Assembly: GCF_016722925.1 (NCBI RefSeq)
Contig: NZ_JAEQNC010000006.1
Span: 1-64,000 of the forward strand
Reading direction: 5' to 3'
Length of the DNA: 64,000 bases
Origin: Phytoamicus setariae
GTDB taxonomy: Bacteria > Pseudomonadota > Alphaproteobacteria > Rhizobiales > Rhizobiaceae
Every line of letters starts with the position of its first letter. Within the stretch, counting starts at the first letter, position 1. Below are positions 1 to 64,000 of the stretch, one piece after another. A program made the position numbers and the translations under genes. A model generated the notes under the pieces. It was not told where the DNA came from and searched no databases. It was given only the letters and a program-made list of their open reading frames with translations.

Positions 1-58
1 GTCGACAAAGCTTCCGACTTTACCGACCTCTTTAATCGTAGCTACTAATCTATAGCAA

Positions 59-113
59 AACCGCTTCTAGCGGTTCAAGCGCAGCGTTTCAAACCTCCAC
101 CTTTGGTGGAGGT
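59..113. repeat. two tandem hairpins downstream of the LacI-type gene
   Basis: Two perfect inverted repeats lie close together. The first (59-75) has arms AACCGCT / AGCGGTT around a 3-nt loop. The second (93-113) has 9-bp arms ACCTCCACC / GGTGGAGGT around TTT. They sit 89 bp beyond the stop of the minus-strand regulator gene, so they could end transcription from it or from an unseen gene to the left. Neither is followed by a clear T tract. Nothing else is recognisable in bases 1-201. Confidence 0.35.
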
Positions 114-201
114 CATGACTTTGTCCATGCCTCATCGGCGACAATCGTCGTGGGCGGCAACAACGGCTACGCAGCGCCTTGTCTGGCTCTGGAGGAAGTC
201 G

Positions 202-1215
202 TCACGGCGGGATGTTGAATGGCGTGATGATCGCCAGGGCCGACAGCGCAGGGGCCGCCGATAGCGGGCCCCCGTGGCGAGCCTTCAAAAATGTGCGAAA
301 CACCGAGGCAGCGTCGCTGTTGAGGTTGTGATGCAGCACGAAATGTATGCTTTCCTGCCGAAGAAGATCGATGTTGTCCTGATCGAGGTCGTGACCGACG
401 AAACAGGCAATCTGGCGCCCCGCATCACGGAACGCGTCAACGATGGCACGGTTTCCTCCTCCGATCGAATAGACGGAATTGATCGAAGGATTGGCCGCGA
501 GTGCCCGGTGGACCTGTTCACCTGTCGTCCTGTCCCTGCCGTAGCCCTCGCTCAGTTCCACAATTCCCAGCGATGGCCATCGCTCCCGAAACAATCTGCG
601 AAAGCCGATCTCGCGCTCCTCTTCGCCGCGGAACCGGCTGGACGAGAGTGTTACGAGCACGTCTCCGCGTTCGATTTTCGAGCCGATGAGGAAGGCGGCC
701 GTTTCGCCGGCTGCCCGGTTGTCGGAACCGGCATAGGCTATGCGGCGCGAATGTGGAAGGTCGGTCACCAGCGTGATGACGGGAATGCCTGCAGCGTACA
801 ACAGGTCAACCGCCTCTGTCACGGCCGGTGTATCCGCAGCCTTCAGCACGACGCCGTGACTGCCGCGCAGCCTTATTTTGTTGAGCAGTGCGATCATGTC
901 ATATTCGCGCAGCTGCTCGCTGAAATGAAAGCGGGACCTCAGTGAGACCGGACGGAATGATGCGGCCTCCGATTCGAAAGCGGCGCGAACCGCACTCGAA
1001 AAACGGTCCGGGGTTTCCATGACCACGTCGAATGCGTAGGAGCGGCCGGGCGCTGCGCTAGAATTTTCCTGTTGTCTCAGTTCCAAGATTGCGGCTTCGA
1101 CACGTGCGACCGTCTGTCGTCTGACCCCGCTGCGACCATTGATCACCCGGTCGACCGTCGCCGGGCTTAGCCCAGCCTGAAATGCGATATCCTTGATCAG
1201 AAAATCATGCGCCAT
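202..1215 (-). CDS. LacI-family transcriptional regulator
   Basis: A 337-residue regulator with an N-terminal LacI helix-turn-helix (about residues 7-27, containing IKDIAFQAGLSPATVDRVIN) and a C-terminal periplasmic-binding-protein-like effector domain. The reading frame stays open far upstream, but the start at 1215 begins exactly at the HTH and follows a GGTGGA ribosome site, so I chose it. The gene is divergent from the PhyH dioxygenase gene with a 108-bp spacer that holds an imperfect dyad, so it is the likely local regulator of the dioxygenase/SDR/ABC/dehydrogenase unit. The effector is unknown. LacI effector domains of this type usually bind sugars or sugar-like ligands, which is unusual next to a polyamine-type importer. 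Confidence 0.85.
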   Translation of the reverse strand: MAHDFLIKDIAFQAGLSPATVDRVINGRSGVRRQTVARVEAAILELRQQENSSAAPGRSYAFDVVMETPDRFSSAVRAAFESEAASFRPVSLRSRFHFSEQLREYDMIALLNKIRLRGSHGVVLKAADTPAVTEAVDLLYAAGIPVITLVTDLPHSRRIAYAGSDNRAAGETAAFLIGSKIERGDVLVTLSSSRFRGEEEREIGFRRLFRERWPSLGIVELSEGYGRDRTTGEQVHRALAANPSINSVYSIGGGNRAIVDAFRDAGRQIACFVGHDLDQDNIDLLRQESIHFVLHHNLNSDAASVFRTFLKARHGGPLSAAPALSALAIITPFNIPP

Positions 1216-1249
1216 GGTTCCACCAGATGGGATTTTGATGGGTTTTTGA

Positions 1250-1268
1250 TGGATAGGATGCCTGTCCA
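1250..1268. promoter_or_regulatory. candidate operator dyad in the lacI-type/phyH spacer
   Basis: TGGATAGGATGCCTGTCCA is an imperfect palindrome: seven of eight positions pair in each arm around a 3-bp centre. It lies between the divergent regulator and dioxygenase genes, 56 bp before the dioxygenase start. A direct repeat of TTTTGATGG (1233-1241 and 1244-1252) sits next to it. Position and symmetry fit a LacI-family operator, but this is inference. Confidence 0.4.
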
Positions 1269-1323
1269 TAGCACCGTTGAGGCCTATACTCAAACCAACT
1301 TCATCCGGTTCAGGGAGGCAACG

Positions 1324-2517
1324 ATGAAAACTGACAATCCAGCCACCGCGCGCACCAATCGCGTATGGTACACCGAGGCCGATTGCGACCTCGAGGACTT
1401 TGCCCAGCAGATCGACAGAAAGACCAGTCTGTCCGACTATCCCCATGCGTCGGCGGTTGAGAAGAATATCGTCATTTATGACAGCGCCCATGTATTGGCG
1501 GCTGCGGCGACCGAAGCGGGCCGCAAGGCGATCCTGGCGGAAATCTGCGATGTGTTTTCGGCAGGTCCCGGCGTCGCGGTATTCAAGAACGCCTATGCGG
1601 ATCTGGCTGTTATTGACCGCGCGACACAGGTTTTTGCCGATATCATCAAGGCACAGCATAGTGAAAAAACCGGCGGCGGCGATCATTTCGCCAAACCGGG
1701 CGCCAATGATCGCATCTGGAATTCACTGGAAAAGCACTGCCTCGCTGACCCCGGTAACTTCGCGCTTTACTACGCAAATCCGATCATTGCGCTGGCCTCG
1801 GAAGCCTGGCTCGGCCCGCACTATCAGATGACCGCACAGGTCAACCGGGTCAATCCGGGTGGCGCAGCGCAAAAGTCACATCGGGATTATCACCTCGGAT
1901 TCCAGTCGGCTGTAGAGATCGAGCGCTTTCCATCGCATGTGCACCACTTGTCCCCAGTCCTGACGCTGCAAGGCGCAGTGGCCCATTGCGACATGCCATT
2001 GGAAAGCGGGCCGACACTGTTCCTGCCCTATAGCCAGCAATACGCACTTGGCTACCTGGTGTCCGGCCGGCAGGAGTTTCAGGATTATTTCGACCAGCAC
2101 CATGTTCAATTGCCGTTGGCGAAGGGCGATGTGGTGTTCTTCAATCCGGCACTCATTCACGGCGCCGGCACCAACCGTTCGAAAGATATCCTTAGAACGG
2201 CTAATCTCTTGCAGGTGTCGTCAGCCTTTGGGCGTGCCATGGAGACGGTCAACCGCGAGCGCATCAGCGAAGCCCTGTATCCGGCCTTGAAATCGATGCT
2301 GGCGGATGGCCGCATCGATCAGGTGGGCGCCGACAACGCTATCGCCTCGACCGCCGAGGGCTATTCCTTCCCGACGAACCTCGACCGCGATCCACCGATC
2401 GGGGGCCTTGCCCCCAAGACGCAGGCAACGCTGTTCAAAGAGGCGCTGGCGGCTGGCTGGAGCGCGGAGGAGTTTTCGATGGCGCTGGCCGCTCAGGCAC
2501 TGAAGAAACTGAGCTGA
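1324..2517 (+). CDS. phytanoyl-CoA dioxygenase (PhyH) family protein
   Basis: A 397-residue protein of the non-haem Fe(II)/2-oxoglutarate dioxygenase superfamily. The iron-binding facial triad is visible as H186-x-D188 (in SHRDYH) and distal H279 (in ALIHGAG), with R291 placed to bind 2-oxoglutarate. The start at 1324 has GGGAGG upstream; an in-frame start 117 bp earlier would run through the spacer and lacks a good ribosome site. Family members hydroxylate or demethylate small substrates (phytanoyl-CoA, ectoine and others). The substrate here is unknown. Its place ahead of an SDR and a YdcSTUV-PatD-like unit suggests an oxidative step on an imported amine or related compound. Confidence 0.8.
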   Translation: MKTDNPATARTNRVWYTEADCDLEDFAQQIDRKTSLSDYPHASAVEKNIVIYDSAHVLAAAATEAGRKAILAEICDVFSAGPGVAVFKNAYADLAVIDRATQVFADIIKAQHSEKTGGGDHFAKPGANDRIWNSLEKHCLADPGNFALYYANPIIALASEAWLGPHYQMTAQVNRVNPGGAAQKSHRDYHLGFQSAVEIERFPSHVHHLSPVLTLQGAVAHCDMPLESGPTLFLPYSQQYALGYLVSGRQEFQDYFDQHHVQLPLAKGDVVFFNPALIHGAGTNRSKDILRTANLLQVSSAFGRAMETVNRERISEALYPALKSMLADGRIDQVGADNAIASTAEGYSFPTNLDRDPPIGGLAPKTQATLFKEALAAGWSAEEFSMALAAQALKKLS

Positions 2518-2545
2518 GAAACTATCAAGCTGCCCCTCACCCCAA

Positions 2546-2572
2546 CCCTCTCCCCGCTCAGCGGGGAGAGGG
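2546..2572. repeat. palindromic intergenic hairpin (rhizobial repeat type)
   Basis: A perfect 12-bp inverted repeat, CCCTCTCCCCGC / GCGGGGAGAGGG, with a 3-nt loop. It is preceded by CCCCTCACCCC, in the 91-bp gap between the dioxygenase and SDR genes. The sequence style matches the abundant palindromic intergenic elements of rhizobial genomes and resembles the ends of the larger element at 4814-5013. It may attenuate or stabilise the transcript between the two genes. Confidence 0.6.
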
Positions 2573-2608
2573 GCAAGAAAACAAAATTCGAAATGGAGGA
2601 GGAACGAA

Positions 2609-3430
2609 ATGTCCGAAAATGCAGCCCGCCTTGAGGGCAAGATCGCCGTCGTCACTGGTGGCACGCAGGGGCTGGGCGCCACCGTCGCCCGGCTGTTTGC
2701 CGAGCGAGGTGCCGAGGGCATCGTGATCTGCGGTCGCAATCGCGACAAGGGGGAAGCGAAGGCGCGCGAGATTTCCGCCGCCACCGGCGCGCGGGTCGTC
2801 TACCAGCAGGCAGATCTTGAAAAGATCGACGATATCAGGGCCGTCATCGCTTGCGCCGACCGGGAGTTCGGTCGCGTCGATGCGCTGGTCAATGCAGCCG
2901 CGATCACCGATCGTGGCACGATCCTCGATACCAGCCCCGAACTTTTCGACCGGATGTTTGCCGCCAATGTGCGCGCGCCGTTCTTCCTGATGCAGGAGGC
3001 GATCAAGGTGATGCGGAGGGAGGGCATCGAGGGCACCATCGTCAATATCGGCTCGATGTCGGCAAAGGCCGGCCAGCCGTTCATCGCTGCCTATTGCGCA
3101 TCGAAGGGGGCGCTGGAGACGCTGACCAAGAACACCGCCTATGCGCTGCTGCGCAACCGTATCCGGGTCAACGGCCTCAATATCGGCTGGATGGCATCCG
3201 AAGGCGAAGATCGTATCCAGCGGGAATTTCATGGCGCTCCGGCCGATTGGCTCGAAAAGGCAGCCGCCGCCCAGCCCTTTGGCCGTTTGGTCGACCCCGC
3301 CGAAGTCGCGCGCGCCTGCGTCTATTTGTCGTCAGCCGAATCCGGCCTGATGACCGGCTCGGTCATATGTCTCGATCAGGCTATCTGGGGCGCATATGAC
3401 GATTCTCCACATCCCAAGGCTGCGATGTAA
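2609..3430 (+). CDS. short-chain dehydrogenase/reductase (SDR)
   Basis: A 273-residue classical SDR. The cofactor-binding TGGTQGLG is at residues 16-23, the NAA(A) motif at about 95-98, and the catalytic S149, Y162 and K166 (YCASK) are all present. It should oxidise a hydroxyl or reduce a carbonyl with NAD(P)(H). A strong GGAGGAGG-type ribosome site precedes the ATG. It follows the PhyH gene in the same direction, so a hydroxylate-then-oxidise pair is plausible. Substrate not identifiable from sequence. Confidence 0.85.
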   Translation: MSENAARLEGKIAVVTGGTQGLGATVARLFAERGAEGIVICGRNRDKGEAKAREISAATGARVVYQQADLEKIDDIRAVIACADREFGRVDALVNAAAITDRGTILDTSPELFDRMFAANVRAPFFLMQEAIKVMRREGIEGTIVNIGSMSAKAGQPFIAAYCASKGALETLTKNTAYALLRNRIRVNGLNIGWMASEGEDRIQREFHGAPADWLEKAAAAQPFGRLVDPAEVARACVYLSSAESGLMTGSVICLDQAIWGAYDDSPHPKAAM

Positions 3431-3512
3431 GGCTTCTCCCTCCTGAGCCGCATGGATGAACTTGCTTCGACAGGCTGTATATCTCGACGGTCGGGGCGAT
3501 TTTTCCGTACGG

Positions 3513-3529
3513 TATCGGAAATTCCGATA
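3513..3529. promoter_or_regulatory. perfect 17-bp palindrome upstream of the binding-protein gene
   Basis: TATCGGAAATTCCGATA has perfect 8-bp arms around a single central A, and the smaller palindrome CCGTACGG (3505-3512) abuts it. It lies 89 bp before the ydcS-like start in a 187-bp gap, so it is a good candidate operator for an internal promoter. It does not resemble the dyad at 1250-1268. Confidence 0.45.
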
Positions 3530-3617
3530 TCACTTTTCTGAAGAAAGGATTTGCGAAAGCGGCGAAAGTTTGGCTTCATTCATTACGGGAACAAGAGTAA
3601 TAAAAAGGGAGCACAAG

Positions 3618-4775
3618 ATGAAGACCATTCTGCGATCTACGACCGCACTTATCATTGCCATGAATTTTGCCGGGCAGGCTGTTTCTGCCGAAATGCTCAA
3701 GGAAATCGGAGCGGGCGAAGGCCAGGTTTCGATCGTCGCTTGGGCGGGCTACATCGAGCGCGGCGAAACCGACAAGAATTACGACTGGGTCAGCGATTTC
3801 GAAAAAAACACGGGCTGCAAGGTCTCGGTGAAGACTGCCGCCACGTCCGATGAAATGGTCACGCTGATGAACCAGGGCGGGTTCGACCTCGTGACTGCTT
3901 CCGGCGATGCTTCGCTCCGTCTGGTGGCCGGCAAGAAGGTGCAGCCCATCAATGTCGATCTGATCAAGAGCTGGTCGACCGTCGACAAGCGCCTTCAGGA
4001 TGCGCCATGGCACACGGTCGAAGGCGTTCACTACGGCACTCCCTATCAGTGGGGGCCGAACGTGCTGATGTACAACACCAAGGTGTTCGGCGATAAGGCG
4101 CCCACAAGCTGGGGTGTGGTGTTCGAGGAACAGAACCTGCCGGACGGCAAGACCAACAAGGGCCGTGTCCAGGCTTTTGACGGTCCGATCTACATTGCCG
4201 ACGGCGCGCTGTTTCTCAAGAAAAAGAATCCTGAACTCGGCATCAAGGACCCCTATGAGCTGAACGAAACGCAGTATGCTGCCGTTCTGGAACTCCTGAA
4301 GGGCCAGCGCTCGCTAATCGGCCGCTACTGGCATGACGCAATGGTCCAGATCGACGACTTCAAGAACGAAGGCGTGGTTGCATCCAGCTCCTGGCCATTC
4401 CAGGTCAACCTGTTGGAGGCCGACAAGCAGCCGGTCAAATCCGTATTCCCGGTCGAGGGAGCAACGGGATGGGCTGATACCACCATGCTGCATGCCGATG
4501 CCAAGAACCCGAACTGCGCCTATATGTGGATGGAACATTCGCTCTCGCCAAAGGTTCAGGGCGACCTCGCTGCCTGGTTCGGCTCGGTTCCGGCCGTTCC
4601 TGCAGCATGCAAGGGCAATGCCCTGCTGACAGACGGCGGTTGCGCACATAACGGCTTCGAGAACTTCGACAAGATCAGCTTCTGGAAGACGCCGGTCGCG
4701 AAGTGCAGCCAGGGTGAATGCGTTCCCTACCACCGCTGGACGTCTGATTACATCGCAGTGATGGGCGGACAGTAA
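3618..4775 (+). CDS. ydcS: YdcS-like periplasmic binding protein of a polyamine-type ABC importer
   Basis: A 385-residue secreted binding protein with a signal peptide ending near residue 24 (AVSA). Long stretches match what I remember of E. coli YdcS, for example WAGYIERGETDK, KTAATSDEMV, TASGDASLR and YGTPYQWGP, and the C-terminal RWTSDYIAVMGG. The gene order that follows (ATPase, two permeases, aminobutyraldehyde dehydrogenase) is also the E. coli ydcSTUV-patD order. The start at 3618 begins a normal signal peptide and has AAGGGAG upstream. It should bind putrescine-like amines or a relative in the periplasm; the exact ligand is not proven. E. coli YdcS has also been linked to polyhydroxybutyrate synthesis. 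Confidence 0.88.
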   Translation: MKTILRSTTALIIAMNFAGQAVSAEMLKEIGAGEGQVSIVAWAGYIERGETDKNYDWVSDFEKNTGCKVSVKTAATSDEMVTLMNQGGFDLVTASGDASLRLVAGKKVQPINVDLIKSWSTVDKRLQDAPWHTVEGVHYGTPYQWGPNVLMYNTKVFGDKAPTSWGVVFEEQNLPDGKTNKGRVQAFDGPIYIADGALFLKKKNPELGIKDPYELNETQYAAVLELLKGQRSLIGRYWHDAMVQIDDFKNEGVVASSSWPFQVNLLEADKQPVKSVFPVEGATGWADTTMLHADAKNPNCAYMWMEHSLSPKVQGDLAAWFGSVPAVPAACKGNALLTDGGCAHNGFENFDKISFWKTPVAKCSQGECVPYHRWTSDYIAVMGGQ

Positions 4776-4813
4776 TTTGAGTTAGGGAAGCCGGGCTCAG
4801 TGTGGCGCGGCTT

Positions 4814-5013
4814 CCCCCTCATCCCCGGCGCAACAGGTTGCGCCTGAGCCCTTCGGGCCATCTTCTCTCCGATGGGGAGAAGAAGCAGTCTGCCGGGCTA
4901 CGGCATTCCTAATTCAGCGCCGCTAGCTCGATGGCCCCTCGGTTGGGGAGGCCGCGAAGCATTTCCTCATCTCCCCGCCGGGGAGAAAGGCCCCCAAGGG
5001 CCGGATGAGGGGG
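4814..5013. repeat. 200-bp intergenic element with perfect 11-bp terminal inverted repeats
   Basis: The element starts with CCCCCTCATCC and ends with GGATGAGGGGG, a perfect 11-bp inverted pair. Inside are several smaller hairpins, including GGCGCAAC/GTTGCGCC, GCCC/GGGC around TTC, and a CTCCCCGCCGGGGAG stem. It fills most of the gap between the binding-protein and ATPase genes. Rhizobial genomes carry families of such palindromic elements. Here it may act as a processing or stabilising structure that keeps binding-protein mRNA more abundant than that of the membrane components. It contains no open reading frame that I would support. Confidence 0.65.
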
Positions 5014-5053
5014 TGTTTCACATTTGCTGATAGATAAAATTCGGAGAACCCCC

Positions 5054-6049
5054 ATGGTTTCGGCAGTTTCCTTCCGCGACGTGTCGCGCCATTTCGGCAG
5101 CGTCAAGGCGGTCGATAAGGTCAATCTCGATATCGCCGAGGGCGAGTTTTTCGCCATGCTGGGGCCGTCCGGCTCCGGCAAGACTACCTGCCTGAGGCTC
5201 GTGGCCGGTTTTGAGCAACCGACCAGCGGTTCCATCGAGGTTTTCGGCGATAATGCCAATGGCGTGCCGCCCTGGAAGCGCAGCGTCAACACGGTGTTTC
5301 AGGATTATGCGCTGTTTCCGCACATGAGCATCCTCGACAATGTCGCCTATGGGTTGATGGTCAAGGGCGTAGACAAGCAGACTCGCCAGAAAGCTGCCGA
5401 GGAAGCGCTGCATCTGGTAGCTCTTGGTGGCTACGGCACCCGCAAGACCGGCCAGCTTTCGGGCGGCCAGCGCCAGCGCGTCGCGCTCGCCCGCGCGCTC
5501 GTCAACAAGCCCAAGGTGCTGCTGCTCGACGAGCCGCTCGGTGCGCTGGATCTCAAGCTGCGCGAACAGATGCAGGAAGAGCTGAAGACGCTGCAGAAGG
5601 CGCTCGGGATTACTTTCATTTTCGTGACGCACGATCAGGGCGAGGCGCTGTCGATGGCCGATCGTGTTGCCGTGTTCAACAATGGCGGCATCGTCCAGGT
5701 CGGTTCGCCAGAGGATATCTACAAACGGCCGACGACCAAGTTCGTTGCCGATTTCGTCGGCTCCTCGAATGTGCTGCCGCCGGACGTGACTTCGAAACTG
5801 ATCGGCAAGCGCGCCTGGGCGAGCCTGCGGCCGGAAGCGATAGGCCACGGCCAGGGCAGCGGCCCCTCCGTGACCGGCAAGCTGAAGACTAGAAGCTTCC
5901 TCGGCTCGCATGTGCGGCTGGGCGTCGATGTGGAAGGCTTGCGCATTCATGCAAACCTGCCCGCCGACGCACCCGTGCCCGCTGAGGGTGAGGCTGTCAC
6001 CCTGTGCTTCCCGGTCGAAGCCATTCATTTGTTGGATGACGCGGCATGA
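5054..6049 (+). CDS. ydcT: YdcT-like ABC transporter ATP-binding protein
   Basis: A 331-residue ATPase of the PotA/CUT1-like subfamily. Walker A GPSGSGKT is at residues 37-44, followed by the Q-loop, the LSGGQRQR signature, Walker B (VLLLDEPLGALD) and the H-loop (THDQGEA), with a C-terminal TOBE-like regulatory region. The start at 5054 is preceded by CGGAGAA. An ATG 30 bp earlier would put the extra residues inside that ribosome site. It powers the YdcU/YdcV permease pair; its stop overlaps the ydcU start by 4 bp, so the subunits are translationally coupled. Confidence 0.92.
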   Translation: MVSAVSFRDVSRHFGSVKAVDKVNLDIAEGEFFAMLGPSGSGKTTCLRLVAGFEQPTSGSIEVFGDNANGVPPWKRSVNTVFQDYALFPHMSILDNVAYGLMVKGVDKQTRQKAAEEALHLVALGGYGTRKTGQLSGGQRQRVALARALVNKPKVLLLDEPLGALDLKLREQMQEELKTLQKALGITFIFVTHDQGEALSMADRVAVFNNGGIVQVGSPEDIYKRPTTKFVADFVGSSNVLPPDVTSKLIGKRAWASLRPEAIGHGQGSGPSVTGKLKTRSFLGSHVRLGVDVEGLRIHANLPADAPVPAEGEAVTLCFPVEAIHLLDDAA

Positions 6050-6996
6050 CGATGACGGCGACAAAACCCGCAGAAACTCCGGCCGACGGCATGCTGGGCC
6101 GCCTGTCCGTCACCTTCTGGCGCCGGCCTAAGCTGTTGCTGACGCTGATGCTGGCCCCACCGCTGCTTTGGCTAGGCATCATCTATGTCGGCTCGCTGGT
6201 CGCGCTGCTGTTCCAGAGTTTTTTCTCGATCGACGATTTCAGCGGTCTGGTGAACTATGAGCTGACGCTGTCCACCTATGCGCAGCTGTTCCGGGCCTCC
6301 AATTTCGACATCATCGTCCGAACCGTGACAATGGCAGCGCTGGTGACGATCGCGGCCGCCATCATCGCCTTTCCGATCGCCTATTATGCGGCACGCTATG
6401 CCAAGGGGAGATGGAAGGCCGTCTTCTATCTCGGGGCGATGTTGCCGCTGTGGTCGAGCTATCTCGTCAAGATCTATGCCTGGAAGCTGGTCCTCGCCAA
6501 GGAAGGCATTCTGAACTGGCTGTTTGCCAAGCTTAACCTGTCCTGGTTGCTCGACGCCTATCTGTCGATGCCGGTGATTGGCGGCAACTCGCTTTCGGTC
6601 AGTTCGACCGGCACGTTCATCGTCTTCGTCTATGTCTGGCTTCCCTATATGATCCTGCCGGTACAGGCCGCACTCGAGCGGGTGCCCTCGAACTTGATCG
6701 AGGCATCCTACGATCTCGGCGGCGCGCCGGGTCAGACCTTCCGCCACGTGCTGTTTCCGCTGGCGCTGCCCGGCATTATCGCCGGCTCCATCTTCACGTT
6801 CTCGCTGACGCTCGGCGACTACATCATTCCTGGCATCATCGGCTCTTCGCGGCTGTTCATCGGCCAGGCGGTCTATACCCAGCAGGGAACTGCCGGCAAC
6901 ATCCCGCTCGCCGCAGCCTTCTCGGTCGTGCCGATCATCATTATGGCTTTCTACCTGTGGGTGGCCAAGAAGAAGGGGGCATTCGATGCGCTCTGA
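6046..6996 (+). CDS. ydcU: YdcU-like ABC transporter permease
   Basis: A 316-residue inner-membrane protein of the PotB/binding-protein-dependent permease family. It has about six membrane segments and a cytoplasmic EAA loop around [20 protein letters not shown], which docks on the ATPase. It overlaps the ATPase gene by 4 bp and the next permease gene by 11 bp, typical of a tightly coupled transport operon. It forms the channel with YdcV. Confidence 0.9.
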
Positions 6997-7801
6997 TAAG
7001 ACCAACTCCGCGCCCATGGCGCTCAAGATTACCGCCGGCGCGGGCCTGATTTTCCTGCAGCTGCCGATCCTGCTGATCTTCGTCTATGCGTTCACGACCG
7101 AAGAAAAGAGCTTCAAGTGGCCGCCACCTGGCTTCACGCTGCAGTGGTTCGGCCGTGCCTGGGACCGACCGGATGTTTGGGCGGCGCTGAGCCTGTCGGT
7201 ACAGGTTGCCACTATCGCCACGGCTATCGCGCTGGTTCTCGGCACTCTGTGCGCCGCAGCCGTCGCCCGGTCCAATTTCTTCGGCAAGGAAGCGATCTCG
7301 CTGCTCGTCATTCTGCCGATCGCCTTGCCGGGCATCGTCACCGGTATCGCACTGCGCTCGGCGTTCGGCATCATGGAGATTCCGTTCTCGTTCTGGACGA
7401 TCGTGCTGGGCCACGCGACTTTCTGCGTCGTCGTTGTCTACAACAACGCGGTCGCCCGTTTCCGCCGCCTGTCGGGTTCGCTGATCGAGGCATCCTATGA
7501 TCTCGGCGCAAACAGCTTCCAGACCTTCCGCTATGTGATCCTGCCGAACATCGGCACGGCGCTGCTGGCAGGCGGCATGCTGGCCTTCGCGCTGTCGTTC
7601 GATGAAGTGATTGTCACCACTTTCACCGCCGGGCAGCAATCGACGCTGCCGATCTGGATGCTCGAAGAACTGATCCGTCCACGCGAGCGGCCCGTGACCA
7701 ACGTCGTGGCGATGTTCGTGGTCGTCGCGACATTCCTGCCCATTCTGGGGGCCTATTACCTGACCCGTGAAGGCGCGGAGACTGCCGGAGCCGGGAAATG
7801 A
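6986..7801 (+). CDS. ydcV: YdcV-like ABC transporter permease
   Basis: A 271-residue inner-membrane permease of the PotC type, with about six membrane segments and an EAA loop around [20 protein letters not shown]. It is the second half of the membrane channel, partnered by YdcU. Its start lies inside the end of ydcU (11-bp overlap), and the dehydrogenase gene follows after 17 bp, so the whole set is probably one transcript. Confidence 0.9.
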
Positions 7802-7818
7802 CTGAAGGGAGAAGCACA

Positions 7819-9243
7819 ATGGATACGCAAATGCTGATCGGCTCGCAATTCGAAGCCGGAACCGAGAACGAGGAACAGATCCTCAACCCGAAGACCGGCG
7901 AGACCGTGGTCGGCGTCCCGGAAGCTTCGACTGCTCAGATCGATAGGGCTGTCGATGCAGCCGAGATTGCCTTTACCAGTTGGTCTGAAACGACCCCAGC
8001 GCAACGGTCCGGATACCTGCTGCAGATCGCCGATGCGATCGAGAAGGACGCTCTCGGTTTTGCCACGCTCGAAGCCCTGAACTGCGGCAAGCCGATCAAT
8101 GCGGCGCTGAATGATGAAATTCCGGCCATTGTCGATTGCTTCCGCTTCTTTGCCGGGGCGGTTCGTACCCAGCACGGCCCGGTCGCGGCTGAATACCTGC
8201 CGGGCTTCACCTCGATGGTCCGCCGCGATGCTGTCGGTGTGGTCGGTTCTATTGCACCCTGGAATTATCCGCTGATGATGGCGGCCTGGAAGCTTGCGCC
8301 TGCACTGGCCGGCGGCAACACCATCGTCTTCAAGCCGTCGGAACAGACGCCGCTGACGGCGCTGAAGCTGGCCAAGGTCATGGCGGACATCCTGCCGGAG
8401 GGCGTCTTCAATCTGGTCCTTGGCCGGGGCGAGACCACCGGCAACTACTTGATCAATCACCCGAAGATCAACATGGTGTCGATCACCGGCGACGTGGCGA
8501 CAGGCAAGAAGGTGCTTGCCGCCGCCTCCAAGACGGTGAAGCGGACGCACCTGGAGCTGGGCGGCAAGGCGCCGGTCATCGTTTTCGAGGATGCCGACAT
8601 CGAGGCTGCCGTTCAGGCGATCAAGATTTTCGGCTACTACAATGCCGGACAGGATTGCACGGCCGCCTGCCGTATCTATGCGCATGAGAAGATCTACGAC
8701 CGCTTCGTCGCCGACCTTGCCGCCGCCGTATCCTCGATCAAGTACAACCTCGCCGACGACGCCGACAACGAGATCGGGCCGCTGATCTCGCGGCGTCAGC
8801 GCGACCGCGTCGCATCTTTCGTCGAAAGGGCATCCGAGCTGGGCCATATGCAGATCGCTGCCGGCGGCAAGCTGGGATCCGACAAGGGCTTCTTCTATCA
8901 GCCGACTGTCGTTGCGGGCGCCATGCAGGATGACGAGATCGTCCGCCGCGAAGTGTTCGGACCGGTCGTCTCGGTCACCCGCTTCTCGGACGACGCCCAG
9001 GCCATCAACTGGGCAAACGACAGCGACTACGGACTTGCGTCGTCAGTCTGGACCAAGGATGTCTCCAAGGCCATGAAAGCATCGGCCAAGTTGCGCTACG
9101 GCTGCACCTGGATAAATACCCATTTCATGCTTACCAACGAGATGCCGCATGGTGGACTGAAACAATCCGGCTATGGCAAGGATATGTCCTCCTACGCGCT
9201 GGAAGACTATACTGTCGTTCGCCACGTGATGATCGCGCATTGA
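7819..9243 (+). CDS. patD: gamma-aminobutyraldehyde dehydrogenase
   Basis: A 474-residue NAD-dependent aldehyde dehydrogenase. The active-site elements PWNYP, the catalytic Glu in LELGGKAP and the nucleophilic Cys in GQDCTA are present. Close linkage to a YdcSTUV-type importer matches E. coli ydcSTUV-patD, where the enzyme oxidises 4-aminobutanal from putrescine to GABA. I chose the ATG at 7819 because AAGGGAGAAG lies just upstream; an ATG at 7798 overlapping the permease stop is an alternative. The aminotransferase or oxidase that would make the aldehyde is not in the window, so the upstream PhyH and SDR genes may prepare a different substrate. Confidence 0.85.
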
Positions 9244-9253
9244 ACTGATCGCC

Positions 9254-9281
9254 AAGTACCCCGGCAGTTGTCGGGGTACTT
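9254..9281 (+). terminator. hairpin after the patD-type gene
   Basis: A perfect 10-bp stem, AAGTACCCCG / CGGGGTACTT, with an 8-nt loop lies 11 bp after the dehydrogenase stop. Only a short T-rich run follows, so termination may be partial or the hairpin may protect the 3' end. The remaining 235 bp before the protease gene hold no supported gene. Confidence 0.6.
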
Positions 9282-9516
9282 CTTCACCCATCTCTATCCG
9301 CCGCTGTACCCCGGCGAATTGCTGTCCGGTACCGAGGACCCGCGCTTCCGAATTCCGTGGGATATCGCTCAGCTCTGGCACTTTCAAAGCCGCGTGACGA
9401 ATGTTTGCCAGCTTCTGGCCGTCAACGGTGAGGAATTCGCCCATCCATCATTATGCCCCCTTTGCAAGCAGGATGCCGGAGTGCGAAAATGATGCGTTGA
9501 TAGATAAGGGAATCAT

Positions 9517-10908
9517 ATGTTGATCCGGCTCGTGGCACTCGCCCTGACAGGGCTTTCGGTCTTGGTGCATCCAGCAGCCGCCGAGGAGGCGAAGGCCGTG
9601 CCGGCCAGCCAGTTGCAGATACAACTTTCGTACGCGCCGCTGGTCAAGGCGATTGCCGGAACAGTGGTGAACGTCTACGCCGACAAGCGCGTCGAGCGCC
9701 CTTCGCTGTATTCGGATCCGTTTTTCGAGGAATTCTTCGGCCAGCAGATGCCGAACCGCACCGAAAAGCAAAGCTCGCTCGGCTCCGGCGTGATTATCGA
9801 TTCCAAGGGACTCGTCATCACCAACAATCATGTTATCAACGGCGCCGATGACATCCGCATCGCTCTGGCAGACGGTCGCGAGTTTCCGGCAAAACTGACA
9901 TTCAAGGATGAGCGACTGGATCTCGCGGTGCTGCGGGTCGAGGGGGCAACAGGGCTTGCGGCAATGCCGATCGGCGATTCCGATTCCGTAGAGGTGGGCG
10001 ATTTGGTGCTTGCAGTCGGCAATCCGTTCGGTGTCGGTCAGACCGTGACGTCAGGCATTGTCTCGGCGCTCGCGCGCAGCAAATCCGGCGGCGGTGACTT
10101 TTCCTACTTCATCCAGACCGATGCCTCGATCAATCCTGGTAATTCTGGCGGAGCGCTCATCAATATGAAGGGCGAACTGATCGGCATCAACACTGCGATC
10201 CTGTCTCGCGATGGCGGCTCAAACGGTATCGGCTTTGCCATTCCCGCCAATCTGGTCAAGGTCTTCGTCGCCGCGGCAGACGGTGGCCAGCCGGGCTTTA
10301 CCCGTCCTTACATCGGCGCGGCGTTCGAGCCGGTGACATCGGAAGTCGCCGAAGCGTTGGGGCTCAAGATCGCGCGCGGCGCACTTGTCGCTAGCGTTGT
10401 CGAGGGTGGTCCAGCCGACAAGGCCGGAATCAAGCCTGGCGATGTGGTGACAGCCGCAAATGGCCATCCTGTCGAGCACCCGGATGCGCTCGGCTACCGC
10501 CTGACGACCGCGGGGCTTGGCTCTACAGTAGAATTGTCGCTGTCGCGCAACGGCAAGGAGCGCAGCGCATCGCTGAAGCTGGAGCAGGCGCCTGAAACCA
10601 CGCCGCGCGACGAACGGCTGATTGATGGCCGCAGTCCTTTTGCCGGTGCGCTGGTCGCCAATCTTTCGCCACGCCTTGCGCAGACGCTGCAAATGCCAGC
10701 AGAGGCGACTGGCGTGGTCATCGAGGAAATTTCGCGCGGCTCGCCAGCCGCGAGGATCGGCTTTGAACCGCGCGATATTATCGTGGCAGTCAATGGTGAG
10801 AACATCACCAACACGGCCTCGCTGCAGGCGGTGGTTGAAAACGATCCCGGGTTCTGGCGGGTCGAGATTGAGCGTAACGGTCAGCGTATCAGGCAATTCA
10901 TCCGATGA
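9517..10908 (+). CDS. DegP/DegQ-family periplasmic serine protease
   Basis: A 463-residue exported HtrA-type protease. A signal peptide covers about residues 1-22. The trypsin-like domain carries the full catalytic triad H105 (TNNHV), D135 (LDLAVL) and S210 (GNSGG), followed by two PDZ domains (about 285-370 and 390-460). Such enzymes degrade or refold damaged periplasmic proteins, usually as trimers or larger cages. The stop overlaps the rarA start by 4 bp, so the two are co-translated, a pairing I recall from related alphaproteobacteria. Degp-like versus DegQ-like cannot be settled from sequence alone. Confidence 0.9.
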   Translation: MLIRLVALALTGLSVLVHPAAAEEAKAVPASQLQIQLSYAPLVKAIAGTVVNVYADKRVERPSLYSDPFFEEFFGQQMPNRTEKQSSLGSGVIIDSKGLVITNNHVINGADDIRIALADGREFPAKLTFKDERLDLAVLRVEGATGLAAMPIGDSDSVEVGDLVLAVGNPFGVGQTVTSGIVSALARSKSGGGDFSYFIQTDASINPGNSGGALINMKGELIGINTAILSRDGGSNGIGFAIPANLVKVFVAAADGGQPGFTRPYIGAAFEPVTSEVAEALGLKIARGALVASVVEGGPADKAGIKPGDVVTAANGHPVEHPDALGYRLTTAGLGSTVELSLSRNGKERSASLKLEQAPETTPRDERLIDGRSPFAGALVANLSPRLAQTLQMPAEATGVVIEEISRGSPAARIGFEPRDIIVAVNGENITNTASLQAVVENDPGFWRVEIERNGQRIRQFIR

Positions 10909-12212
10909 ACGAACTTTTCGCCACGACTGAGACACAAGGTGCGCCGCGGCCGCTCGCCGACAGGCTTCGGCCGAAGTCGCTTGCCGAAGTGTCCGGCCAG
11001 CCGCATCTGACCGGCGCGGACGGCGCGCTGACTCGCATGATCGAGTCCAAATCGCTCGGTTCGATGGTGTTCTGGGGGCCGCCAGGAACGGGCAAGACTA
11101 CCGTCGCTCGGCTGCTTTCCAACGAAACGGATCTCTATTTCGAGCAGATCTCGGCGATTTTTTCCGGCGTTGCCGACCTCAAGAAGGTATTTGAGGCCGC
11201 ACGCCTGCGTCGCTCGCAAGGGCGCCAGACTTTGTTGTTCGTCGATGAGATCCATCGCTTCAACCGATCCCAGCAGGACAGTTTCCTGCCTGTGATGGAA
11301 GATGGCACGATCATCCTTGTCGGTGCCACCACCGAAAACCCGTCATTCGAATTGAACGCGGCCTTGCTGTCGCGGGCCCGTGTGCTGACTTTCAAGTCGC
11401 ATGACGAGGAAAGCCTGACATTGCTGCTTGGCCGCGCCGAAGCCGAAATGGAGAAGCGGCTGCCGCTCGATGAGGACGCGCGTGCGCTGCTGATCACGCT
11501 TGCCGATGGCGACGGGCGCGCGGTGTTGACGCTTGCCGAAGAAGCCTGGCGTGCTGCGCGGGAAGGGGAAGTGTTTGGCCCTGAGGACCTGCTCAAGGTC
11601 GTCCAGCGCCGCGCACCGATCTATGACAAAGGCCAGGACGGTCATTACAATCTGATCTCGGCGCTGCACAAATCCGTACGCGGATCCGATCCTGATGCGG
11701 CGCTCTACTATTTCGCCCGCATGATCGATGCAGGCGAAAATCCGCTGTTTCTCGGGCGGCGGCTGGTACGGATGGCAGTCGAGGATATCGGTCTGGCTGA
11801 TCCGCAGGCTCTCGTGGTGGCCAATGCCGCCAAGGATGCCTACGATTTCCTCGGATCGCCGGAAGGTGAACTGGCGCTAGCCAATGCGGTCGTCTATCTG
11901 GCCACCGCGCCGAAATCGAATGCGGTCTACACCGCGTTCAAGGCGGCGACCCAAGCCGCAAAATTCAACGGCTCGCTGCTGCCGCCCAAGCACATCCTGA
12001 ACGCGCCGACCAAGCTGATGACAGAAGAAGGCTACGGGGACGGTTATCGCTACGATCATGACCAGCCGGACGCCTTTTCCGGGCAGGACTATTTTCCGGA
12101 GAAAATGGGGCGCCGGCAATTCTACAAGCCGCCGGACCGGGGTTTTGAGCGCGAGATCAACAAGCGCCTGCAATATTGGAACAATTTGCGGCGCGAACGA
12201 AACCCGCGATAG
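10905..12212 (+). CDS. rarA: replication-associated recombination AAA+ ATPase RarA (MgsA)
   Basis: A 435-residue clamp-loader-like AAA+ ATPase. Walker A GPPGTGKT is at residues 58-65, Walker B is LLFVDEIHRF, and the family motifs TTENPSF and the C-terminal tetramerisation region (IDAGENPLFLGRRLVR, and GYRYDHDQPDAF) are clear. RarA acts at stalled replication forks and on single-stranded DNA ends. It is full length and overlaps the protease gene by 4 bp. Confidence 0.95.
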   Translation: MNELFATTETQGAPRPLADRLRPKSLAEVSGQPHLTGADGALTRMIESKSLGSMVFWGPPGTGKTTVARLLSNETDLYFEQISAIFSGVADLKKVFEAARLRRSQGRQTLLFVDEIHRFNRSQQDSFLPVMEDGTIILVGATTENPSFELNAALLSRARVLTFKSHDEESLTLLLGRAEAEMEKRLPLDEDARALLITLADGDGRAVLTLAEEAWRAAREGEVFGPEDLLKVVQRRAPIYDKGQDGHYNLISALHKSVRGSDPDAALYYFARMIDAGENPLFLGRRLVRMAVEDIGLADPQALVVANAAKDAYDFLGSPEGELALANAVVYLATAPKSNAVYTAFKAATQAAKFNGSLLPPKHILNAPTKLMTEEGYGDGYRYDHDQPDAFSGQDYFPEKMGRRQFYKPPDRGFEREINKRLQYWNNLRRERNPR

Positions 12213-12243
12213 CATCAATCGAATTACATATTGCCGGATTGAT

Positions 12244-12265
12244 CGCAGGCAGGATAAAGCCTGCG
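12244..12265 (+). terminator. possible weak terminator hairpin after rarA
   Basis: CGCAGGC / GCCTGCG form a 7-bp stem around an 8-nt loop, 32 bp after the rarA stop. No T tract follows, so the assignment is tentative. Confidence 0.35.
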
Positions 12266-12350
12266 TGAAAGAACGGTACGACAAGTAGCTGCTTGCTGCC
12301 AATCACAGGCCCGTTGCATCGACGGTCCAGACATATCGAGGAGTTGTTCT

Positions 12351-13196
12351 GTGTCAGAATTGAAAGTCATTTCCGAAGTCACCTCGCACGGGGGCATGCA
12401 GGGCGTATATTCGCACGAATCCAAGGCCTGCAACTGCGAAATGACATTCGCCGTGTTCGTGCCGCCGCAGGCTATCGAGCGTCCTTGCCCGGTTCTCTGG
12501 TACCTCTCCGGCCTGACCTGCACGCATGCCAACGTCATGGAGAAGGGCGAATATCGCCGGCTGGCCGCAGAACTCGGGCTGATCATCGTCTGCCCCGACA
12601 CATCACCGCGCGGCAACGATGTCGCCGACGAATTGACCAATTGGCAGATGGGCAAGGGCGCAGGCTTCTATCTCGATGCGACCGAAGCGCCCTGGGCCGA
12701 GCATTTCCAGATGTATACCTACATCACAGTGGAACTGCCTGCGCTGATCGGCGCGACGTTCCGCGCCGACATGCAGCGGCAGGGCATCACCGGTCATTCG
12801 ATGGGCGGCCATGGCGCGCTGACCATCGCGCTGAAATACCCGGATCGTTTCAAGAGCTGCTCGGCCTTCGCGCCCATCGTCCAGCCTTCGACCGCTGACT
12901 GGTCGGCTCCGGCTTTCGAAAAATATCTCGGACCGGATCAGTCCACCTGGCGGAAATATGATGCCGTATCGCTCGTGGAGGATGGTGCGGTCTTCCCGGA
13001 ATTCCTCATCGACCAGGGACTGGCTGACGGATTCCTGCAAACCGGGCTGAGGCCGTGGCTGTTCGAGGAAGCTATCGAAAAGACCGAGATGAAACTGACA
13101 ATGCGCAATCATGAGCGCTACGATCACTCCTACTACTTCATCTCATCCTTCATGGAAGATCACCTGAAGTGGCACTCCGAGCGCCTCGGCAAGTAA
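12351..13196 (+). CDS. fghA: S-formylglutathione hydrolase
   Basis: A 281-residue esterase-D family alpha/beta hydrolase. The nucleophile S150 sits in GHSMGG, the family LSGLTC motif is at 52-57, and the C-terminal HSYYFI supplies the catalytic His. It hydrolyses S-formylglutathione to formate and glutathione, the second step of glutathione-dependent formaldehyde detoxification. The formaldehyde dehydrogenase partner is not in the window. Translation starts at GTG (12351) with CGAGGAG at a normal distance. A strong hairpin follows the gene. Confidence 0.93.
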   Translation: MSELKVISEVTSHGGMQGVYSHESKACNCEMTFAVFVPPQAIERPCPVLWYLSGLTCTHANVMEKGEYRRLAAELGLIIVCPDTSPRGNDVADELTNWQMGKGAGFYLDATEAPWAEHFQMYTYITVELPALIGATFRADMQRQGITGHSMGGHGALTIALKYPDRFKSCSAFAPIVQPSTADWSAPAFEKYLGPDQSTWRKYDAVSLVEDGAVFPEFLIDQGLADGFLQTGLRPWLFEEAIEKTEMKLTMRNHERYDHSYYFISSFMEDHLKWHSERLGK

Positions 13197-13211
13197 TCGG
13201 TCTCCAAGTTT

Positions 13212-13240
13212 CCAGCCTTCGACACACTGCCGAAGGCTGG
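13212..13240. terminator. bidirectional terminator hairpin between convergent genes
   Basis: A perfect 10-bp stem, CCAGCCTTCG / CGAAGGCTGG, with a 9-nt loop lies between the convergent S-formylglutathione hydrolase and ClbS-like genes. Short A and T runs flank both sides, so it may end transcription from either direction. Confidence 0.65.
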
Positions 13241-13249
13241 AGAAAATCG

Positions 13250-13777
13250 CTATAGATGGGATTTTCCAGGCAGGTTGTTTGCCTTGGACCATCTGCGCAG
13301 GCGGCCGCGCGCATTGTCATAAGGGGACGCGGTGTTGAACTGGATCATTCGTCCCATGGTCCATTTTTCATACCAGGGCCGCCCATAAAGCGCCTCGTTG
13401 TGCTTGGCCTCGACAATCGACACGATCCGGTCCTTCGCCGTCCGCAGCCGACCCAGAAGTTCGCTATATGCGATGCCGTCATAATCCAGGTAGAATTTCT
13501 GCGCGAGCAGCCCGAGTTCGTTCCATTTGAAGCCCGTTTCCGGAAAGTCGATGGAGAGGCCTGCCGCGTCTCTGTCCAGCCATTTGAGCACGAGCTCGTT
13601 CCAGCCGATCAGGTAGGACACGAGGTTGCGGACGCTCATTTGCGTGCCCTTCGCATGCCCCTCAAGGTCAAGCGCCGCTGTCAAATGTTCAGGAATGGAA
13701 TCGAGTTCTTTGAGCAGCTTGTCGAAATTGGTATCGATCGCCTTCAGCAACTCTTCTTTGTCCTGCGGGACGGCCAT
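13250..13777 (-). CDS. ClbS/DfsB family four-helix-bundle protein
   Basis: A 175-residue DinB-superfamily-like helical protein of the ClbS/DfsB (DUF1706) family, recognised by its N-terminal KEELLKAIDTNFDKLLKEL, the SVRNLVSYLIGWNELVLKWL helix and the LYGRPWYEKWTMGRMIQFN region. ClbS is the colibactin self-resistance hydrolase and DfsB is linked to difficidin-type clusters, but most members are stand-alone genes with unknown roles. No toxin biosynthetic genes are nearby. Convergent with the fghA-like gene. Confidence 0.8.
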   Translation of the reverse strand: MAVPQDKEELLKAIDTNFDKLLKELDSIPEHLTAALDLEGHAKGTQMSVRNLVSYLIGWNELVLKWLDRDAAGLSIDFPETGFKWNELGLLAQKFYLDYDGIAYSELLGRLRTAKDRIVSIVEAKHNEALYGRPWYEKWTMGRMIQFNTASPYDNARGRLRRWSKANNLPGKSHL

Positions 13778-13792
13778 GTTGATCCCGCCTCA

Positions 13793-13821
13793 GTAACGGG
13801 GCGCTGTGTAACGGGGCGCTG
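13793..13821. repeat. tandem direct repeat upstream of the ClbS-like gene
   Basis: The 14-mer GTAACGGGGCGCTG occurs twice (13793-13806 and 13808-13821), one base apart, 16-44 bp upstream of the ClbS-like start. It is either a small duplication or a pair of regulator sites on one face of the helix. Confidence 0.5.
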
Positions 13822-13872
13822 GATCCGGCAGCACTGCGTTGATCGAGTTCAACGAAGGGCGAGCTTGGCTGC

Positions 13873-14679
13873 TCAGCATTTCTTGTCCATCGTTTCCACG
13901 CAAGGCTCGGTCTCGGTTGGCAAAGACTGTGCTTTCGGCTGGATGACGACTTTTGCTTTTGCCCCCGTCTCGAGCGCATTCTCCGCCGGCGCCTGATTGT
14001 TGGTCTTCAGCTTGGAATCGGGCAGGATAACGGCCTTGGCCGGCTTTTCCGGATTGACCTTGGTGCGCGAGTTCAGCATCGGATCCTGATCGACGCCGAC
14101 GCTCGGTGCAGTCTTCAGCGGAACGACAAGTGGCCTTGCGACGGTTTCTCTGACTGCCGGTGCGGGTTCGTCACTCCGCATGCGGGTCGAAAGTTGCGGC
14201 GGTTCGGTGGTGGGCGCACGGATGACAGGCTGGCTGAGTGCATAGACGAACCGAAGACGAGCCGCTATCGCCTCGGCGATGGCTTCGTCTGACGTGCGTG
14301 CAGAAACAGAGAAGCTGTAGATCTGGTAATTTCGCACCAGGACCGCTTCGCCCGTACCCACATCCGTCAACACGACGCTGACCTCGGACTGAGCGCGGCC
14401 CCCATCGATGCCGGTGCCCTTGACGATATTGACGACGTGGATGTTCATGACCGCGCGCGGCATGGGGGCCGGTCGCACAGTGTCCTGTATCGCGCGGTCG
14501 AGGCGGCGCTTTATCCCGCGCATGACGGTGTGGGAAATGCCTTCATTGCCGGTTACGACGACGGCGCGGATTTCGAATATCTGTGGGATTTCATCGCTCT
14601 GCATCGGTCGCGTCCCACAGGCAGCAACGGTCAGGGCGACAAACACCATAAGTGCGAGTTGCAGACCCGAGCGAAGCAT
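13873..14679 (-). CDS. putative lipoprotein of unknown function
   Basis: A 268-residue protein with a lipoprotein signal peptide: a hydrophobic stretch ends in the lipobox LTVAAC, with the modified Cys at about residue 21. The N-terminal half looks like one folded domain (beta-rich, around MNIHVVNIVKGTGIDGG and VVLTDVGTGEAVLVRNY). The C-terminal third is a Pro/Lys/Ala-rich linker-like tail. The start at 14679 is supported by AGGGGA. I do not recognise a named family. It is probably an outer- or inner-membrane-anchored envelope protein. Confidence 0.6.
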   Translation of the reverse strand: MLRSGLQLALMVFVALTVAACGTRPMQSDEIPQIFEIRAVVVTGNEGISHTVMRGIKRRLDRAIQDTVRPAPMPRAVMNIHVVNIVKGTGIDGGRAQSEVSVVLTDVGTGEAVLVRNYQIYSFSVSARTSDEAIAEAIAARLRFVYALSQPVIRAPTTEPPQLSTRMRSDEPAPAVRETVARPLVVPLKTAPSVGVDQDPMLNSRTKVNPEKPAKAVILPDSKLKTNNQAPAENALETGAKAKVVIQPKAQSLPTETEPCVETMDKKC

Positions 14680-14797
14680 TGGCGAATCCCCTGCGTAAAC
14701 GATTGCCCGAATGTCGGTAAATATGGTTAGCGAAGGGTTAAGGCTTCGTCGCATAAGTTGCAGTTGCAACGTGGTATCAAGTCCGATCCGCCCTTTA

Positions 14798-15595
14798 TCA
14801 GGCAGCCGAGATCGCGCCGAACATGTCGGTTGCGGCCTTCATCTCGGTCCAGCGAGCCCTGCGGCGTGCTTCCGCTTCGGCATCGGTGCCCCATAGCCGG
14901 ATGTTCCAGTCTTCATCGGCATGTGCGGCTTTCCAAGCCTCTTCTGCCGTGAGCCTGCCTTCGGCAAATGCTAGCGCAATCAACGCAGATCCGGTCAGTG
15001 TCGTGACCGTATGCAGTGCCGCGAGTTTCAATGCACTGCGGTGCCTGTCCAGTTTCGAAGCGTAGGCGGCAATAGCCTCTCGGGGCTGCTCCCGGTGAAT
15101 GATGCCCTGGGCGAGGATGAAGCGTGCGCCGATCGCTTCAGCGGCCCAATAGACGATCGGATCCCAGAGTTCGGCCTGAAACGCCACCAGCGATTCCGGT
15201 GCATCTGCCCGATAGCAGACAAGATCCGTGCCGGCGAACTTGACGATATCATCGAACACCGCGTCCATGTCCGGCTCGATACCGTCAATCGCCGTATTGG
15301 CAAGGCGTGTCAGCGGCATGCTGGTCGGATTGATTTCCTCGGCCTGTGCATCCCATTCGCGCGCCAGCATTTCGGCTGCCTCGCGTGTGGGAACGGCAAG
15401 CTGGCGCTTGCCTGGCGTCTTGATCGGACGCCCGTCGAGCAGGATTGCGTAACCGTTTTCGGTCTCGCTGACCGTGACGTCTTTATAGAAACGCTTCGCC
15501 AAAGGCTGCTTCATCTGGATCTGGGCGCGTCGAACTGGATCCGCATCGGAAAGGACCGGAGCCGAAAGGTCGGAAAAGATATCGCGCATGGACAT
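14798..15595 (-). CDS. ATP12-family F1-ATPase assembly chaperone
   Basis: A 265-residue protein with the ATP12 family pattern: RFYKDVTVSE, LLDGRPIKTPGK, REWDAQ, MPLTRLANTAID, and the C-terminal DEDWNIRLWG. Alphaproteobacteria carry the bacterial relative of mitochondrial Atp12, which helps fold or hold the F1 alpha subunit. The start at 15595 lies 5 bp after the HAD gene stop; an ATG at 15589 is equally possible. It belongs to a minus-strand operon with the HAD phosphatase and pseudouridine synthase genes. Confidence 0.9.
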   Translation of the reverse strand: MSMRDIFSDLSAPVLSDADPVRRAQIQMKQPLAKRFYKDVTVSETENGYAILLDGRPIKTPGKRQLAVPTREAAEMLAREWDAQAEEINPTSMPLTRLANTAIDGIEPDMDAVFDDIVKFAGTDLVCYRADAPESLVAFQAELWDPIVYWAAEAIGARFILAQGIIHREQPREAIAAYASKLDRHRSALKLAALHTVTTLTGSALIALAFAEGRLTAEEAWKAAHADEDWNIRLWGTDAEAEARRRARWTEMKAATDMFGAISAA

Positions 15596-15600
15596 TGCAA

Positions 15601-16254
15601 TCACCCGATATGGTCGAGAATTTCGTGGGGGAAGTTGACGATGACATCGGCACCGGAACTGTTGAGTTCTTCGACGGCACAATAGCCCCAGGACACGCCA
15701 ATGGCTCTGGCGCCGGCGGATTTCGCCATCATCATATCATAGATGGCATCACCGATAACCAACGTGTTAGCCGGATCGACGCCGGCTTCGGCGCAGCATT
15801 CCAGCACCATGGCAGGATGCGGCTTCGACGGGCATTCGCTGGCGGTCCGCGATACGACGAAAGAAGTGTGGAAGCCGTGCGTTTCAGCGGTGTGGGTAAG
15901 ACCCTTGCGGTCCTTGCCGGTTACGGCGCCGATCAGCACGTCGTCACGGGCTCCAAGCGCCGCCAACAGGTCGGCGATGCCTTCGAACATCGGCTCCTGG
16001 AATTCAGGCTCCATGCGCACCGGCTGGTAGATGTCCTTGTAGTGCCGGGTCATCGCCAGCACGTGGTCATCGACCTCGCCATGTCCCATGATGCGGGCGA
16101 TGGCCGCATCGAGGGTCAGGCCGATGATCGATTTCGTCGCGGCGTAATCCGGGCGTTCGAGGCCGTGATGCAGAAACGTCCGCACCATCACCTCATGGAT
16201 CAGCCGGCCGCTGTCCACCAGCGTGCCGTCGCAATCGAAAAGGACTAGTTTCAT
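15601..16254 (-). CDS. HAD-superfamily hydrolase (phosphoglycolate-phosphatase-like)
   Basis: A 217-residue HAD subfamily IA phosphatase. The catalytic D7 and D9 are in FDCDGTLVDS, followed by a helical cap, the motif II Ser/Thr region (GAVTGKD), the conserved Lys (KPHPAM) and the acidic pair (VIGDAIYD). It probably dephosphorylates a small phosphorylated metabolite. The start overlaps the pseudouridine synthase stop by 4 bp, so the genes are coupled. Confidence 0.9.
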   Translation of the reverse strand: MKLVLFDCDGTLVDSGRLIHEVMVRTFLHHGLERPDYAATKSIIGLTLDAAIARIMGHGEVDDHVLAMTRHYKDIYQPVRMEPEFQEPMFEGIADLLAALGARDDVLIGAVTGKDRKGLTHTAETHGFHTSFVVSRTASECPSKPHPAMVLECCAEAGVDPANTLVIGDAIYDMMMAKSAGARAIGVSWGYCAVEELNSSGADVIVNFPHEILDHIG

Positions 16255-17243
16255 TCCTCGAAATCCCCGCCGCTGGCTTCATCGAAGCCCAGCAGGTTCC
16301 AGGTCTGTACCATATGCGGCGGCAATGGTGCCGTGATGCGCAGGCGGCCGCCATCGGGATGCGGCACGTCGATGTGGCGCGCATGCAGATGCAGCTTGTT
16401 CTGGACGCCGCCAGGGAATGTCCAGCCCTGTTCGGCTTCGAAATACTTCGGGTCGCCGATGATCGGATGACCGATATGGACGGCGTGAACGCGCAACTGA
16501 TGAGTACGGCCGGTATAGGGCTGCATTTCCAGCCAGGCGAGGTTTTGACCGGCCTGTTCGATGACCTTGAAGTAGGAGATGGCATGGTCGGCGCCGGCTT
16601 CGCCGTGCTTGGCGGTGCGCATGCGGTCGCCGTCCAGGGTCTGTTCCTTGACGAGCCAGCTCGATACCTTGCCCTCGGCCGGGCGGGGCACACCCTTGAC
16701 CAGTGCCCAATAGATCTTCTGCGTATCGCGCTCGCGGAAGGCCGCAGTCAGTGCTTGGGCTGCGCCGCGTGTGCGGGCAACCACCAGCACGCCTGACGTG
16801 TCCCGGTCGAGGCGGTGGCAAAGCCGAGGCTTTTCGCCCCTCGGGCTCGTCCAGGCCTCCAGCATCTTGTCGATGTTGCGGTAGACGCCCGAGCCGCCCT
16901 GCACCGGCAGCCCGTGCGGCTTGTTCAGCACGATGACCTTCTTGTCCTCATAGAGAACCATGCGCGACAGGAGTTCATGGTCGGTGGAATGAGAGAGTTC
17001 CTTGCCGCTGAGCGGCTTGCCCGACTTCTTCTCATCGACATCGATCGGCGGTATGCGAACTGTCTGGCCGGGCTGGACGCGGCTGTCGGATTTCACCCGG
17101 CCGCCATCGACACGGACCTGGCCCGAGCGCAGTAGCTTCTGCAGCGCGCCGAATCCGAGGCCCGGATAGTGAACTTTGAACCAGCGGTCGAGCCGCATTC
17201 CGGCCTCATCGCCGCCAACTTGCTTATGTTCTACGCCTGCCAT
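16251..17243 (-). CDS. RluC/RluD-type RNA pseudouridine synthase
   Basis: A 330-residue enzyme with an N-terminal S4 RNA-binding domain (about residues 15-70) and a RluA-family catalytic domain. The signature HRLDRDTSG is at 143-151 with the catalytic D146, and GRTHQLRVH follows further on. It converts specific uridines in 23S rRNA to pseudouridine; which positions cannot be told from sequence. It heads the operon that runs through the HAD phosphatase and ATP12 genes. Confidence 0.92.
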   Translation of the reverse strand: MAGVEHKQVGGDEAGMRLDRWFKVHYPGLGFGALQKLLRSGQVRVDGGRVKSDSRVQPGQTVRIPPIDVDEKKSGKPLSGKELSHSTDHELLSRMVLYEDKKVIVLNKPHGLPVQGGSGVYRNIDKMLEAWTSPRGEKPRLCHRLDRDTSGVLVVARTRGAAQALTAAFRERDTQKIYWALVKGVPRPAEGKVSSWLVKEQTLDGDRMRTAKHGEAGADHAISYFKVIEQAGQNLAWLEMQPYTGRTHQLRVHAVHIGHPIIGDPKYFEAEQGWTFPGGVQNKLHLHARHIDVPHPDGGRLRITAPLPPHMVQTWNLLGFDEASGGDFEE

Positions 17244-17270
17244 GTCTCATATATCCTTTTGCCGCAGGCT

Positions 17271-17648
17271 TTAGAGCAAAGCGCGCATAAGCGCCAGCCC
17301 CGCAAATACAGCAAGCAGCGAAACCAGCATGCTTGCTGTCACATAGGCCAGTGCTGGCAGGATGGCGCCGCGCTCGACCATGACGGCGACATCGAGGGAA
17401 AAGGCCGAAAATGTGGTGAAGCCACCGAGGAAGCCAGTGATGATCAACAGCCGCAATTCATGCGAGGCGTCAAAGCGCCGGGCGATCAGCTCGGCGAAGA
17501 TCCCGATCGCCAGTGACCCGATCGTGTTGACGACAAGCGTACCCCAGGGAAAGCTGGGTCCGAAAAGTTTCAGGGTCATGTGACCGGTGAGGTAACGGGC
17601 AACGGAGCCGGTCGCTCCGCCAATGGCGACGAGGAGGATGTTCAGCAT
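17271..17648 (-). CDS. crcB: CrcB/Fluc fluoride channel
   Basis: A 125-residue membrane protein with four membrane segments and the Fluc hallmarks GGATGSVARY, WGTLVVNTIGS and GFLGGFTTFSAFS. The dual-topology dimer exports fluoride. It lies 27 bp upstream of the pseudouridine synthase gene on the same strand, an arrangement that I recall as common in rhizobia. I saw no fluoride riboswitch in the 141 bp upstream, but I cannot fold the sequence. Confidence 0.95.
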   Translation of the reverse strand: MLNILLVAIGGATGSVARYLTGHMTLKLFGPSFPWGTLVVNTIGSLAIGIFAELIARRFDASHELRLLIITGFLGGFTTFSAFSLDVAVMVERGAILPALAYVTASMLVSLLAVFAGLALMRALL

Positions 17649-17789
17649 GGCACTTTATAGAGCCAAACCGGACGTGGAATCGAGATCAATCTGTCAATGG
17701 AATATACGAAAGTGCGAGCCCCGTGCGAGCCATGATCTGCCGAGGCGAGGGCTTGAATGGGACGTTGAAATGGATCTTGTCCGCAGACC

Positions 17790-18245
17790 CTAGGCGCCAG
17801 CTTTTGCGCGGCGGCAAAGCTTTTCAAGCGTTTCCAGAAATGCCGAACGGTCGCGCGGGCTGAAGGCTGCGTTGTAGCCTTTGCTCTCACCGGTCTCGCG
17901 CAGATGCTGGCCCAGGTCGCGCATGGCTGAGGCCATGCCGATGTTCTTTTCATCGAAGACGCGGCCGGTGGGACCGGTGACATGTGCACCCTTGGCCACG
18001 CACCGAACCGCAAGCGGCACGTCGGCCGTGATGACGATGTCGTTGGGATTGGTGTTGTCTGCGATCCAGTTGTCGGCGGCATCGAAGCCGGCCGATACAA
18101 TGATATTGCGTACCATCGGGTCGCGCGATGGCCGCAGACCCGAATTGGCCACCAGTGTCACTCTCAAGCCGTGTCGTTCGGCAACCTTGAGGATTTCCGG
18201 CTTGACGGGGCAGGCATCGGCGTCGACGTAAATCTCTATACTCAT
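17790..18245 (-). CDS. YaiI/YqxD (UPF0178) family protein
   Basis: A 151-residue protein with the family start IYVDADACPVKPEI, the VANSGLRPSR segment, and the central IVITADVPLA and GPTGRVFDEKNI motifs. The fold is PIN-like, with clustered acidic residues that suggest a nuclease, but no activity has been established that I know of. It is a single gene, 26 bp after a decayed gene on the same strand. Confidence 0.93.
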   Translation of the reverse strand: MSIEIYVDADACPVKPEILKVAERHGLRVTLVANSGLRPSRDPMVRNIIVSAGFDAADNWIADNTNPNDIVITADVPLAVRCVAKGAHVTGPTGRVFDEKNIGMASAMRDLGQHLRETGESKGYNAAFSPRDRSAFLETLEKLCRRAKAGA

Positions 18246-18270
18246 GCGCCGATGTCTGCCTTCACGTTAT

Positions 18271-18594
18271 TTACTTTCGTAACCAGTTTTCGGACGAGGC
18301 CTTGTTGGAACCCGAATAGGTCCATACGCCCTGCCATTGTCCGTCCGGCTGCTTGAAATACATCACCATGCCGAACGTCGTGCCGGAAACATAGCCCACC
18401 GATAGTGCCGTGTCACCAGCGCCGGCAGATCCCATCTCGAAACGGTCTCCGACGAACTTGGCACCGAGGCCTGTACCGATATATTCGGCTCCGCCGACGT
18501 ACCCGATTTGGTGAAGGTTTCGGGCGCTAACGCCGCTGCTATTGATTCGGACTCGACTGGACGGGCAGGGGTGCAGACAGCGACCGCGTCGCCT
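18271..18594 (-). pseudogene. truncated, out-of-frame second copy of the neighbouring exported-protein domain
   Basis: On the minus strand, a frame open from 18594 to a TAA at 18271 encodes GGAEYIGTGLGAKF, then ALSVGYVSGTTFGMVMYF and DGQWQGVWTYSG near its end. These match the second half of the adjacent 178-residue protein (ETIGIGLGG, VISIAYNSGEGAGIALY, DGVWHGVWALEG). The copy lies in a different frame from that gene, has no start codon that I can support, and lacks the N-terminal half of the domain. It is probably a decayed second domain or neighbouring paralogue, disconnected by a frameshift and a deletion. Confidence 0.6.
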
Positions 18595-19075
18595 TTACGT
18601 CCGGTGTCTCGACCTTCAGCAACATCGCCTCGGGTTCCTGCCTCTCGGGTTCCTTCTTTGTTATCGTTTTTGGTACCGTAGAGGTCCATGTCTCGGTCGC
18701 TGACTTTTCTTCTCCCTCAAGGGCCCATACGCCATGCCAGACGCCGTCCGCATCTTCGGTGTAAAGCGCAATTCCAGCACCTTCGCCGGAGTTGTAGGCT
18801 ATGGAGATCACGTTATCCTGCGGACTTGCAGGCCCTAGCCGGTAACTGCTGCCAACTGTGTGGCCACCCAGGCCGATGCCGATGGTTTCTGTCTCACCAA
18901 CCGTCCAGACCACCTTGTAGGTTTCTCCCGTGCGGGTCACACTGACAGTGCCGGTGTAGTCGCCGCTGTCGTCCGGATTGGTCCCCTGCACTTTGAATTT
19001 ACCCACAGGGTCGGCGAGGGCTGCTGACGCCGTCGCGACGGCAACGAGCGTAACAGCTATCAATTTGAGGCGCAT
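18539..19075 (-). CDS. small exported protein of unknown function
   Basis: A 178-residue protein with a signal peptide (cleavage near ALA, residue 21) and a compact beta-rich domain containing KVQGTNPDDSGDYTG, YKVVWTVGETETIGIG and WHGVWALEGEEKSATETW. I remember similar short exported proteins in many rhizobia, with no known function. The last 45 residues are a charged, Pro-rich tail unlike the rest of the protein. The tail may be read-out sequence from the decayed region downstream, where a second copy of the domain continues in another frame. Confidence 0.7.
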   Translation of the reverse strand: MRLKLIAVTLVAVATASAALADPVGKFKVQGTNPDDSGDYTGTVSVTRTGETYKVVWTVGETETIGIGLGGHTVGSSYRLGPASPQDNVISIAYNSGEGAGIALYTEDADGVWHGVWALEGEEKSATETWTSTVPKTITKKEPERQEPEAMLLKVETPDVKATRSLSAPLPVQSSPNQ

Positions 19076-19200
19076 TCTAATCTCCGGTGTCGAAATCGCT
19101 TTGCAATAAAGTGGTGGTCTGCATTCCGTGCCGCTGTCGGGTACTGCGGAAGCATAGAAGCGAGGGTTTTATTCGCCGTTAACGGCGACAGTGCGCGACA

Positions 19201-20199
19201 TCACTGCCTCCAGACCGGCATCACATCGCCCTCTTCGACAGTCGCGTCATGAACGCCGCGTGCCACCGCCCGCGCCATGGTCGATGCGGCGGCGGCCGAA
19301 AGGATGATGAAATCTTCCGCTGTGATTGCCTTGCCGGATGCCCCGGTCGCCAACGCAAAAATCAGGTCACCATCCATGGGCGTGTGGGAGGGCCAGAGCG
19401 CGTGCGCAAAGCCGTCATGGGCTGATATCGCCAGCCGCTTTGTCTCCGCCTTCGTCAGCACCGCATCAGTAGCGATTACGCCGATAGTGGTGTTGGCCTC
19501 TTTGGGTTGGCTGAGACTAAGCTTGGTACGGATTTCCTTCATCTCGGGCGTCAGTGTGGTCGGCAGGCCAAGTGCGCCGAATTCGCCGTCGATCTCGAAC
19601 CCGGCGGCCCGGAAATGTTTCGTCTGGCCCCACGTGGCGGAACCAAGTGCGTTGACCGCAACGAGTGCGCCGACCGTCACGCCGTTATCCAATATTGTCG
19701 AAGCCGATCCCAGCCCGCCTTTGAGGCCTGCGGTCAGAGCTCCGGTTCCCGCGCCGGCGCTGCCGGTCGAAAAAACTTCGTTCGCCGTGAGTGTGGCTTG
19801 GTATCCTAGGTCGCGGTAGGGTGGATACAGCCCCCAATCCTTATTGCCTCCATTGAGAAGGTCGAACAGGATGGCAGCCGGGACAATCGGCACACGCATG
19901 GGCCCGACAGCGAAGCCGCGCCCCATTTCGCGTAGCGCCGCCTGTGCCCCCGAAGCAGCATCAAGCCCGAAAGCGGAACCGCCAGACAAAACGATGGCGT
20001 CGACCGTCTGGACAGTGTTGTGAGGTTCGAGCAGGTCGGTTTCGCGCGTACCCGGCGCGCCCCCCATCACATGCACCGCCGCCGTCGTGACGAGGTCGCA
20101 GACCACGACCGTGACACCGGATTTCAGGGCACAGTCGGAGGCATTGCCGACTCTTAGGCCGACTACGTCGGTGATCAGGTTTTTGTTGCCTCTTTTCAT
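19201..20199 (-). CDS. P1/S58 family peptidase (L-aminopeptidase/D-esterase type)
   Basis: A 332-residue member of the DmpA / P1 family: ITDVVGLRVGN at the start, GGAPGTRETDLL, the glycine-rich VLSGGSAFGLDAA, and the GAGTGALTAGLKGG and GLGSAS segments around the site of self-cleavage. These N-terminal-nucleophile enzymes cut themselves into two chains and release N-terminal residues from small peptides or amides. The start at 20199 begins at the family's usual N terminus; an ATG 33 bp earlier is an alternative. It may be co-transcribed with the binding-protein gene 96 bp upstream. Confidence 0.88.
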   Translation of the reverse strand: MKRGNKNLITDVVGLRVGNASDCALKSGVTVVVCDLVTTAAVHVMGGAPGTRETDLLEPHNTVQTVDAIVLSGGSAFGLDAASGAQAALREMGRGFAVGPMRVPIVPAAILFDLLNGGNKDWGLYPPYRDLGYQATLTANEVFSTGSAGAGTGALTAGLKGGLGSASTILDNGVTVGALVAVNALGSATWGQTKHFRAAGFEIDGEFGALGLPTTLTPEMKEIRTKLSLSQPKEANTTIGVIATDAVLTKAETKRLAISAHDGFAHALWPSHTPMDGDLIFALATGASGKAITAEDFIILSAAAASTMARAVARGVHDATVEEGDVMPVWRQ

Positions 20200-20295
20200 G
20201 TGCTTTGGCCTCGTATGCGGCAGGCCAGGCATATCGCCCGGCTCTTTACTTGATATATAAGGTTTTCCTTATAACTATATGAATCGAATCCGTTA

Positions 20296-21369
20296 TCACT
20301 CGGTAACCGCTGGCGAAACAAAACTGCTGCCGTTCCATTGAAGCAGGACAAACGGGTTGGTTGCCAGTTCGTGCTTTCCTGTAAACATGATTGGGCCGAC
20401 AGTTGTTTCAAACGGCGTTTCCACCAGCGCCTGCGTCAGTGGTGCGCCGCTGCCGCTGGCGATCTCGTAGGCGTCGGTGAGGATCGTGACGGCTGCATGG
20501 GCAGGCAGCACATATCCGTCGGCCGGCTTCTCCTTGGCCTTCAGCGCCTCGTACGCGGCCTTGGCGAAGGGAAAGGTTGCATAATCAGGCAAGGTCACGG
20601 CGAAAACACCCTTCTCAAGCGGCACCAACTGGTCAGCCGCGTTCAGCGCGTCTCCTCCCATAAAGACCATGGGTAGATTTGCTGCTTTTGAATCGCGGGC
20701 CATGATCGACATGTCGTTGCGATCGGCGGCGGCAAAGACATGTGTGACGCCGGCCTTGGCGAGGCGTCGGATCAGTTGCGTCTGGACTTCCTGTGCCGGG
20801 CGGAAATTGTCAATGAACGCAGCCTTCATTCCCTTTTGTTCAAGTGCTTCCCGTATCGTTTCGGCGGTTTCGCGGCTGGTGATCGTCCCATCGTCCAGTA
20901 TTGCGAACGGCTGATCCTTCCAGTTTTCGAAGATTGCCTCGATGATCTTTTCGCGCTCTGCGGTGGGTGAGGGTGCCAGCCGGAAAAGTGGCCATCCTTT
21001 CTTGATGGCATCTTCCATGAGAATTGAAGAGCGCACGGAAAGCGTTATCGCCGGAATCGCCGCGCCGGTGAGTGTGGGCAGGGCGCCTTCCAGCGAATCC
21101 GTGCAGAGGAAGCCGATTGCGGCAACCGCCTGTGCCTGCCGGATTTTTTCGGCCAGCGCCGCACCGGAGTTTTCCGCGCAGCTTTCGTCAATGATCACCA
21201 GTGAGGTGCGGTCGCCCGCTGCCAGTTGCGCGCCTTCGACAATCTGGGCGCCGAGGATGGCGAGGTTGCCTGCCTGCGGCGCAACGACGGCAATCTTGAG
21301 CGAGCCGCCATAGGCGATCGATGGCAAGATCGACAGGACAAGAAACAGTGACAGACGTCGGAGGGACAT
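20296..21369 (-). CDS. orphan branched-chain-amino-acid-type periplasmic binding protein
   Basis: A 357-residue protein with a signal peptide (about residues 1-21) and a Leu/Ile/Val-binding-protein fold: LKIAVVAPQAGNLAILG, ITLSVRSS, GVTHVFAAADRNDMS, and the C-terminal GPIMFTGKHELATNPFVLLQW. No permease or ATPase gene is adjacent, so it either serves a transporter encoded elsewhere or acts as a sensor. The start at 21369 begins a normal signal peptide. The next gene on the same strand is the P1-type peptidase, so the two could share a role in peptide or amino-acid use. Confidence 0.8.
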   Translation of the reverse strand: MSLRRLSLFLVLSILPSIAYGGSLKIAVVAPQAGNLAILGAQIVEGAQLAAGDRTSLVIIDESCAENSGAALAEKIRQAQAVAAIGFLCTDSLEGALPTLTGAAIPAITLSVRSSILMEDAIKKGWPLFRLAPSPTAEREKIIEAIFENWKDQPFAILDDGTITSRETAETIREALEQKGMKAAFIDNFRPAQEVQTQLIRRLAKAGVTHVFAAADRNDMSIMARDSKAANLPMVFMGGDALNAADQLVPLEKGVFAVTLPDYATFPFAKAAYEALKAKEKPADGYVLPAHAAVTILTDAYEIASGSGAPLTQALVETPFETTVGPIMFTGKHELATNPFVLLQWNGSSFVSPAVTE

Positions 21370-21510
21370 AAATGGATTCCAGTTCGCTGCGCCTGAGTCT
21401 AGCCGCGACGGATTGTTTCGCAAGCTGAATGGCCCTACATCCTGAAAAATGTTGCGGTTTTCACCATGGCTGTTTCGAATTCTTCAATCCTTGCCCTATA
21501 TAAGGTCGAC

Positions 21511-22020
21511 ATGCTGAATCGTAATCTGGCAGAGCTGTCCGTGGCCGATGGCAAACTTTATCGCGACGCGATGGCCCGTTATGCGGGTCATGTGCAGGTC
21601 GTGACCACCATCCTGAACGGTGAACGCCGTGGTGTTGCGATCACTGCCGCTTGCTCGGTTTCGGACAGTCCCCCGACGGTGCTCGTTTGCCTCAATCACA
21701 ATAACGAGAAGAACCGGCTTTTCTTCGAAAGCGGCATCTTTGCGCTCAATTCACTTTCCGCCCACCATCAGCAGCTCAGCCACGCATTTTCCGGGCTCGA
21801 GAAACTGTCGATGGAGGAGCGTTTCGCCAAGGGCAACTGGGATACGCTGATCACCGGCGCGCCGGCACTTGCCGATGCGATCGCGACCTATGACTGTCGT
21901 GTGGTCAAGCTGGTTCCACATGCGACGCATACGATTTTGATCGGCGAAGTCGCAGCCATGCGACTGGGCGGCAAGAATCCGGCTCTCGTCTATATGGACC
22001 GATCTTACCATACGCTATAA
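21511..22020 (+). CDS. flavin reductase family protein
   Basis: A 169-residue FMN-binding split-barrel protein of the RutF/HpaC-like family: FRDAMARYA-type start (here YRDAMARYAGHVQVVTT), GVAITAACSVSDSPPTVLVC and NSLSAHHQQLSHAFSG. It reduces free flavin with NAD(P)H, usually for a partner monooxygenase. The ATG at 21511 has AAGG at the right distance; an ATG at 21466 would add 15 residues. No monooxygenase gene is next to it. Confidence 0.85.
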   Translation: MLNRNLAELSVADGKLYRDAMARYAGHVQVVTTILNGERRGVAITAACSVSDSPPTVLVCLNHNNEKNRLFFESGIFALNSLSAHHQQLSHAFSGLEKLSMEERFAKGNWDTLITGAPALADAIATYDCRVVKLVPHATHTILIGEVAAMRLGGKNPALVYMDRSYHTL

Positions 22021-22059
22021 TCTCCAGGGGATTGTCCGCCCGGCATCCGTGGAGCCATT

Positions 22060-22989
22060 ATGAGCCAATTTCCCAAACAGGCACTTCCTGCCACGATCGA
22101 TGAAACGATCGCGATGCTGGAAGCGCATGACTACCTTGCCGGTCGTTCGCTGGCCACGGTTCTGTTTCTTGCATTGAAGCTGAAGCGTCCGCTTTTTCTC
22201 GAAGGGGATGCGGGCGTCGGCAAGACGGAGATCGCCAAGGTGCTGTCAAAAGCGCTAGGGCGCGATCTGATCCGGCTGCAGTGTTATGAAGGGCTGGACG
22301 TTTCGTCGGCCGTCTATGAATGGAACTATCCCGCGCAGATGCTCGACATCCGGATTGCGGAGGCCGAAGGCGTCCGGGACCGGTCGCGGCTCGAAACCGA
22401 TCTGTTCTCGGAAAAGCACCTCATTCGCCGCCCGGTTCTACAGGCGTTGTCGGCGTCTACAGGTGGCGCGCCGGTTTTCCTGATCGACGAACTCGACCGC
22501 ACTGATGAAGCGTTCGAGGCGTTCCTGCTGGAAATTCTGTCAGATTACCAGGTAACCATACCGGAGCTCGGCACAGTAAAGGCTAATGAGCCGCCTATCG
22601 TCATCATCACCACCAACCGCACCCGCGAAGTGCATGACGCGCTCAAGCGCCGCTGCCTCTATCACTGGGTGGACTATCCTTCCTCGGCAATGGAACTGGC
22701 GATCATCCGCCGCAAAGTGCCCGGCTGCAACGAGCGGCTGGCCAGCGAGATCGTTGCCTATGTGCAAAAGCTTCGGACGCTGGACCTGTTCAAGAATCCG
22801 GGCATTGCTGAAACGATCGACTGGGCGACCGCGCTGGTCGAACTCGATCGCGTGGCACTCGATCCCGAGACGATCTCCGACACGGTCGGGGCGCTGCTGA
22901 AATACCAGGACGACATTGCCCGTATCAACGGTTCGGAAGGCCGCCAGACGCTCGATGCGGTAAAGGCCGAGCTGAGAGCCGTAGGCTAG
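22060..22989 (+). CDS. MoxR-family AAA+ ATPase, CoxD-like
   Basis: A 309-residue AAA+ ATPase with Walker A GDAGVGKT (49-56), the family string LQCYEGLDVSSAVYEWNY, Walker B (VFLIDELDRTDEAFEAFLLE) and sensor 1 (TTNRTREVHDALKRR). In carbon monoxide dehydrogenase and other molybdenum-hydroxylase clusters, CoxD works with the VWA protein CoxE to mature the active site. Here the CoxE-like gene follows after 3 bp and two XdhC-like genes come next, which supports the same role. Confidence 0.9.
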   Translation: MSQFPKQALPATIDETIAMLEAHDYLAGRSLATVLFLALKLKRPLFLEGDAGVGKTEIAKVLSKALGRDLIRLQCYEGLDVSSAVYEWNYPAQMLDIRIAEAEGVRDRSRLETDLFSEKHLIRRPVLQALSASTGGAPVFLIDELDRTDEAFEAFLLEILSDYQVTIPELGTVKANEPPIVIITTNRTREVHDALKRRCLYHWVDYPSSAMELAIIRRKVPGCNERLASEIVAYVQKLRTLDLFKNPGIAETIDWATALVELDRVALDPETISDTVGALLKYQDDIARINGSEGRQTLDAVKAELRAVG

Positions 22990-22992
22990 ACG

Positions 22993-24237
22993 ATGGAGCC
23001 GGCAGCCAACAGCGACGGGATCGTTATGCCTCCGCTCGCGGTCGGTGACGGCCGGTTCGCCGATAACATTGTCTATTTCGGTCGTGTACTGCGGCGTGCA
23101 GGCCTCAAGATCGGCCCCGCCGCCATCGTCGACGCGATCGAAGCGGCTGAGGCGATCGGTATCGGTTCGCGCGAGGAGTTTTACACCGCGCTATTCTGCA
23201 ACTTCGTCAAGCGGCACGAAGACAAGCCGGTTTTCGATGAAGCCTTCCAGATCTTCTGGCGACCGCGTGATTTCGACAGCAAACTCATCCAGATGCTCTC
23301 GCATATGACACCGGACATCGGCGAGAAAGACAAGCCGAAGCCGGCAGCCGCGCGCGTTTCGGAATCGCTTTATTCCGAGCGCCCGGAACGTCCACGCGAG
23401 CGCGAGGAAATCGAGATCGATGCGCGCTTTTCCGTGTCGGAACGCGAGGTTTTCCGCAAGACCGATTTTGCCCAGATGACGGCACGAGAACTGGCCGAAG
23501 CCCGCCAGCAGCTTTCCAGGCTCATTCTGCCGATGGACGAGGTGCGCACGCGGCGCTACCAGCCATCGAACCGGGTCGCGCGGATCGACCCGCGCGCCAC
23601 GCTGCGCGCTGCGATGAAAACCGGTGGAAGCCTGATCCTGCCGAAGTGGCGCAAGCCGAAGACCGTGCATCCGCCACTGGTCATTATCGCCGATATTTCC
23701 GGCTCGATGAGCCAGTACACACGGATTTTCCTGCATTTCATGCATGTGCTGACCGAGCGCAGGCGACGCGTGCATACATTCCTGTTCGGCACACGCCTGA
23801 CCAACGTCACCCGAGCAATGCGCCATCGGGATCCGGACGAGGCCGTCGCCATGTGTTCAGCGGCCGTCAAGGATTGGTCGGGCGGCACGCGGATCGGCGA
23901 AACGCTCAAGGAATTCAATCGACTGTGGGCGCGGCGCGTCCTGTCGCAGGGGGCGATCGTGCTGCTGATCACCGATGGGCTCGAACGGGACGATGCCGAA
24001 CTGCTCGGCCGCGAGACCGACAGGCTGCATCGTTCCTGTCGGCGGCTGATCTGGCTCAATCCGCTGCTGCGCTATGACGGGTTCGAGGCGCGGGCGCGGG
24101 GTGTCCGCGCCATGGTGCCGCATGTTGACGAATTGCGGGCGGTGCATAATCTCGAGGCAATTGGCGATCTTGCAGAGGCGCTTTCAGGTGCAATCGGCAA
24201 GAATTCCGATCCGAAGCGATTTACGGCGTCCAGTTGA
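22993..24237 (+). CDS. VWA-domain protein, CoxE-like
   Basis: A 414-residue protein of the CoxE family. The N-terminal part (about 20-110) has the usual FVRVLRRAGL-type pattern (here YFGRVLRRAGLKIGP) and FWRPRD. The C-terminal von Willebrand A domain has the metal-site motif DISGS at 234-238. It should partner the MoxR-type ATPase encoded 3 bp upstream, as a chaperone pair for a metalloenzyme. The next gene, an XdhC-type protein, starts 10 bp later. Confidence 0.9.
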   Translation: MEPAANSDGIVMPPLAVGDGRFADNIVYFGRVLRRAGLKIGPAAIVDAIEAAEAIGIGSREEFYTALFCNFVKRHEDKPVFDEAFQIFWRPRDFDSKLIQMLSHMTPDIGEKDKPKPAAARVSESLYSERPERPREREEIEIDARFSVSEREVFRKTDFAQMTARELAEARQQLSRLILPMDEVRTRRYQPSNRVARIDPRATLRAAMKTGGSLILPKWRKPKTVHPPLVIIADISGSMSQYTRIFLHFMHVLTERRRRVHTFLFGTRLTNVTRAMRHRDPDEAVAMCSAAVKDWSGGTRIGETLKEFNRLWARRVLSQGAIVLLITDGLERDDAELLGRETDRLHRSCRRLIWLNPLLRYDGFEARARGVRAMVPHVDELRAVHNLEAIGDLAEALSGAIGKNSDPKRFTASS

Positions 24238-24247
24238 GGAGGCGGAT

Positions 24248-24577
24248 ATGACGACTATCAGCGAAATGCATGATCCGCTCGACATCGCGGAAGCCTGGCG
24301 AATGGAGGGCAGGGATATCGCCATTGCGACCGTGGTTGAAACATGGGGATCGGCGCCACGGCCAGTTGGATCGCATCTGGTGATCGATGCCGAGGGAAAC
24401 TTTGAAGGATCGGTCTCGGGCGGCTGTGTCGAAGGGGCGGTGATTTCTGAGGCCGTTGATGTGATTGCGTCCGGCGTGCCGAAAATGCTGGAATTCGGCG
24501 TTGCCGACGAGACGGCATGGCGGGTCGGGCTATCTTGCGGTGGGCGCATCTCCGTCTATGTCGAAAGGGTCGTTTGA
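24248..24577 (+). CDS. XdhC-type molybdenum cofactor protein, N-terminal half
   Basis: A 109-residue protein matching the first XdhC/CoxI domain: ATVVETWGSAPRPVGSHL, FEGSVSGGCVEGAV and the conserved Cys in VGLSCGG. XdhC binds molybdenum cofactor and hands it to a xanthine-dehydrogenase-type enzyme. The GGAGG just before 24248 decides the start. Its TGA overlaps the ATG of the next gene (TGATG), so the two halves of XdhC are made as separate but coupled chains. Confidence 0.87.
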   Translation: MTTISEMHDPLDIAEAWRMEGRDIAIATVVETWGSAPRPVGSHLVIDAEGNFEGSVSGGCVEGAVISEAVDVIASGVPKMLEFGVADETAWRVGLSCGGRISVYVERVV

Positions 24578-25266
24578 TGCGCATCGAGCATCTTGTTGCC
24601 GTCAATGAAGCGCGCCGCGCCCGCCGCGCCGTCATTCTGTTGACCGATCTCGAAAGCGGCGAGGGGCGTGTCTTCATCGAGGGCGGAACCATTGCGGACG
24701 ACCTGCGTCCGGAAGTGGAGAAGGCTTTCCGCACCGGCAAATCTGGCACCGTGGAGATCGGCGGCAAACGCCTGTTTCTCAATGTCCAGGTGCCGCCGCC
24801 ACGGATTGCGGTGATCGGGGCCGTGCATATATCGCAGGCGCTGGCATCGATGGCGCCCATTGCAGGCTACGATCTCAGGATCATCGATCCGCGTACAGCC
24901 TTTGCCACGCCAGAGCGTTTCGAGGGGGTGGATCTTGCCGCCGACTGGCCCGAGGACGTCCTCGCTGCTCGCCCTCTCGATGCCTATACGGCACTGGTCG
25001 CTGTAACGCATGACCCGAAGATCGACGACTATCCGATTGTTTCAGCTTTAAAATCCGGTTGCTTCTATGTCGGCGCACTGGGGAGCAGAAAGACACATGC
25101 AAAACGCATCGAGCGCTTGAAAGAGGCAGGGTGTTCGGACGAGGAGATCGCACGGATCGACGCGCCGATAGGGCTGGACATCGGCGCCCAGAGCCCGGCG
25201 GAGATTGCGGTCGCGGTGCTAGGCGCGATCATTCAGTCGTTCAGACGACGCGCGCTCGGCGGATAA
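24577..25266 (+). CDS. XdhC-type molybdenum cofactor protein, Rossmann half
   Basis: A 229-residue protein. Residues 1-70 look like an extra small domain (VILLTDLESGEGRVFIEGG). The rest is the XdhC C-terminal Rossmann domain: RIAVIGAVHISQALASMA, DPRTAFATPERF, YVGALGSRKTHAKRIERL and GLDIGAQSPAEIAVAVL. It starts inside the stop of the N-terminal half. With the CoxD- and CoxE-like genes it makes a four-gene maturation set for a molybdenum hydroxylase whose structural genes are not in the window. Confidence 0.87.
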   Translation: MRIEHLVAVNEARRARRAVILLTDLESGEGRVFIEGGTIADDLRPEVEKAFRTGKSGTVEIGGKRLFLNVQVPPPRIAVIGAVHISQALASMAPIAGYDLRIIDPRTAFATPERFEGVDLAADWPEDVLAARPLDAYTALVAVTHDPKIDDYPIVSALKSGCFYVGALGSRKTHAKRIERLKEAGCSDEEIARIDAPIGLDIGAQSPAEIAVAVLGAIIQSFRRRALGG

Positions 25267-25274
25267 GTCCCGGC

Positions 25275-26384
25275 CTACTGGCCCTCGCTTTCACTCGGAC
25301 CGGCAGGGTGCATAAAGTCCATGCCTTCATCGTCAGGAAGAAAGCGCGGGCCGATGATCCTTACCTTGTCGCCTGGGTTATAGTCGCGTTCCACCGGCGC
25401 GGGCTTGACTGCCGCCATCTCGGTCTTGTGCTTTAGACCGCCGCGAAGGCCGGGCTTGACCCAGACGATGGAGCTCTCTTCTGCCGGCACTTCGCCGGGG
25501 CTTTTCACGACTGCTTCCCGCCGCATCATTTCCTTGTAATAGAGCGCAAAATCGCAGCCGCACTGGCGATCGTCATCAGGGCCCTTTGTGCGAAAACGAT
25601 ACGCGTTCGGCAAGTCGACGTAGGACTGGCCGGTCATTGCCGAGCGCATGCCGTCGCTTTCGCTGCGGATCGAGTGGTAGAACAGTTCGGTCTCCGTTCC
25701 CGGGCACATCATCGAGCATACTTGCGCATCGCGACGGAAGTTGAGCGTCGAGGCGTGCGAGGAAACGGGAAAATAGGCGCCGTCGCATGTGCGCACGCAC
25801 ATCGTCCGGTAGCTGCCGTTTATTGCCGCACCGCCAAGATCGATGAACTGGTCCTCGCCATAGACAGGCTCGGTCGATGGTATGCGGATCGTTTCCGTGC
25901 CGCCGGGTCCGTCCTTTACAAGGCTTTCAAAGGGCTGTCCGTTGTCCGGCGTGCTGACCAGGACGGGCTGTTCGTTGCAGCGGTTGTCGTCGAGAGCCGC
26001 AACAAGCCTCTGGCGTTTTAATCCACTGGGATTGTCGGCAAGCAATGAAAGGCGCTTGGCGTCGAGAATCTGCAGATTGCGCTCCATGCGCGTCTTTTTC
26101 GCTTCGAAAGCACTGCATTCCGGTTCATTGGGACCGCCGATAATGATCATGCTGCCGTTGGTGCAACCCGCTTGCCGCATCGCATGGTCCAACTCACGAA
26201 TGCTTCCCCTCTGTTCGGCGATGGCACGCGCATATTTGCGGGCTTCGCCCACGGCGTCCATCGACTGTGAAAGATTGGCTAGCTCGAAACCCAACTGATC
26301 ACATACCTCCGAGGCTTGGGCGGCGGAGCCGAAAAATGAAACGGCGATCATCGCCAGGGCGGTGGATGTAAGAATGCGGGGCAT
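25275..26384 (-). CDS. DUF2865 exported protein
   Basis: A 369-residue Cys-rich exported protein with a signal peptide (about residues 1-22). The DUF2865 core is clear: YRTMCVRTCDGAYFPVS, RRDAQVCSMMCPGTETELFY and the later CGCDFALYYKEMM. An N-terminal coiled-coil-like segment (about 30-130) precedes it. Function unknown; restricted as far as I recall to alphaproteobacteria. Convergent with the XdhC-like gene, 8 bp apart. The start at 26384 was chosen at the signal peptide. Confidence 0.8.
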   Translation of the reverse strand: MPRILTSTALAMIAVSFFGSAAQASEVCDQLGFELANLSQSMDAVGEARKYARAIAEQRGSIRELDHAMRQAGCTNGSMIIIGGPNEPECSAFEAKKTRMERNLQILDAKRLSLLADNPSGLKRQRLVAALDDNRCNEQPVLVSTPDNGQPFESLVKDGPGGTETIRIPSTEPVYGEDQFIDLGGAAINGSYRTMCVRTCDGAYFPVSSHASTLNFRRDAQVCSMMCPGTETELFYHSIRSESDGMRSAMTGQSYVDLPNAYRFRTKGPDDDRQCGCDFALYYKEMMRREAVVKSPGEVPAEESSIVWVKPGLRGGLKHKTEMAAVKPAPVERDYNPGDKVRIIGPRFLPDDEGMDFMHPAGPSESEGQ

Positions 26385-26546
26385 GGGAATGTTCACAAAT
26401 GGATTGGAGCGGCAAGAAAAGCCGCCAATCAAGTTTGCGCTAAAACAGTGAAACAGAGCTTAAGAATCTGGGTTAACGGCGGCCTTGTCACAAAGGTGAA
26501 ACAGGACTCTGCTTTTCAGAAGAGGCGAAAAAGTGTGAGGCAGACC

Positions 26547-27389
26547 ATGTCCGATTTAAGCGAAATGCGGGAAGGCCGGCAATTCCGGACGATATTCCTC
26601 TCCGATATTCACCTTGGCTCCAAAGCTGCCAAGGCCGATTTTCTTCTCGATTTCCTGAGGGTGCACGATGCCGACACGATCTACCTGGTCGGCGACATCG
26701 TTGATGGCTGGCGGTTGAAGCGATCCTGGCACTGGCCGCAAAATTGCAATGATGTGGTCCAGAAACTGCTGCGCAAAGGCCGCAAGGGCACCCGCATCGT
26801 CTATATCCCGGGCAATCATGATGCCTTCATGCGCGAATATCCCGGCATTCATTTCGGCGGCATCGAGGTTGAAAAGAACATCATCCACCAAGCGGCAGAC
26901 GGCAAACGCTATCTGGTCCTGCACGGCGATGAATTCGATGTCGTGGTGCGCAATGCCAAGTTCATCGCCCATCTCGGCGACTGGGCCTACGATATGGCGA
27001 TCGCGTTGAACGTGATGATCGCCAAGGTCCGTCGCAAGCTTGGCTTGCCTTACTGGTCGTTCTCGGCCTGGGCGAAATTGCAGGTCAAGCGCGCCGTCAA
27101 CTTCATCGGCGAGTTTCAGAATGTGGTTGCTGATGAGGCGCGACGCCATCAGGTGGATGGAGTCATCTGCGGACATATTCATCATGCCGTCATCGAGGAT
27201 ATCGACGGCATCAGCTACATCAACACTGGCGACTGGGTAGAAAGCTGCACGGCTATTGTCGAGCATTTCGACGGGCGGATGGAATTGATCCGTTGGCAGA
27301 GCGCTGCCGAAAACAAGCCGCTGGCAGGTCCGCTGGTGCCGATCCGACTGCTCGGCCATGATGTGCCGAAAGAGATCCAGGCAGCTTGA
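26547..27389 (+). CDS. UDP-2,3-diacylglucosamine diphosphatase-like metallophosphatase (LpxH-like)
   Basis: A 280-residue calcineurin-type phosphatase. The metal-site motifs are in order: FLSDIHLGS, YLVGDIVDGW, YIPGNHDAF, and GHIHHAV near the C terminus. The WHWPQ and LHGDEFD strings match the COG2908 / LpxH-like group found in rhizobia. Its likely role is in lipid A synthesis or another nucleotide-sugar diphosphate cleavage at the membrane. The start at 26547 has GTGAGG upstream. It is transcribed towards the glutamate dehydrogenase gene with a shared terminator. Confidence 0.8.
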   Translation: MSDLSEMREGRQFRTIFLSDIHLGSKAAKADFLLDFLRVHDADTIYLVGDIVDGWRLKRSWHWPQNCNDVVQKLLRKGRKGTRIVYIPGNHDAFMREYPGIHFGGIEVEKNIIHQAADGKRYLVLHGDEFDVVVRNAKFIAHLGDWAYDMAIALNVMIAKVRRKLGLPYWSFSAWAKLQVKRAVNFIGEFQNVVADEARRHQVDGVICGHIHHAVIEDIDGISYINTGDWVESCTAIVEHFDGRMELIRWQSAAENKPLAGPLVPIRLLGHDVPKEIQAA

Positions 27390-27390
27390 A

Positions 27391-27420
27391 GAAAAAGGGG
27401 CGGTGTTCGCCGCCCCGTCT
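27391..27420. terminator. bidirectional terminator between convergent genes
   Basis: A 7-bp GC stem, GGGGCGG / CCGCCCC, has a run of A on its left (T5 on the minus strand, for glutamate dehydrogenase) and a T-rich stretch on its right. It lies in the 39-bp gap between the two convergent genes, so it can serve both. Confidence 0.75.
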
Positions 27421-27428
27421 TGTTGTTT

Positions 27429-28691
27429 TCACGGAAAGAGGCCGCGCGTTGCCTTCGCCTGGGCGACTTTATCGACGCCGATGGCCATGGCAGCTACGCG
27501 ATGGGCAACTTCATCGCGCTCCACACGCGCCATTACTCGGTGGAAAGCGTCGTCCAGCAAGCCCTTGAGACGGGTAATGACCTCTTCGCGCTTCCAGAAC
27601 AGCTGTTGCAGATCCTGCACCCATTCGAAATAGCTGACGATCACGCCGCCGGAATTGCACAGGATATCCGGGATGACGAAGATCTCGTTTCGACGGTGTT
27701 CCAGTACGGCATCGGCTTCCGGAGTCGTCGGGCCGTTGGCGGCTTCCGCCAGGATCCGGCAATTCAGGCGGGTAGCGACATCGGCATCGATGACCCGTTC
27801 GACGGCCGCGGGGATGAGGATGTCGCAGGGCTGCACCAACAATTGGTTCGGATCGAAAAGCGCTTCGCTGGAAAAGCCCTTCAGCGAGCCATGGCGCGAG
27901 GCATAGGCGACGAGTGCGTCGACATCGAAACCCTTACGGTCGAAGTAGCATGCGGTATGGTCCGAGACGCCGATGATCTTGACGCCTTGCTGGGCGAGTT
28001 CCAGCGCGGCGTAGGAGCCGACATTGCCAAAACCCTGGATGATGGCCGTGGCTTCGCGCGGCTTCATCTGCAGCCGTTCCATCGCGCGGGCGACAAGGTG
28101 AGCCACACCAAGTCCGGTCGCTTCGCGCCGGCCTTCGGTGCCTCCGGAGGAGACCGGCTTGCCAGTGACGATCTCGTTGACCGTGCGGCCCTGATACATG
28201 GAATAGGTATCCATGAACCAGGCCATCACCTGCTCGTTGGTGCCCATGTCCGGGGCCATGACGTCGATATGCGGTCCAACGAAGGGGATCATTTCCTGCA
28301 TGTAGCGACGCGAAAGGCTTTCGAGTTCGCGCTTCGACAGCGAATGCGTATCGACCGTGACGCCGCCCTTAGCGCCACCATAGGGCAGGCCCGCGAGCGC
28401 GCATTTCCAGCTCATCCAGATTGCCAGGGCAGAGACTTCGCCGATATCGACGTTGGGCGCGAAACGGGTGCCTCCCTTTGTCGGGCCAAGCGTCAGATGG
28501 TGCTGTACGCGATAGCCTTGGAAGACGACGGTTTCGCCACTGTCCATATGGATCGGGCAGGAAATTGTGATTGCCCGCTTTGGATAAAGCAACCGGTCGC
28601 GATGCCCCTCGGCAATACCCAGATAATCCGCGACGCTGTTGAACTGGTTTTTCGCCATTTCGAAAACCGGTCCAGTATAGATTGTCGACAT
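27429..28691 (-). CDS. gdhA: glutamate dehydrogenase (Glu/Leu/Phe/Val dehydrogenase family)
   Basis: A 420-residue glutamate dehydrogenase of the RocG/GdhA small hexameric type. GGTRFAPNV, the catalytic-Lys region GGAKGGV, MAPDMGTNEQVMAWFMDTY and the Rossmann GFGNVGSYAA motif are present. It interconverts glutamate and 2-oxoglutarate with NAD(P). The start at 28691 is preceded by GGGAG. A long AT-rich region upstream probably holds its promoter. Coenzyme preference cannot be told here. Confidence 0.93.
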   Translation of the reverse strand: MSTIYTGPVFEMAKNQFNSVADYLGIAEGHRDRLLYPKRAITISCPIHMDSGETVVFQGYRVQHHLTLGPTKGGTRFAPNVDIGEVSALAIWMSWKCALAGLPYGGAKGGVTVDTHSLSKRELESLSRRYMQEMIPFVGPHIDVMAPDMGTNEQVMAWFMDTYSMYQGRTVNEIVTGKPVSSGGTEGRREATGLGVAHLVARAMERLQMKPREATAIIQGFGNVGSYAALELAQQGVKIIGVSDHTACYFDRKGFDVDALVAYASRHGSLKGFSSEALFDPNQLLVQPCDILIPAAVERVIDADVATRLNCRILAEAANGPTTPEADAVLEHRRNEIFVIPDILCNSGGVIVSYFEWVQDLQQLFWKREEVITRLKGLLDDAFHRVMARVERDEVAHRVAAMAIGVDKVAQAKATRGLFP

Positions 28692-29234
28692 CCTGCTCCC
28701 TCGTGCCGCCTGCTCTCGATTTCGACCGTGCGGCGGCAAATTAACGGTTGTGACGGTATCGTCAGCCTGCATGTCGAATCCGGTTTTTCGCGAAATTCGA
28801 CGTGGGCAACCAAATGGCAGAATCTGGCAAAATTCAACACCGAAAATAGCAAAATGAATGAAACCGCGACCAAATTTCGCAGGATGTTGATAGAAAACAG
28901 AAGAAATTGGAATTAAATCGATATAATCGCGACTTTCGAATATGAGCGCTAGAATACAATCTATAGTAGTTTTTGCGATTAAGGGTTTTGAGCATAAGCG
29001 CCATGCTAGACTTGGCGATCCCGAGAGCCAGAGGATATAACCAGACCTTTATCGCACGAGCCGTGTGGCGGGAATATCATTGAGTATGACTATTTCTTGG
29101 AGGGCGGCCTGCCGGGCTTGGCGGCGGACCAGTAGGGTGCTAGCTCAGACACAACGAGCAATCCCCCATTTCGGCCGCAGTGCACGCTCGGAATTCCGCT
29201 TCTGCGGCCCGTCGGCAGTTTTCTGGATTTATGA
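28692..29234. other. 543-bp AT-rich intergenic region
   Basis: This divergent gap between glutamate dehydrogenase and the MFS gene is clearly richer in A and T than its surroundings (especially 28,790-29,000). No reading frame with a convincing start, ribosome site and codon pattern was seen. It probably holds the promoters of both genes. A short minus-strand frame ends near 29090 with a Lys/Pro-rich tail, but it is too weak to call. Confidence 0.5.
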
Positions 29235-30437
29235 ATGTCGAAATCGGCTGTGTCGGCAACCCGCGAAGAAGCGCCCCGTCTGTTTGCCCTGCGCGCAGCA
29301 TTGTTGTTTTGTGCGCCGATGATGGTCAACGGCATCGGGCTGCCGTATTTTCCGTGGTTTCTCGATTATCTCGAGATGAGTGCCGCCGAAATCGGCATCA
29401 TTCTGGCCGTGCCGCATCTTGTGCGGATGATCGGCACGCCGCTCGGCGCTGTCGCTGCGGACCGGGCGAAAGACCGGTCGCACGTCTTGCTCTGGTCGGC
29501 GGCAATTTCGCTGCTGACTGCAGTTACGCTGTTCTATACGCATTCCTTCTGGGCCGTGCTGATCGTCTATGCCCTGCAGGGCATTTTCTATGCGCCCTAT
29601 GTGCCGATCGCCGAGGCAATCCTGATAACCGGCGTGCGACGCTGGAATTTCGACTACGGCTTCCTAAGGCTTTGGGGCTCGGTGGCCTTCATTCTTTCGA
29701 CATTGCTAGGCGGATGGCTGTTCGGGTTGTTCGGGGGGGCAATGGTCGTTCCGGCGATGGCCGGATTTTTCCTGCTGACGGTCGTGATGGCGATCGTGGC
29801 GCCGCGCCTCGGACGGGCGCCGGCAGCCGAAGCCCATCAGGGCCTGTCAGCTGAGCGAAACCCGCTTTGGCAACCAGAATTCGTCCTGGTTACCGGAGGC
29901 GCGGCGCTCGTTCAGGGGAGCCACAGCATGCTCTTCACCTTCGCCTCGATCTACTGGGAAAAGCAGCTGGGATTCAGCGGCATCGAGATCAGCTGGTTCT
30001 GGACCGCAGGGGTGATTGCTGAAATCGTCCTGTTTCTGTTTGCGTCGCGGCTGCTGTCGCGCTTCAGCATCTGGGCGCTGATTCTCACCGGCTGCATGGC
30101 TGCGGTGGCGCGCTGGATCGTTTTCCCGCATATAGACGGCTTCTGGCCGCATTTTGCGCTGCAATGCAGCCACGCTTTCACCTTCGCCATCATCCACATT
30201 GGCATCCAGCGCTTCATCATGGAGCGGGTCGGTGAACGGCAGGAGGCGTCGGCGCAGGGTTTTTATACGACATACATCGCACTGTTCACCGCTATCGTTA
30301 CCCTGCTTTCAGGCTACATCTACGGCTCTCTGGGCATCCAGGGGTTCTATATCATGGCCGTGCTTGCGGCGGTCGGCGCGCTGATGGTTTTCGCGGCCAT
30401 GATACGTCAGCCCCAAAGGACCCGCTCTGGAGGATAA
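29235..30437 (+). CDS. MFS transporter, HcaT-like (phenylpropionate transporter type)
   Basis: A 400-residue twelve-segment major facilitator protein of the MFS_1-like / HcaT group: NGIGLPYFPWFLDYL in segment 1, LRLWGSVAFI in the middle and FTFAIIHIGIQRFI in segment 10. The substrate is unknown; HcaT relatives take up 3-phenylpropionate. Its 3' end overlaps the 3' end of the convergent dipeptide epimerase gene by 31 bp. Confidence 0.85.
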   Translation: MSKSAVSATREEAPRLFALRAALLFCAPMMVNGIGLPYFPWFLDYLEMSAAEIGIILAVPHLVRMIGTPLGAVAADRAKDRSHVLLWSAAISLLTAVTLFYTHSFWAVLIVYALQGIFYAPYVPIAEAILITGVRRWNFDYGFLRLWGSVAFILSTLLGGWLFGLFGGAMVVPAMAGFFLLTVVMAIVAPRLGRAPAAEAHQGLSAERNPLWQPEFVLVTGGAALVQGSHSMLFTFASIYWEKQLGFSGIEISWFWTAGVIAEIVLFLFASRLLSRFSIWALILTGCMAAVARWIVFPHIDGFWPHFALQCSHAFTFAIIHIGIQRFIMERVGERQEASAQGFYTTYIALFTAIVTLLSGYIYGSLGIQGFYIMAVLAAVGALMVFAAMIRQPQRTRSGG

Positions 30438-31390
30438 ACCAGCGATTCCCGGTAGGTGAGGGCAGGCTCGCAGTCTTCGGCAAGCAGCAGCGGGCCGTCG
30501 AGATCGACGAAATCAACGTCCTGCGCGAGCAGCACGGCCGGTGCCATCGCAAGCGACGAGCCCACCATGCAACCCGCCATGATCGAAAAGCCGAGCCGCC
30601 TGGCCTCTGCCTTCATTGCCAGCGCCTCCGTCAGCCCGCCTGTCTTGTCGAGCTTGATGTTGACGGCGTCGTATTTGCCGACGAGCGCCGAAAGGTCACC
30701 TCGCGCATGAACGCTTTCATCGGCACATATCAGCAACGGATGCGCGATCCTGGCGAGAATATCGTCGTGGCCGGCAGGAAGAGGTTGCTCCACCAGCGCC
30801 ACACCGCATTCGGCGGCAATCTGCAGGTGGCGAACGACATTGTCCTCGCTCCAGCCTTCGTTGGCATCGAGCACGATCGCCGCCAACGGGGCGGCTGCGC
30901 GCACCGCCCGAATGCGCGTTTCGTCGTCTTCCGTGCCTGTCTTCACCTTCAGGAGTGCGCGATGGGCATATTTTCCTGCCTGCGCGGCCATGGCGTCCGC
31001 CGTGTCGAGCGAGATCGTATATGCCGTCGTCAGCGGTTTTGGCTCGCTCACGCCAATTGCCGCGGCGACTGATTGGCCGGAGATTTTTGCTTCCAGATCC
31101 CAGAGGGCACAATCGACGGCATTGCGGGCGGCTCCAGGCGGCATGAGGCCTGCGATTTCAGATCGATTGGCGCCGCGCTCGATGGCCTCACGAAAAGAGA
31201 CAATCTGGCTCGTCACGCTATCCAGGGTCTCGCCGTAGCGCTTGTACGGGACGCATTCGCCGCGGCCGCGAGCGTTCCCGTCCCAGATCGTGCATATGAC
31301 GACATCCGCCGAGGTCTTGGAGCCGCGAGAGATCTTGAACTCTCCCGCAATCGGGAAACTGGTGATTGTGGTATCCAGGTGACGCGGCAA
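30407..31390 (-). CDS. dipeptide epimerase, enolase superfamily (L-Ala-D/L-Glu epimerase type)
   Basis: A 327-residue enolase-superfamily enzyme. The KxK base is in LLKVKTG, the metal ligands are in VLDANEGW, ALVEQPL and CADESVHA, and the second base is in NIKLDKTGG; MAGCMVGSSLAM is typical of the group. Members racemise the second residue of L-Ala-Glu dipeptides in murein-peptide recycling. No ATG or GTG fits. Start: TTG at 31390, with GGAGAA 8 nt upstream, giving MPRHLDTTITSFP. The gene overlaps the convergent MFS gene by 31 bp. Confidence 0.85.
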   Translation of the reverse strand: MPRHLDTTITSFPIAGEFKISRGSKTSADVVICTIWDGNARGRGECVPYKRYGETLDSVTSQIVSFREAIERGANRSEIAGLMPPGAARNAVDCALWDLEAKISGQSVAAAIGVSEPKPLTTAYTISLDTADAMAAQAGKYAHRALLKVKTGTEDDETRIRAVRAAAPLAAIVLDANEGWSEDNVVRHLQIAAECGVALVEQPLPAGHDDILARIAHPLLICADESVHARGDLSALVGKYDAVNIKLDKTGGLTEALAMKAEARRLGFSIMAGCMVGSSLAMAPAVLLAQDVDFVDLDGPLLLAEDCEPALTYRESLVYPPERVLWG

Positions 31391-31549
31391 GCTCAATTCT
31401 CCGTGTTTTCGACACGTCGCGCCGACACACCTTGAACATCGCAGCACTCTGATGTCAAAACGTTTCTCTGCCAGCCGAATCGTGGTTTCGACATTATAGT
31501 GCAGCAGTCCGGCTTGGGGCCGCCACGCAATGAAAAAAGGAAGAGCCAA

Positions 31550-32695
31550 ATGCCGGATACGGCAGACACAGCCGGCCTGAGTATCGACTATCCCGACAGC
31601 GGATTGATGGTCCGTCTGTCTGGTGCGTGGGTTAGCGCGACGATTGCGACCGTCGACAAGGCGCTGAAAGATTTGGAAGATATCCGCGTTTCCGGGCCTG
31701 CCAAGATTGATTTGAGCGGCATTACCAGCCTCGATACGGGCGGGGCTTGGGTGATCCGGCGCACCTTGACCGCTCTGCAGAAAAACAACGCATCGCTGTC
31801 GGTCAGCGACCCCAGTCCTGGAATGACCGAATTGATCACGGCCCTGCCGGATGCGCTGCCGGTGCCCGACTACGGCCAACGGATCAAACGCAATTTGTTC
31901 GAACGGATCTTTTCGCCGCTTGGCGAGACGACGCTCGGCCTCTGGGACGACGTTGTTCACTCGATGAGCATCATCGGTGCGGCAGTGCGGGGCGGCCAGC
32001 TGAAGTTTGGCCGCGGCGCGGGGCTTTCGCCGGCAGCCGTCGTCAGCCAACTGGAGCAGATGGCGGTCAACGCGGTGCCGATTATCGCGCTGATGTCGTT
32101 TCTGATCGGCGCGATCATCGCCCAGCAGGGGGCGTTCCAGCTACGCTATTTCGGTGCGGAAATCTTCGTCGTGGACCTCGTGGGCATCCTGCAATTGCGC
32201 GAAATTGGCGTGTTGTTGACCGCGATCATGGTTGCGGGCCGGTCGGGAAGCGCGATTACCGCTGAAATCGGCTCGATGAAAATGCGCGAAGAGATCGACG
32301 CCTTGCAGGTTATGGGGCTCAATCCGGTTGGGGTGCTTGTCCTTCCACGGCTCCTTGCACTGACGATTGCGCTGCCGCTGCTGACCGTGATTGCCAACTT
32401 TGCCGCCCTGACCGGAGCCGCCGTCGTCGCAAATCTCTATTCGGGTATTACATACGAAGTCTATCTCGGGCGCCTTCAGCAGGCGATCGACATTTCGACG
32501 CTGATATCTGGCATGCTGAAGGCGCCGTTCATGGCAGTCATCATCGGCATCGTCGCGGCTGTCGAAGGCATGAAGGTTGGAGGAAGCGCTGAATCGCTCG
32601 GTCGCCACGTGACAGCATCGGTGGTCAAGGCGATCTTCGTGGTTATATTGGTGGATGGCCTGTTCGCCATGTTCTACGCAGCAATCGATTTCTAG
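31550..32695 (+). CDS. MlaE-type ABC permease with N-terminal STAS domain
   Basis: A 381-residue fusion: residues 1-105 are a STAS domain (KIDLSGITSLDTGGAWVIRR), and the rest is an MlaE-family permease with about five membrane segments (LREIGVLLTAIMVAGRSGSAITAEIG is the signature). It is the inner-membrane channel of an MCE lipid transporter. The ATG at 31550 has AAGGA upstream. The ATPase, MCE and lipoprotein genes follow in one operon. The STAS fusion replaces the separate MlaB of E. coli. Confidence 0.9.
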   Translation: MPDTADTAGLSIDYPDSGLMVRLSGAWVSATIATVDKALKDLEDIRVSGPAKIDLSGITSLDTGGAWVIRRTLTALQKNNASLSVSDPSPGMTELITALPDALPVPDYGQRIKRNLFERIFSPLGETTLGLWDDVVHSMSIIGAAVRGGQLKFGRGAGLSPAAVVSQLEQMAVNAVPIIALMSFLIGAIIAQQGAFQLRYFGAEIFVVDLVGILQLREIGVLLTAIMVAGRSGSAITAEIGSMKMREEIDALQVMGLNPVGVLVLPRLLALTIALPLLTVIANFAALTGAAVVANLYSGITYEVYLGRLQQAIDISTLISGMLKAPFMAVIIGIVAAVEGMKVGGSAESLGRHVTASVVKAIFVVILVDGLFAMFYAAIDF

Positions 32696-32702
32696 GAACG
32701 TC

Positions 32703-33515
32703 ATGATCGTCGAGGCCGCCCCGCAGACATCTCAAAAGCGCGAAACGATCCTGTCGGTTCGGGATGTAACCGTCGGATTCGGCGATCACATCGTGCTAGA
32801 TAAGCTGAACCTGGATATCTACCGCGGCGAGATCCTCGGCTTTGTCGGCGCGTCCGGTACCGGTAAGTCGGTGCTGATGAGGACCGTGCTCCGGCTCATT
32901 CCACGCCGTTCCGGCAAGATCGAAATGCTGGGCTCGGACTACGATGCGATTCCCGCCGACGAGCGCTATTTGCTCGATATGAAGCTTGGCGTGCTGTTTC
33001 AGCAGGGAGCATTGTTCTCGGCGCTGACGGTCAAGGAAAACATACAGTTCCCCATGCGGGAATATCTCGATCTACCTCCGTCCCTGATGGATGAGTTGGC
33101 GCGACTGAAGATCGAACTCGTCGGGCTTGCGCCCGAGGCTGCCGACAAATATCCGTCCGAGCTTTCAGGTGGCATGATCAAACGTGCTGCGCTTGCCCGG
33201 GCTTTGGCACTGGATCCGGCGCTTGTGTTTCTGGACGAGCCGACATCAGGACTGGACCCGATCGGAGCGGCCGAATTCGACCAACTGATTGCCAAATTGC
33301 GCGATACACTTGGACTGACGGTTTACATGGTCACCCATGATCTCGACAGCCTGTTTTCCGTGTGTGACCGAATTGCCGTACTTGGAAAAAAGCGTGTGCT
33401 GGTTGAAGGCACGATCAAAGATATGCTTGATTGCCCGGATGAATGGGTTCAGTCCTACTTCCGGGGCAAGCGCGCCCGGTCCATTCCCGGCTTCGGCATT
33501 GAACGAAATGCCTGA
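32703..33515 (+). CDS. MlaF-type ABC ATPase
   Basis: A 270-residue ATPase with Walker A GASGTGKS, the MlaF-type Q-loop FQQGALFSALTV, signature LSGGMIKRAALARA, Walker B (ALVFLDEPTSGLDP) and the H-loop THDLDS. It energises the STAS-MlaE permease, whose gene ends 7 bp upstream. The complex probably moves phospholipid or other lipid between the inner and outer membranes. Confidence 0.92.
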   Translation: MIVEAAPQTSQKRETILSVRDVTVGFGDHIVLDKLNLDIYRGEILGFVGASGTGKSVLMRTVLRLIPRRSGKIEMLGSDYDAIPADERYLLDMKLGVLFQQGALFSALTVKENIQFPMREYLDLPPSLMDELARLKIELVGLAPEAADKYPSELSGGMIKRAALARALALDPALVFLDEPTSGLDPIGAAEFDQLIAKLRDTLGLTVYMVTHDLDSLFSVCDRIAVLGKKRVLVEGTIKDMLDCPDEWVQSYFRGKRARSIPGFGIERNA

Positions 33516-33557
33516 GAAAAAGCGGCAGAAAAAGATGGATAGCGGACGGTATTACTG

Positions 33558-34934
33558 ATGGAAACGAAAGCGAATTATGCGATTGTCGGCTTCTTCACGG
33601 TGCTGGTGATGTTGCTTGCTTTCGGGTTCGTCTACTGGATGTCCGAATATGGCCGCGAGGGCGAGATGGAAATGCTTGCCATCCGCATTCCGGGTTCGGT
33701 GAACGGCTTGACCGTAGGTTCGCCCGTTCGGTTCAACGGCATCCAGATCGGCTCCGTTCGCGCGCTTCGTGTGGATTTCGACGACCCTAGATTTTCGCTT
33801 GCAGTAACGGAAGTGAAAGCGGATTCGCCCGTTCGTCCAGGCACTACCGCCGTGCTCGAAATCCAGGGCCTGACCGGGGCTGCCTACATCGAAATGTCCG
33901 GCGGAGACACGTCAAAGTCCCGGCTATGGGTAATCGAGGCGAAGAAGCCGAAGCCGGAGATTCCGATCATCACTGCGCGGCAGTCAGGCGTTACCAACAT
34001 CCTGGCGACTGCCGGCGAAATCCTCTCGAAGACCGACAAGACGATGGTGCAGTTGCAGGGCTTCGTCAACGACAATAGAGCGCCGCTGACCAAGACGATC
34101 TCCAATGCCGAAGTTTTTTCGCAGGCGCTCAAAGACAACGCGGAAGGTGTCGATAAGTTTCTTGAAAGCGTGAGTTCGCTTTCCGGCACGATCAAGAGCC
34201 TTTCAGGGCGCATCGATACCACGCTTGCCTCACTGGAAAGCCTGCTCAAGGCCGTCGATGCCAAGAAAATCGACACAATCCTTGCCAATGCCGCGAAGGT
34301 CAGCGCAGATCTGGCCGCAGCTTCTGGCGATGTCGGCAAGACGGTGAAATCCGTCAATGAGGCAGTTGCGACCTATAAAACGGTTGGAGAGAAGGCCAAC
34401 AAGACCCTCGACAACGTCGACAAACTCATGGCGGCAATCGATCCGCAGAAGGTTCAGGGATCGATCGACGACATCCGTGCAGCGGTTTCGGATGCGCGCA
34501 CCGCGATCACTACTTTCAAGGGTGTCTCGCAGGATATCGACAAGCGCCGGGCCGACATCGACAAGACGATCAGCAATATCTCTGAAATGTCGGCGAAACT
34601 GAACAAGGCCTCGACCAGGGTAGACGGTGTGCTGGCAAAAATTGACAGCTTCCTCGGCTCCGGTGATTCCTCGTCGTTGATGGCTCAGGCTCGGTCGACG
34701 CTGGAGTCCTTCAAGAAAGTCGCAGATACGCTCAACGCAAAAATCGGCCCGATCGCGGACAACCTGTCGCGCTTCTCCGGTTCGGGGCTGCGCGATGTCG
34801 AAGCGCTGATCGGCGACACGCGCCGCACGATGAAGAGCCTGGATGCGGCCATAACGCGGTTTGATCAGGACCCGCGACGTTTGCTGTTCGGCGGCGACGA
34901 TGTAAAGCAATTTGACGGCCGTGTGAGGCGTTGA
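33558..34934 (+). CDS. MCE-family (MlaD-like) lipid-binding protein
   Basis: A 458-residue protein with one N-terminal membrane anchor (about 9-29), a single MCE domain (about 40-120, with PGSVNGLTVGSPVRFNGIQIG) and a long helical C-terminal region (about 150-430) that is predicted to be coiled-coil. The C-terminal region is longer than in E. coli MlaD and recalls PqiB/YebT-like tubes or needles. It would carry lipid across the periplasm. The stop overlaps the start of the lipoprotein gene (TGATG). Confidence 0.92.
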   Translation: METKANYAIVGFFTVLVMLLAFGFVYWMSEYGREGEMEMLAIRIPGSVNGLTVGSPVRFNGIQIGSVRALRVDFDDPRFSLAVTEVKADSPVRPGTTAVLEIQGLTGAAYIEMSGGDTSKSRLWVIEAKKPKPEIPIITARQSGVTNILATAGEILSKTDKTMVQLQGFVNDNRAPLTKTISNAEVFSQALKDNAEGVDKFLESVSSLSGTIKSLSGRIDTTLASLESLLKAVDAKKIDTILANAAKVSADLAAASGDVGKTVKSVNEAVATYKTVGEKANKTLDNVDKLMAAIDPQKVQGSIDDIRAAVSDARTAITTFKGVSQDIDKRRADIDKTISNISEMSAKLNKASTRVDGVLAKIDSFLGSGDSSSLMAQARSTLESFKKVADTLNAKIGPIADNLSRFSGSGLRDVEALIGDTRRTMKSLDAAITRFDQDPRRLLFGGDDVKQFDGRVRR

Positions 34935-35551
34935 TGGTGTGGGGCGAAATGGGTTCGAATAAGGTTTGGCGGGGGGCACGCGCCATTGGGCTGGGGGTCT
35001 TGCTGGCCGCCGGGCTTTCCGGTTGCGCTGGAGGCGCAAGAGACGATACCTTTTCGCTATCTTCCGTACCGGAAGTTGTCGGCCCTACAGCAAAGAATCG
35101 GCAGATTCTTGTTCCCGAGCCGACCGCGCTTAAAGCGCTGGATTCCGAGCAGGTGGTAATTCGACTATCCGGGTCGGAGATCCAGTATCTGTCAAAGTCG
35201 CGCTGGAGCGACCGCCTGCCGCGGCTTGTTCAATCCAAGCTGATCGAAGCCTTCGAGAACACCGGCAAGCTCGGCGGCGTTGGCCGGCCAGGTGAGGGTC
35301 TCGCGATCGACTATCAGGTTGTCGCCGACATTCGCTCTTTCGAGATCGATGCAGGCGGCAACGACCGCGCGAGCATCGAGATTTCAGTCAAGATTCTCAA
35401 CGACCGTAACGGCGCGGTGAAATCGCAGCGCGTGTTCTCTACCAGCGCACCGGTTGTCGGTTCAGGAAATGCCGCATTCATCGCAGCCCTCGACAAGGCA
35501 TTTTCCCAAGCGACCGGTGAGATCGTCTCCTGGGCGCTGAATTCGATCTAA
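34934..35551 (+). CDS. ABC-transporter auxiliary lipoprotein (PqiC-like)
   Basis: A 205-residue lipoprotein of the ABC_trans_aux family (PqiC type). A signal peptide ends in a lipobox, LSGC. The body has the family pattern VVIRLSGSEIQYLSKSRWSD and LAIDYQVVADIRSFEID. It anchors the periplasmic arm of the MCE system to the outer membrane. The ATG at 34934 lies in the TGATG overlap; a TTG 3 bp earlier is possible. Confidence 0.88.
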   Translation: MVWGEMGSNKVWRGARAIGLGVLLAAGLSGCAGGARDDTFSLSSVPEVVGPTAKNRQILVPEPTALKALDSEQVVIRLSGSEIQYLSKSRWSDRLPRLVQSKLIEAFENTGKLGGVGRPGEGLAIDYQVVADIRSFEIDAGGNDRASIEISVKILNDRNGAVKSQRVFSTSAPVVGSGNAAFIAALDKAFSQATGEIVSWALNSI

Positions 35552-35946
35552 GTCCGGCAAACGATCCCGGATATCAGGCTGGCGACATAGCGCAATGCCG
35601 GTCTTGTTTGCGCCGCTGATGCCAAGCCAGGTGCAATGGGAAGCACGACTGCGGCAATGCGGATCGAACGTCGCAAGTGCCGTTGCGTCCGAAGCGCATC
35701 TCGATGGCTGATTGCCGGCTCCCTTCTCATGCAGCAACTGAATGGATACCTGTGTGGGGCGGAGCTTATGTGCTGATCCAGGCCGCGCTCGCTGTCACTG
35801 CCATGTCGACGGCTCTGGCGCTGCAACTGCCTTTCAACGCCGGACTGCAGGGGCCAGTATTGTTCTGTTGGCCAAGGTCGAGCTGCTCCGTGGCCAGTCC
35901 GCCTCAGATCGCGGAGAAACGTCGGATCAGAGACCTCATCAAATGC
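35552..35946. other. intergenic region with no supported gene
   Basis: Short frames exist on both strands but none has a convincing ribosome site, start or recognisable product. A plus-strand frame around 35,700-35,990 has a hydrophobic stretch and a Cys-rich end, and crosses the terminator hairpin at 35947, which argues against it being expressed. Confidence 0.5.
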
Positions 35947-35972
35947 AAAAAGGCCGCTTGCGCGGCCTTTTT
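35947..35972. terminator. strong bidirectional terminator
   Basis: A perfect 11-bp inverted repeat with A5 at the left and T5 at the right (GGCCGC / GCGGCC core, TTGC loop). It is 22 bp past the stop of the giant minus-strand gene and downstream of the MCE operon, so it can end transcription from both sides. Confidence 0.9.
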
Positions 35973-35993
35973 CCTGTTTACGGTCGAATGGTC

Positions 35994-38900
35994 TTAAGAC
36001 AGACGTCCGGCTGCATGGGCCAGCATCGTGTAGACTTTGCCCGTGTCCGAGGTCAGATAGCTCTGCGTCAACGACTTGTCGCGATCGTTGCGCGTCACAT
36101 CGGCGAGCAGTTTTTCGAAGTCGTTGATGTAGCGATCAACGGCGGAACGGAATTCCGGCTCGCGATCGTATTTGCGCTTGATCTCATCGAATGTCTGCTG
36201 GCCCTTCAACGTGTACAGACGGCGAGTAAACACGTCGCGTTCGCCACGCTGGTAACGACGCCAGAGATCGACCGAAGCATCGTGGTCGATGGCGCGGGCA
36301 ATATCGACCGAAAGCGAATTCAGCGATTCAACCACATGCCGCGGATTGCGACTGTCGGGGCGGGCGGTCGTCGGCGCTGAACGGGGCTCAGGCGTTGCTT
36401 CCTCGCGTGAAGCGCTGCGCAGCAGATCGCTGATCCAGCCTTGTCCTTCCTCGCGACGCGTGGTGTTGTCATCCTGCTGAGCCTTTGGCTTGACCGGCTC
36501 GCGCCGTTCGACGCCGAGGCTGCCGCGCAGACCGGTTGCTTCGGCCGGGCGTTCGCGTTCGGACGGAGTATTCTGCTTCTGGACGCTTTCGGCTGCTGGC
36601 GGCACCACGGGCGGTTGGGCCGGGCGCGTTACCGGCGCAGCTTCGCGCGGACGGACAACAGGCTCGGCTTCCACGCGCCTTGCGACGGGCTCTGCCACGG
36701 TCTGGCGAACCACGGGAGAGGGCTCCACGATACGGGCCTGCACGGGCTGCACTTCCGGCTCGGCACGGGCCGTGGCAACTGCGACTTCGCGTACCAGCGG
36801 TCTTGGCGTTTCGAGATGCGCTGAGGACACGCCGATGATGCCCGAAAGCTCCTGTAGCGCCTTGACCTGTTCTGCAACCGCGCGACGCATCTGGGCGGCG
36901 TTTTCCTTGGCCTCCTCCGGGAGGTCGAAAGCGCTGCGTTTGAGTTCGGCACGGGTGTCGGTCAGTTCCTTGCGAATTTCGCCGGCGGTCCTGCGGATTT
37001 CGTCGGTGGCACCGGCAAAGCGGCCTACGGCCTCTTCTATGGCTTCCTTCAAGGCGTCGCGCAGCTGGCTGGCGGTGGCGTTCGAACGCTTGCCAGTCTC
37101 GCCGAGCAGGCGATCGACATCGGCCAGCGAGCTGGAAATGCTGCCGCGTAGGCGGCTTGCCATTTCGTCGGCACGCTCGTTTGCCTTGTCGAGGGTTACG
37201 CCGACTGCGCCGGAGGCCTCTTCTGCGGCCTTGGTCACCGAAGACTTCATCACGTCGGCCATATCGGTCGCGCGCTTTTCGGTTTCAGACAGGATTCGGC
37301 CGATTTCCGAGAACGCGGTCTGTACGCCGCCACGAACGTTCGAGGACACCTGTCCCGAACGGGATTCGGCGCGGTCGAAGGCCGCTTCGACCAGTCCGGC
37401 CAGCGAGCGCATGGTGTTTTCGATCTCTTCGGAGCGTCGAACCAGGCCGACCGCGAGCGTCTGCAGCGCATCCTCGCGCTCTTCGAGCGTTGAAACGAGG
37501 TTGGACTGCGCTGCCGCCAACAGGCCGGTTGCCTGACCAAGCACCTTGGAATGATCGTCGAACCGCGTGACGATTCCGCCGATCTGCGAGAGCGTTTCAT
37601 TCGAAACGGAGGAGAGCCGCTCAGAATTGCCTTCGAGGAGGCGGGTCGAGGCGCTGACGGAATCGGAGGCGCGGGTCGCGGTTTCGGCGAAGCGCTCGGC
37701 GGTCGAGTTGAGCGCCTGGTCCACCGCACTGAGATTTTCACCCGTGTCGGCAACCAGTTTCTGGATGCCGGCATGGCTCTGGTCCAGAGCGCCGATAAGG
37801 TCGAGAACGGTTGTCTTCAACGAAAGCTCAGCTCCGGTGACGGCCTTTGCCGTCTCTTCCGTGCGTGATGCAATCGCATTGATAAGCGCGGAATTTTCGG
37901 CGCGAAGCACGTCCACGCTTTCGCGGGTGACCTGACCGATGCGCGAAGCGGCGCTCTGGCCGAACTCTGTCAATGCTTCGGCAGCCGGACGCGCCTTTTC
38001 GTCGATGATGCGCGAAAGCTCGGCGGAACGCGCCGCGAGGATGGAATTGAGTTCACGGGTACGTTCGTCGAGCGTTGTCCGTATGGTCTCGTGACGGGTG
38101 GCAAGCGCCTTTTCCGCCGTATCGAGATTGGCGGCGATCGCCGCTGCATCTTCCGTCACCCGCCCGCTGGTCGCAGAGAGCTGGTTGGCGAAATCCGTCA
38201 TGTCCTTGCCAATGCGGCTCGAGAAGTTGCCAACCTTGGATTCGACGGTACCGGCGAACCGATCTGCATTCGCCGACAGCCGGGCGACGAACTGGTCCGC
38301 ATTCCCGGTCAGATCGGCCGAATATTGATTTGCGTTGGTGGAAAGCCGTTCGGCAAACTGGTCGGCATTGCCAGCGAGTTTGGTCGAGTATGTATCTGCG
38401 GTCGTGGCAATCCGATCGGCGAATTGCTCGGTATTGTCCGACAACTTAGCCGAATATTGGTCTGCATTGGACGAAAGCCGCTCCGCAAACTGCTCGGTAT
38501 CGTCGGACAACTTGGCCGAATACTGGTCTGCATTGGTCGAAAGCCGTTCGGCAAACTGGTCGGCATTGCCGGCAAGCTTGGTCGAATACGCTTCTGCCGT
38601 CGTGGAGATCCGTTCAACGAACTGTTCGGTTTCATCTGACAGTTTGGTCGAATACTGATCAGCTTCCGTTCCAAGGCGCGTGGCGAACTGATCCGCATCT
38701 GCTGCCAGACGGGACGAGAACTGCTCGGCTTCCGACGAAAGCTTGCTCGTCAGGCCGGCACTGCGTGCGGCCATCTCGTCGGCATATTCGAGCCCCTTGG
38801 AGGCTATAGTGTCGATTACGCGGCTCGCATCGGCATCAATAGCGCTGGACGCCTCCACCACCGCATTACGCAGAGTCAGGGCAAGCCCGGACGCCTTGCC

Positions 38901-41900
38901 GTCGATGGTCTTGGAAACGTTGTCCAGGCCGATGGTCAATGCCCGATCCATGGTCGAGAGCCGTTCGTCGATACGTGCAGTGCGCGTATCGAAGGTCTCG
39001 GCGATGCGACTCGCACCGGCTTCGGTGATCTGCTCGAAATTCTGCAGCTGGGATCCCACCATGCCCTGGAGCTTTTGTCCTGCCGCATCGATGGCATCCG
39101 CGAATTTGCCTGCATCGCTGTGGATGCCGCTTTCCAGCTTGTCGAAGCTGGAAAGAATTCGTCCACCGGTTTCATCGAACCGATGAGTTACCGATGTCAG
39201 TGTCTCGTCGATCCGCGAGCCGAACACATCGGCGGCGCGGGCAAGCTCGGCAGCCTTGTCGCCGACCCTGTCAGCGAGCGATCCGGTGCTGGCGGCAAAC
39301 GCCTGTTCGAGCGAATTGGCGCTTTCCGATATTGCCAGCTTGAGAGCCGCTTCCCGTTCCTCGAGCTTCATGTCCAGCATCATGATGTTGGACAGCATGT
39401 TGGCGGTGCCGCTCTGCAGCCGTTCATCAAGCGATTGACCGCTTGCGTCGATCGTCTCCCGCAGCGCGTCGCGATGTGCGGCGATCTGTTGGACAAGCTT
39501 TTCTGCGGTCTGGCTGAGGGTCAGCTGGCTGTCCGACAACGTCTCGCGAAGCGCCTCATGGCTCATCTCGATGCCCGAGCTGATGCCAGCTGCAGTGCTC
39601 AGCAGCTTTTCATCGAGAATTTCCGCCATCCCTTCTATCGCCGCGGAAAGGCTGGCTTCGCGCTCGGAAAGGACGGTTTCGATCTTGCGTGCGTTACCGG
39701 TGAAGGCAAGCGCACTGGCCTGCATGCGATTGTCGAGGTTATCAGCGGTCGCATCAAGAACTTGGCGCAGGTTCTTCTCGCGGATGTCGATCTTCTCGGC
39801 GAAACGTGCCGCACTCTCTTCCAGTTCGACCGCGCTTTTCACCATGGCTTCGGAAAGTGCCGATGTATGGTTGGAAATCGTGCCCGCCAGCCCGCTGGAG
39901 GCGTTCTCGATGGTGTCGTTGATGGAGCGTGTGCCGGTTTCGACGGCTTCGCGAAGCTTGCTTTCGCCGTCCTCGAACGACATTTCCAGCATGCTTGCAC
40001 CCATGGCAATGCTGGTGCCGATGGATGTTGCCTGATCGGCGAGCGTGTCGTCGATCTGCTTGCGGCCTTCTTCGAGCGCGATGGTGATGGCGCTTGTCCG
40101 GTCTTCGAGCGTCGCCCGGATCATGTCGTGGGTGGAAGCGAGCTGGATACCGAGATCGGCGCTACCATGGTCGAGGGTCGACGTGATGTCCCTGACCGTA
40201 GTCTCCAGCGTTTGCTTTATGTCGCGGGAAGCTTCGCCGGTGGCATGTTCAATGTGGCTTGCACCACGATTGAGGATGTCGGCCATGGCCGCCGAACGCT
40301 CCTGCAGAGAGTCGTCGAGCCGCTTCTGATGTTCTGTGTATGTCGCCGCGATGGTGATCGCATTTTCGCCAAGCGTGCGGGCAAGGCGGGTGCGTGCATC
40401 ATCGACATTGCCGGTGATCAGTTCCGTGCCGCGCGAAACGGCGGTCGACAGCCGTTCATGATTTTCGGAGAATGCCGCTTCGATCGCCGCTGACTTTTCT
40501 TCGAGCAGCGATGCGATCTTCTCATGTCCGCCGCCGACGGCATTTTCCAGCCGTGAACTGGTGTGCGCAAGGACAGCTTCGATCGCAGCCGACTTTTCGT
40601 CCAGCAGCGACGCGATCCTCTCATGTCCACCGCCGACAGCATTCTCTAGTCGCGCGCTGGTATCAGCGAACACAGCTTCGAATGCGCCGGACTTCTCGTC
40701 GAGCATGGCGGAAATCTTCTTGTGCCCGCCGCCGACGACCTTTTCCAGCCGCGCGCTCGTGTCGCCGAGCGCTGCTTCGAACTGGCTCGATTTTTCTTCG
40801 AGCAAGCTGGCAATTTTCTCGTGCCCGCCACTGACGGACTCTTCCAGCCGTGCGCTGTTGCTGGCGAAGGCAGAATCGAAAGCCGCCGATTTTTCGTTCA
40901 GCAGAGTGGCAATCAACTCCTGGCCGGACGTGATTGTGTCGTCGATGCGCTTATGGGTTTGAGCGAAGGCCGAAGCGATGCCATTCGAGCGCTCATCGAG
41001 AAGGCTCGACATCTTTTCATGACCGTCGGCGACCGCTGCTGTGATTGCTTCGGTCCGATCCGCGATCTTGGCGGCAAGTTCGTCCGCCTTGGCACCAAAG
41101 CCGCTGTCGAGACGGTCGTTGGCGTTGCCGATGACTTCAGCGATTTCGCCGACCTTGCTTTCGAGCGCCATTTCGATCAGCTCCTGGCCGGTGCCAAGTG
41201 CAGTTTCGAGCGCCAGCGACTGGCTGGTAAAGGAGCCGGTCAGCCTCTCCAGAGAGGAATTCAGTATGCCGTCGAGTGCATCCTTGCCCGATCCGAGCGA
41301 GTGATTGATGCGCGCGAGGCTGTCGGACAACTTGGCATCGAGCGAGCCGGAACGCTTGTCGAACGCATCGGCGAAGTCGTTCAGACGGCCATCGAATGCG
41401 GAGGCGACGAGGTCGACCGAAGAACGCAGCCGCTCGTCGAAGAAGCCCGAACGCAGGTCCAGATCCATGACCGCTTCGTCGGCCGTGGTCTGGAGCGACT
41501 GGCGGAAACTTGCGCCTTTCTCATCCAGTGAGGCGTTGAGCGTACGAAGCACGTCTTCCAGGCTGGAAGTGACGGTCTGGGCGCCAGAAGTCAGCGATTC
41601 ATTGATCTGGCGTGTCCGTGCGATCAGCGTTTCGTTGAGCTGGCGCGTGCGCTCCTGCAGCGCTGCGTTCAGTTTTTCCGTGTTGGCATCGAGAACCGAT
41701 GCGCGGGTTTCGAACTCTGAAAGCAGCGAACGCCCGCGTTCGTTGAGCGCGGCGCCGAGGATCTCGATGCGCGTGTCGAATTCTTCTGCGAGCGAAATGC
41801 CAGTGCTATTGAGGGTGGTCAGCAGGCCTTCGGTCTTGCCCGACAGCAGGGCGCTGATCGAGTTTGCTGCGTTGCCGGTCTTTTGCATGATGATCGCAGC

Positions 41901-42842
41901 CTGCGTGTCGATCATCTGGGCGACGGCTTCGCCCGAGGTGGCGATGCTCTTGGAGATGGTGGTGCCAGCCGAGGATAGCTCTTCCTTAAGCTGGACATGG
42001 GCGCTCGAAATCGAAGAACGGACCCGCTCGGCGTGGCCAATGATCGCCTCGCGCTCGGAGCCGAGCTCCTGGACCAGGCTCCTGACCCGGAGTTCGTTGT
42101 CGGAGTAGCTGCGCTCCAATGCATTCACTTCCGAATGCACCAGCGTTTCGAGTTCCGAAGCGCGTGCGATCGTCCGCTCGATTCCCTCGTTCATCGCCGT
42201 GACTTCACGGCGGACTGCCTGGCCGACGGACATGATGCGTTCGGCGGCAGCATTTTCGGGTTCAGCAAGACGCAACGCCACTTCCGCCATGGAACGCGCC
42301 GCCTGCTTGAGTTCCTGCGCCCGGGTGATCATGTTGGCGAAAGCAAAGAAGACCAGGATCGGGAAGAAAATGCCGACCACGATGGCAAGGGCGCCAGGAA
42401 CCGCGGCAAGGTCCGCAAGCGAGCGGATCTGCCAGATCTGCGGCGAATAGAGCAGGTGTGCCGCGCCGATGCCGAGCAGTACCCAGGCAGCAGAAACGAT
42501 GGCCGCTACGCGAAGCGGCGAACCGGGTCTCTGTGCATCGAAACCGCGCAGCGCCTGGACCGGCACATTGGACGCCTGATCGTTGGCGGGCTTGTGCAAG
42601 GGCGATTTCGGCCCTGCCTCCGGCGCCAGTGCGCGGGCGATGTCCTCGGAGCGGTTCGCACCGGACCGGGCGGAATCGTCGCCTGGTTTGCGAGGTGTCT
42701 GGTTGGCTACGTCTGACAAATTTGCCTCCCGAGGATCAAGTCCGCCACGCGGGCGGTCTTCCTGGAAATCGATGGCCAAGGCTTCCTCAAGCGCCTTGTA
42801 GGCGTTCTCGGCTACCACGTCGTTTTCCGTCTTGATCGTCAT
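35994..42842 (-). CDS. giant coiled-coil membrane protein, likely growth pole ring (GPR) homologue
   Basis: A 2282-residue protein. Residues 1-110 are soluble and acidic; two membrane segments follow (about 111-132 and 146-170). About 1,900 residues are then heptad/11-mer helical repeats with almost no Cys, Pro or Trp, like apolipoprotein repeats. Residues about 1940-2150 are a Pro/Arg/Glu-rich linker, and the last 115 are a conserved-looking globular domain (SLSVDIARAIDHDASVDLWRRY). The layout and size match the Agrobacterium growth-pole-ring protein (about 2100 residues, apolipoprotein-like), which forms a ring at the growing pole and is needed for polar growth and rod shape. That identity is inferred from architecture, not from alignment. 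The gene is divergent from the Hpt gene. Confidence 0.75.
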   Translation of the reverse strand: MTIKTENDVVAENAYKALEEALAIDFQEDRPRGGLDPREANLSDVANQTPRKPGDDSARSGANRSEDIARALAPEAGPKSPLHKPANDQASNVPVQALRGFDAQRPGSPLRVAAIVSAAWVLLGIGAAHLLYSPQIWQIRSLADLAAVPGALAIVVGIFFPILVFFAFANMITRAQELKQAARSMAEVALRLAEPENAAAERIMSVGQAVRREVTAMNEGIERTIARASELETLVHSEVNALERSYSDNELRVRSLVQELGSEREAIIGHAERVRSSISSAHVQLKEELSSAGTTISKSIATSGEAVAQMIDTQAAIIMQKTGNAANSISALLSGKTEGLLTTLNSTGISLAEEFDTRIEILGAALNERGRSLLSEFETRASVLDANTEKLNAALQERTRQLNETLIARTRQINESLTSGAQTVTSSLEDVLRTLNASLDEKGASFRQSLQTTADEAVMDLDLRSGFFDERLRSSVDLVASAFDGRLNDFADAFDKRSGSLDAKLSDSLARINHSLGSGKDALDGILNSSLERLTGSFTSQSLALETALGTGQELIEMALESKVGEIAEVIGNANDRLDSGFGAKADELAAKIADRTEAITAAVADGHEKMSSLLDERSNGIASAFAQTHKRIDDTITSGQELIATLLNEKSAAFDSAFASNSARLEESVSGGHEKIASLLEEKSSQFEAALGDTSARLEKVVGGGHKKISAMLDEKSGAFEAVFADTSARLENAVGGGHERIASLLDEKSAAIEAVLAHTSSRLENAVGGGHEKIASLLEEKSAAIEAAFSENHERLSTAVSRGTELITGNVDDARTRLARTLGENAITIAATYTEHQKRLDDSLQERSAAMADILNRGASHIEHATGEASRDIKQTLETTVRDITSTLDHGSADLGIQLASTHDMIRATLEDRTSAITIALEEGRKQIDDTLADQATSIGTSIAMGASMLEMSFEDGESKLREAVETGTRSINDTIENASSGLAGTISNHTSALSEAMVKSAVELEESAARFAEKIDIREKNLRQVLDATADNLDNRMQASALAFTGNARKIETVLSEREASLSAAIEGMAEILDEKLLSTAAGISSGIEMSHEALRETLSDSQLTLSQTAEKLVQQIAAHRDALRETIDASGQSLDERLQSGTANMLSNIMMLDMKLEEREAALKLAISESANSLEQAFAASTGSLADRVGDKAAELARAADVFGSRIDETLTSVTHRFDETGGRILSSFDKLESGIHSDAGKFADAIDAAGQKLQGMVGSQLQNFEQITEAGASRIAETFDTRTARIDERLSTMDRALTIGLDNVSKTIDGKASGLALTLRNAVVEASSAIDADASRVIDTIASKGLEYADEMAARSAGLTSKLSSEAEQFSSRLAADADQFATRLGTEADQYSTKLSDETEQFVERISTTAEAYSTKLAGNADQFAERLSTNADQYSAKLSDDTEQFAERLSSNADQYSAKLSDNTEQFADRIATTADTYSTKLAGNADQFAERLSTNANQYSADLTGNADQFVARLSANADRFAGTVESKVGNFSSRIGKDMTDFANQLSATSGRVTEDAAAIAANLDTAEKALATRHETIRTTLDERTRELNSILAARSAELSRIIDEKARPAAEALTEFGQSAASRIGQVTRESVDVLRAENSALINAIASRTEETAKAVTGAELSLKTTVLDLIGALDQSHAGIQKLVADTGENLSAVDQALNSTAERFAETATRASDSVSASTRLLEGNSERLSSVSNETLSQIGGIVTRFDDHSKVLGQATGLLAAAQSNLVSTLEEREDALQTLAVGLVRRSEEIENTMRSLAGLVEAAFDRAESRSGQVSSNVRGGVQTAFSEIGRILSETEKRATDMADVMKSSVTKAAEEASGAVGVTLDKANERADEMASRLRGSISSSLADVDRLLGETGKRSNATASQLRDALKEAIEEAVGRFAGATDEIRRTAGEIRKELTDTRAELKRSAFDLPEEAKENAAQMRRAVAEQVKALQELSGIIGVSSAHLETPRPLVREVAVATARAEPEVQPVQARIVEPSPVVRQTVAEPVARRVEAEPVVRPREAAPVTRPAQPPVVPPAAESVQKQNTPSERERPAEATGLRGSLGVERREPVKPKAQQDDNTTRREEGQGWISDLLRSASREEATPEPRSAPTTARPDSRNPRHVVESLNSLSVDIARAIDHDASVDLWRRYQRGERDVFTRRLYTLKGQQTFDEIKRKYDREPEFRSAVDRYINDFEKLLADVTRNDRDKSLTQSYLTSDTGKVYTMLAHAAGRLS
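38240..38705 (-). repeat. 22-residue (66-bp) tandem repeats within the GPR-like gene
   Basis: Codons for residues about 1380-1535 repeat a 22-residue unit like TEQFAERLSSNADQYSAKLS plus two residues, itself two 11-mers. At least six units occur, some differing by only one or two residues (ADQFAERLSTNADQYSAKLS against TEQFAERLSSNADQYSAKLS). The near-identity suggests recent duplication or gene conversion. Confidence 0.75.
40445..40900 (-). repeat. 33-residue (99-bp) tandem repeats within the GPR-like gene
   Basis: Codons for residues about 650-800 repeat a 33-residue unit with the pattern HEKIASLLEEKSAAIEA, then a variable stretch, SARLENAV and GGG. Five units are clear. The length is three 11-mers, as in apolipoproteins, and each unit ends in a glycine triplet that would break the helix and allow a hinge. 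Confidence 0.75.
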
Positions 42843-43290
42843 TCCCGTTTCGCCTCATTCACTTCAATGCCTTGAAAGTGGGAGCCTCCGAGTAGGGAGA
42901 GCCCAAGGATTTCAAGGCCATGCACTTGCCCCGGATAATGCCATGTCCGCTCCGTCAGAGCGATGCCAGTGCCAATATCCGTTGGAATTTCGTCGCCTTT
43001 GGTTAAAAGGAGCCGCAATTTTCCACGTAACGTAGTGGCACAGAAGCCGTTTTGATACAATCACTGGGGCGACTGATGGCGAATAGGTTAAGAATTTATT
43101 AACGGAAATTTTGAGGCAGCCATACAAAAAAGTGAATGAATTTATCCCTTTAATGGCAGTTAACCATATGCCGAGATTTCACTCCGTGAAAATGCCGCAA
43201 TTAAGCACTTTTGCGTGGTTGCCTGTGACGATGAGCTGCGAAGCACGCAGAGGCCTGTATCACAACCAGACAACAATCAGGGAAACAACC
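42843..43290. other. divergent regulatory region between the GPR-like and Hpt genes
   Basis: The 448-bp gap has an AT-rich core (43,060-43,160, including AAGAATTTATTAACGG) that is likely to contain promoters for both genes. No gene is supported inside it. A longer plus-strand reading frame begins at 43111 but lacks a ribosome site; translation more likely begins at 43291. Confidence 0.5.
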
Positions 43291-43659
43291 ATGGCTGCCT
43301 TGAGTATCGCGTTCGGAGCCCCCGACCACTACAGTGGCGTCAAGCCCTCCAACCACCGCCCAATCGATCTTGTTCACCTTGCACGGCAGACGTCCGGCGA
43401 CAAGGAGCTGGAGTTGGAAGTGTTGCGGATGTTCGCCCGGCAGGCGCGAACCTGCATGAACGAACTCGCCCATGCTCAGCAGGAAACGGTCTGCCAGACC
43501 GCGCACAAGCTTAAGGGCGCCGCCCTTGCCGTCGGTGCATTCATCGTATCTGATGCAGCAGAGCAGGTCGAAGCGCATGCTCAGGATGCCAAATGCCTAG
43601 CGTCACTCGGTGCGGCGGTGGTTGAAGTTGAAAACTTTATCCAGGGCCTGTCACGCTGA
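43291..43659 (+). CDS. Hpt-domain phosphotransfer protein
   Basis: A 122-residue protein made of a single histidine phosphotransfer domain. H72 in TAHKLKGAALAVGA is the phosphate-accepting residue, with four helices around it. The ATG at 43291 has AGGGA upstream. It would shuttle phosphate between a hybrid kinase and a response regulator encoded elsewhere. It is divergent from the growth-pole-ring-like gene. Confidence 0.85.
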   Translation: MAALSIAFGAPDHYSGVKPSNHRPIDLVHLARQTSGDKELELEVLRMFARQARTCMNELAHAQQETVCQTAHKLKGAALAVGAFIVSDAAEQVEAHAQDAKCLASLGAAVVEVENFIQGLSR

Positions 43660-43721
43660 GCTCTGTGGCGTCGCGAAGGGTGCCTATCGCGTCCTGACCA
43701 TTGCAAGGAGCGTGATTTGCG

Positions 43722-44495
43722 ATGCGCGACCTCATAAGGCGCCTTATGGGCGCGCAACCGAAAGCAATGCAAATGCGCTCGCGCATCATCATTCCTGAAG
43801 GTCAAGTATACGACATCTACGCGATAGGTGATGTCCACGGCTGCCTTGACCTTCTCGTCGCTGTCGAAGAGCGCATCCGTTGGCATTCCGCCAATCGGAA
43901 GACGCCGGCGCTCATCGTGATGCTCGGCGATTATGTCGACCGCGGTTCTCAATCCCGCGGCGTTATCCAACATCTGACCAGGACCCCTGAGCCACCATTC
44001 CAGCGACTGTGCCTGTGCGGCAATCATGACGATGCGTTCCTGTCCTTCATACTGAACGACGATTTCGATCCGGCTTGGTTGGGATTTGGCGGTCTAACCA
44101 CGCTTCAGTCCTACGGCGTGGATGCCGAAGGCTTGCTCGACCGGGATCCTGCCGGTCAAACGCTGATGAGGGCTGTACGAGAGGCCGTGCCGAAAGCGCA
44201 TATTGATTTTCTCCGCACGTTGCCGATTTCCATCAGCATCGGCAAATATCTGTTCGTTCATGCGGGGATCGTTCCCGGCGTTCGGCTATCCCAGCAGTCC
44301 GATTTTGACATGCTCTGGATACGGGAGCCCTTTCTGACGAGAGGGCCGGAGCTAGATCTGATGGTTATCCACGGCCATACGCCAGATGACGACTTTCAGT
44401 ACGGGATCGGCCGGATCGGCATAGACACTGGTGCCTTTGCGACTGGCAAGCTTAAGGCGCTGTATATCGGTACGTCAGGCATAGAGGAAATCTGA
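43722..44495 (+). CDS. serine/threonine-phosphatase-type metallophosphatase
   Basis: A 257-residue calcineurin-type phosphatase with all the metal-site motifs: GDVHG, GDYVDRG, GNHD, and the later FVHAG and IHGHTP. This is the PrpA/PrpB-like bacterial PPP group (also related to ApaH), so it could dephosphorylate proteins or dinucleotides. A perfect 16-bp palindrome, CATAAGGCGCCTTATG (43733-43748), lies within the first ten codons. Confidence 0.85.
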   Translation: MRDLIRRLMGAQPKAMQMRSRIIIPEGQVYDIYAIGDVHGCLDLLVAVEERIRWHSANRKTPALIVMLGDYVDRGSQSRGVIQHLTRTPEPPFQRLCLCGNHDDAFLSFILNDDFDPAWLGFGGLTTLQSYGVDAEGLLDRDPAGQTLMRAVREAVPKAHIDFLRTLPISISIGKYLFVHAGIVPGVRLSQQSDFDMLWIREPFLTRGPELDLMVIHGHTPDDDFQYGIGRIGIDTGAFATGKLKALYIGTSGIEEI

Positions 44496-44611
44496 TATTC
44501 TTGCGCCACGCCGCAGATTTCGGCTTGGATCAGGGGCTTCCACCCCGAATATGGCGGCGCAGATCGCCGTTTCTGATAAGCTGCCGGTACATTGTTCGGG
44601 AGGTGGAACCT

Positions 44612-45316
44612 GTGTCTGAACTGAAAGCCCCGCCCGGAGGTTCACAGCCAAGCCCGCCCCTGACTTCCGGAGAAATGGCGTCCACGATGTCGCATTTCCA
44701 TCGCGCTGAAATTGCGCGAATGGCGGGATGGCGGGATCGTCTGGACAGGACGACCAACTGGGCGGTGACGGTTGCGGCCGCCATGCTGTCCGTGTCTTTG
44801 TCGACACCTTCGTCACACCACGGTGTCCTGTTGTTTGCCATGCTGTTGCTGCTGCAACTGCTGTGGATCGAAGCGCGCCGCTACCGCTTCTTCGATGTCT
44901 ATCGTGCACGGGTCCGCCAGTTCGAGCGTTATTACTTCGCGCAGCTTTTCTCACCGCAAGACAACTTCGCGTCAAATTGGCTGCTGATCATGGGGGAAAC
45001 GCTGAGGACACCCCAGTTCCTCATCAGCACCCGCGCGGCCTTCGCCCGTCGCCTGCGCCGCAACTACATACATCTGTTCTCCATATTGCTGCTCGCCTGG
45101 GTGCTGAAGCTGACCAGCCCGACATTACAGGTCGAGGGGCAGGAGATGGGCCTGGCGGCTTCGACGCGGCGCGCAATCGGCAACGCTGCCTTGGGTCCGC
45201 TGCCTGGCTGGCTCGTGTTCGCGTTTGTTGCGGTTTTCTATTGCTGGCTCATCTACACCGCCTACATCCAGAACTTCCGGGAAGGGGAACTGTCCATCGG
45301 CGACGTTCATGTATGA
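44612..45316 (+). CDS. DUF2270 membrane protein
   Basis: A 234-residue predicted inner-membrane protein of the DUF2270 family. About four membrane segments: two close together near residues 55-90, then around 155-175 and 205-225. The cytoplasmic part carries conserved EARRYRFFDVYRARVRQFE and NFREGELSIGD. Start is GTG at 44612 with a strong GGAGGTGG. Function unknown. The CASTOR/POLLUX-type channel gene begins 159 bp downstream on the same strand. Confidence 0.8.
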   Translation: MSELKAPPGGSQPSPPLTSGEMASTMSHFHRAEIARMAGWRDRLDRTTNWAVTVAAAMLSVSLSTPSSHHGVLLFAMLLLLQLLWIEARRYRFFDVYRARVRQFERYYFAQLFSPQDNFASNWLLIMGETLRTPQFLISTRAAFARRLRRNYIHLFSILLLAWVLKLTSPTLQVEGQEMGLAASTRRAIGNAALGPLPGWLVFAFVAVFYCWLIYTAYIQNFREGELSIGDVHV

Positions 45317-45475
45317 TTGATTGTAGTCGCTCTGACGCGGGTCGATTGTCCAGGTTTGGACTGTTTTTTCGAAAGTCATGAATGTATTGGCGAAATTGTT
45401 TCGCCAACCGACAAGATATTATATTTGAACCATACTTGCCGCGCAGTGAGTCTGCCGGTTTCTTCGGGGAATTTC

Positions 45476-47374
45476 ATGAAATCCAAAATTAGTCCTGGAG
45501 CCAGGCTGCGCTACTGGTTCGACCGCACGATGTCTGCTGGAACAGGCGCATTGATCGGCTGGCTCGGTGTTATTTCACTTGTCATTATTCTGGTTTTTGG
45601 TGCCGTCATTACATTGACCGGCATTGCGCAGGAGGACGGCCAGTCGCTCGGTTTTGCTGAAGCGACATGGGAGGCGTTGATGCGCACGCTCGACGCCGGC
45701 ACAATGGGCGGCGATACCGGCTGGGTATTCCGGTTGCTGATGCTGCTGGTTACACTCGCCGGAATTTTCGTCGTGTCGACACTGATCGGTATTTTGAGTT
45801 CCGGCATCGAAAACAAGCTCGACGAGCTGCGCAAGGGTCGCTCGCTGGTTCTGGAAACAGCCCATACGATCATCCTCAATTGGTCCCCATCGATCTTCGA
45901 CGTGATCTCGGAACTCGTGATCGCCAACGAAAGCCGCGCCAGGCCGCGGATCGTGATCATGGCCGACCGCGACAAGGTGGAGATGGAGGACGAGATTGCG
46001 GCCAAGATTCCCAATCTCCGCAACACGAAAATAATCTGCCGTAGTGGCGACCCGACCGATCTCTATGATCTGTCGATCGTCAATCCCAACCAGTCGCGCT
46101 CGATCGTCATACTCTCTCCAGAAAGTGACGATCCCGATTCCAGCGTCATTAAGTCGATTCTGGCGCTGACCCAGGCTCCCACCCGACGTGCGGAGAAATA
46201 CAGGATCGCTGCCGAAATCCGTGACATCGAGAATGCCGAGCTTGCCCATATCGTCGGTGGCGGCGAAGCCCAGCTGGTGCTGGCTGACGACCTCATTTCG
46301 CGCATCGTCGTCCATTCCAGCCGTCAACCCGGGCTCAGCGGCGTCTACACCGAACTGCTCGACTTCGACGGATCGGAGATCTACGCAGTCGAGGAACCTG
46401 CTTTGGTCGGCAAGACCTTCGGCTATGCAATCTTCTGCTATGAGGTATCGACGCTGATCGGCCTGATCGACGGCGACAATAAGGTTCAACTCAATGTCCC
46501 AAGCAGCCGTGTTCTGCTGCCCGGCGAAAAGCTGATCCTGATTGCCGAAGACGATAACCTGATCGAGATGAAGAAATTCGGGGGCAGGGTCGACCCCGGC
46601 CTGTTGCGCCAGTCGACAGCGAGGGAATCGAAGCCGGAGCGAACGCTGATGCTCGGCTGGAACAGACGCGCACCAATGATCGCGGCTGAGCTGTCGAGAT
46701 TCGTTGAGCCGGGCTCGACGTTGACCATCGTCGCCGACAATCACGGCTTTGCCGAGGAGGCGGCCGCGATCCGCCTCGCCAATGACAATCTGACGCTCGA
46801 CATCCGCGATGGCGATTCGTCCAAGCGCGATTTGTTGCGCAGCCTGGATCCGCTTTCCTACGATCATATTCTCGTTCTCGGCTACACCGAGCACCTGGCT
46901 CCGCAACCCGCCGATACCCGCACGCTGGTGACGTTGTTGCATCTGAGGCGGATAGCCGAGGAGGCCGGCAGCCATGCTAGCGTGGTCAGCGAAATGATCG
47001 ACGTGCGTAACAGGGAACTGGCGGAAGTCAGCCGGGCCGACGATTTCGTCGTCAGCAACAAGCTGGTCAGTCTCATGCTCGCGCAAGCGGCGGAAAACGA
47101 ATACATGGCGCAGATATTCGGAAGCCTTCTCGACGAGGATGGCTCGGAAATTTATCTCCGGCCTGCCAGCGACTATGTCGCGCTCGATCAGCCCATGGAT
47201 TTCTATACGGTCACGATGGCAGCAGTGAAGCGTGGCGAAATCGCCATCGGTTATCGTCGCAAAGGTGCTGGCGATAGTGGCCGCAAGCTTGGTGGCGTGG
47301 TGATCAATCCGAACAAGTCGGACCAGTTCAGCTTCTCCGCCGACGATCGCATCGTGGTGCTTGCGACGCAGTGA
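45476..47374 (+). CDS. CASTOR/POLLUX-type ion channel with NAD-binding domains
   Basis: A 632-residue protein. Two membrane segments (about 24-48 and 86-110) flank a pore loop with LDAGTMGGD at the filter position. RCK-type Rossmann domains follow, starting with TAHTIILNWSPSIFDVISEL and VIANES, then SGDPTDLYDLSIVNP and a second Rossmann (LMLGWNRRAPMIAAEL). These strings match the bacterial relatives of plant CASTOR, POLLUX and DMI1, which carry nuclear calcium-signalling currents in symbiosis. The bacterial protein is presumably a cation channel gated by a cytosolic ligand. The ATG at 45476 has GGGGA upstream. Confidence 0.88.
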   Translation: MKSKISPGARLRYWFDRTMSAGTGALIGWLGVISLVIILVFGAVITLTGIAQEDGQSLGFAEATWEALMRTLDAGTMGGDTGWVFRLLMLLVTLAGIFVVSTLIGILSSGIENKLDELRKGRSLVLETAHTIILNWSPSIFDVISELVIANESRARPRIVIMADRDKVEMEDEIAAKIPNLRNTKIICRSGDPTDLYDLSIVNPNQSRSIVILSPESDDPDSSVIKSILALTQAPTRRAEKYRIAAEIRDIENAELAHIVGGGEAQLVLADDLISRIVVHSSRQPGLSGVYTELLDFDGSEIYAVEEPALVGKTFGYAIFCYEVSTLIGLIDGDNKVQLNVPSSRVLLPGEKLILIAEDDNLIEMKKFGGRVDPGLLRQSTARESKPERTLMLGWNRRAPMIAAELSRFVEPGSTLTIVADNHGFAEEAAAIRLANDNLTLDIRDGDSSKRDLLRSLDPLSYDHILVLGYTEHLAPQPADTRTLVTLLHLRRIAEEAGSHASVVSEMIDVRNRELAEVSRADDFVVSNKLVSLMLAQAAENEYMAQIFGSLLDEDGSEIYLRPASDYVALDQPMDFYTVTMAAVKRGEIAIGYRRKGAGDSGRKLGGVVINPNKSDQFSFSADDRIVVLATQ

Positions 47375-47466
47375 TTTTCACGGCTGGGTATTTGCAGGGG
47401 CGGGGGCCGGTGGCGCCCGCCTGTGGATTACTGATCGGGAAAATGTCGAAATTCTCTTGAACGCTC

Positions 47467-47495
47467 TTGCGCTCTGAATTTTTTCAGACTAGATG
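47467..47495 (+). promoter_or_regulatory. possible tRNA promoter
   Basis: TTGCGC and TAGATG, 17 bp apart, lie 24 bp before the mature tRNA end, spacing that fits a sigma-70-type promoter. The match to the consensus is only moderate. Confidence 0.3.
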
Positions 47496-47518
47496 ACGGC
47501 CACCCTAGCGGTTCGCGG

Positions 47519-47594
<76 letters not shown>

Positions 47595-47739
47595 TTCTTT
47601 TTCCTTGATATGTCAGCCGCTTACGGAGATTGACTGTCACTGAATAGAAAAATGGCGGACGAATGGGAACCTCAAGAAGTTCAATTCCTGCCGAGCAGTT
47701 GGAGGCCGCGGTCGCTTGGTTATGCAGCCAATCAGCGCG

Positions 47740-47994
47740 CTACCGCACCCGGCCAGATACCCTGTGATAGATCCACAGCACAATAATTGCGCCGATTACC
47801 GACACGACCAGACTGTAGATATTCAGGCCAGTGACGCCCGACGCGCCAAAGAAGCTGAATACCACACCGCCGACGATCGCGCCGACGATGCCGAGAATGA
47901 TGTCCATCAACATCCCCTGGCCGGTCTTGTTGACGATCTTGCTGCCAATGAACCCCGCGATCAGTCCCAGTATGATCCATGCGATAACAGACAT
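47740..47994 (-). CDS. GlsB/YeaQ/YmgE family small membrane protein
   Basis: An 84-residue, glycine-rich membrane protein with three membrane segments (SVIAWIILGLIAGFIGSKIV, then IILGIVGAIVGGVVFSFFG, then YSLVVSVIGAIIVLWIY). The family is called transglycosylase-associated or general stress-related, with no clear molecular role. A strong GAGGAGGG precedes the start. Confidence 0.93.
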   Translation of the reverse strand: MSVIAWIILGLIAGFIGSKIVNKTGQGMLMDIILGIVGAIVGGVVFSFFGASGVTGLNIYSLVVSVIGAIIVLWIYHRVSGRVR

Positions 47995-48135
47995 GCGATT
48001 CCCTCCTCGTTGTCTGCACCTTGGCTGGCTTTCACCATTAGATTGTCGTTTTAGCAAAGTATGATGTAACGTATCATCAGTGATGCGGATGATCAAACCT
48101 GGAAAATCGCAAGACCTTTGCTGGAGGAAACTTTC

Positions 48136-48597
48136 ATGGGCATGTTTGATGATGCAGTGCCGGGAGGCAATATTACAAAGCCGATCATGATTGCACTCGG
48201 CGCCTTGCTCGTAGGCAAGGTGCTGGGTGGCTTCGGCCAGGGTGCGGATGCGCAAGCACCGGAGCAGCCGCAGCAAGCCCCCACGGCTGACGACGGCGGG
48301 CTGGCGGGAGGCCTCGGCGGTCTGCTTGAAAAGCTCGGCAGCGCGGGCCACGGTAAAACGGCCGATTCCTGGGTGCGTCCCGGGCAGAATGATCCGATCG
48401 CGCCAGGCCAGCTTGGCGATGCATTGGGGTCGCAGACGATCAGCGATCTCGCAAGGCGGGCCGGTGTCAGCGAAACGGAGCTGCTCGAGCAGCTATCGCG
48501 TGTATTGCCCGGTGTCGTCGACAAATTGACGCCGCAGGGACAAGTGCCGGACCGCCAAACGCTCGATTCTTTCTTCCGGTCCGCACTCGGTTCTTGA
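48136..48597 (+). CDS. YidB/DUF937 family protein
   Basis: A 153-residue protein with a Gly-rich N-terminal half and the DUF937 / YidB C-terminal region (WVRPGQNDPIAPGQLGDALG, ISDLARRAGVSETELLEQLS, and LPGVVDKLTPQG). Function unknown. The ATG at 48136 is preceded by GGAGG. Confidence 0.9.
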   Translation: MGMFDDAVPGGNITKPIMIALGALLVGKVLGGFGQGADAQAPEQPQQAPTADDGGLAGGLGGLLEKLGSAGHGKTADSWVRPGQNDPIAPGQLGDALGSQTISDLARRAGVSETELLEQLSRVLPGVVDKLTPQGQVPDRQTLDSFFRSALGS

Positions 48598-48648
48598 TGA
48601 TTGGTTCCACCGGATCGCGTTTGAATATGCGCCGGCTGAGCGGCTGCC

Positions 48649-48671
48649 GGCGGGGGCTTCCTGTCCCCGCC
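48649..48671. terminator. GC-rich hairpin between convergent genes
   Basis: GGCGGGG / CCCCGCC form a 7-bp stem around a 9-nt loop in the 88-bp gap between the YidB-like and pseudoazurin genes. No T tract is present, so it is a tentative terminator. Confidence 0.4.
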
Positions 48672-48685
48672 AGCGCAATGCGGCG

Positions 48686-49129
48686 TTAGAGCCCTGCAGC
48701 GGTGATTTCCGCGTCCAGCCGCTCGCGCGCCTTTTTCGGCAGCTTGCCAGACTTTACCGCATCGATGTTCGCGGGTGCGTCACCGACCACCACCAACCCG
48801 ACCATCCCCATGCCGACATGCGGCATGCACTTGATACCATAGGCGCCATCGACATCGAAAGTAACCTTGAGCGTCTCGTTCATCTTGCTTTTGAACGGCT
48901 TTGCGCCATCCGGCATCATCCCCTTGATCGTCTCGGCATTGTGCCCCTTGTCGGTCGGGACGAATGTGACGGTGTCGCCCTTGGCAATCTTGACGAAGGC
49001 GGGTTCAAAGACCATGGCGCCGTCCTTGCCCTTGTTGAGCATGTGGACCTCGAAGTCGGCAGCAAAACCGGATGTTGCGAAGGCAGCCATGATAGCGGCT
49101 GATACCATGGTCTTGAGGCGGATGTGCAT
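48686..49129 (-). CDS. pseudoazurin (type I copper protein)
   Basis: A 147-residue periplasmic electron carrier. The signal peptide is 23 residues (cut before ADFEVHML). The four copper ligands H63, C101, H104 and M109 fall at 40, 78, 81 and 86 of the mature chain, the canonical pseudoazurin spacing. Pseudoazurin donates electrons to copper nitrite reductase or nitrous oxide reductase, or to peroxidase. No denitrification gene is next to it. A TTGAC-N4-GTCAA dyad lies 119 bp upstream and could be an FNR/FixK/NnrR-type box. Confidence 0.95.
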
Positions 49130-49247
49130 GGACGATCTCCTTGTTTTTTCTGTCCGTTAAGGCGATTAGGCTCTACCCCGCCGGATGGCTTTGATCTTGC
49201 GCAAACCGCTGCTGCGACAAAATGCACCGTCTGGCAAACGAAGGTAT

Positions 49248-49261
49248 TTGACTTTTGTCAA
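49248..49261. promoter_or_regulatory. TTGAC-N4-GTCAA dyad (SorC-type operator or FNR-type box)
   Basis: TTGACTTTTGTCAA is a perfect dyad between the divergent pseudoazurin and SorC-family genes. It fits the FNR/FixK/NnrR consensus (TTGAY-N4-RTCAA), which suits pseudoazurin. The same TTGAC half-site is repeated four times in the mtnK/ABC promoter, so it could instead be the SorC regulator's own operator, 43 bp before its start. Sequence alone does not decide. Confidence 0.5.
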
Positions 49262-49303
49262 TCGCCTCGAATATTGTCTAAATCAACGAAGTGCGGAGGA
49301 AAA

Positions 49304-50257
49304 ATGCCGATCAAGCCGAGCGATCAGATCATGCACAAGGCGGCATGGCTTTATTACATGCATGGCCTGCGGCAGGACGAAGTGGCCAAGCAACTGGATA
49401 TTTCCAGAGCCTCCGTTGCCCTCTATCTCCGGCGCGCGCGCGATTCCGGCATCGTCACGATCTCGACCTCTACGGACTTGTTTTCCCATGAGACGCTGGC
49501 GCGCGAACTTGAAGATCTGCTCGGGCTCACCTCGGTTTGGATCGTGCCTGAGGATCGGCAGGCGCTCGATCCTGCTGCCGAAATGCCGGTGCTTGCCGCC
49601 ACCGTATTCCTGGATCTCGTACGAAAGGGAGACAAGGTCGGCGTTGCCTGGGGCAAGACGGTTTATCACATCGCCGATGTCATGCCATTTGCCGATCTGA
49701 ACGGCGTCACGGTGGTACAGCTCTGCGGCAATCTCGGCGCGCCATATTCCTATCGACCAGACCAGTGTACGACCGAAATAGCTCGGCGGTTGAATGCACA
49801 GGGCATCAATTTCTACGCGCCGCTGGTTCTGAGTTCCGAGCGGTTGGCTGAAGAGTTGCGTGCGGAACCGATGATCAGAGAACAGTTGGCTTCGATCGCC
49901 GAGTGTGATCTCGCGCTCTATTCGGTCGGCGGCATCGAGGCCGACAGCCATCTTGTGAAATGTGGCGCATTGACGCCGGAGGAAATGCGAAGCCTAGGCG
50001 AGCGCGGTGCGGCGGGCGTCATTGCCGGCCAGATCATCGATGTTGAAGGCCGCTTGATGGATTGCGCGCACAATCGGCGCTGCATATCGGCCGATCTTGG
50101 GTCGATCAAGGCGATTCCGAAGCGGATAATGGTCGTGCAGGAAGACAACAAATACGAGCCGCTGGTCGCTGCCATCAAGGGCGGGTTTGCCTCGCATCTC
50201 ATCGTTACTGCATCGATGGGCAAGCGGCTGAAAGAACGATTCGCAACGTCGAAATGA
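49304..50257 (+). CDS. SorC/DeoR-family sugar-responsive transcriptional regulator
   Basis: A 317-residue regulator with an N-terminal winged helix-turn-helix (about residues 18-45: YMHGLRQDEVAKQLDISRAS) and a SorC C-terminal phosphosugar-binding domain (GVAWGKTVYHIADVM, and GQIIDVEGRLMDC). GCGGAGGA precedes the ATG. It lies 45 bp before the aldolase/SDR gene and probably controls it, as well as the mtnK and ABC genes about 7 kb away that carry the matching half-site array. A phosphorylated pentose such as methylthioribulose-1-phosphate is a reasonable effector, by inference. Confidence 0.9.
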   Translation: MPIKPSDQIMHKAAWLYYMHGLRQDEVAKQLDISRASVALYLRRARDSGIVTISTSTDLFSHETLARELEDLLGLTSVWIVPEDRQALDPAAEMPVLAATVFLDLVRKGDKVGVAWGKTVYHIADVMPFADLNGVTVVQLCGNLGAPYSYRPDQCTTEIARRLNAQGINFYAPLVLSSERLAEELRAEPMIREQLASIAECDLALYSVGGIEADSHLVKCGALTPEEMRSLGERGAAGVIAGQIIDVEGRLMDCAHNRRCISADLGSIKAIPKRIMVVQEDNKYEPLVAAIKGGFASHLIVTASMGKRLKERFATSK

Positions 50258-50302
50258 CTGCGCGCCGCGCGGGGGCGGCGTAACATTTTTCGGGAGGAAC
50301 TG

Positions 50303-52357
50303 ATGGAAAATCTCTGGAGGGACGCCGACGCGGAAGCGCTCGTGAGCCAGTATGAGGCGCGTGGTATCAATCGCGATCTGGCGCTGAGAACCTACACGAC
50401 GCGGCTGCTCGGAGGCGATCCGCGCCTCGTCCTGCATGGCGGCGGCAATACCTCGGTCAAGACCACCATGCTCGACCTCGTCGGTGACGCCCATGACGTC
50501 CTCTGCGTCAAGGGCAGCGGCTGGGACATGGGGACCATCGAGCCCGAAGGCTTGCCGGCGGTACGCATGCCGCAGATGTTGAAGGCGCGGGCTCTCGACA
50601 AGCTCTCCGACGAAGACATGGTGACGCTGTTGCGCGCCAATCTCATCCATCCGTCAGCGCCAAACCCTTCGGTGGAAGCGCTGCTGCATGCTTTCCTGCC
50701 GCACAAATTCGTCGACCACACCCATTCGACCGCGATCCTTGCCATCGCTGACCAGGCCGAAAGCCTGAAGATGACGCGCGAGATCTACGGCAATCGCCTG
50801 GGCTTCGTGCCCTACATCATGCCGGGCTTTGCGCTGGCCAAATCCGCCGCCGGCATTTTCGACCAGGACCCGACGGTCGAAGGGCTGCTGCTCGACAAGC
50901 ATGGGATCTTCACTTTCGGTGCGACGGCAAAGCAAGCCTATGACCGGATGATCCTCTTCGTGTCGATGGCCGAGGATTACGTGAAAGCGAGGGGACGAAA
51001 ACCATTCACTGTTGCGGCATTGCCTGCCGATCGGCCGTCGCCGAAAGACATCGCGCCGATGTTGCGCGGCGCGGTGGCCATAGACAAGGGACAGGGGCGT
51101 TACGACCGGATGATCGGGGTATTCCGCACCTCTCCGGCCATTCTCGATTTCGTCAACGCAGCCGAGGTGGCTGATATGGCGGCGAGAGGCGTTTCGACTC
51201 CAGACCTCTCGATCCGTATCAAGACGGGCCCGATGGTGCTTGCTGCGCCGTCGACGTCGAGCCTCTCGACTTACCGGGCGCATATCGAGGAAAAAACAGC
51301 GACTTTTGCCGCCGCCTACACCGATTATTTCCGCAGCAACGACGCGCGCGACGATGTCAAACGCATCATGCTCGACCCCATGCCGCGGCTGACGCTGGTG
51401 CCGGGGCTCGGCATGTTCGGCCACGGCCGGACCTACAAGGATGCGACGATCGCTGTCGATGTCGGGGAGATGTGGATCGAGGCCGCACGTGACGCCGAAT
51501 CCGTCGGCCGCTTCGAGCCGGTCAGCAAGCCCGATCTTTTCGATCTCGAATATTGGTCGTTGGAGCAGGCCAAGCTCGCTGGCGCAAAAGCCAAGCCTTT
51601 CACCGGGCAAGTTGCTGTGGTCACGGGTGGGGCAGGCGCCATTGGCGCAGCGACCGCGAGGGCGTTTGCCGCGGAAGGCGCCCACGTCGCGGTGCTGGAC
51701 CTCGATGCTAGCAGGGCGGCAGACGTTGCAAGAGCGGCTGGCAACAACTCGATCGGCGTCGCCTGCGATGTCACTGATCCCGCTTCAGTGCGCAAGGCTT
51801 TCGACGTCGTGATCGAAATGTTCGGCGGTATCGATACTGTGGTGTCCAATGCCGGTGCTGCCTGGGAAAGCCCGATCGCGACCATGGACGATGCGCTGCT
51901 GCGCAGGAGTTTCGAGCTCAACTTCTTTGCTCACCACTCCGTCGCACAGAATGCAGTTCGTATCATGAAGGCGCAGGGCACCGGTGGGGCGCTATTGTTC
52001 AACGCGTCCAAGCAGGCGATCAATCCCGGCGCCAATTTCGGCGCCTATGGCCTCCCGAAGGCGGCGACCCTGTTCCTGTCGCGGCAATATGCGCTTGAGC
52101 ACGGCAAGGATGGTATCCGGGTCAACGCAGTCAATGCCGACCGGATCCGCTCGGGACTGCTGAACGACGAGATGATCGCCAATCGCTCTACCGCGCGCGG
52201 GCTTTCCGTCGAGGACTACATGGCCGGCAACCTGCTCCACCAGGAGGTGACCGCCGAACATGTGGCACAGGCCTTCGTGCACCATGCGATGGCGGAGCGG
52301 ACGACCGGCGATGTCACCACCGTGGATGGCGGAAACATCGCCGCGACGCTCAGGTGA
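50303..52357 (+). CDS. bifunctional class II aldolase / short-chain dehydrogenase
   Basis: A 684-residue fusion. Residues 1-410 are a class II (AraD/RhaD-type) aldolase: LHGGGNTSVK, KGSGWDMGTI and the zinc ligands H139 and H141 in VDHTHSTAI. Residues 430-684 are an SDR with TGGAGAIG at 441-448 and catalytic S569, Y582 and K586. In rhamnose clusters the RhaD-type fusion cleaves rhamnulose-1-phosphate and oxidises lactaldehyde. Here the neighbours are MtnK and MtnA, not RhaI and RhaK, so the likely substrate is methylthioribulose-1-phosphate or 5-deoxyribulose-1-phosphate. Products would be dihydroxyacetone phosphate and an aldehyde that the SDR domain then oxidises or reduces. Confidence 0.85.
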   Translation: MENLWRDADAEALVSQYEARGINRDLALRTYTTRLLGGDPRLVLHGGGNTSVKTTMLDLVGDAHDVLCVKGSGWDMGTIEPEGLPAVRMPQMLKARALDKLSDEDMVTLLRANLIHPSAPNPSVEALLHAFLPHKFVDHTHSTAILAIADQAESLKMTREIYGNRLGFVPYIMPGFALAKSAAGIFDQDPTVEGLLLDKHGIFTFGATAKQAYDRMILFVSMAEDYVKARGRKPFTVAALPADRPSPKDIAPMLRGAVAIDKGQGRYDRMIGVFRTSPAILDFVNAAEVADMAARGVSTPDLSIRIKTGPMVLAAPSTSSLSTYRAHIEEKTATFAAAYTDYFRSNDARDDVKRIMLDPMPRLTLVPGLGMFGHGRTYKDATIAVDVGEMWIEAARDAESVGRFEPVSKPDLFDLEYWSLEQAKLAGAKAKPFTGQVAVVTGGAGAIGAATARAFAAEGAHVAVLDLDASRAADVARAAGNNSIGVACDVTDPASVRKAFDVVIEMFGGIDTVVSNAGAAWESPIATMDDALLRRSFELNFFAHHSVAQNAVRIMKAQGTGGALLFNASKQAINPGANFGAYGLPKAATLFLSRQYALEHGKDGIRVNAVNADRIRSGLLNDEMIANRSTARGLSVEDYMAGNLLHQEVTAEHVAQAFVHHAMAERTTGDVTTVDGGNIAATLR

Positions 52358-52369
52358 CATTCGCTCTGC

Positions 52370-53083
52370 TCAGGCGTCCAGAATGGGGGTGAAGCCGCCA
52401 TGGATCATGCGCTTGCCATCGAAGGGCAGGCTGTCCGGACGCATGCGTGGATCGGCCATCACTTTCTTCCAGCCCTCGTCGCGGATTTGCTTGGAAGGCC
52501 ATTCGACAAAGGAATAGACGACCGTTTCGTCGTTGGTGGCCTTCACCGCGCGTCTGCAGTCGGTGACCTTTCCATCAGGCACGTCGTCTCCCCACGAGTC
52601 GGAGGCGCGTGTCGCCCCACATTCCTTTAGCACAGTGGCGAACTTGACTGCGGTTTCCCGGTAGGCATCCTTGTTGCCGACCGGGACAGGAATGAGCGAG
52701 CCATCGACGTAGCCGGGCTTGCCGCCGCTGTTCTCATCGATGATCGTGGCAAACCCGCCGTAGATCATCCGCTTGCCGTCAAAGGGCATTTCCGAACCCA
52801 TCTCTTTCAAACGCGGATCATTCATCATCTTCTCGTTTACAGCATCGCGAATCTGTTTGCTGGGATACTCGACCCATGCGAACACGATCACCTCGTCCGG
52901 CTTGGCCTGAACGGCGCCCTTGAAGTCGGTGACCTTTCCTTCAGGCACTTCGTCGCCCCATGCCTCGACGATACGGGTTGCGCCGAATTCCCGGAAAAAG
53001 GTGGCGGCTTCGGCCGCGTGCTTGCGGTAGATTTCCTTGTTGGCGGCGGGAACTGCGGCGACGAATCCGTCTACATAAGTCAT
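52370..53083 (-). CDS. tandem DUF1428 protein
   Basis: A 237-residue protein made of two DUF1428 domains in a row (about 1-115 and 122-237). Both contain the pattern YVDG, then GATR, then SWGD/AWGDEVP(D/E)GKVTD, (E/W)(Y/W)PSKQIRD, and MPFDGKRMI(Y/H)GGF. DUF1428 is a ferredoxin-like dimeric fold of unknown function, normally a single ~115-residue domain; here the dimer seems covalently fused. Divergent from the MarR gene, with a likely shared promoter/operator. It sits inside the sugar cluster but may belong to the MarR unit instead. Confidence 0.88.
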   Translation of the reverse strand: MTYVDGFVAAVPAANKEIYRKHAAEAATFFREFGATRIVEAWGDEVPEGKVTDFKGAVQAKPDEVIVFAWVEYPSKQIRDAVNEKMMNDPRLKEMGSEMPFDGKRMIYGGFATIIDENSGGKPGYVDGSLIPVPVGNKDAYRETAVKFATVLKECGATRASDSWGDDVPDGKVTDCRRAVKATNDETVVYSFVEWPSKQIRDEGWKKVMADPRMRPDSLPFDGKRMIHGGFTPILDA

Positions 53084-53172
53084 GGCTTCTCTCCTTGCAT
53101 GGTTGGATTGCCGGCGGATTATCCAGGGCAAGCGCCTGGATTAAGCGGCGATTTCATCAGCGGGGTAGGCAC

Positions 53173-53203
53173 TTGACAGAATGAGTTGATATCAACATAT
53201 ATA
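53173..53203 (+). promoter_or_regulatory. marR promoter with embedded palindromic operator
   Basis: A perfect -35 TTGACA (53173-53178) and a -10-like TATATA (53198-53203) flank GTTGATATCAAC (53185-53196), a perfect 12-bp palindrome. An operator between -35 and -10 fits MarR autorepression and could also silence the divergent DUF1428 gene. The MarR ATG is at 53208, so the transcript would be leaderless or nearly so. Confidence 0.6.
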
Positions 53204-53207
53204 GCGC

Positions 53208-53657
53208 ATGTCAAACGCCGATCCTGTTTCCTTTGAAACGACTCTCCATGTTCGCGACCACTGCCTGTGCCTCTCGGCGCAACGGGCCGCCCGTGCGCTT
53301 GCGCGCCGATTCGATGAGGCCCTCCGTCCTGTCGGACTGACCAGCGGACAGTTTTCGCTGCTGATGTCGCTCAATCGGCCGAAGCCGCCTTCGATCGGTT
53401 CGGTCGCGTCCTTTCTGGCGATGGATCGAACAACGCTTACAGCAAATCTGAAGCCGCTCGAACGCCGGGGATTGCTGCTAACAACGGTGGACGCCGAGGA
53501 TCGGCGTGGACGAAGGTTGACGCTGACAGAGGCGGGACAGCAAATACTGGCAAAGGCCATGCCGATCTGGACAAGGACACATGCCGACGTCGATCTGCAG
53601 CTTGGCACTGCGCAGCCTGAGGTCGTGCGCGCCGGCTTGCGTGCGCTGGCGCTGTGA
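53208..53657 (+). CDS. MarR-family transcriptional regulator
   Basis: A 149-residue winged-helix regulator: RPVGLTSGQFSLLMSL, then the recognition-helix region SIGSVASFLAMDRTTLTANL, and the wing DRRGRRLTLTEAG. No ribosome site precedes its ATG, and the promoter lies only a few bases upstream, which suggests leaderless translation. It probably represses itself and the divergent DUF1428 gene through the 53185-53196 palindrome. Ligand unknown. Confidence 0.9.
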   Translation: MSNADPVSFETTLHVRDHCLCLSAQRAARALARRFDEALRPVGLTSGQFSLLMSLNRPKPPSIGSVASFLAMDRTTLTANLKPLERRGLLLTTVDAEDRRGRRLTLTEAGQQILAKAMPIWTRTHADVDLQLGTAQPEVVRAGLRALAL

Positions 53658-53658
53658 C

Positions 53659-53686
53659 AAAAAAGGGCGGCTCTTTCGAACCGCCC
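53659..53686 (-). terminator. terminator of the ribose-type ABC operon
   Basis: Read on the minus strand, GGGCGG / CCGCCC form a 6-bp stem followed by T6. It is 16 bp beyond the binding-protein gene stop and overlaps the end of the marR gene region. Confidence 0.75.
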
Positions 53687-53702
53687 AGTTCACTAGGGAA
53701 CT

Positions 53703-54755
53703 TTATTTCCTGGAAGGCAGCGGCATCCAGGCAGGAGCGGCGACATCGGCGTGGGCGAACTGTGGCATTTTCGCCGAAAGTTCTTCCATGTTCTTGATAT
53801 CGTTGTCGTTCAGGTCCTTCTGGGTGATCAGTGTCGGCGGCACGATTACGCTCTTGCCCGGATCTTCGCCAGCGAGCATCATCGCCAGCGCGCGCACGGA
53901 GACCTGGCCGACCACGGCCGGGTTTGTGGCGGCGGTCGCAGCCCACGCGCTGCCGGCTTCGCGCATCGCTGCTATGTCCGACGTCGAAATGTCGGCCGAG
54001 TAGATTTTCACGCTGGAGGACATGCCGGCTTCGTCAACGGCGATCTTTACGCCCTTGGCGAACTCGTCATAGGGGGCAAACATCACGGTGATATCCGGAT
54101 TGGCCGAAATGACCGAGCGAGCCTGGTTGGCAACCGAGTTGGCGATAGGGTTGTCCAGCGTGCCGAACATCGCTTTTTCATTGATACCCGGATACTGCGC
54201 CTTGAATTTCTTCCATGTTTCGTCACGGCGGTCGAGCGGCGCAATCCCTGCGACATAGACATAGCCGGCCTTCCAGCTATCGCCATTGTCCTTGATCGCC
54301 TGTTCCAGTGCGAGGCGAGCGAGGTCGCGGTCAGACTGTTCGATTTGCGGGATCTTGTCGTTTTCGACATTGACGTCGAAGGCCACGACCTTGATGCCGG
54401 CATCGACGGCGCGCTGGGCGGCTTCCTTCATCGATTCCGTCAGACCGTGCTGGATGATGATGCCGTTGACGCCAAGCGCGATCGCTTGGTCGACCATGTC
54501 GGCCTGAAGGGCGGCATCCTGGCGGCTATCGAGCACCCGCAGATCGACGCCAAGCGCCTTGGCCTGTGTTTCCACACCCGACAGATACGATTGAAAGAAG
54601 TCGCCGGTCGAAAGGTAGCGCACAAGCGCAATCTTGACCTTGCCCGCATCGTTGAACGGTGCCGGCATTTCAGCTGCAAATGCCGAGCCGGCAAAGGCGG
54701 TGGTCGCCATTAGGCCGAGTGCAATCTTGCCGAATACGCGTCTGGTAAAATTCAT
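53703..54755 (-). CDS. ribose-type (RbsB-like) periplasmic sugar-binding protein
   Basis: A 350-residue secreted binding protein. The signal peptide ends near residue 27 (AFA). The Peripla_BP_4 fold shows VKIALVRYLSTGDFFQSY, ALGVNGIIIQHGLTESM, VVAFDVNVEND and DITVMFAPYDEFAKG. Strong GGAGGAG precedes the ATG. It is the last gene of the operon ATPase-permease-binding protein, divergent from mtnK, so a methylthioribose- or deoxyribose-like pentose is the likely ligand. Confidence 0.88.
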   Translation of the reverse strand: MNFTRRVFGKIALGLMATTAFAGSAFAAEMPAPFNDAGKVKIALVRYLSTGDFFQSYLSGVETQAKALGVDLRVLDSRQDAALQADMVDQAIALGVNGIIIQHGLTESMKEAAQRAVDAGIKVVAFDVNVENDKIPQIEQSDRDLARLALEQAIKDNGDSWKAGYVYVAGIAPLDRRDETWKKFKAQYPGINEKAMFGTLDNPIANSVANQARSVISANPDITVMFAPYDEFAKGVKIAVDEAGMSSSVKIYSADISTSDIAAMREAGSAWAATAATNPAVVGQVSVRALAMMLAGEDPGKSVIVPPTLITQKDLNDNDIKNMEELSAKMPQFAHADVAAPAWMPLPSRK

Positions 54756-54809
54756 GACTGTCTCCTCCACGTTATTATTCCTCCATGTATTCTCAACAGG
54801 GCCTAGGCC

Positions 54810-55886
54810 CTATTTCCGGCTGCGCTGCGAGAGCGCGAAAGTGAATACCAGCGCCACCACCAGCACGGCGCCCTTGACGAAATCCTGGGTATAGTAGGGC
54901 GCATTCATCATCGTCAGTCCCTGCAGCAGGATGCCGACGAACAGTGCCCCGACTGCCGTACCGAATGCATTCGGCTTTGCGGCGCCCAACACGGCAAAGC
55001 CGATCAAAGCGGCGGCAACCGCGTCAAGAAGCAGGTTGTTGCCCGAGGCGATGTCGCCGCGACCAAGCCGTGCAGCCATCAGGATGCCGCCGATCGAGGC
55101 AAACACGCCGGAAATCACATAGGCGCCAATCTTGTAGGCATTGACCGGTGCGCCGGCGAGTTGCGCAGCGCGCTCGTTGGAGCCGACCGCATACATCATC
55201 CGGCCGAAGCGGGTATATTGCAGGAAAAACCAGATCAGCACCGCCAGAACGAGCAGGACGACGACCGAAACCGGCAGCAGATTGGGCAGGATGAAATCGA
55301 AGCGGTGTCGGCCGAGCGCCAGGAAACCGGGACTGAAGGTGCCGTTGGCGATCGAACCGTCGGGCATCGACATGCCGGTGGCGATCGAGCGGCCTTCGGT
55401 GGGTATACGCTGCAGCCCGACCAGCAGGAACATCATTCCAAGCGTTGCCAGAAGGTCCGGCACGCGCATGTAGACGATGAGGACGCCGTTGATCAGTCCG
55501 ACCAAAACGCCGATGGCGATGCAGACAACCGTCGCGGTGATCGCATCGCCGCCCATCACCACCATCACGTAGGCGGAGGCCATCATGGCGGTGGTCGCCA
55601 CCGAGCCGATGGAAAGGTCGAAGCCGCCGACCACCAGCGTGGCAGTGACGCCGAGCGCCAGAATGCCGGTGATCGCCACGGACTGGAAGATGAATACCGC
55701 ACTTTGCGGCGAGGCAAATCCGTCTGCGGCGATGCTGAAATACACGACCATGCCGAGCAGCAGGACCAGAAAGCCATAGCGGATGACGAGCTCGCGACCC
55801 GAAAGGCGGCCTGCCTTGTTATCCAGCGGTTTGTCTGTGGATTGAGTCACGGTCATGAAGTCTTGGTCGCTTTCTCGTTCATGCAT
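54810..55886 (-). CDS. ribose-type (RbsC-like) ABC permease
   Basis: A 358-residue inner-membrane permease with about eight to ten membrane segments and the family motifs TGILALGVTATLVVGGFDLS, GVLIVYMRVPDLLATLG and YAVGSNERAAQLAG. It transports the ligand delivered by the binding protein encoded 54 bp downstream. The ATG at 55886 overlaps the ATPase stop by 8 bp; an ATG at 55856 is an equally possible start. Neither has a clear ribosome site, so translation is probably coupled. Confidence 0.85.
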   Translation of the reverse strand: MHERESDQDFMTVTQSTDKPLDNKAGRLSGRELVIRYGFLVLLLGMVVYFSIAADGFASPQSAVFIFQSVAITGILALGVTATLVVGGFDLSIGSVATTAMMASAYVMVVMGGDAITATVVCIAIGVLVGLINGVLIVYMRVPDLLATLGMMFLLVGLQRIPTEGRSIATGMSMPDGSIANGTFSPGFLALGRHRFDFILPNLLPVSVVVLLVLAVLIWFFLQYTRFGRMMYAVGSNERAAQLAGAPVNAYKIGAYVISGVFASIGGILMAARLGRGDIASGNNLLLDAVAAALIGFAVLGAAKPNAFGTAVGALFVGILLQGLTMMNAPYYTQDFVKGAVLVVALVFTFALSQRSRK

Positions 55887-57390
55887 GCGCCGCGTGCCGC
55901 TTGCCGGCGATTTCCGCCAGCAGCAGGTCGACATCCGGGTTTTCATTAATGTGTTCGCCGACAATCGTGTGCTCGGACATCACCAGAATCCGGTCGGCGA
56001 TTTCGAAGGCTTCGTCGAGTTCGGTGAGGAACACCAGAGTTGCGCGTCCATGCGCCGATGCGCGCAGCTTGGTGGCGATGTCGCGTCGGGCGGCGATGTC
56101 GACGCCCTGGAAAGGTTCATCGAGCACCAGCAACCGCGACGGTTGAGCGAGCCACCGGCCAACCATCACCTTTTGTTGGTTGCCGCCCGAAAGGGTCGAC
56201 ATGTCGTCTCGTTCGGAGCGGCAGACGATCCCGAGTTCGCCGATCTGGCCACGGGCGCTTGCGCGTTCACGGCTGCGGCTCAGAATCGAAAACCTGGACA
56301 TCCTCTTGAGAAACGGCAGGCTGATATTCTCGATGATCGAGAAGCCCGGCACAATGCCGTTGGCGCCGCGATCTTTGGCGACCATGTGGACGCCATTGCG
56401 GATCGCCTCTCGAGGGGTCTGTGGCGCATAGGTTTGGCCGTCGAGCTTCATCTGCCCGCAAACCGGCTTGGCGAGGCCGAATATCGTCTCCGCAAGCACG
56501 GATTTGCCGACGCCGACGAGGCCGGTGACGGCGACGATCTCTCCGGAGCCCAGGGTCATCGAAAAGGGACTCGCACCATGGATAAGCTTTAGATCGCGGA
56601 TTTCCAGCACCGGGCTCTTGGCAGTGCGCACATCAATAAGGTTCTGCGTGGAAGAGCGCCCCAGCATGGCATCGACTGCTGCTTCGTAATCGAGCTCCGG
56701 TCCCTCGAAGACGCCGGCAATGCGTCCGTCACGCAGGCTGACGATCGTATCGGCCAGTCGCCGAATATCCGACATCCGGTGGGAGATATAGAGAATGGCG
56801 ACACCGCGCGCTCTCAGCTTGTCGATGAAATCGAACAAGCGGTCGGCTTCAGCGCTCGACAGGGACGAGGTCGGCTCATCGAGGATCAGAAGCTTCGGTT
56901 CGTGGGTCAGCGCCCGTGCGATCGCCACCATCTGTCGGTCGGCAAGCGGTAAATCCCCCACTGTGGCGGACATGTCGAAGGAAAGGCCCATCCGCGCTGC
57001 GACCGCTTCGGCTTCCCGCCGAACGCGCCGGGGGTTGAAAATGGTGCGTGCCCCCCGGCCGTTCAGTCGGTCGAGCGTCAGATTGGTGGCGACATCGAGA
57101 TCGGCAACCACCCCGTCATTGATGTTCTGGTGGACCGTCACAACGCCTGCGCGCAGCGCCTCTGCGGGCGTCTGCGGCGAAAATGTCTGTCCCGACAATT
57201 CGATATGGCCAGAATCGGCCGAATAGACGCCGCTGATAATACGGACAAGGGTTGATTTACCGGCACCATTGGCGCCCATCAGCACGGTAACCTTGCCGGC
57301 GGCAAGCGAAAGATCGACGCCGTCGAGCACGCGGACCGGCCCGAATGATTTGCGCAAATTCTCGATGCGGAAAAATGCCTGACTGACCAT
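55879..57390 (-). CDS. ribose-type (RbsA-like) ABC ATPase, two-domain
   Basis: A 503-residue ATPase with two nucleotide-binding domains. The first has GANGAGKS and LLILDEPTSSLS. The second has the degenerate-looking GLVGVGKS and LSGGNQQKVMVGRWL with VLDEPFQGVD. This double layout is standard for RbsA/XylG-type importers. Strong GGAGGAG precedes the ATG at 57390. It heads the minus-strand importer operon and faces mtnK across a 140-bp promoter region. Confidence 0.92.
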   Translation of the reverse strand: MVSQAFFRIENLRKSFGPVRVLDGVDLSLAAGKVTVLMGANGAGKSTLVRIISGVYSADSGHIELSGQTFSPQTPAEALRAGVVTVHQNINDGVVADLDVATNLTLDRLNGRGARTIFNPRRVRREAEAVAARMGLSFDMSATVGDLPLADRQMVAIARALTHEPKLLILDEPTSSLSSAEADRLFDFIDKLRARGVAILYISHRMSDIRRLADTIVSLRDGRIAGVFEGPELDYEAAVDAMLGRSSTQNLIDVRTAKSPVLEIRDLKLIHGASPFSMTLGSGEIVAVTGLVGVGKSVLAETIFGLAKPVCGQMKLDGQTYAPQTPREAIRNGVHMVAKDRGANGIVPGFSIIENISLPFLKRMSRFSILSRSRERASARGQIGELGIVCRSERDDMSTLSGGNQQKVMVGRWLAQPSRLLVLDEPFQGVDIAARRDIATKLRASAHGRATLVFLTELDEAFEIADRILVMSEHTIVGEHINENPDVDLLLAEIAGKRHAAHA

Positions 57391-57427
57391 AAACTCCTCC
57401 CTGAACACAATGCTAGAGCCGGATGTC

Positions 57428-57456
57428 GTCAATTGTCAAGGCCATTGACATTTGAC
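57428..57456. promoter_or_regulatory. symmetrical four-half-site operator between mtnK and the ABC operon
   Basis: Four copies of one pentamer are arranged symmetrically: GTCAA at 57428-57432 and 57435-57439, then TTGAC at 57445-57449 and 57452-57456, with 2-, 5- and 2-bp spacers. The same pentamer forms the dyad at 49248-49261 before the SorC gene. One TTGACA (57445-57450) could also serve as a -35, with TTAACT 17 bp further on, so binding here could block mtnK transcription. Confidence 0.6.
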
Positions 57457-57530
57457 AGAGCGCTGTTTTAACTCAGGTCTAACGGGGTATGGGAGACCCT
57501 CAAATCATGACTTCGGGAGGAGAGGATCAG

Positions 57531-58793
57531 ATGTTGGCATTCGTTGCCTTGTCGGTGGAAACGCTTGCCGCGCGGCTGGGCGCTCTGGACGCGTTGCGTG
57601 AAAGAATTGGCCAGGATCCGGGCAAGTGGACAGTTGCGGAAGTGGGCGATGGAAACCTCAACCTTGTCTTCATCGTGAAGGGCGATATCGGCTCCGTTAT
57701 CGTCAAGCAGGCGTTGCCCTACGTCCGTCTGGTCGGGGAGAGCTGGCCGTTGCCGCTGAAACGCTCCTTCTTCGAATATCATGCGTTGATGCGTCAGGGT
57801 GCGCGCGATCCCGGCATGACGCCCGAGATTTTCCATTTCGATCAGGCCCAGGCGATCATCGTCATGGAGTTCCTCACGCCGCATGTGATCTTGCGCAGGG
57901 CGCTGATCGACGGCCGTGAACTGCCAAGGGTTGGCCGCGATCTCGGGCTTTTCGTCGCCAGAACCCTGTTTCGCGGCTCGGACCTGTCGATGGTTACGCG
58001 GGAGAAGAAGGCCGATCTGGCGCTGTTTTCCGACAATGTGGCGCTTTGCGACATCACAGAGGCATTGGTGTTTTCCGACCCCTATTTCGAAGCGCCGCTC
58101 AACCGACACACATCGCCCCAGCTCGATGATCTGGTCGCTGAACTGCGCCGCGATCGAGATCTGAAGGTCGAAGCGCAACGCCTCAAGCATCTGTTCTCGG
58201 CCAATGCCGAAACGCTCTGCCACGGGGACCTGCATACCGGTTCGGTCATGGTGACCGATGCGGAAACCAAGGTGATAGATCCGGAATTCGCATTCTATGG
58301 ACCAATTGCCTTCGATGTCGGGATGCTGATCGCCAATTTCTGGATGAGCTACTTCTCGCAGAGCGGACACGAGGAACGCGGCGAGCGCCACTCCATGCGT
58401 GCCTATTTGCTGCACACGGCGACTGAGATCTGGGATGTGTTCGCCACCGAATTCGGTCATCTCTGGCGCACCGAGCGCAAGGGTATTCTCTATCAGGCAT
58501 CGCTTTTCGAAGCGCAGGGAGACGCGCTCGGCGCCGAGCAGGCACTCGATCGGATCCTGGACGACATCTGGAACGACATGCTGGGCTTTGCCGGCGTGGA
58601 AATTCACCGCCGTATTCTCGGCCTCGCCCACAACGCCGATTTCGAGACGATTGCCGACCACGACATGCGTGCATGTTGCGAGGCCAAGGCATTGAAATTC
58701 GGGCGGCATCTTGCCGTCAACCGTAGTCGCATACGCAGCATGGCCGAGATTTCGGCGCTCGCGGAGCGGCTTGAGAAGGAGCAGGTCAAGTGA
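57531..58793 (+). CDS. mtnK: S-methyl-5-thioribose kinase
   Basis: A 420-residue kinase of the aminoglycoside-phosphotransferase fold. The catalytic loop [10 protein letters not shown] has H231 and D233, and the MtnK-specific DPEFAFYGP follows with D250 and E252. The N-terminal GDGNLNLVF and [11 protein letters not shown] and C-terminal [13 protein letters not shown] also fit. It phosphorylates methylthioribose (or 5-deoxyribose-like sugars) at C1. The ATG at 57531 has GGAGGAGAGG upstream. Its stop overlaps mtnA by 4 bp. Confidence 0.95.
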
Positions 58794-59887
58794 AAGTCGC
58801 CAATCAACATTATAGAACAATCTGGCTCAACGAAGATGGGCAATCTGTCGACATCATCGATCAGCGCTGGCTGCCACATGAATTCCGCATCGTCACTTTG
58901 AAGACGGTTGCCGACGTTGCAACTGCGATCCGCGACATGTGGGTGCGGGGCGCGCCTTTGATTGGCGTTACCGCCGCTTACGGCATTGCTATCGCAATGG
59001 TCTCTGATCCAGGCGATGAAAATCTCGAAAAAACGTGGAATGAACTCAATGAAACACGCCCGACAGCGATAAACTTGCGGTGGGCGCTCAATGAGATGAA
59101 GACGTTTCTTGCGCCTCTTTCTCCTGATCGGCGTGCTGACGCCGCCTATCGACGGGCAGCCGAGATTGCCGAGGAGGATATCGAGCTCAACCGCCGCATC
59201 GGCCAAAACGGACTCGAGATCATCAGGAAAATCGCTGCCGGCAAGGAACCTGGAGAGCCGGTGAACATACTTACGCATTGCAATGCGGGATGGCTCGCAA
59301 CGGTAGACTACGGCACGGCGACGGCACCCATCTACCTCGCCACGGAAGAGGGCATCCCGGTGCATGTCTACGTCGATGAGACCCGGCCGAGAAATCAGGG
59401 CGCGCAACTGACCGCCTGGGAGATGGTCGGGCACGGCGTTCCGCACACGCTAATCGTCGACAATGCCGGCGGGCATATGATGCAGCACGGCAAGATCGAC
59501 ATGGTGATCGTCGGTACGGATCGAACCACTAGCCAGGGTGACGTCTGCAACAAGATCGGCACCTACCTGAAGGCGCTTGCCGCCAAGGACAACAATGTGC
59601 CTTTCTACGTGGCGCTGCCGTCGCCGACGATCGACTGGACGGTCTCGGACGGGGTGGTAGAGATCCCGATCGAGGAACGGGACGAGGATGAAGTCAGCTT
59701 CATTCAGGGCAAGGCAGGCGACGGCTCCGTCAGTCGTCTGCGGATTTCGCCGGAAGGTACGCCGGCGTCAAATCCGGCGTTCGATGTGACGCCGGCGCGG
59801 TTGATTACCGGCCTGATTACCGAGCGCGGCGTTGCGCCGGCGTCAGGCGAGGGGCTTCGCGCCCTGTTTCCGGAAAGAGCACATTAG
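58790..59887 (+). CDS. mtnA: S-methyl-5-thioribose-1-phosphate isomerase
   Basis: A 365-residue isomerase of the MtnA / eIF2B-like family: [14 protein letters not shown] (RGAP 53-56), the catalytic C164 (THCNAGWLA) and D244 ([10 protein letters not shown]), and [10 protein letters not shown]. It converts methylthioribose-1-phosphate to methylthioribulose-1-phosphate. The downstream MtnB, MtnC, MtnD and MtnE genes of the usual methionine-salvage route are absent here; the aldolase/SDR fusion in the same cluster could act on its product instead. A good terminator follows. Confidence 0.96.
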
Positions 59888-59913
59888 CGGCTTGCAAAAT
59901 TGCAACAATCAGC

Positions 59914-59945
59914 AAAAGGTGGCCGCGACGGTCACCTTTTTTGTT
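59914..59945 (+). terminator. terminator after mtnA
   Basis: An 11-bp stem with one G-T pair (AAAAGGTGGCC / GGTCACCTTTT) and a 5-nt loop is followed by a run of T. It lies 27 bp past the mtnA stop. Confidence 0.88.
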
Positions 59946-59990
59946 CCGGTCTTGTGCATTGCACCATTGATTTTCCCGCCAACGTCAACT

Positions 59991-60006
59991 AACATTCATG
60001 AATGTT
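59991..60006. promoter_or_regulatory. perfect palindrome upstream of the RND efflux genes
   Basis: AACATTCATGAATGTT is a perfect 16-bp palindrome, 117 bp before the adaptor start. Its style (ACATTCAxTGAATGT) resembles operators of AcrR/TetR-type efflux repressors. No repressor gene is next to it in this window. Confidence 0.55.
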
Positions 60007-60122
60007 TGTAAGTGCCATGGCTGATTTCGCGTGAGGCGGAGCAGGATGTGGCGTTCCCAACCGATCCTGTTTTCACGACTGGTGCGAGCCAGAACGGTCA
60101 CCTCTTTGCAGTGGAATTATCG

Positions 60123-61310
60123 ATGAAAATCAATCGCCTTGCTCCGTTTGTCGCTTTGTTCGGCCTGGCCGCCCTCGCTGGCTGCTCCGACGAAAAGGCA
60201 CCGCAAAATGCTGCGGCGCCAGTCTTCCCACCGTCAGCCGTAGCCACGATCACGACAGTTGCCGAGCCGCTGCCGATCACCAACGAGCTTCCCGGGCGCA
60301 TCGCGCCGACTCGGATTGCCGAAGTCAGGCCACGCGTCAGCGGCATCATTACTGCGCGCGTATTCGAACAGGGTTCGAAGGTGAAGGCGGGCGACGTCCT
60401 CTATCAGATCGATCCGGAGCCGTTCAAAGTTCAGGTCGCAAGTGCCGAGGCGACGATGCGTCGTGCCGAGGCTGTGCAGTTGCAGGCCAAGCAGCTTGTC
60501 GACCGTCAGCAGGAACTGCGGAAGTCCAACGTTACAAGCGCCCAGAATGTCGACAACGCGGTCGCACAGCTCGCAATTGCCGACGCTGATGTTGCGGCAG
60601 CCGAAGCCGGGCTGGCAACGGCCAAGCTCAATCTTCAGTATGCCAGCGTTACCGCGCCAATCAGCGGGCGCATCGGTCGCGCTCTGGTAACGGAAGGTGC
60701 GCTCGTCACGGTCAACGGCGTGGAAAATCTCGCGACGATCCAGCAGCTGGATCCCGTCTATGCCGACTTCACCCAGCCCGCGGCGGATCTGATCCGGCTT
60801 CGCAAGGCGCTTGAAAGCGGCGGCATGATCAGCAAGCCGGGTGAAGTGCCCGTGCGTCTGCGGATGGACGACGGCACGCCCTACCAACACACCGGACGTC
60901 TGCTGTTTACCGAAGCAGCCGTCGACGCGACCACCGGCCAGGTGATCCTGCGTGGCGAGTTTCCCAATCCGCAGGGAGACCTGCTTCCGGGCATGTATGT
61001 GCGCGTCGAGATCGAGCAGGGCGTTGAGAAGGACGCTATCGCGGTGCCGCAACAGGCCGTCCAGCGCGATGCTTCCGGCAAGGCGCAAATCTATGTCGTG
61101 GGCAAGGATGACGTCGCCGAACTGCGCGTGGTCAATGCCGGGCGCACCGTCGGTAGTCGCTACGTCATCGCTTCCGGCCTCAAGGCTGGCGAGAAAGTGA
61201 TTGTCGAGGGTTTCCAGAAGATCAGGCCGGGCGCCAAAGTCGCGCCGTCCGATTGGAAGCCGGCCGAACAGGCTGCCAAGCCAGCCGACGAAGCCGCCAA
61301 GGCGAATTGA
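60123..61310 (+). CDS. RND efflux periplasmic adaptor (AcrA/MexA family)
   Basis: A 395-residue membrane-fusion protein. A lipoprotein signal peptide ends in LAGC (about residue 21). Then come the lipoyl/hairpin region (VRPRVSGIITARVFEQGSKV, and a long alpha-helical hairpin about 95-160), YASVTAPISGRIGRALVTEG and the beta-barrel and membrane-proximal domains. It links the inner-membrane pump to an outer-membrane channel. The pump gene follows after 9 bp. Related rhizobial systems export phenolics, drugs or detergents; the substrate here is not predictable. Confidence 0.93.
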   Translation: MKINRLAPFVALFGLAALAGCSDEKAPQNAAAPVFPPSAVATITTVAEPLPITNELPGRIAPTRIAEVRPRVSGIITARVFEQGSKVKAGDVLYQIDPEPFKVQVASAEATMRRAEAVQLQAKQLVDRQQELRKSNVTSAQNVDNAVAQLAIADADVAAAEAGLATAKLNLQYASVTAPISGRIGRALVTEGALVTVNGVENLATIQQLDPVYADFTQPAADLIRLRKALESGGMISKPGEVPVRLRMDDGTPYQHTGRLLFTEAAVDATTGQVILRGEFPNPQGDLLPGMYVRVEIEQGVEKDAIAVPQQAVQRDASGKAQIYVVGKDDVAELRVVNAGRTVGSRYVIASGLKAGEKVIVEGFQKIRPGAKVAPSDWKPAEQAAKPADEAAKAN

Positions 61311-61319
61311 GGACAGACA

Positions 61320-64000
61320 ATGCCTAGTTTTTTTATTGATCGTCCGATTTTCGCGTGGGTCGTCGCCATCCTGATCATGGTTGCAGGTGCGATTTCGATT
61401 CCGCTCTTGCCGATCTCGCAATATCCGAAGGTCGCGCCGCCGCAGATTTCTGTGTCGACGAATTACCCCGGTGCGACATCGGAAGAAATCTATCAAAGTG
61501 TCACCCGGCTGATCGAAGACGAGCTGAACGGCATCAACGGCCTGCTTTATTTCGAGTCGGCGTCAGATTCCTCCGGCTACATCACAATCACGGCGACATT
61601 CGCGCCCGGCACCGATTCCGGCCAGGCTGCGGTTGATGTTCAGAACCGTGTGCGGCGCGTCGAGCCGCGGCTTCCCGACATCGTCACACAGCAGGGTATC
61701 CAGGTCGAAGAAGCCGGCTCAGGCTTCCTCATGGTGGTGGCGCTTTCGTCCGAAGACGGCTCCATGGATGCGGTCAGCCTCGGCGACTATATGAGCCGAA
61801 ACGTGCTGTCGGAAATCCGACGCGTTCCGGGTGTTGGCAAAGCACAGCTTTTCGCCACAGAGCGTGCCATGCGCGTGTGGCTGGATCCAGACAAGATGGT
61901 GGGCCTGAATCTCACCGCCGGCGACGTTACGAACGCCATCCGGACGCAGAACGCCCAGGTAGCCGCCGGCCGCATCGGCGCCCAGCCGAACCCGGTCTCG
62001 CAGGAAACCAGCGCGAGCGTCTTGATCAAGGGCCAGCTCGGCACACCGGAAGAATTCGGTTCGATTATTCTGCGCGCCAATCCGGACGGATCCAATGTCC
62101 GACTTCGCGATATTGCGCGCATTGAGGTGGGTGGAGCGTCCTATAACTTCTCGAGCCGGCTGGATGGCCATCCTGCCGCCGCTGTCGGCGTGCAGCTTTC
62201 GCCATCGGCCAATGCCATGGCGACCTCCGAGGCGGTCGAGGCGCGTATGGCGGAGCTTTCCAAGATGTTCCCGCCGGGTGTCAAGTACACCGTCCCGTAT
62301 GACACCAGCCCGTTCGTGAAGATCTCGATCGAGAAGGTTCTGAGTACGCTGGTCGAAGCGGTTGTGCTCGTCTTTATCGTGATGTTCCTGTTCCTGCAGA
62401 ACTTCCGTTACACGTTGATCCCGACCATCGTCGTGCCCATCGCACTTCTCGGAACCTGCGCCGTGATGCTCGCCACCGGGTTTTCGATCAACGTGCTGAC
62501 CATGTTCGCCATGGTGCTGGCAATCGGCATCCTTGTCGATGACGCGATCATCGTGGTCGAGAACGTCGAACGCATCATGTCGGAAGAGGGACTGAGCCCG
62601 CGGGAAGCGACCCGCAAGGCAATGAAGCAGATCACGGGCGCCGTCATCGGCATCACCCTTGTGCTCTGCGCAGTGTTCATCCCCATGGCCTTCTTCCCGG
62701 GCGCGGTCGGCGTCATTTATCGCCAGTTCAGTCTGACGATGGTGGTTTCGATCCTGTTCTCGGCGCTGCTGGCTCTTTCGCTGACGCCTGCGCTGTGCGC
62801 GACCTTCCTCAAGCAGATCCCCAAAGGTCATCACGCGACCAAGAGGGGCCCGTTCGGTTGGTTCAACCGAGGTTTCGACAAGGCCTCGCATGGTTACAGC
62901 AAGGTCGTGGGTGGGCTCGTTCGCCGCACCGGTCGTTACATGGTGGTCTATCTGGCGCTGCTCGTCGGTCTCGGCTACCTGTTCGTAAGCCTGCCTGCTT
63001 CGTTCCTGCCGAATGAAGACCAGGGCTTTATCATCGTCAACGTTCAGGCTCCGACTGACGCGACATCGAACCGTACGACTGCAGTCATTGAACAGATCGA
63101 GGGTATTTTTGCCAACGAGCCCGCGGTCGCCAAGATCATTGCGATCAGCGGTTTCAGCTTCAACGGAACCGGCGACAATGCCGGCCTGGCCTTCGTAACG
63201 CTCCAGGATTGGAAGGAACGCGATCAAAACAACTCGGCCGAGGCAATTGCCGGTCGCGCCAGCATGCAGATGTTCGGCGGCATCAAGGATGCGATCAGCT
63301 TTGCGCTTTCGCCTCCGGCCATCCAGGGGCTCGGCACCACCAACGGCTTCTCCTTCCGCCTTCAGGATCGCGCCGGCCACGGATCGACAGCACTTGCTGC
63401 CGCTCGTGACCAGCTCCTGGCCGCAGCCTCGCAAAGCCCGGTACTACAGGGACTGCGCGTGGAAGGCATGCCGGAGGCCGCACAGGTCAATCTGGTCATC
63501 GACCGCGAAAAGGCCAACACGTTCGGCGTTTCGTTTGCGGACATCAATACGACGATTGCCACGAGCCTTGGCTCCAATTACGTCAACGACTTCCCCAATG
63601 CTGGCAGGTTGCAGCGCGTCACTGTTCAAGCCGACCAGAACAAGCGTATGCAGACTTCCGACCTGTTGAAGCTCAACGTCCGTAATTCGAATGGTGGCAT
63701 GGTGCCGATCTCTTCATTCGCATCGATCGATTGGACGACCGGCCCAGCGCAGACGGTTGGCTACAATGGTTATCCCTCGGTCCGCATCGGTGGCGAAGCC
63801 AAGCCTGGATATTCGTCCGGCGAAGCGATCACCGAGATGGAGCGTCTGGCTGGTCAGTTGCCGCCCGGTTTCGGTTTCGAGTGGACGGGGCAGTCGTTGC
63901 AGGAAATCCAGTCCGGCTCCCAGGCGCCGATGCTGATCGCCCTGTCGTGCCTGCTCATCTTCCTAGTGCTGGCCGCGCTCTACGAGAGCTGGTCCATTCC
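61320..64000 (+). CDS. RND multidrug efflux pump (HAE1 family), 5' part only
   Basis: The reading frame begins FFIDRPIFAWVVAILIMVAG and has no stop before the window ends, so only about 893 of the usual ~1,050 residues are visible. The start and first periplasmic domain fit the AcrB/MexB family: ISVSTNYPGATSEEI, VEEAGSGFLMVVAL, and the proton-relay region AIGILVDDAIIVVENVER (DD around residue 405-410). The transmembrane and docking domains continue normally to the edge. It forms the trimeric inner-membrane pump with the adaptor encoded just upstream. Confidence 0.95.
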   Translation, partial: MPSFFIDRPIFAWVVAILIMVAGAISIPLLPISQYPKVAPPQISVSTNYPGATSEEIYQSVTRLIEDELNGINGLLYFESASDSSGYITITATFAPGTDSGQAAVDVQNRVRRVEPRLPDIVTQQGIQVEEAGSGFLMVVALSSEDGSMDAVSLGDYMSRNVLSEIRRVPGVGKAQLFATERAMRVWLDPDKMVGLNLTAGDVTNAIRTQNAQVAAGRIGAQPNPVSQETSASVLIKGQLGTPEEFGSIILRANPDGSNVRLRDIARIEVGGASYNFSSRLDGHPAAAVGVQLSPSANAMATSEAVEARMAELSKMFPPGVKYTVPYDTSPFVKISIEKVLSTLVEAVVLVFIVMFLFLQNFRYTLIPTIVVPIALLGTCAVMLATGFSINVLTMFAMVLAIGILVDDAIIVVENVERIMSEEGLSPREATRKAMKQITGAVIGITLVLCAVFIPMAFFPGAVGVIYRQFSLTMVVSILFSALLALSLTPALCATFLKQIPKGHHATKRGPFGWFNRGFDKASHGYSKVVGGLVRRTGRYMVVYLALLVGLGYLFVSLPASFLPNEDQGFIIVNVQAPTDATSNRTTAVIEQIEGIFANEPAVAKIIAISGFSFNGTGDNAGLAFVTLQDWKERDQNNSAEAIAGRASMQMFGGIKDAISFALSPPAIQGLGTTNGFSFRLQDRAGHGSTALAAARDQLLAAASQSPVLQGLRVEGMPEAAQVNLVIDREKANTFGVSFADINTTIATSLGSNYVNDFPNAGRLQRVTVQADQNKRMQTSDLLKLNVRNSNGGMVPISSFASIDWTTGPAQTVGYNGYPSVRIGGEAKPGYSSGEAITEMERLAGQLPPGFGFEWTGQSLQEIQSGSQAPMLIALSCLLIFLVLAALYESWSI

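Follow-up and report, generated by a model that had tools for sequence, protein, structure and literature searches.

A putative unit for 5-methylthioribose or 5-deoxyribose catabolism with an aldolase-dehydrogenase fusion in Phytoamicus setariae

In the dihydroxyacetone phosphate (DHAP) shunt, the enzymes DrdK, DrdI and DrdA convert both 5-deoxyribose and 5-methylthioribose, and putative sugar transporters accompany some of the clusters (PMC6079011). The E. coli mtnK-mtnA-ald2 operon is adjoined by a DeoR-family regulator, MtnR (PMC12632272), and E. coli grows on exogenous 5-deoxyribose (PMC10986504). In R. palustris, the MTA-isoprenoid shunt runs parallel to Ald2 (PMC5893883), while RhaEW provides a case in which aldol cleavage and aldehyde oxidation are covalently coupled (PMC3870299).

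Here we describe a 64,000-nt stretch of Phytoamicus setariae DNA (the window), in which the block 49304-59887 is likely to encode a set of proteins that catabolise an external 5-substituted ribose, most plausibly 5-methylthioribose and/or 5-deoxyribose, and that would also be able to accept these sugars when made internally. An RbsABC-type importer would take up the sugar, MtnK would phosphorylate it at C1 and MtnA would isomerise the product, giving the ribulose-1-phosphate. Cleavage by the aldolase half of a fusion protein would then yield dihydroxyacetone phosphate and methylthioacetaldehyde or acetaldehyde, with the short-chain dehydrogenase (SDR) half using NAD to turn the aldehyde into the acid before release.

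Gene content and conservation of the block

Every gene of the set is an open frame with a family match; open reading frames and family profiles place the SorC regulator, the aldolase-SDR fusion, the RbsABC-type importer, MtnK and MtnA where the first-pass annotation had put them. The features are as follows.

49248-49257 (in 49248..49277), + strand: operator-like half-site TTGACTTTTG upstream of sorC; a promoter-like match overlaps it
49304..50257, + strand: SorC/DeoR-type regulator with sugar-binding domain (ORF; Sugar-bind/SorC PF04198, E 9.4e-49)
50303..52357, + strand: class II aldolase fused to short-chain dehydrogenase, 684 aa (Aldolase_II and adh_short in a single frame); candidate 5-methylthio/5-deoxyribulose-1-phosphate aldolase-dehydrogenase
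about 52370..53089, - strand: tandem DUF1428 protein (profile match)
53665..53686, - strand: terminator-like hairpin (terminator-like match), closing the importer operon
53703..54755, - strand: periplasmic substrate-binding protein, RbsB type (Peripla_BP_4; start codon picked by inspection)
54810..55856, - strand: ABC permease, RbsC type (BPD_transp_2; start codon picked by inspection)
55879..57390, - strand: ABC ATP-binding protein, RbsA type (two ABC_tran stretches)
57430..57454, no strand: palindromic operator-like site CAATTGTCAA-N5-TTGACATTTG, between two divergent operons
57489..58793, + strand: MtnK, 5-methylthioribose kinase (APH; TIGR01767)
58790..59887, + strand: MtnA, 5-methylthioribose-1-phosphate isomerase (TIGR00512), overlapping the mtnK stop codon

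The kinase and isomerase of the DHAP shunt are both present, MtnK scoring 492.3 bits against TIGR01767 (MTRK; cut-off 275) and MtnA 439.7 bits against TIGR00512 (cut-off 279). The fusion reached 1134.2 bits (cut-off 639) against NF006192, "bifunctional aldolase/short-chain dehydrogenase". Terminator-like matches were above chance in the block (18 against 9.7 expected), and promoter-like matches showed no excess (4 against 3.2).

The DUF1428 gene, which lies inside the block, was absent from the first-pass annotation. It was rejected as a component of the system; no match was found in 80 related loci, over the sequence retrieved for each, and the gene is therefore probably a passenger.

Those loci are the best 80 of at least 569 confirmed relatives of the fusion and, being the nearest of a longer list, give conservation counts that are valid for the nearest relatives only. 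Their gene content was taken from homology scans and not from longest-ORF calls, which gave wrong frames in GC-rich loci. The complete set was present in 66 of the 80, a sorC copy of at least 60% identity stood near the fusion in all 80, and mtnK and mtnA were both in view in 69. For the other 11 loci, ten genomes were searched whole: mtnK was found in seven, and the three in which it was not are all labelled MAGs. Within a same-family sample of 17 genomes, mtnK occurred in 11/11 with this fusion and in 1/6 without, and it was found in none of 16 genomes whose sole fusion is less than 45% identical. Two fusion relatives at 55-58% identity (L193 and L194) had no adjoining mtnK/mtnA; one genome carries mtnK about 22 kb off and the other lacks it. 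The gene set is conserved, and probably co-regulated, among soil bacteria related to Rhizobium.

The fusion protein and its relatives

The fusion comprises a class II aldolase domain (residues ~1-230) and a short-chain dehydrogenase domain (~431-684). Residues E125, H139, H141, H200, D466, N516, S569, Y582 and K586 are invariant in 87/87 distinct fusion sequences, a set made up of the window protein and relatives sharing 65% identity or more; the full alignment held 112 distinct rows, and a homologue with two in-frame stops (G043) was left out. At the catalytic position, equivalent to Glu117 of RhaD, all 87 carry Glu125, whereas 3/3 RhaEW sequences carry Asp.

In a fusion tree built from 38 of 137 extracted rows, RhaEW formed its own clade on a long branch, with the window fusion falling outside, and the mtn context was not monophyletic (four changes). 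For this tree, a locus whose contig stops before mtnA (L102) was assigned "mtn" by hand, one with mtnK on a different contig of its genome (L196) was kept as "other", and two rows were excluded for insufficient length, L063 at 297 aa and L209 at 417 aa, the latter covering only the aldolase part.

A role in rhamnose breakdown, named beforehand in the first-pass annotation as the result that would overturn its proposal, is excluded. Against TIGR02632 the fusion scored 489.9 bits, under the cut-off of 567.75, and the genome's other fusion scored 1072.7; the genome has a separate RhaEW of its own, adjoining RhaI, and RhaI was found in 0/80 of the nearest fusion loci. Together with the separate clade and the Glu/Asp difference, these results led us to reject the fusion as RhaEW. 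It is also decidedly unlikely that the fusion cleaves some other ketose-1-phosphate (6-deoxyhexulose or similar) and only shares a regulator and a neighbourhood with mtnK-mtnA. Such a role would fit the relatives of the fusion (RhaEW, and uncharacterised fusions in different contexts) and also the layout of the window, where the fusion and mtnK-mtnA do not form one run; however, the unit lacks a 6-deoxyhexose isomerase or kinase, the fusion directly follows mtnA in loci L045 and L048, where mtnK-mtnA-fusion-sorC stand as one run, and importer-mtnK loci without the fusion have an alternative enzyme for the same intermediate.

The aldolase tree, with rows for fusions, FucA, DrdA and RhaD and none for Ald2 or MtnB, placed the aldolase half with the other fusions, apart from the FucA, DrdA and RhaD rows (97/98). 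It belongs to a RhaE-like superclade and not with FucA/DrdA, and so differs from the FucA-type Ald2/DrdA aldolases of the DHAP shunt. Since the aldolase half is RhaE-like, and the 3R,4R cleavage by DrdA was itself inferred from FucA (PMC6079011), homology does not give the stereochemistry needed.

We think it rather doubtful that the pathway runs as proposed with the SDR half reducing the aldehyde to methylthioethanol or ethanol. SDRs commonly work on carbonyl/alcohol pairs, which would suit a reduction, but Asp466, the residue that closes the second strand, is presumably a sign of NAD use. The aldehyde of R. palustris was recovered as 2-(methylthio)ethanol (PMC5893883), whereas RhaEW, the characterised fusion, oxidises its aldehyde with NAD and gave no activity with NADH (PMC3870299). 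For the window fusion we infer oxidation over reduction, as we infer the substrate.

Competing enzymes, regulation and the origin of the sugar

The two competing downstream families are absent from the genome, which has no match to acireductone dioxygenase MtnD (PF03079), the mark of universal methionine salvage, and none to RuBisCO-like protein (PF00016), that of the MTA-isoprenoid shunt; complete methionine salvage was rejected on these grounds. Class II aldolases occur in five places, and the three single-domain ones reached at best 83.8 bits against the NCBIfam model of MtnB (cut-off 137.05). Of the MtnB, C, D and E that the first-pass annotation saw as missing, these scans covered MtnD across the genome and MtnB among the three single-domain aldolases.

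Two other FucA-type aldolases, C12 and C18, could do the cleavage. That either acts on the MtnA product and leaves the fusion with another role is, in our view, very improbable. C12 is 63-64% identical to aldolases adjoining mtnA in loci L054 and L057 and groups in the aldolase tree with aldolases beside mtnKA, and the best solved relative of C18 is DrdA 6btd; yet neither shares a contig with mtnK/mtnA, the palindrome pattern has its only genome-wide match at the window site 57430..57454, and the conserved fusion would be left unexplained.

Cleavage by the fusion, which we prefer, fits what other importer-mtnK loci carry. All 13 such loci outside the window contain at least one of the fusion, a FucA/DrdA-type aldolase, or a RuBisCO-like protein with a split transketolase (identity thresholds: importer and fusion, 45%; FucA types, 35%; RuBisCO-like, 40%; transketolase and mtnA, 50%; the L063 match spans roughly half the aldolase, and L058 has a match of 32%, below threshold). 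In other families, the FucA-type aldolase or the RuBisCO-like protein with split transketolase replaces the fusion or stands beside it, and the fusion is accordingly assigned to the 5-substituted ribulose-1-phosphate step. One locus, G497, counts against this explanation: mtnK-mtnA adjoin a 33% SorC homologue, and the 20 kb searched yielded no copy of this importer and none of the three candidate consumers. Among the 80 nearest loci, 28 have a RuBisCO-like gene side by side with the fusion; no description of a RuBisCO-like plus split DXS/transketolase-like branch was found in the open literature searched.

A common half-site, TTGACWTTTG, was observed at both promoter regions. Across 83 loci it occurs 152 times, in 148 cases either upstream of sorC or in the atp-mtnK interval, and 79 of the 83 scanned loci have it upstream of sorC. 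After removal of near-copies (sorC regions 82 to 80, atp-mtnK regions 70 to 54), GTCAA-N5-TTGAC was present in 54/54 atp-mtnK regions and TTGAC-N4-GTCAA in only 12/80 sorC regions, so that the paired palindrome is not common to both promoters. The SorC-type regulator is a probable repressor, which would act through the TTGACWTTTG-type site on its own operon and on the divergent importer and mtnK promoters, with derepression once a phosphorylated pathway sugar accumulates. Conservation of the set, the loci with alternative aldolases or RuBisCO-like proteins, the common half-site and the exclusion of rhamnose together support the functional tie between the fusion and mtnK-mtnA.

The best solved relative of the binding protein is 4ry8, which we take to be a methylthioribose-binding protein, and the window protein is 81-93% identical in 19 relatives. 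The first-pass annotation had read the importer as a sign of an external source rather than salvage; however, a gene for an MTA/SAH nucleosidase (TIGR01705) stands on a different contig from the window, and MtnK and MtnA may therefore serve internal salvage besides imported sugar. Rather unlikely is the stronger form, in which the unit chiefly disposes of internal methylthioribose/5-deoxyribose from the nucleosidase and the importer recaptures leaked sugar. In line with such disposal, the genome has a single strong kinase copy, MtnK, and one further weak match. Against it, importer and mtnK are divergently arranged and share the palindromic site that lies between them, the two annotated regions inspected show no nucleosidase among their annotations, and regulation together with a dedicated importer makes the unit resemble sugar catabolism, as when E. 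coli grows on exogenous 5-deoxyribose (PMC10986504).

Relation to described pathways

Methylthioribose and 5-deoxyribose are by-products of SAM chemistry and also of plant ethylene synthesis, and catabolism of imported sugar, if correct, would mean that plant-associated bacteria could use them as food. Covalent coupling would be a way for the DHAP shunt to dispose of its reactive aldehyde, and the curated family NF006192, so far generically named, would gain a function. The methionine-salvage GO labels on mtnK and mtnA (two annotated records) would be put in question, and a possible extra branch through RuBisCO-like protein and transketolase is hinted at. The chances are about even for a fuller version, in which an independently recruited DHAP-shunt enzyme performs cleavage and in-place oxidation to (methylthio)acetate or acetate on one polypeptide, within a SorC regulon with a methylthioribose-specific importer, and many rhizobia add a RuBisCO-like isomerase and a split DXS/transketolase-like exit. 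Of the suggestion that the combination may be undescribed, the link to mtnK/mtnA looks new, whereas the aldolase-SDR architecture was already known from RhaEW (PMC3870299).

Universal methionine salvage (MtnK, MtnA, MtnB-E) has MtnK and MtnA in common with the window, which differs in carrying the fusion aldolase in place of MtnB, in a genome without acireductone dioxygenase. The MTA-isoprenoid shunt (MtnA and the DeepYkr RuBisCO-like protein; R. rubrum, R. palustris) starts from the same MtnA product, but the window's genome lacks a RuBisCO-like protein; the parallel shunt and Ald2 of R. palustris may be likened to the RuBisCO-like protein beside the fusion in related loci. RhaEW (yuxG; L-rhamnulose-1-P aldolase/L-lactaldehyde dehydrogenase) has the same two-domain architecture, with identical metal-type histidines and SDR catalytic residues, and differs in its rha rather than mtn context and in Asp rather than Glu at the catalytic position. 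The DHAP shunt (E. coli mtnK-mtnA-ald2; Bacillus thuringiensis DrdK-DrdI-DrdA) has the kinase and isomerase in common, whereas the window has a RhaE-like, dehydrogenase-fused aldolase and, for import, an RbsABC-type ABC system. Judged from sequence, the unit is best read as a DHAP shunt in a new form, in which oxidation of the aldehyde is covalently coupled to the cleavage.

Gene set, conservation and operator-like sites

MtnK and MtnA both pass the curated equivalog cut-offs of their NCBIfam profiles. The class II aldolase-short-chain dehydrogenase (SDR) fusion passes that of NF006192, an equivalog titled only 'bifunctional aldolase/short-chain dehydrogenase', and does not reach that of TIGR02632, the rhamnulose-1-phosphate version. 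A tandem-duplicated DUF1428 gene between the fusion and binding-protein genes (52370-53089) had no match in the 80 related loci scanned. In the sorC/fusion gap, a GC-rich hairpin followed by a T-rich stretch (50262-50281) might reduce read-through into the fusion gene.

Using the window's proteins as queries, we scanned the loci of the best 80 of at least 569 fusion relatives in one-genome-per-species contigs (68-85% identity; genera such as Rhizobium, Ensifer, Shinella, Mesorhizobium and Devosia). Within these best 80, the regulator was at least 60% identical in every locus, mtnK and mtnA were both in view in 69, and the full set (regulator, three importer genes, mtnK and mtnA) was complete in 66, showing that the group described in the first-pass annotation recurs in other rhizobia. 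The mtnK-mtnA pair was not in view in eleven loci, of which five end at 8.8-12.5 kb; genome-wide searches in ten of these eleven cases found mtnK in seven, the three others all being titled as MAGs. Among 17 sampled same-family genomes, mtnK was present in 11/11 with the fusion versus 1/6 without (one of the six being a 1.5-Mb genome; Fisher one-sided 0.001, relatedness ignored). In a further count, mtnK was present in 0/16 genomes whose only fusion match is below 45% identity. Several rhizobia, e.g. Shinella (L227) and Ensifer (L228), carry the unit on large plasmids, and the fusion protein matches 60 plasmid records at E 1e-100, 23 of these with at least 60% identity. In two annotated plasmid regions the fusion has a generic name, and mtnK and mtnA are labelled with a methionine-salvage GO term.

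We counted 152 copies of the half-site TTGACWTTTG across 1.73 Mb from 83 loci, with 79 copies upstream of sorC, 69 between the importer ATP-binding gene (atp) and mtnK, and 4 elsewhere; by locus, it is found upstream of sorC in 79/83 and between atp and mtnK in 40/70. The looser GTCAA-N5-TTGAC was present in all 54 non-redundant atp-mtnK regions (shuffles, ~0.03 regions per spacing). TTGAC-N4-GTCAA was found in only 12/80 sorC regions, where the half-site is the common element. Across the whole 5.6-Mb genome, the pattern of the full palindrome is matched only once.

Operator-like sites in the window (pattern match)
49248: operator-like half-site upstream of sorC
57430-57454: operator-like palindrome between atp and mtnK

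TTGAC also resembles a -35 box, and promoter-like matches, in numbers not above chance, overlap the half-site, the conservation of which may be partly due to a promoter. The conserved extension past the hexamer argues for a candidate operator. Copies also lie beside the start of transketolase/RuBisCO-like genes in three loci (L042-L044) and, once, within the permease gene; the exact half-site was not found in L050, L051, L062, L063 and L196.

The fusion and the rhamnose enzyme RhaEW

A second fusion in the same genome (contig C9), 34% identical to the window fusion, is above the TIGR02632 cut-off and adjoins an L-rhamnose isomerase (826.4 bits, cut-off 646.75). In a 38-row fusion tree, for which the tool warned that long branches meet, RhaEW (rhamnulose-1-phosphate aldolase/L-lactaldehyde dehydrogenase) forms a single clade on a long branch (100/100), and 17 mtn-linked rows with 6 others form a second (100/99); the mtn context label needs 4 changes. 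In an aldolase-domain tree, as proposed in the first-pass annotation, the fusions together with RhaEW split from FucA, DrdA and E. coli RhaD (97/98), and RhaEW once more stands as its own clade (100/100); the branch to E. coli RhaD is very long. Of the references named in that proposal the tree covers RhaD and DrdA, without Ald2 or MtnB.

In RhaEW, the catalytic Glu117 of RhaD is replaced by Asp, according to its authors (PMC3870299). Asp was found in 3/3 RhaEW sequences, whereas Glu is retained in 87/87 sequences at least 65% identical to the window fusion and likewise in 22/22 non-rhamnose fusions at greater distance. All 87 share the same metal-type histidines and the same SDR residues (Asn, Ser, Tyr and Lys), to which we assign roles by family. 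A rhamnose role, which would have spoken against the first-pass reading, was rejected for the window fusion on the separate RhaEW clade, the Glu/Asp difference and the rhamnose isomerase beside the C9 fusion.

Candidate cleavage enzymes and the source of the sugar

A search for mtnK in 121 genomes of this order gave 25 positives. We examined 25 neighbourhoods besides the window's own, taken from 24 genomes. The importer is present in 13, all carrying at least one of three candidate enzymes.

Candidate enzymes at the 13 importer-mtnK loci
Fusion: 5/13 (L039, L040, L041, L045, L048)
FucA/DrdA-type single-domain aldolase: 4/13 (L050, L051, L062, L063; in L063 the match is partial and mtnA is not in view)
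RuBisCO-like protein with split transketolase: 9/13 (sole candidate in L042, L043, L044, L047)

The 12 importer-less neighbourhoods showed a FucA-type aldolase in view in 3 and none of the three enzymes in 9 at the thresholds used, one of the nine being a 3.2-kb contig and another (L058) having a 32% match below them. In L225 (genome G497), where mtnK and mtnA occur with a 33% SorC homologue, neither the importer nor any candidate enzyme was found. These alternative enzymes at importer-mtnK loci, together with the order mtnK-mtnA-fusion-sorC in L045 and L048, suggest by gene context that the fusion acts on the MtnA product.

Two FucA-type aldolases encoded elsewhere in the genome (contigs C12 and C18) are the chief alternatives to the fusion as the cleaving enzyme; the C12 enzyme is 63-64% identical to aldolases adjoining mtnA in L054 and L057. 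For the C18 aldolase the best model is ribulose-1-phosphate aldolase, with a score below cut-off. It lies side by side with a methionine-gamma-lyase-like gene, an amino-acid-type ABC importer and a uridine-phosphorylase-like gene (L153:4170-9534), which together might form a distinct pathway for nucleosides or SAM-derived sugars.

A split DXS/transketolase-like pair with a RuBisCO-like protein, 3' of mtnA or beside the importer in L041-L045, L047, L048, L050 and L051, recurs in 28/80 of the nearest-fusion loci (L064-L143) and at L228:20581-23638, and may offer the MtnA product a second outlet; the RuBisCO-like protein of L042, the one scanned, has 3qfw as its best solved relative. Profile searches of the P. 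setariae genome found neither a RuBisCO-like protein nor an acireductone dioxygenase, the latter agreeing with the earlier claim that MtnD is missing. A fusion paralogue of aldolase and linker only (L209:9038-10288, genome G413, contig C10; 417 aa), a split or trimmed relative, lies next to a different ABC importer of sugar type and to a remote SorC homologue (26%).

The importer's binding protein, 81-93% identical across 19 relatives, has 4ry8 as its best solved relative (220.7 bits, next 135.4; 115/318 aligned residues identical). The database describes 4ry8 only as 'Periplasmic binding protein' and no paper on it was found in the open literature; we take it to be a Thermotoga lettingae protein solved with 5-methylthioribose. 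The genome also encodes an MTA/SAH nucleosidase (TIGR01705, 341.6 bits, cut-off 152.2), so that methylthioribose of internal origin could enter via MtnK too. Internal salvage may therefore be a further role of the kinase and isomerase, next to use of the external source suggested in the first-pass annotation.

Proposed route and known systems

DrdK, DrdI and DrdA turn 5-deoxyribose into DHAP and an aldehyde, and do the same with 5-methylthioribose (PMC6079011). 5-Deoxyribose supports growth of E. coli that carries mtnK-mtnA-ald2 (PMC10986504), an operon controlled by the DeoR-family repressor MtnR (PMC12632272), and RhaEW couples cleavage to NAD-dependent oxidation, giving no product without NAD (PMC3870299). 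Joining DHAP-shunt chemistry to RhaEW-type coupling, we propose that MtnK, MtnA and the fusion's aldolase half would carry out a DrdKIA-type conversion to DHAP and an aldehyde, which the SDR half would oxidise with NAD, coupled to cleavage. A counter-point is that RhaEW, the member of the fusion superclade that has been characterised, uses rhamnulose-1-phosphate, which is 3R,4S. The DrdA product is inferred to be 3R,4R, as in FucA (PMC6079011); given this difference, the fusion's stereochemistry would have to be altered or relaxed.

A search of the open literature, outside two likely sources, a DHAP-shunt paper of 2020 and a review of 2004, turned up no description of an mtnK-mtnA-aldolase/SDR system in rhizobia, in keeping with the suggestion that the combination may not have been described. 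We rate the unit as a probable DHAP shunt in a new version. RhaEW is likewise an aldolase-SDR fusion, but differs by Asp for Glu, a separate clade and, for the C9 copy, a rhamnose isomerase neighbour; from DrdA and FucA the fusions are set apart by the aldolase-domain tree (97/98).
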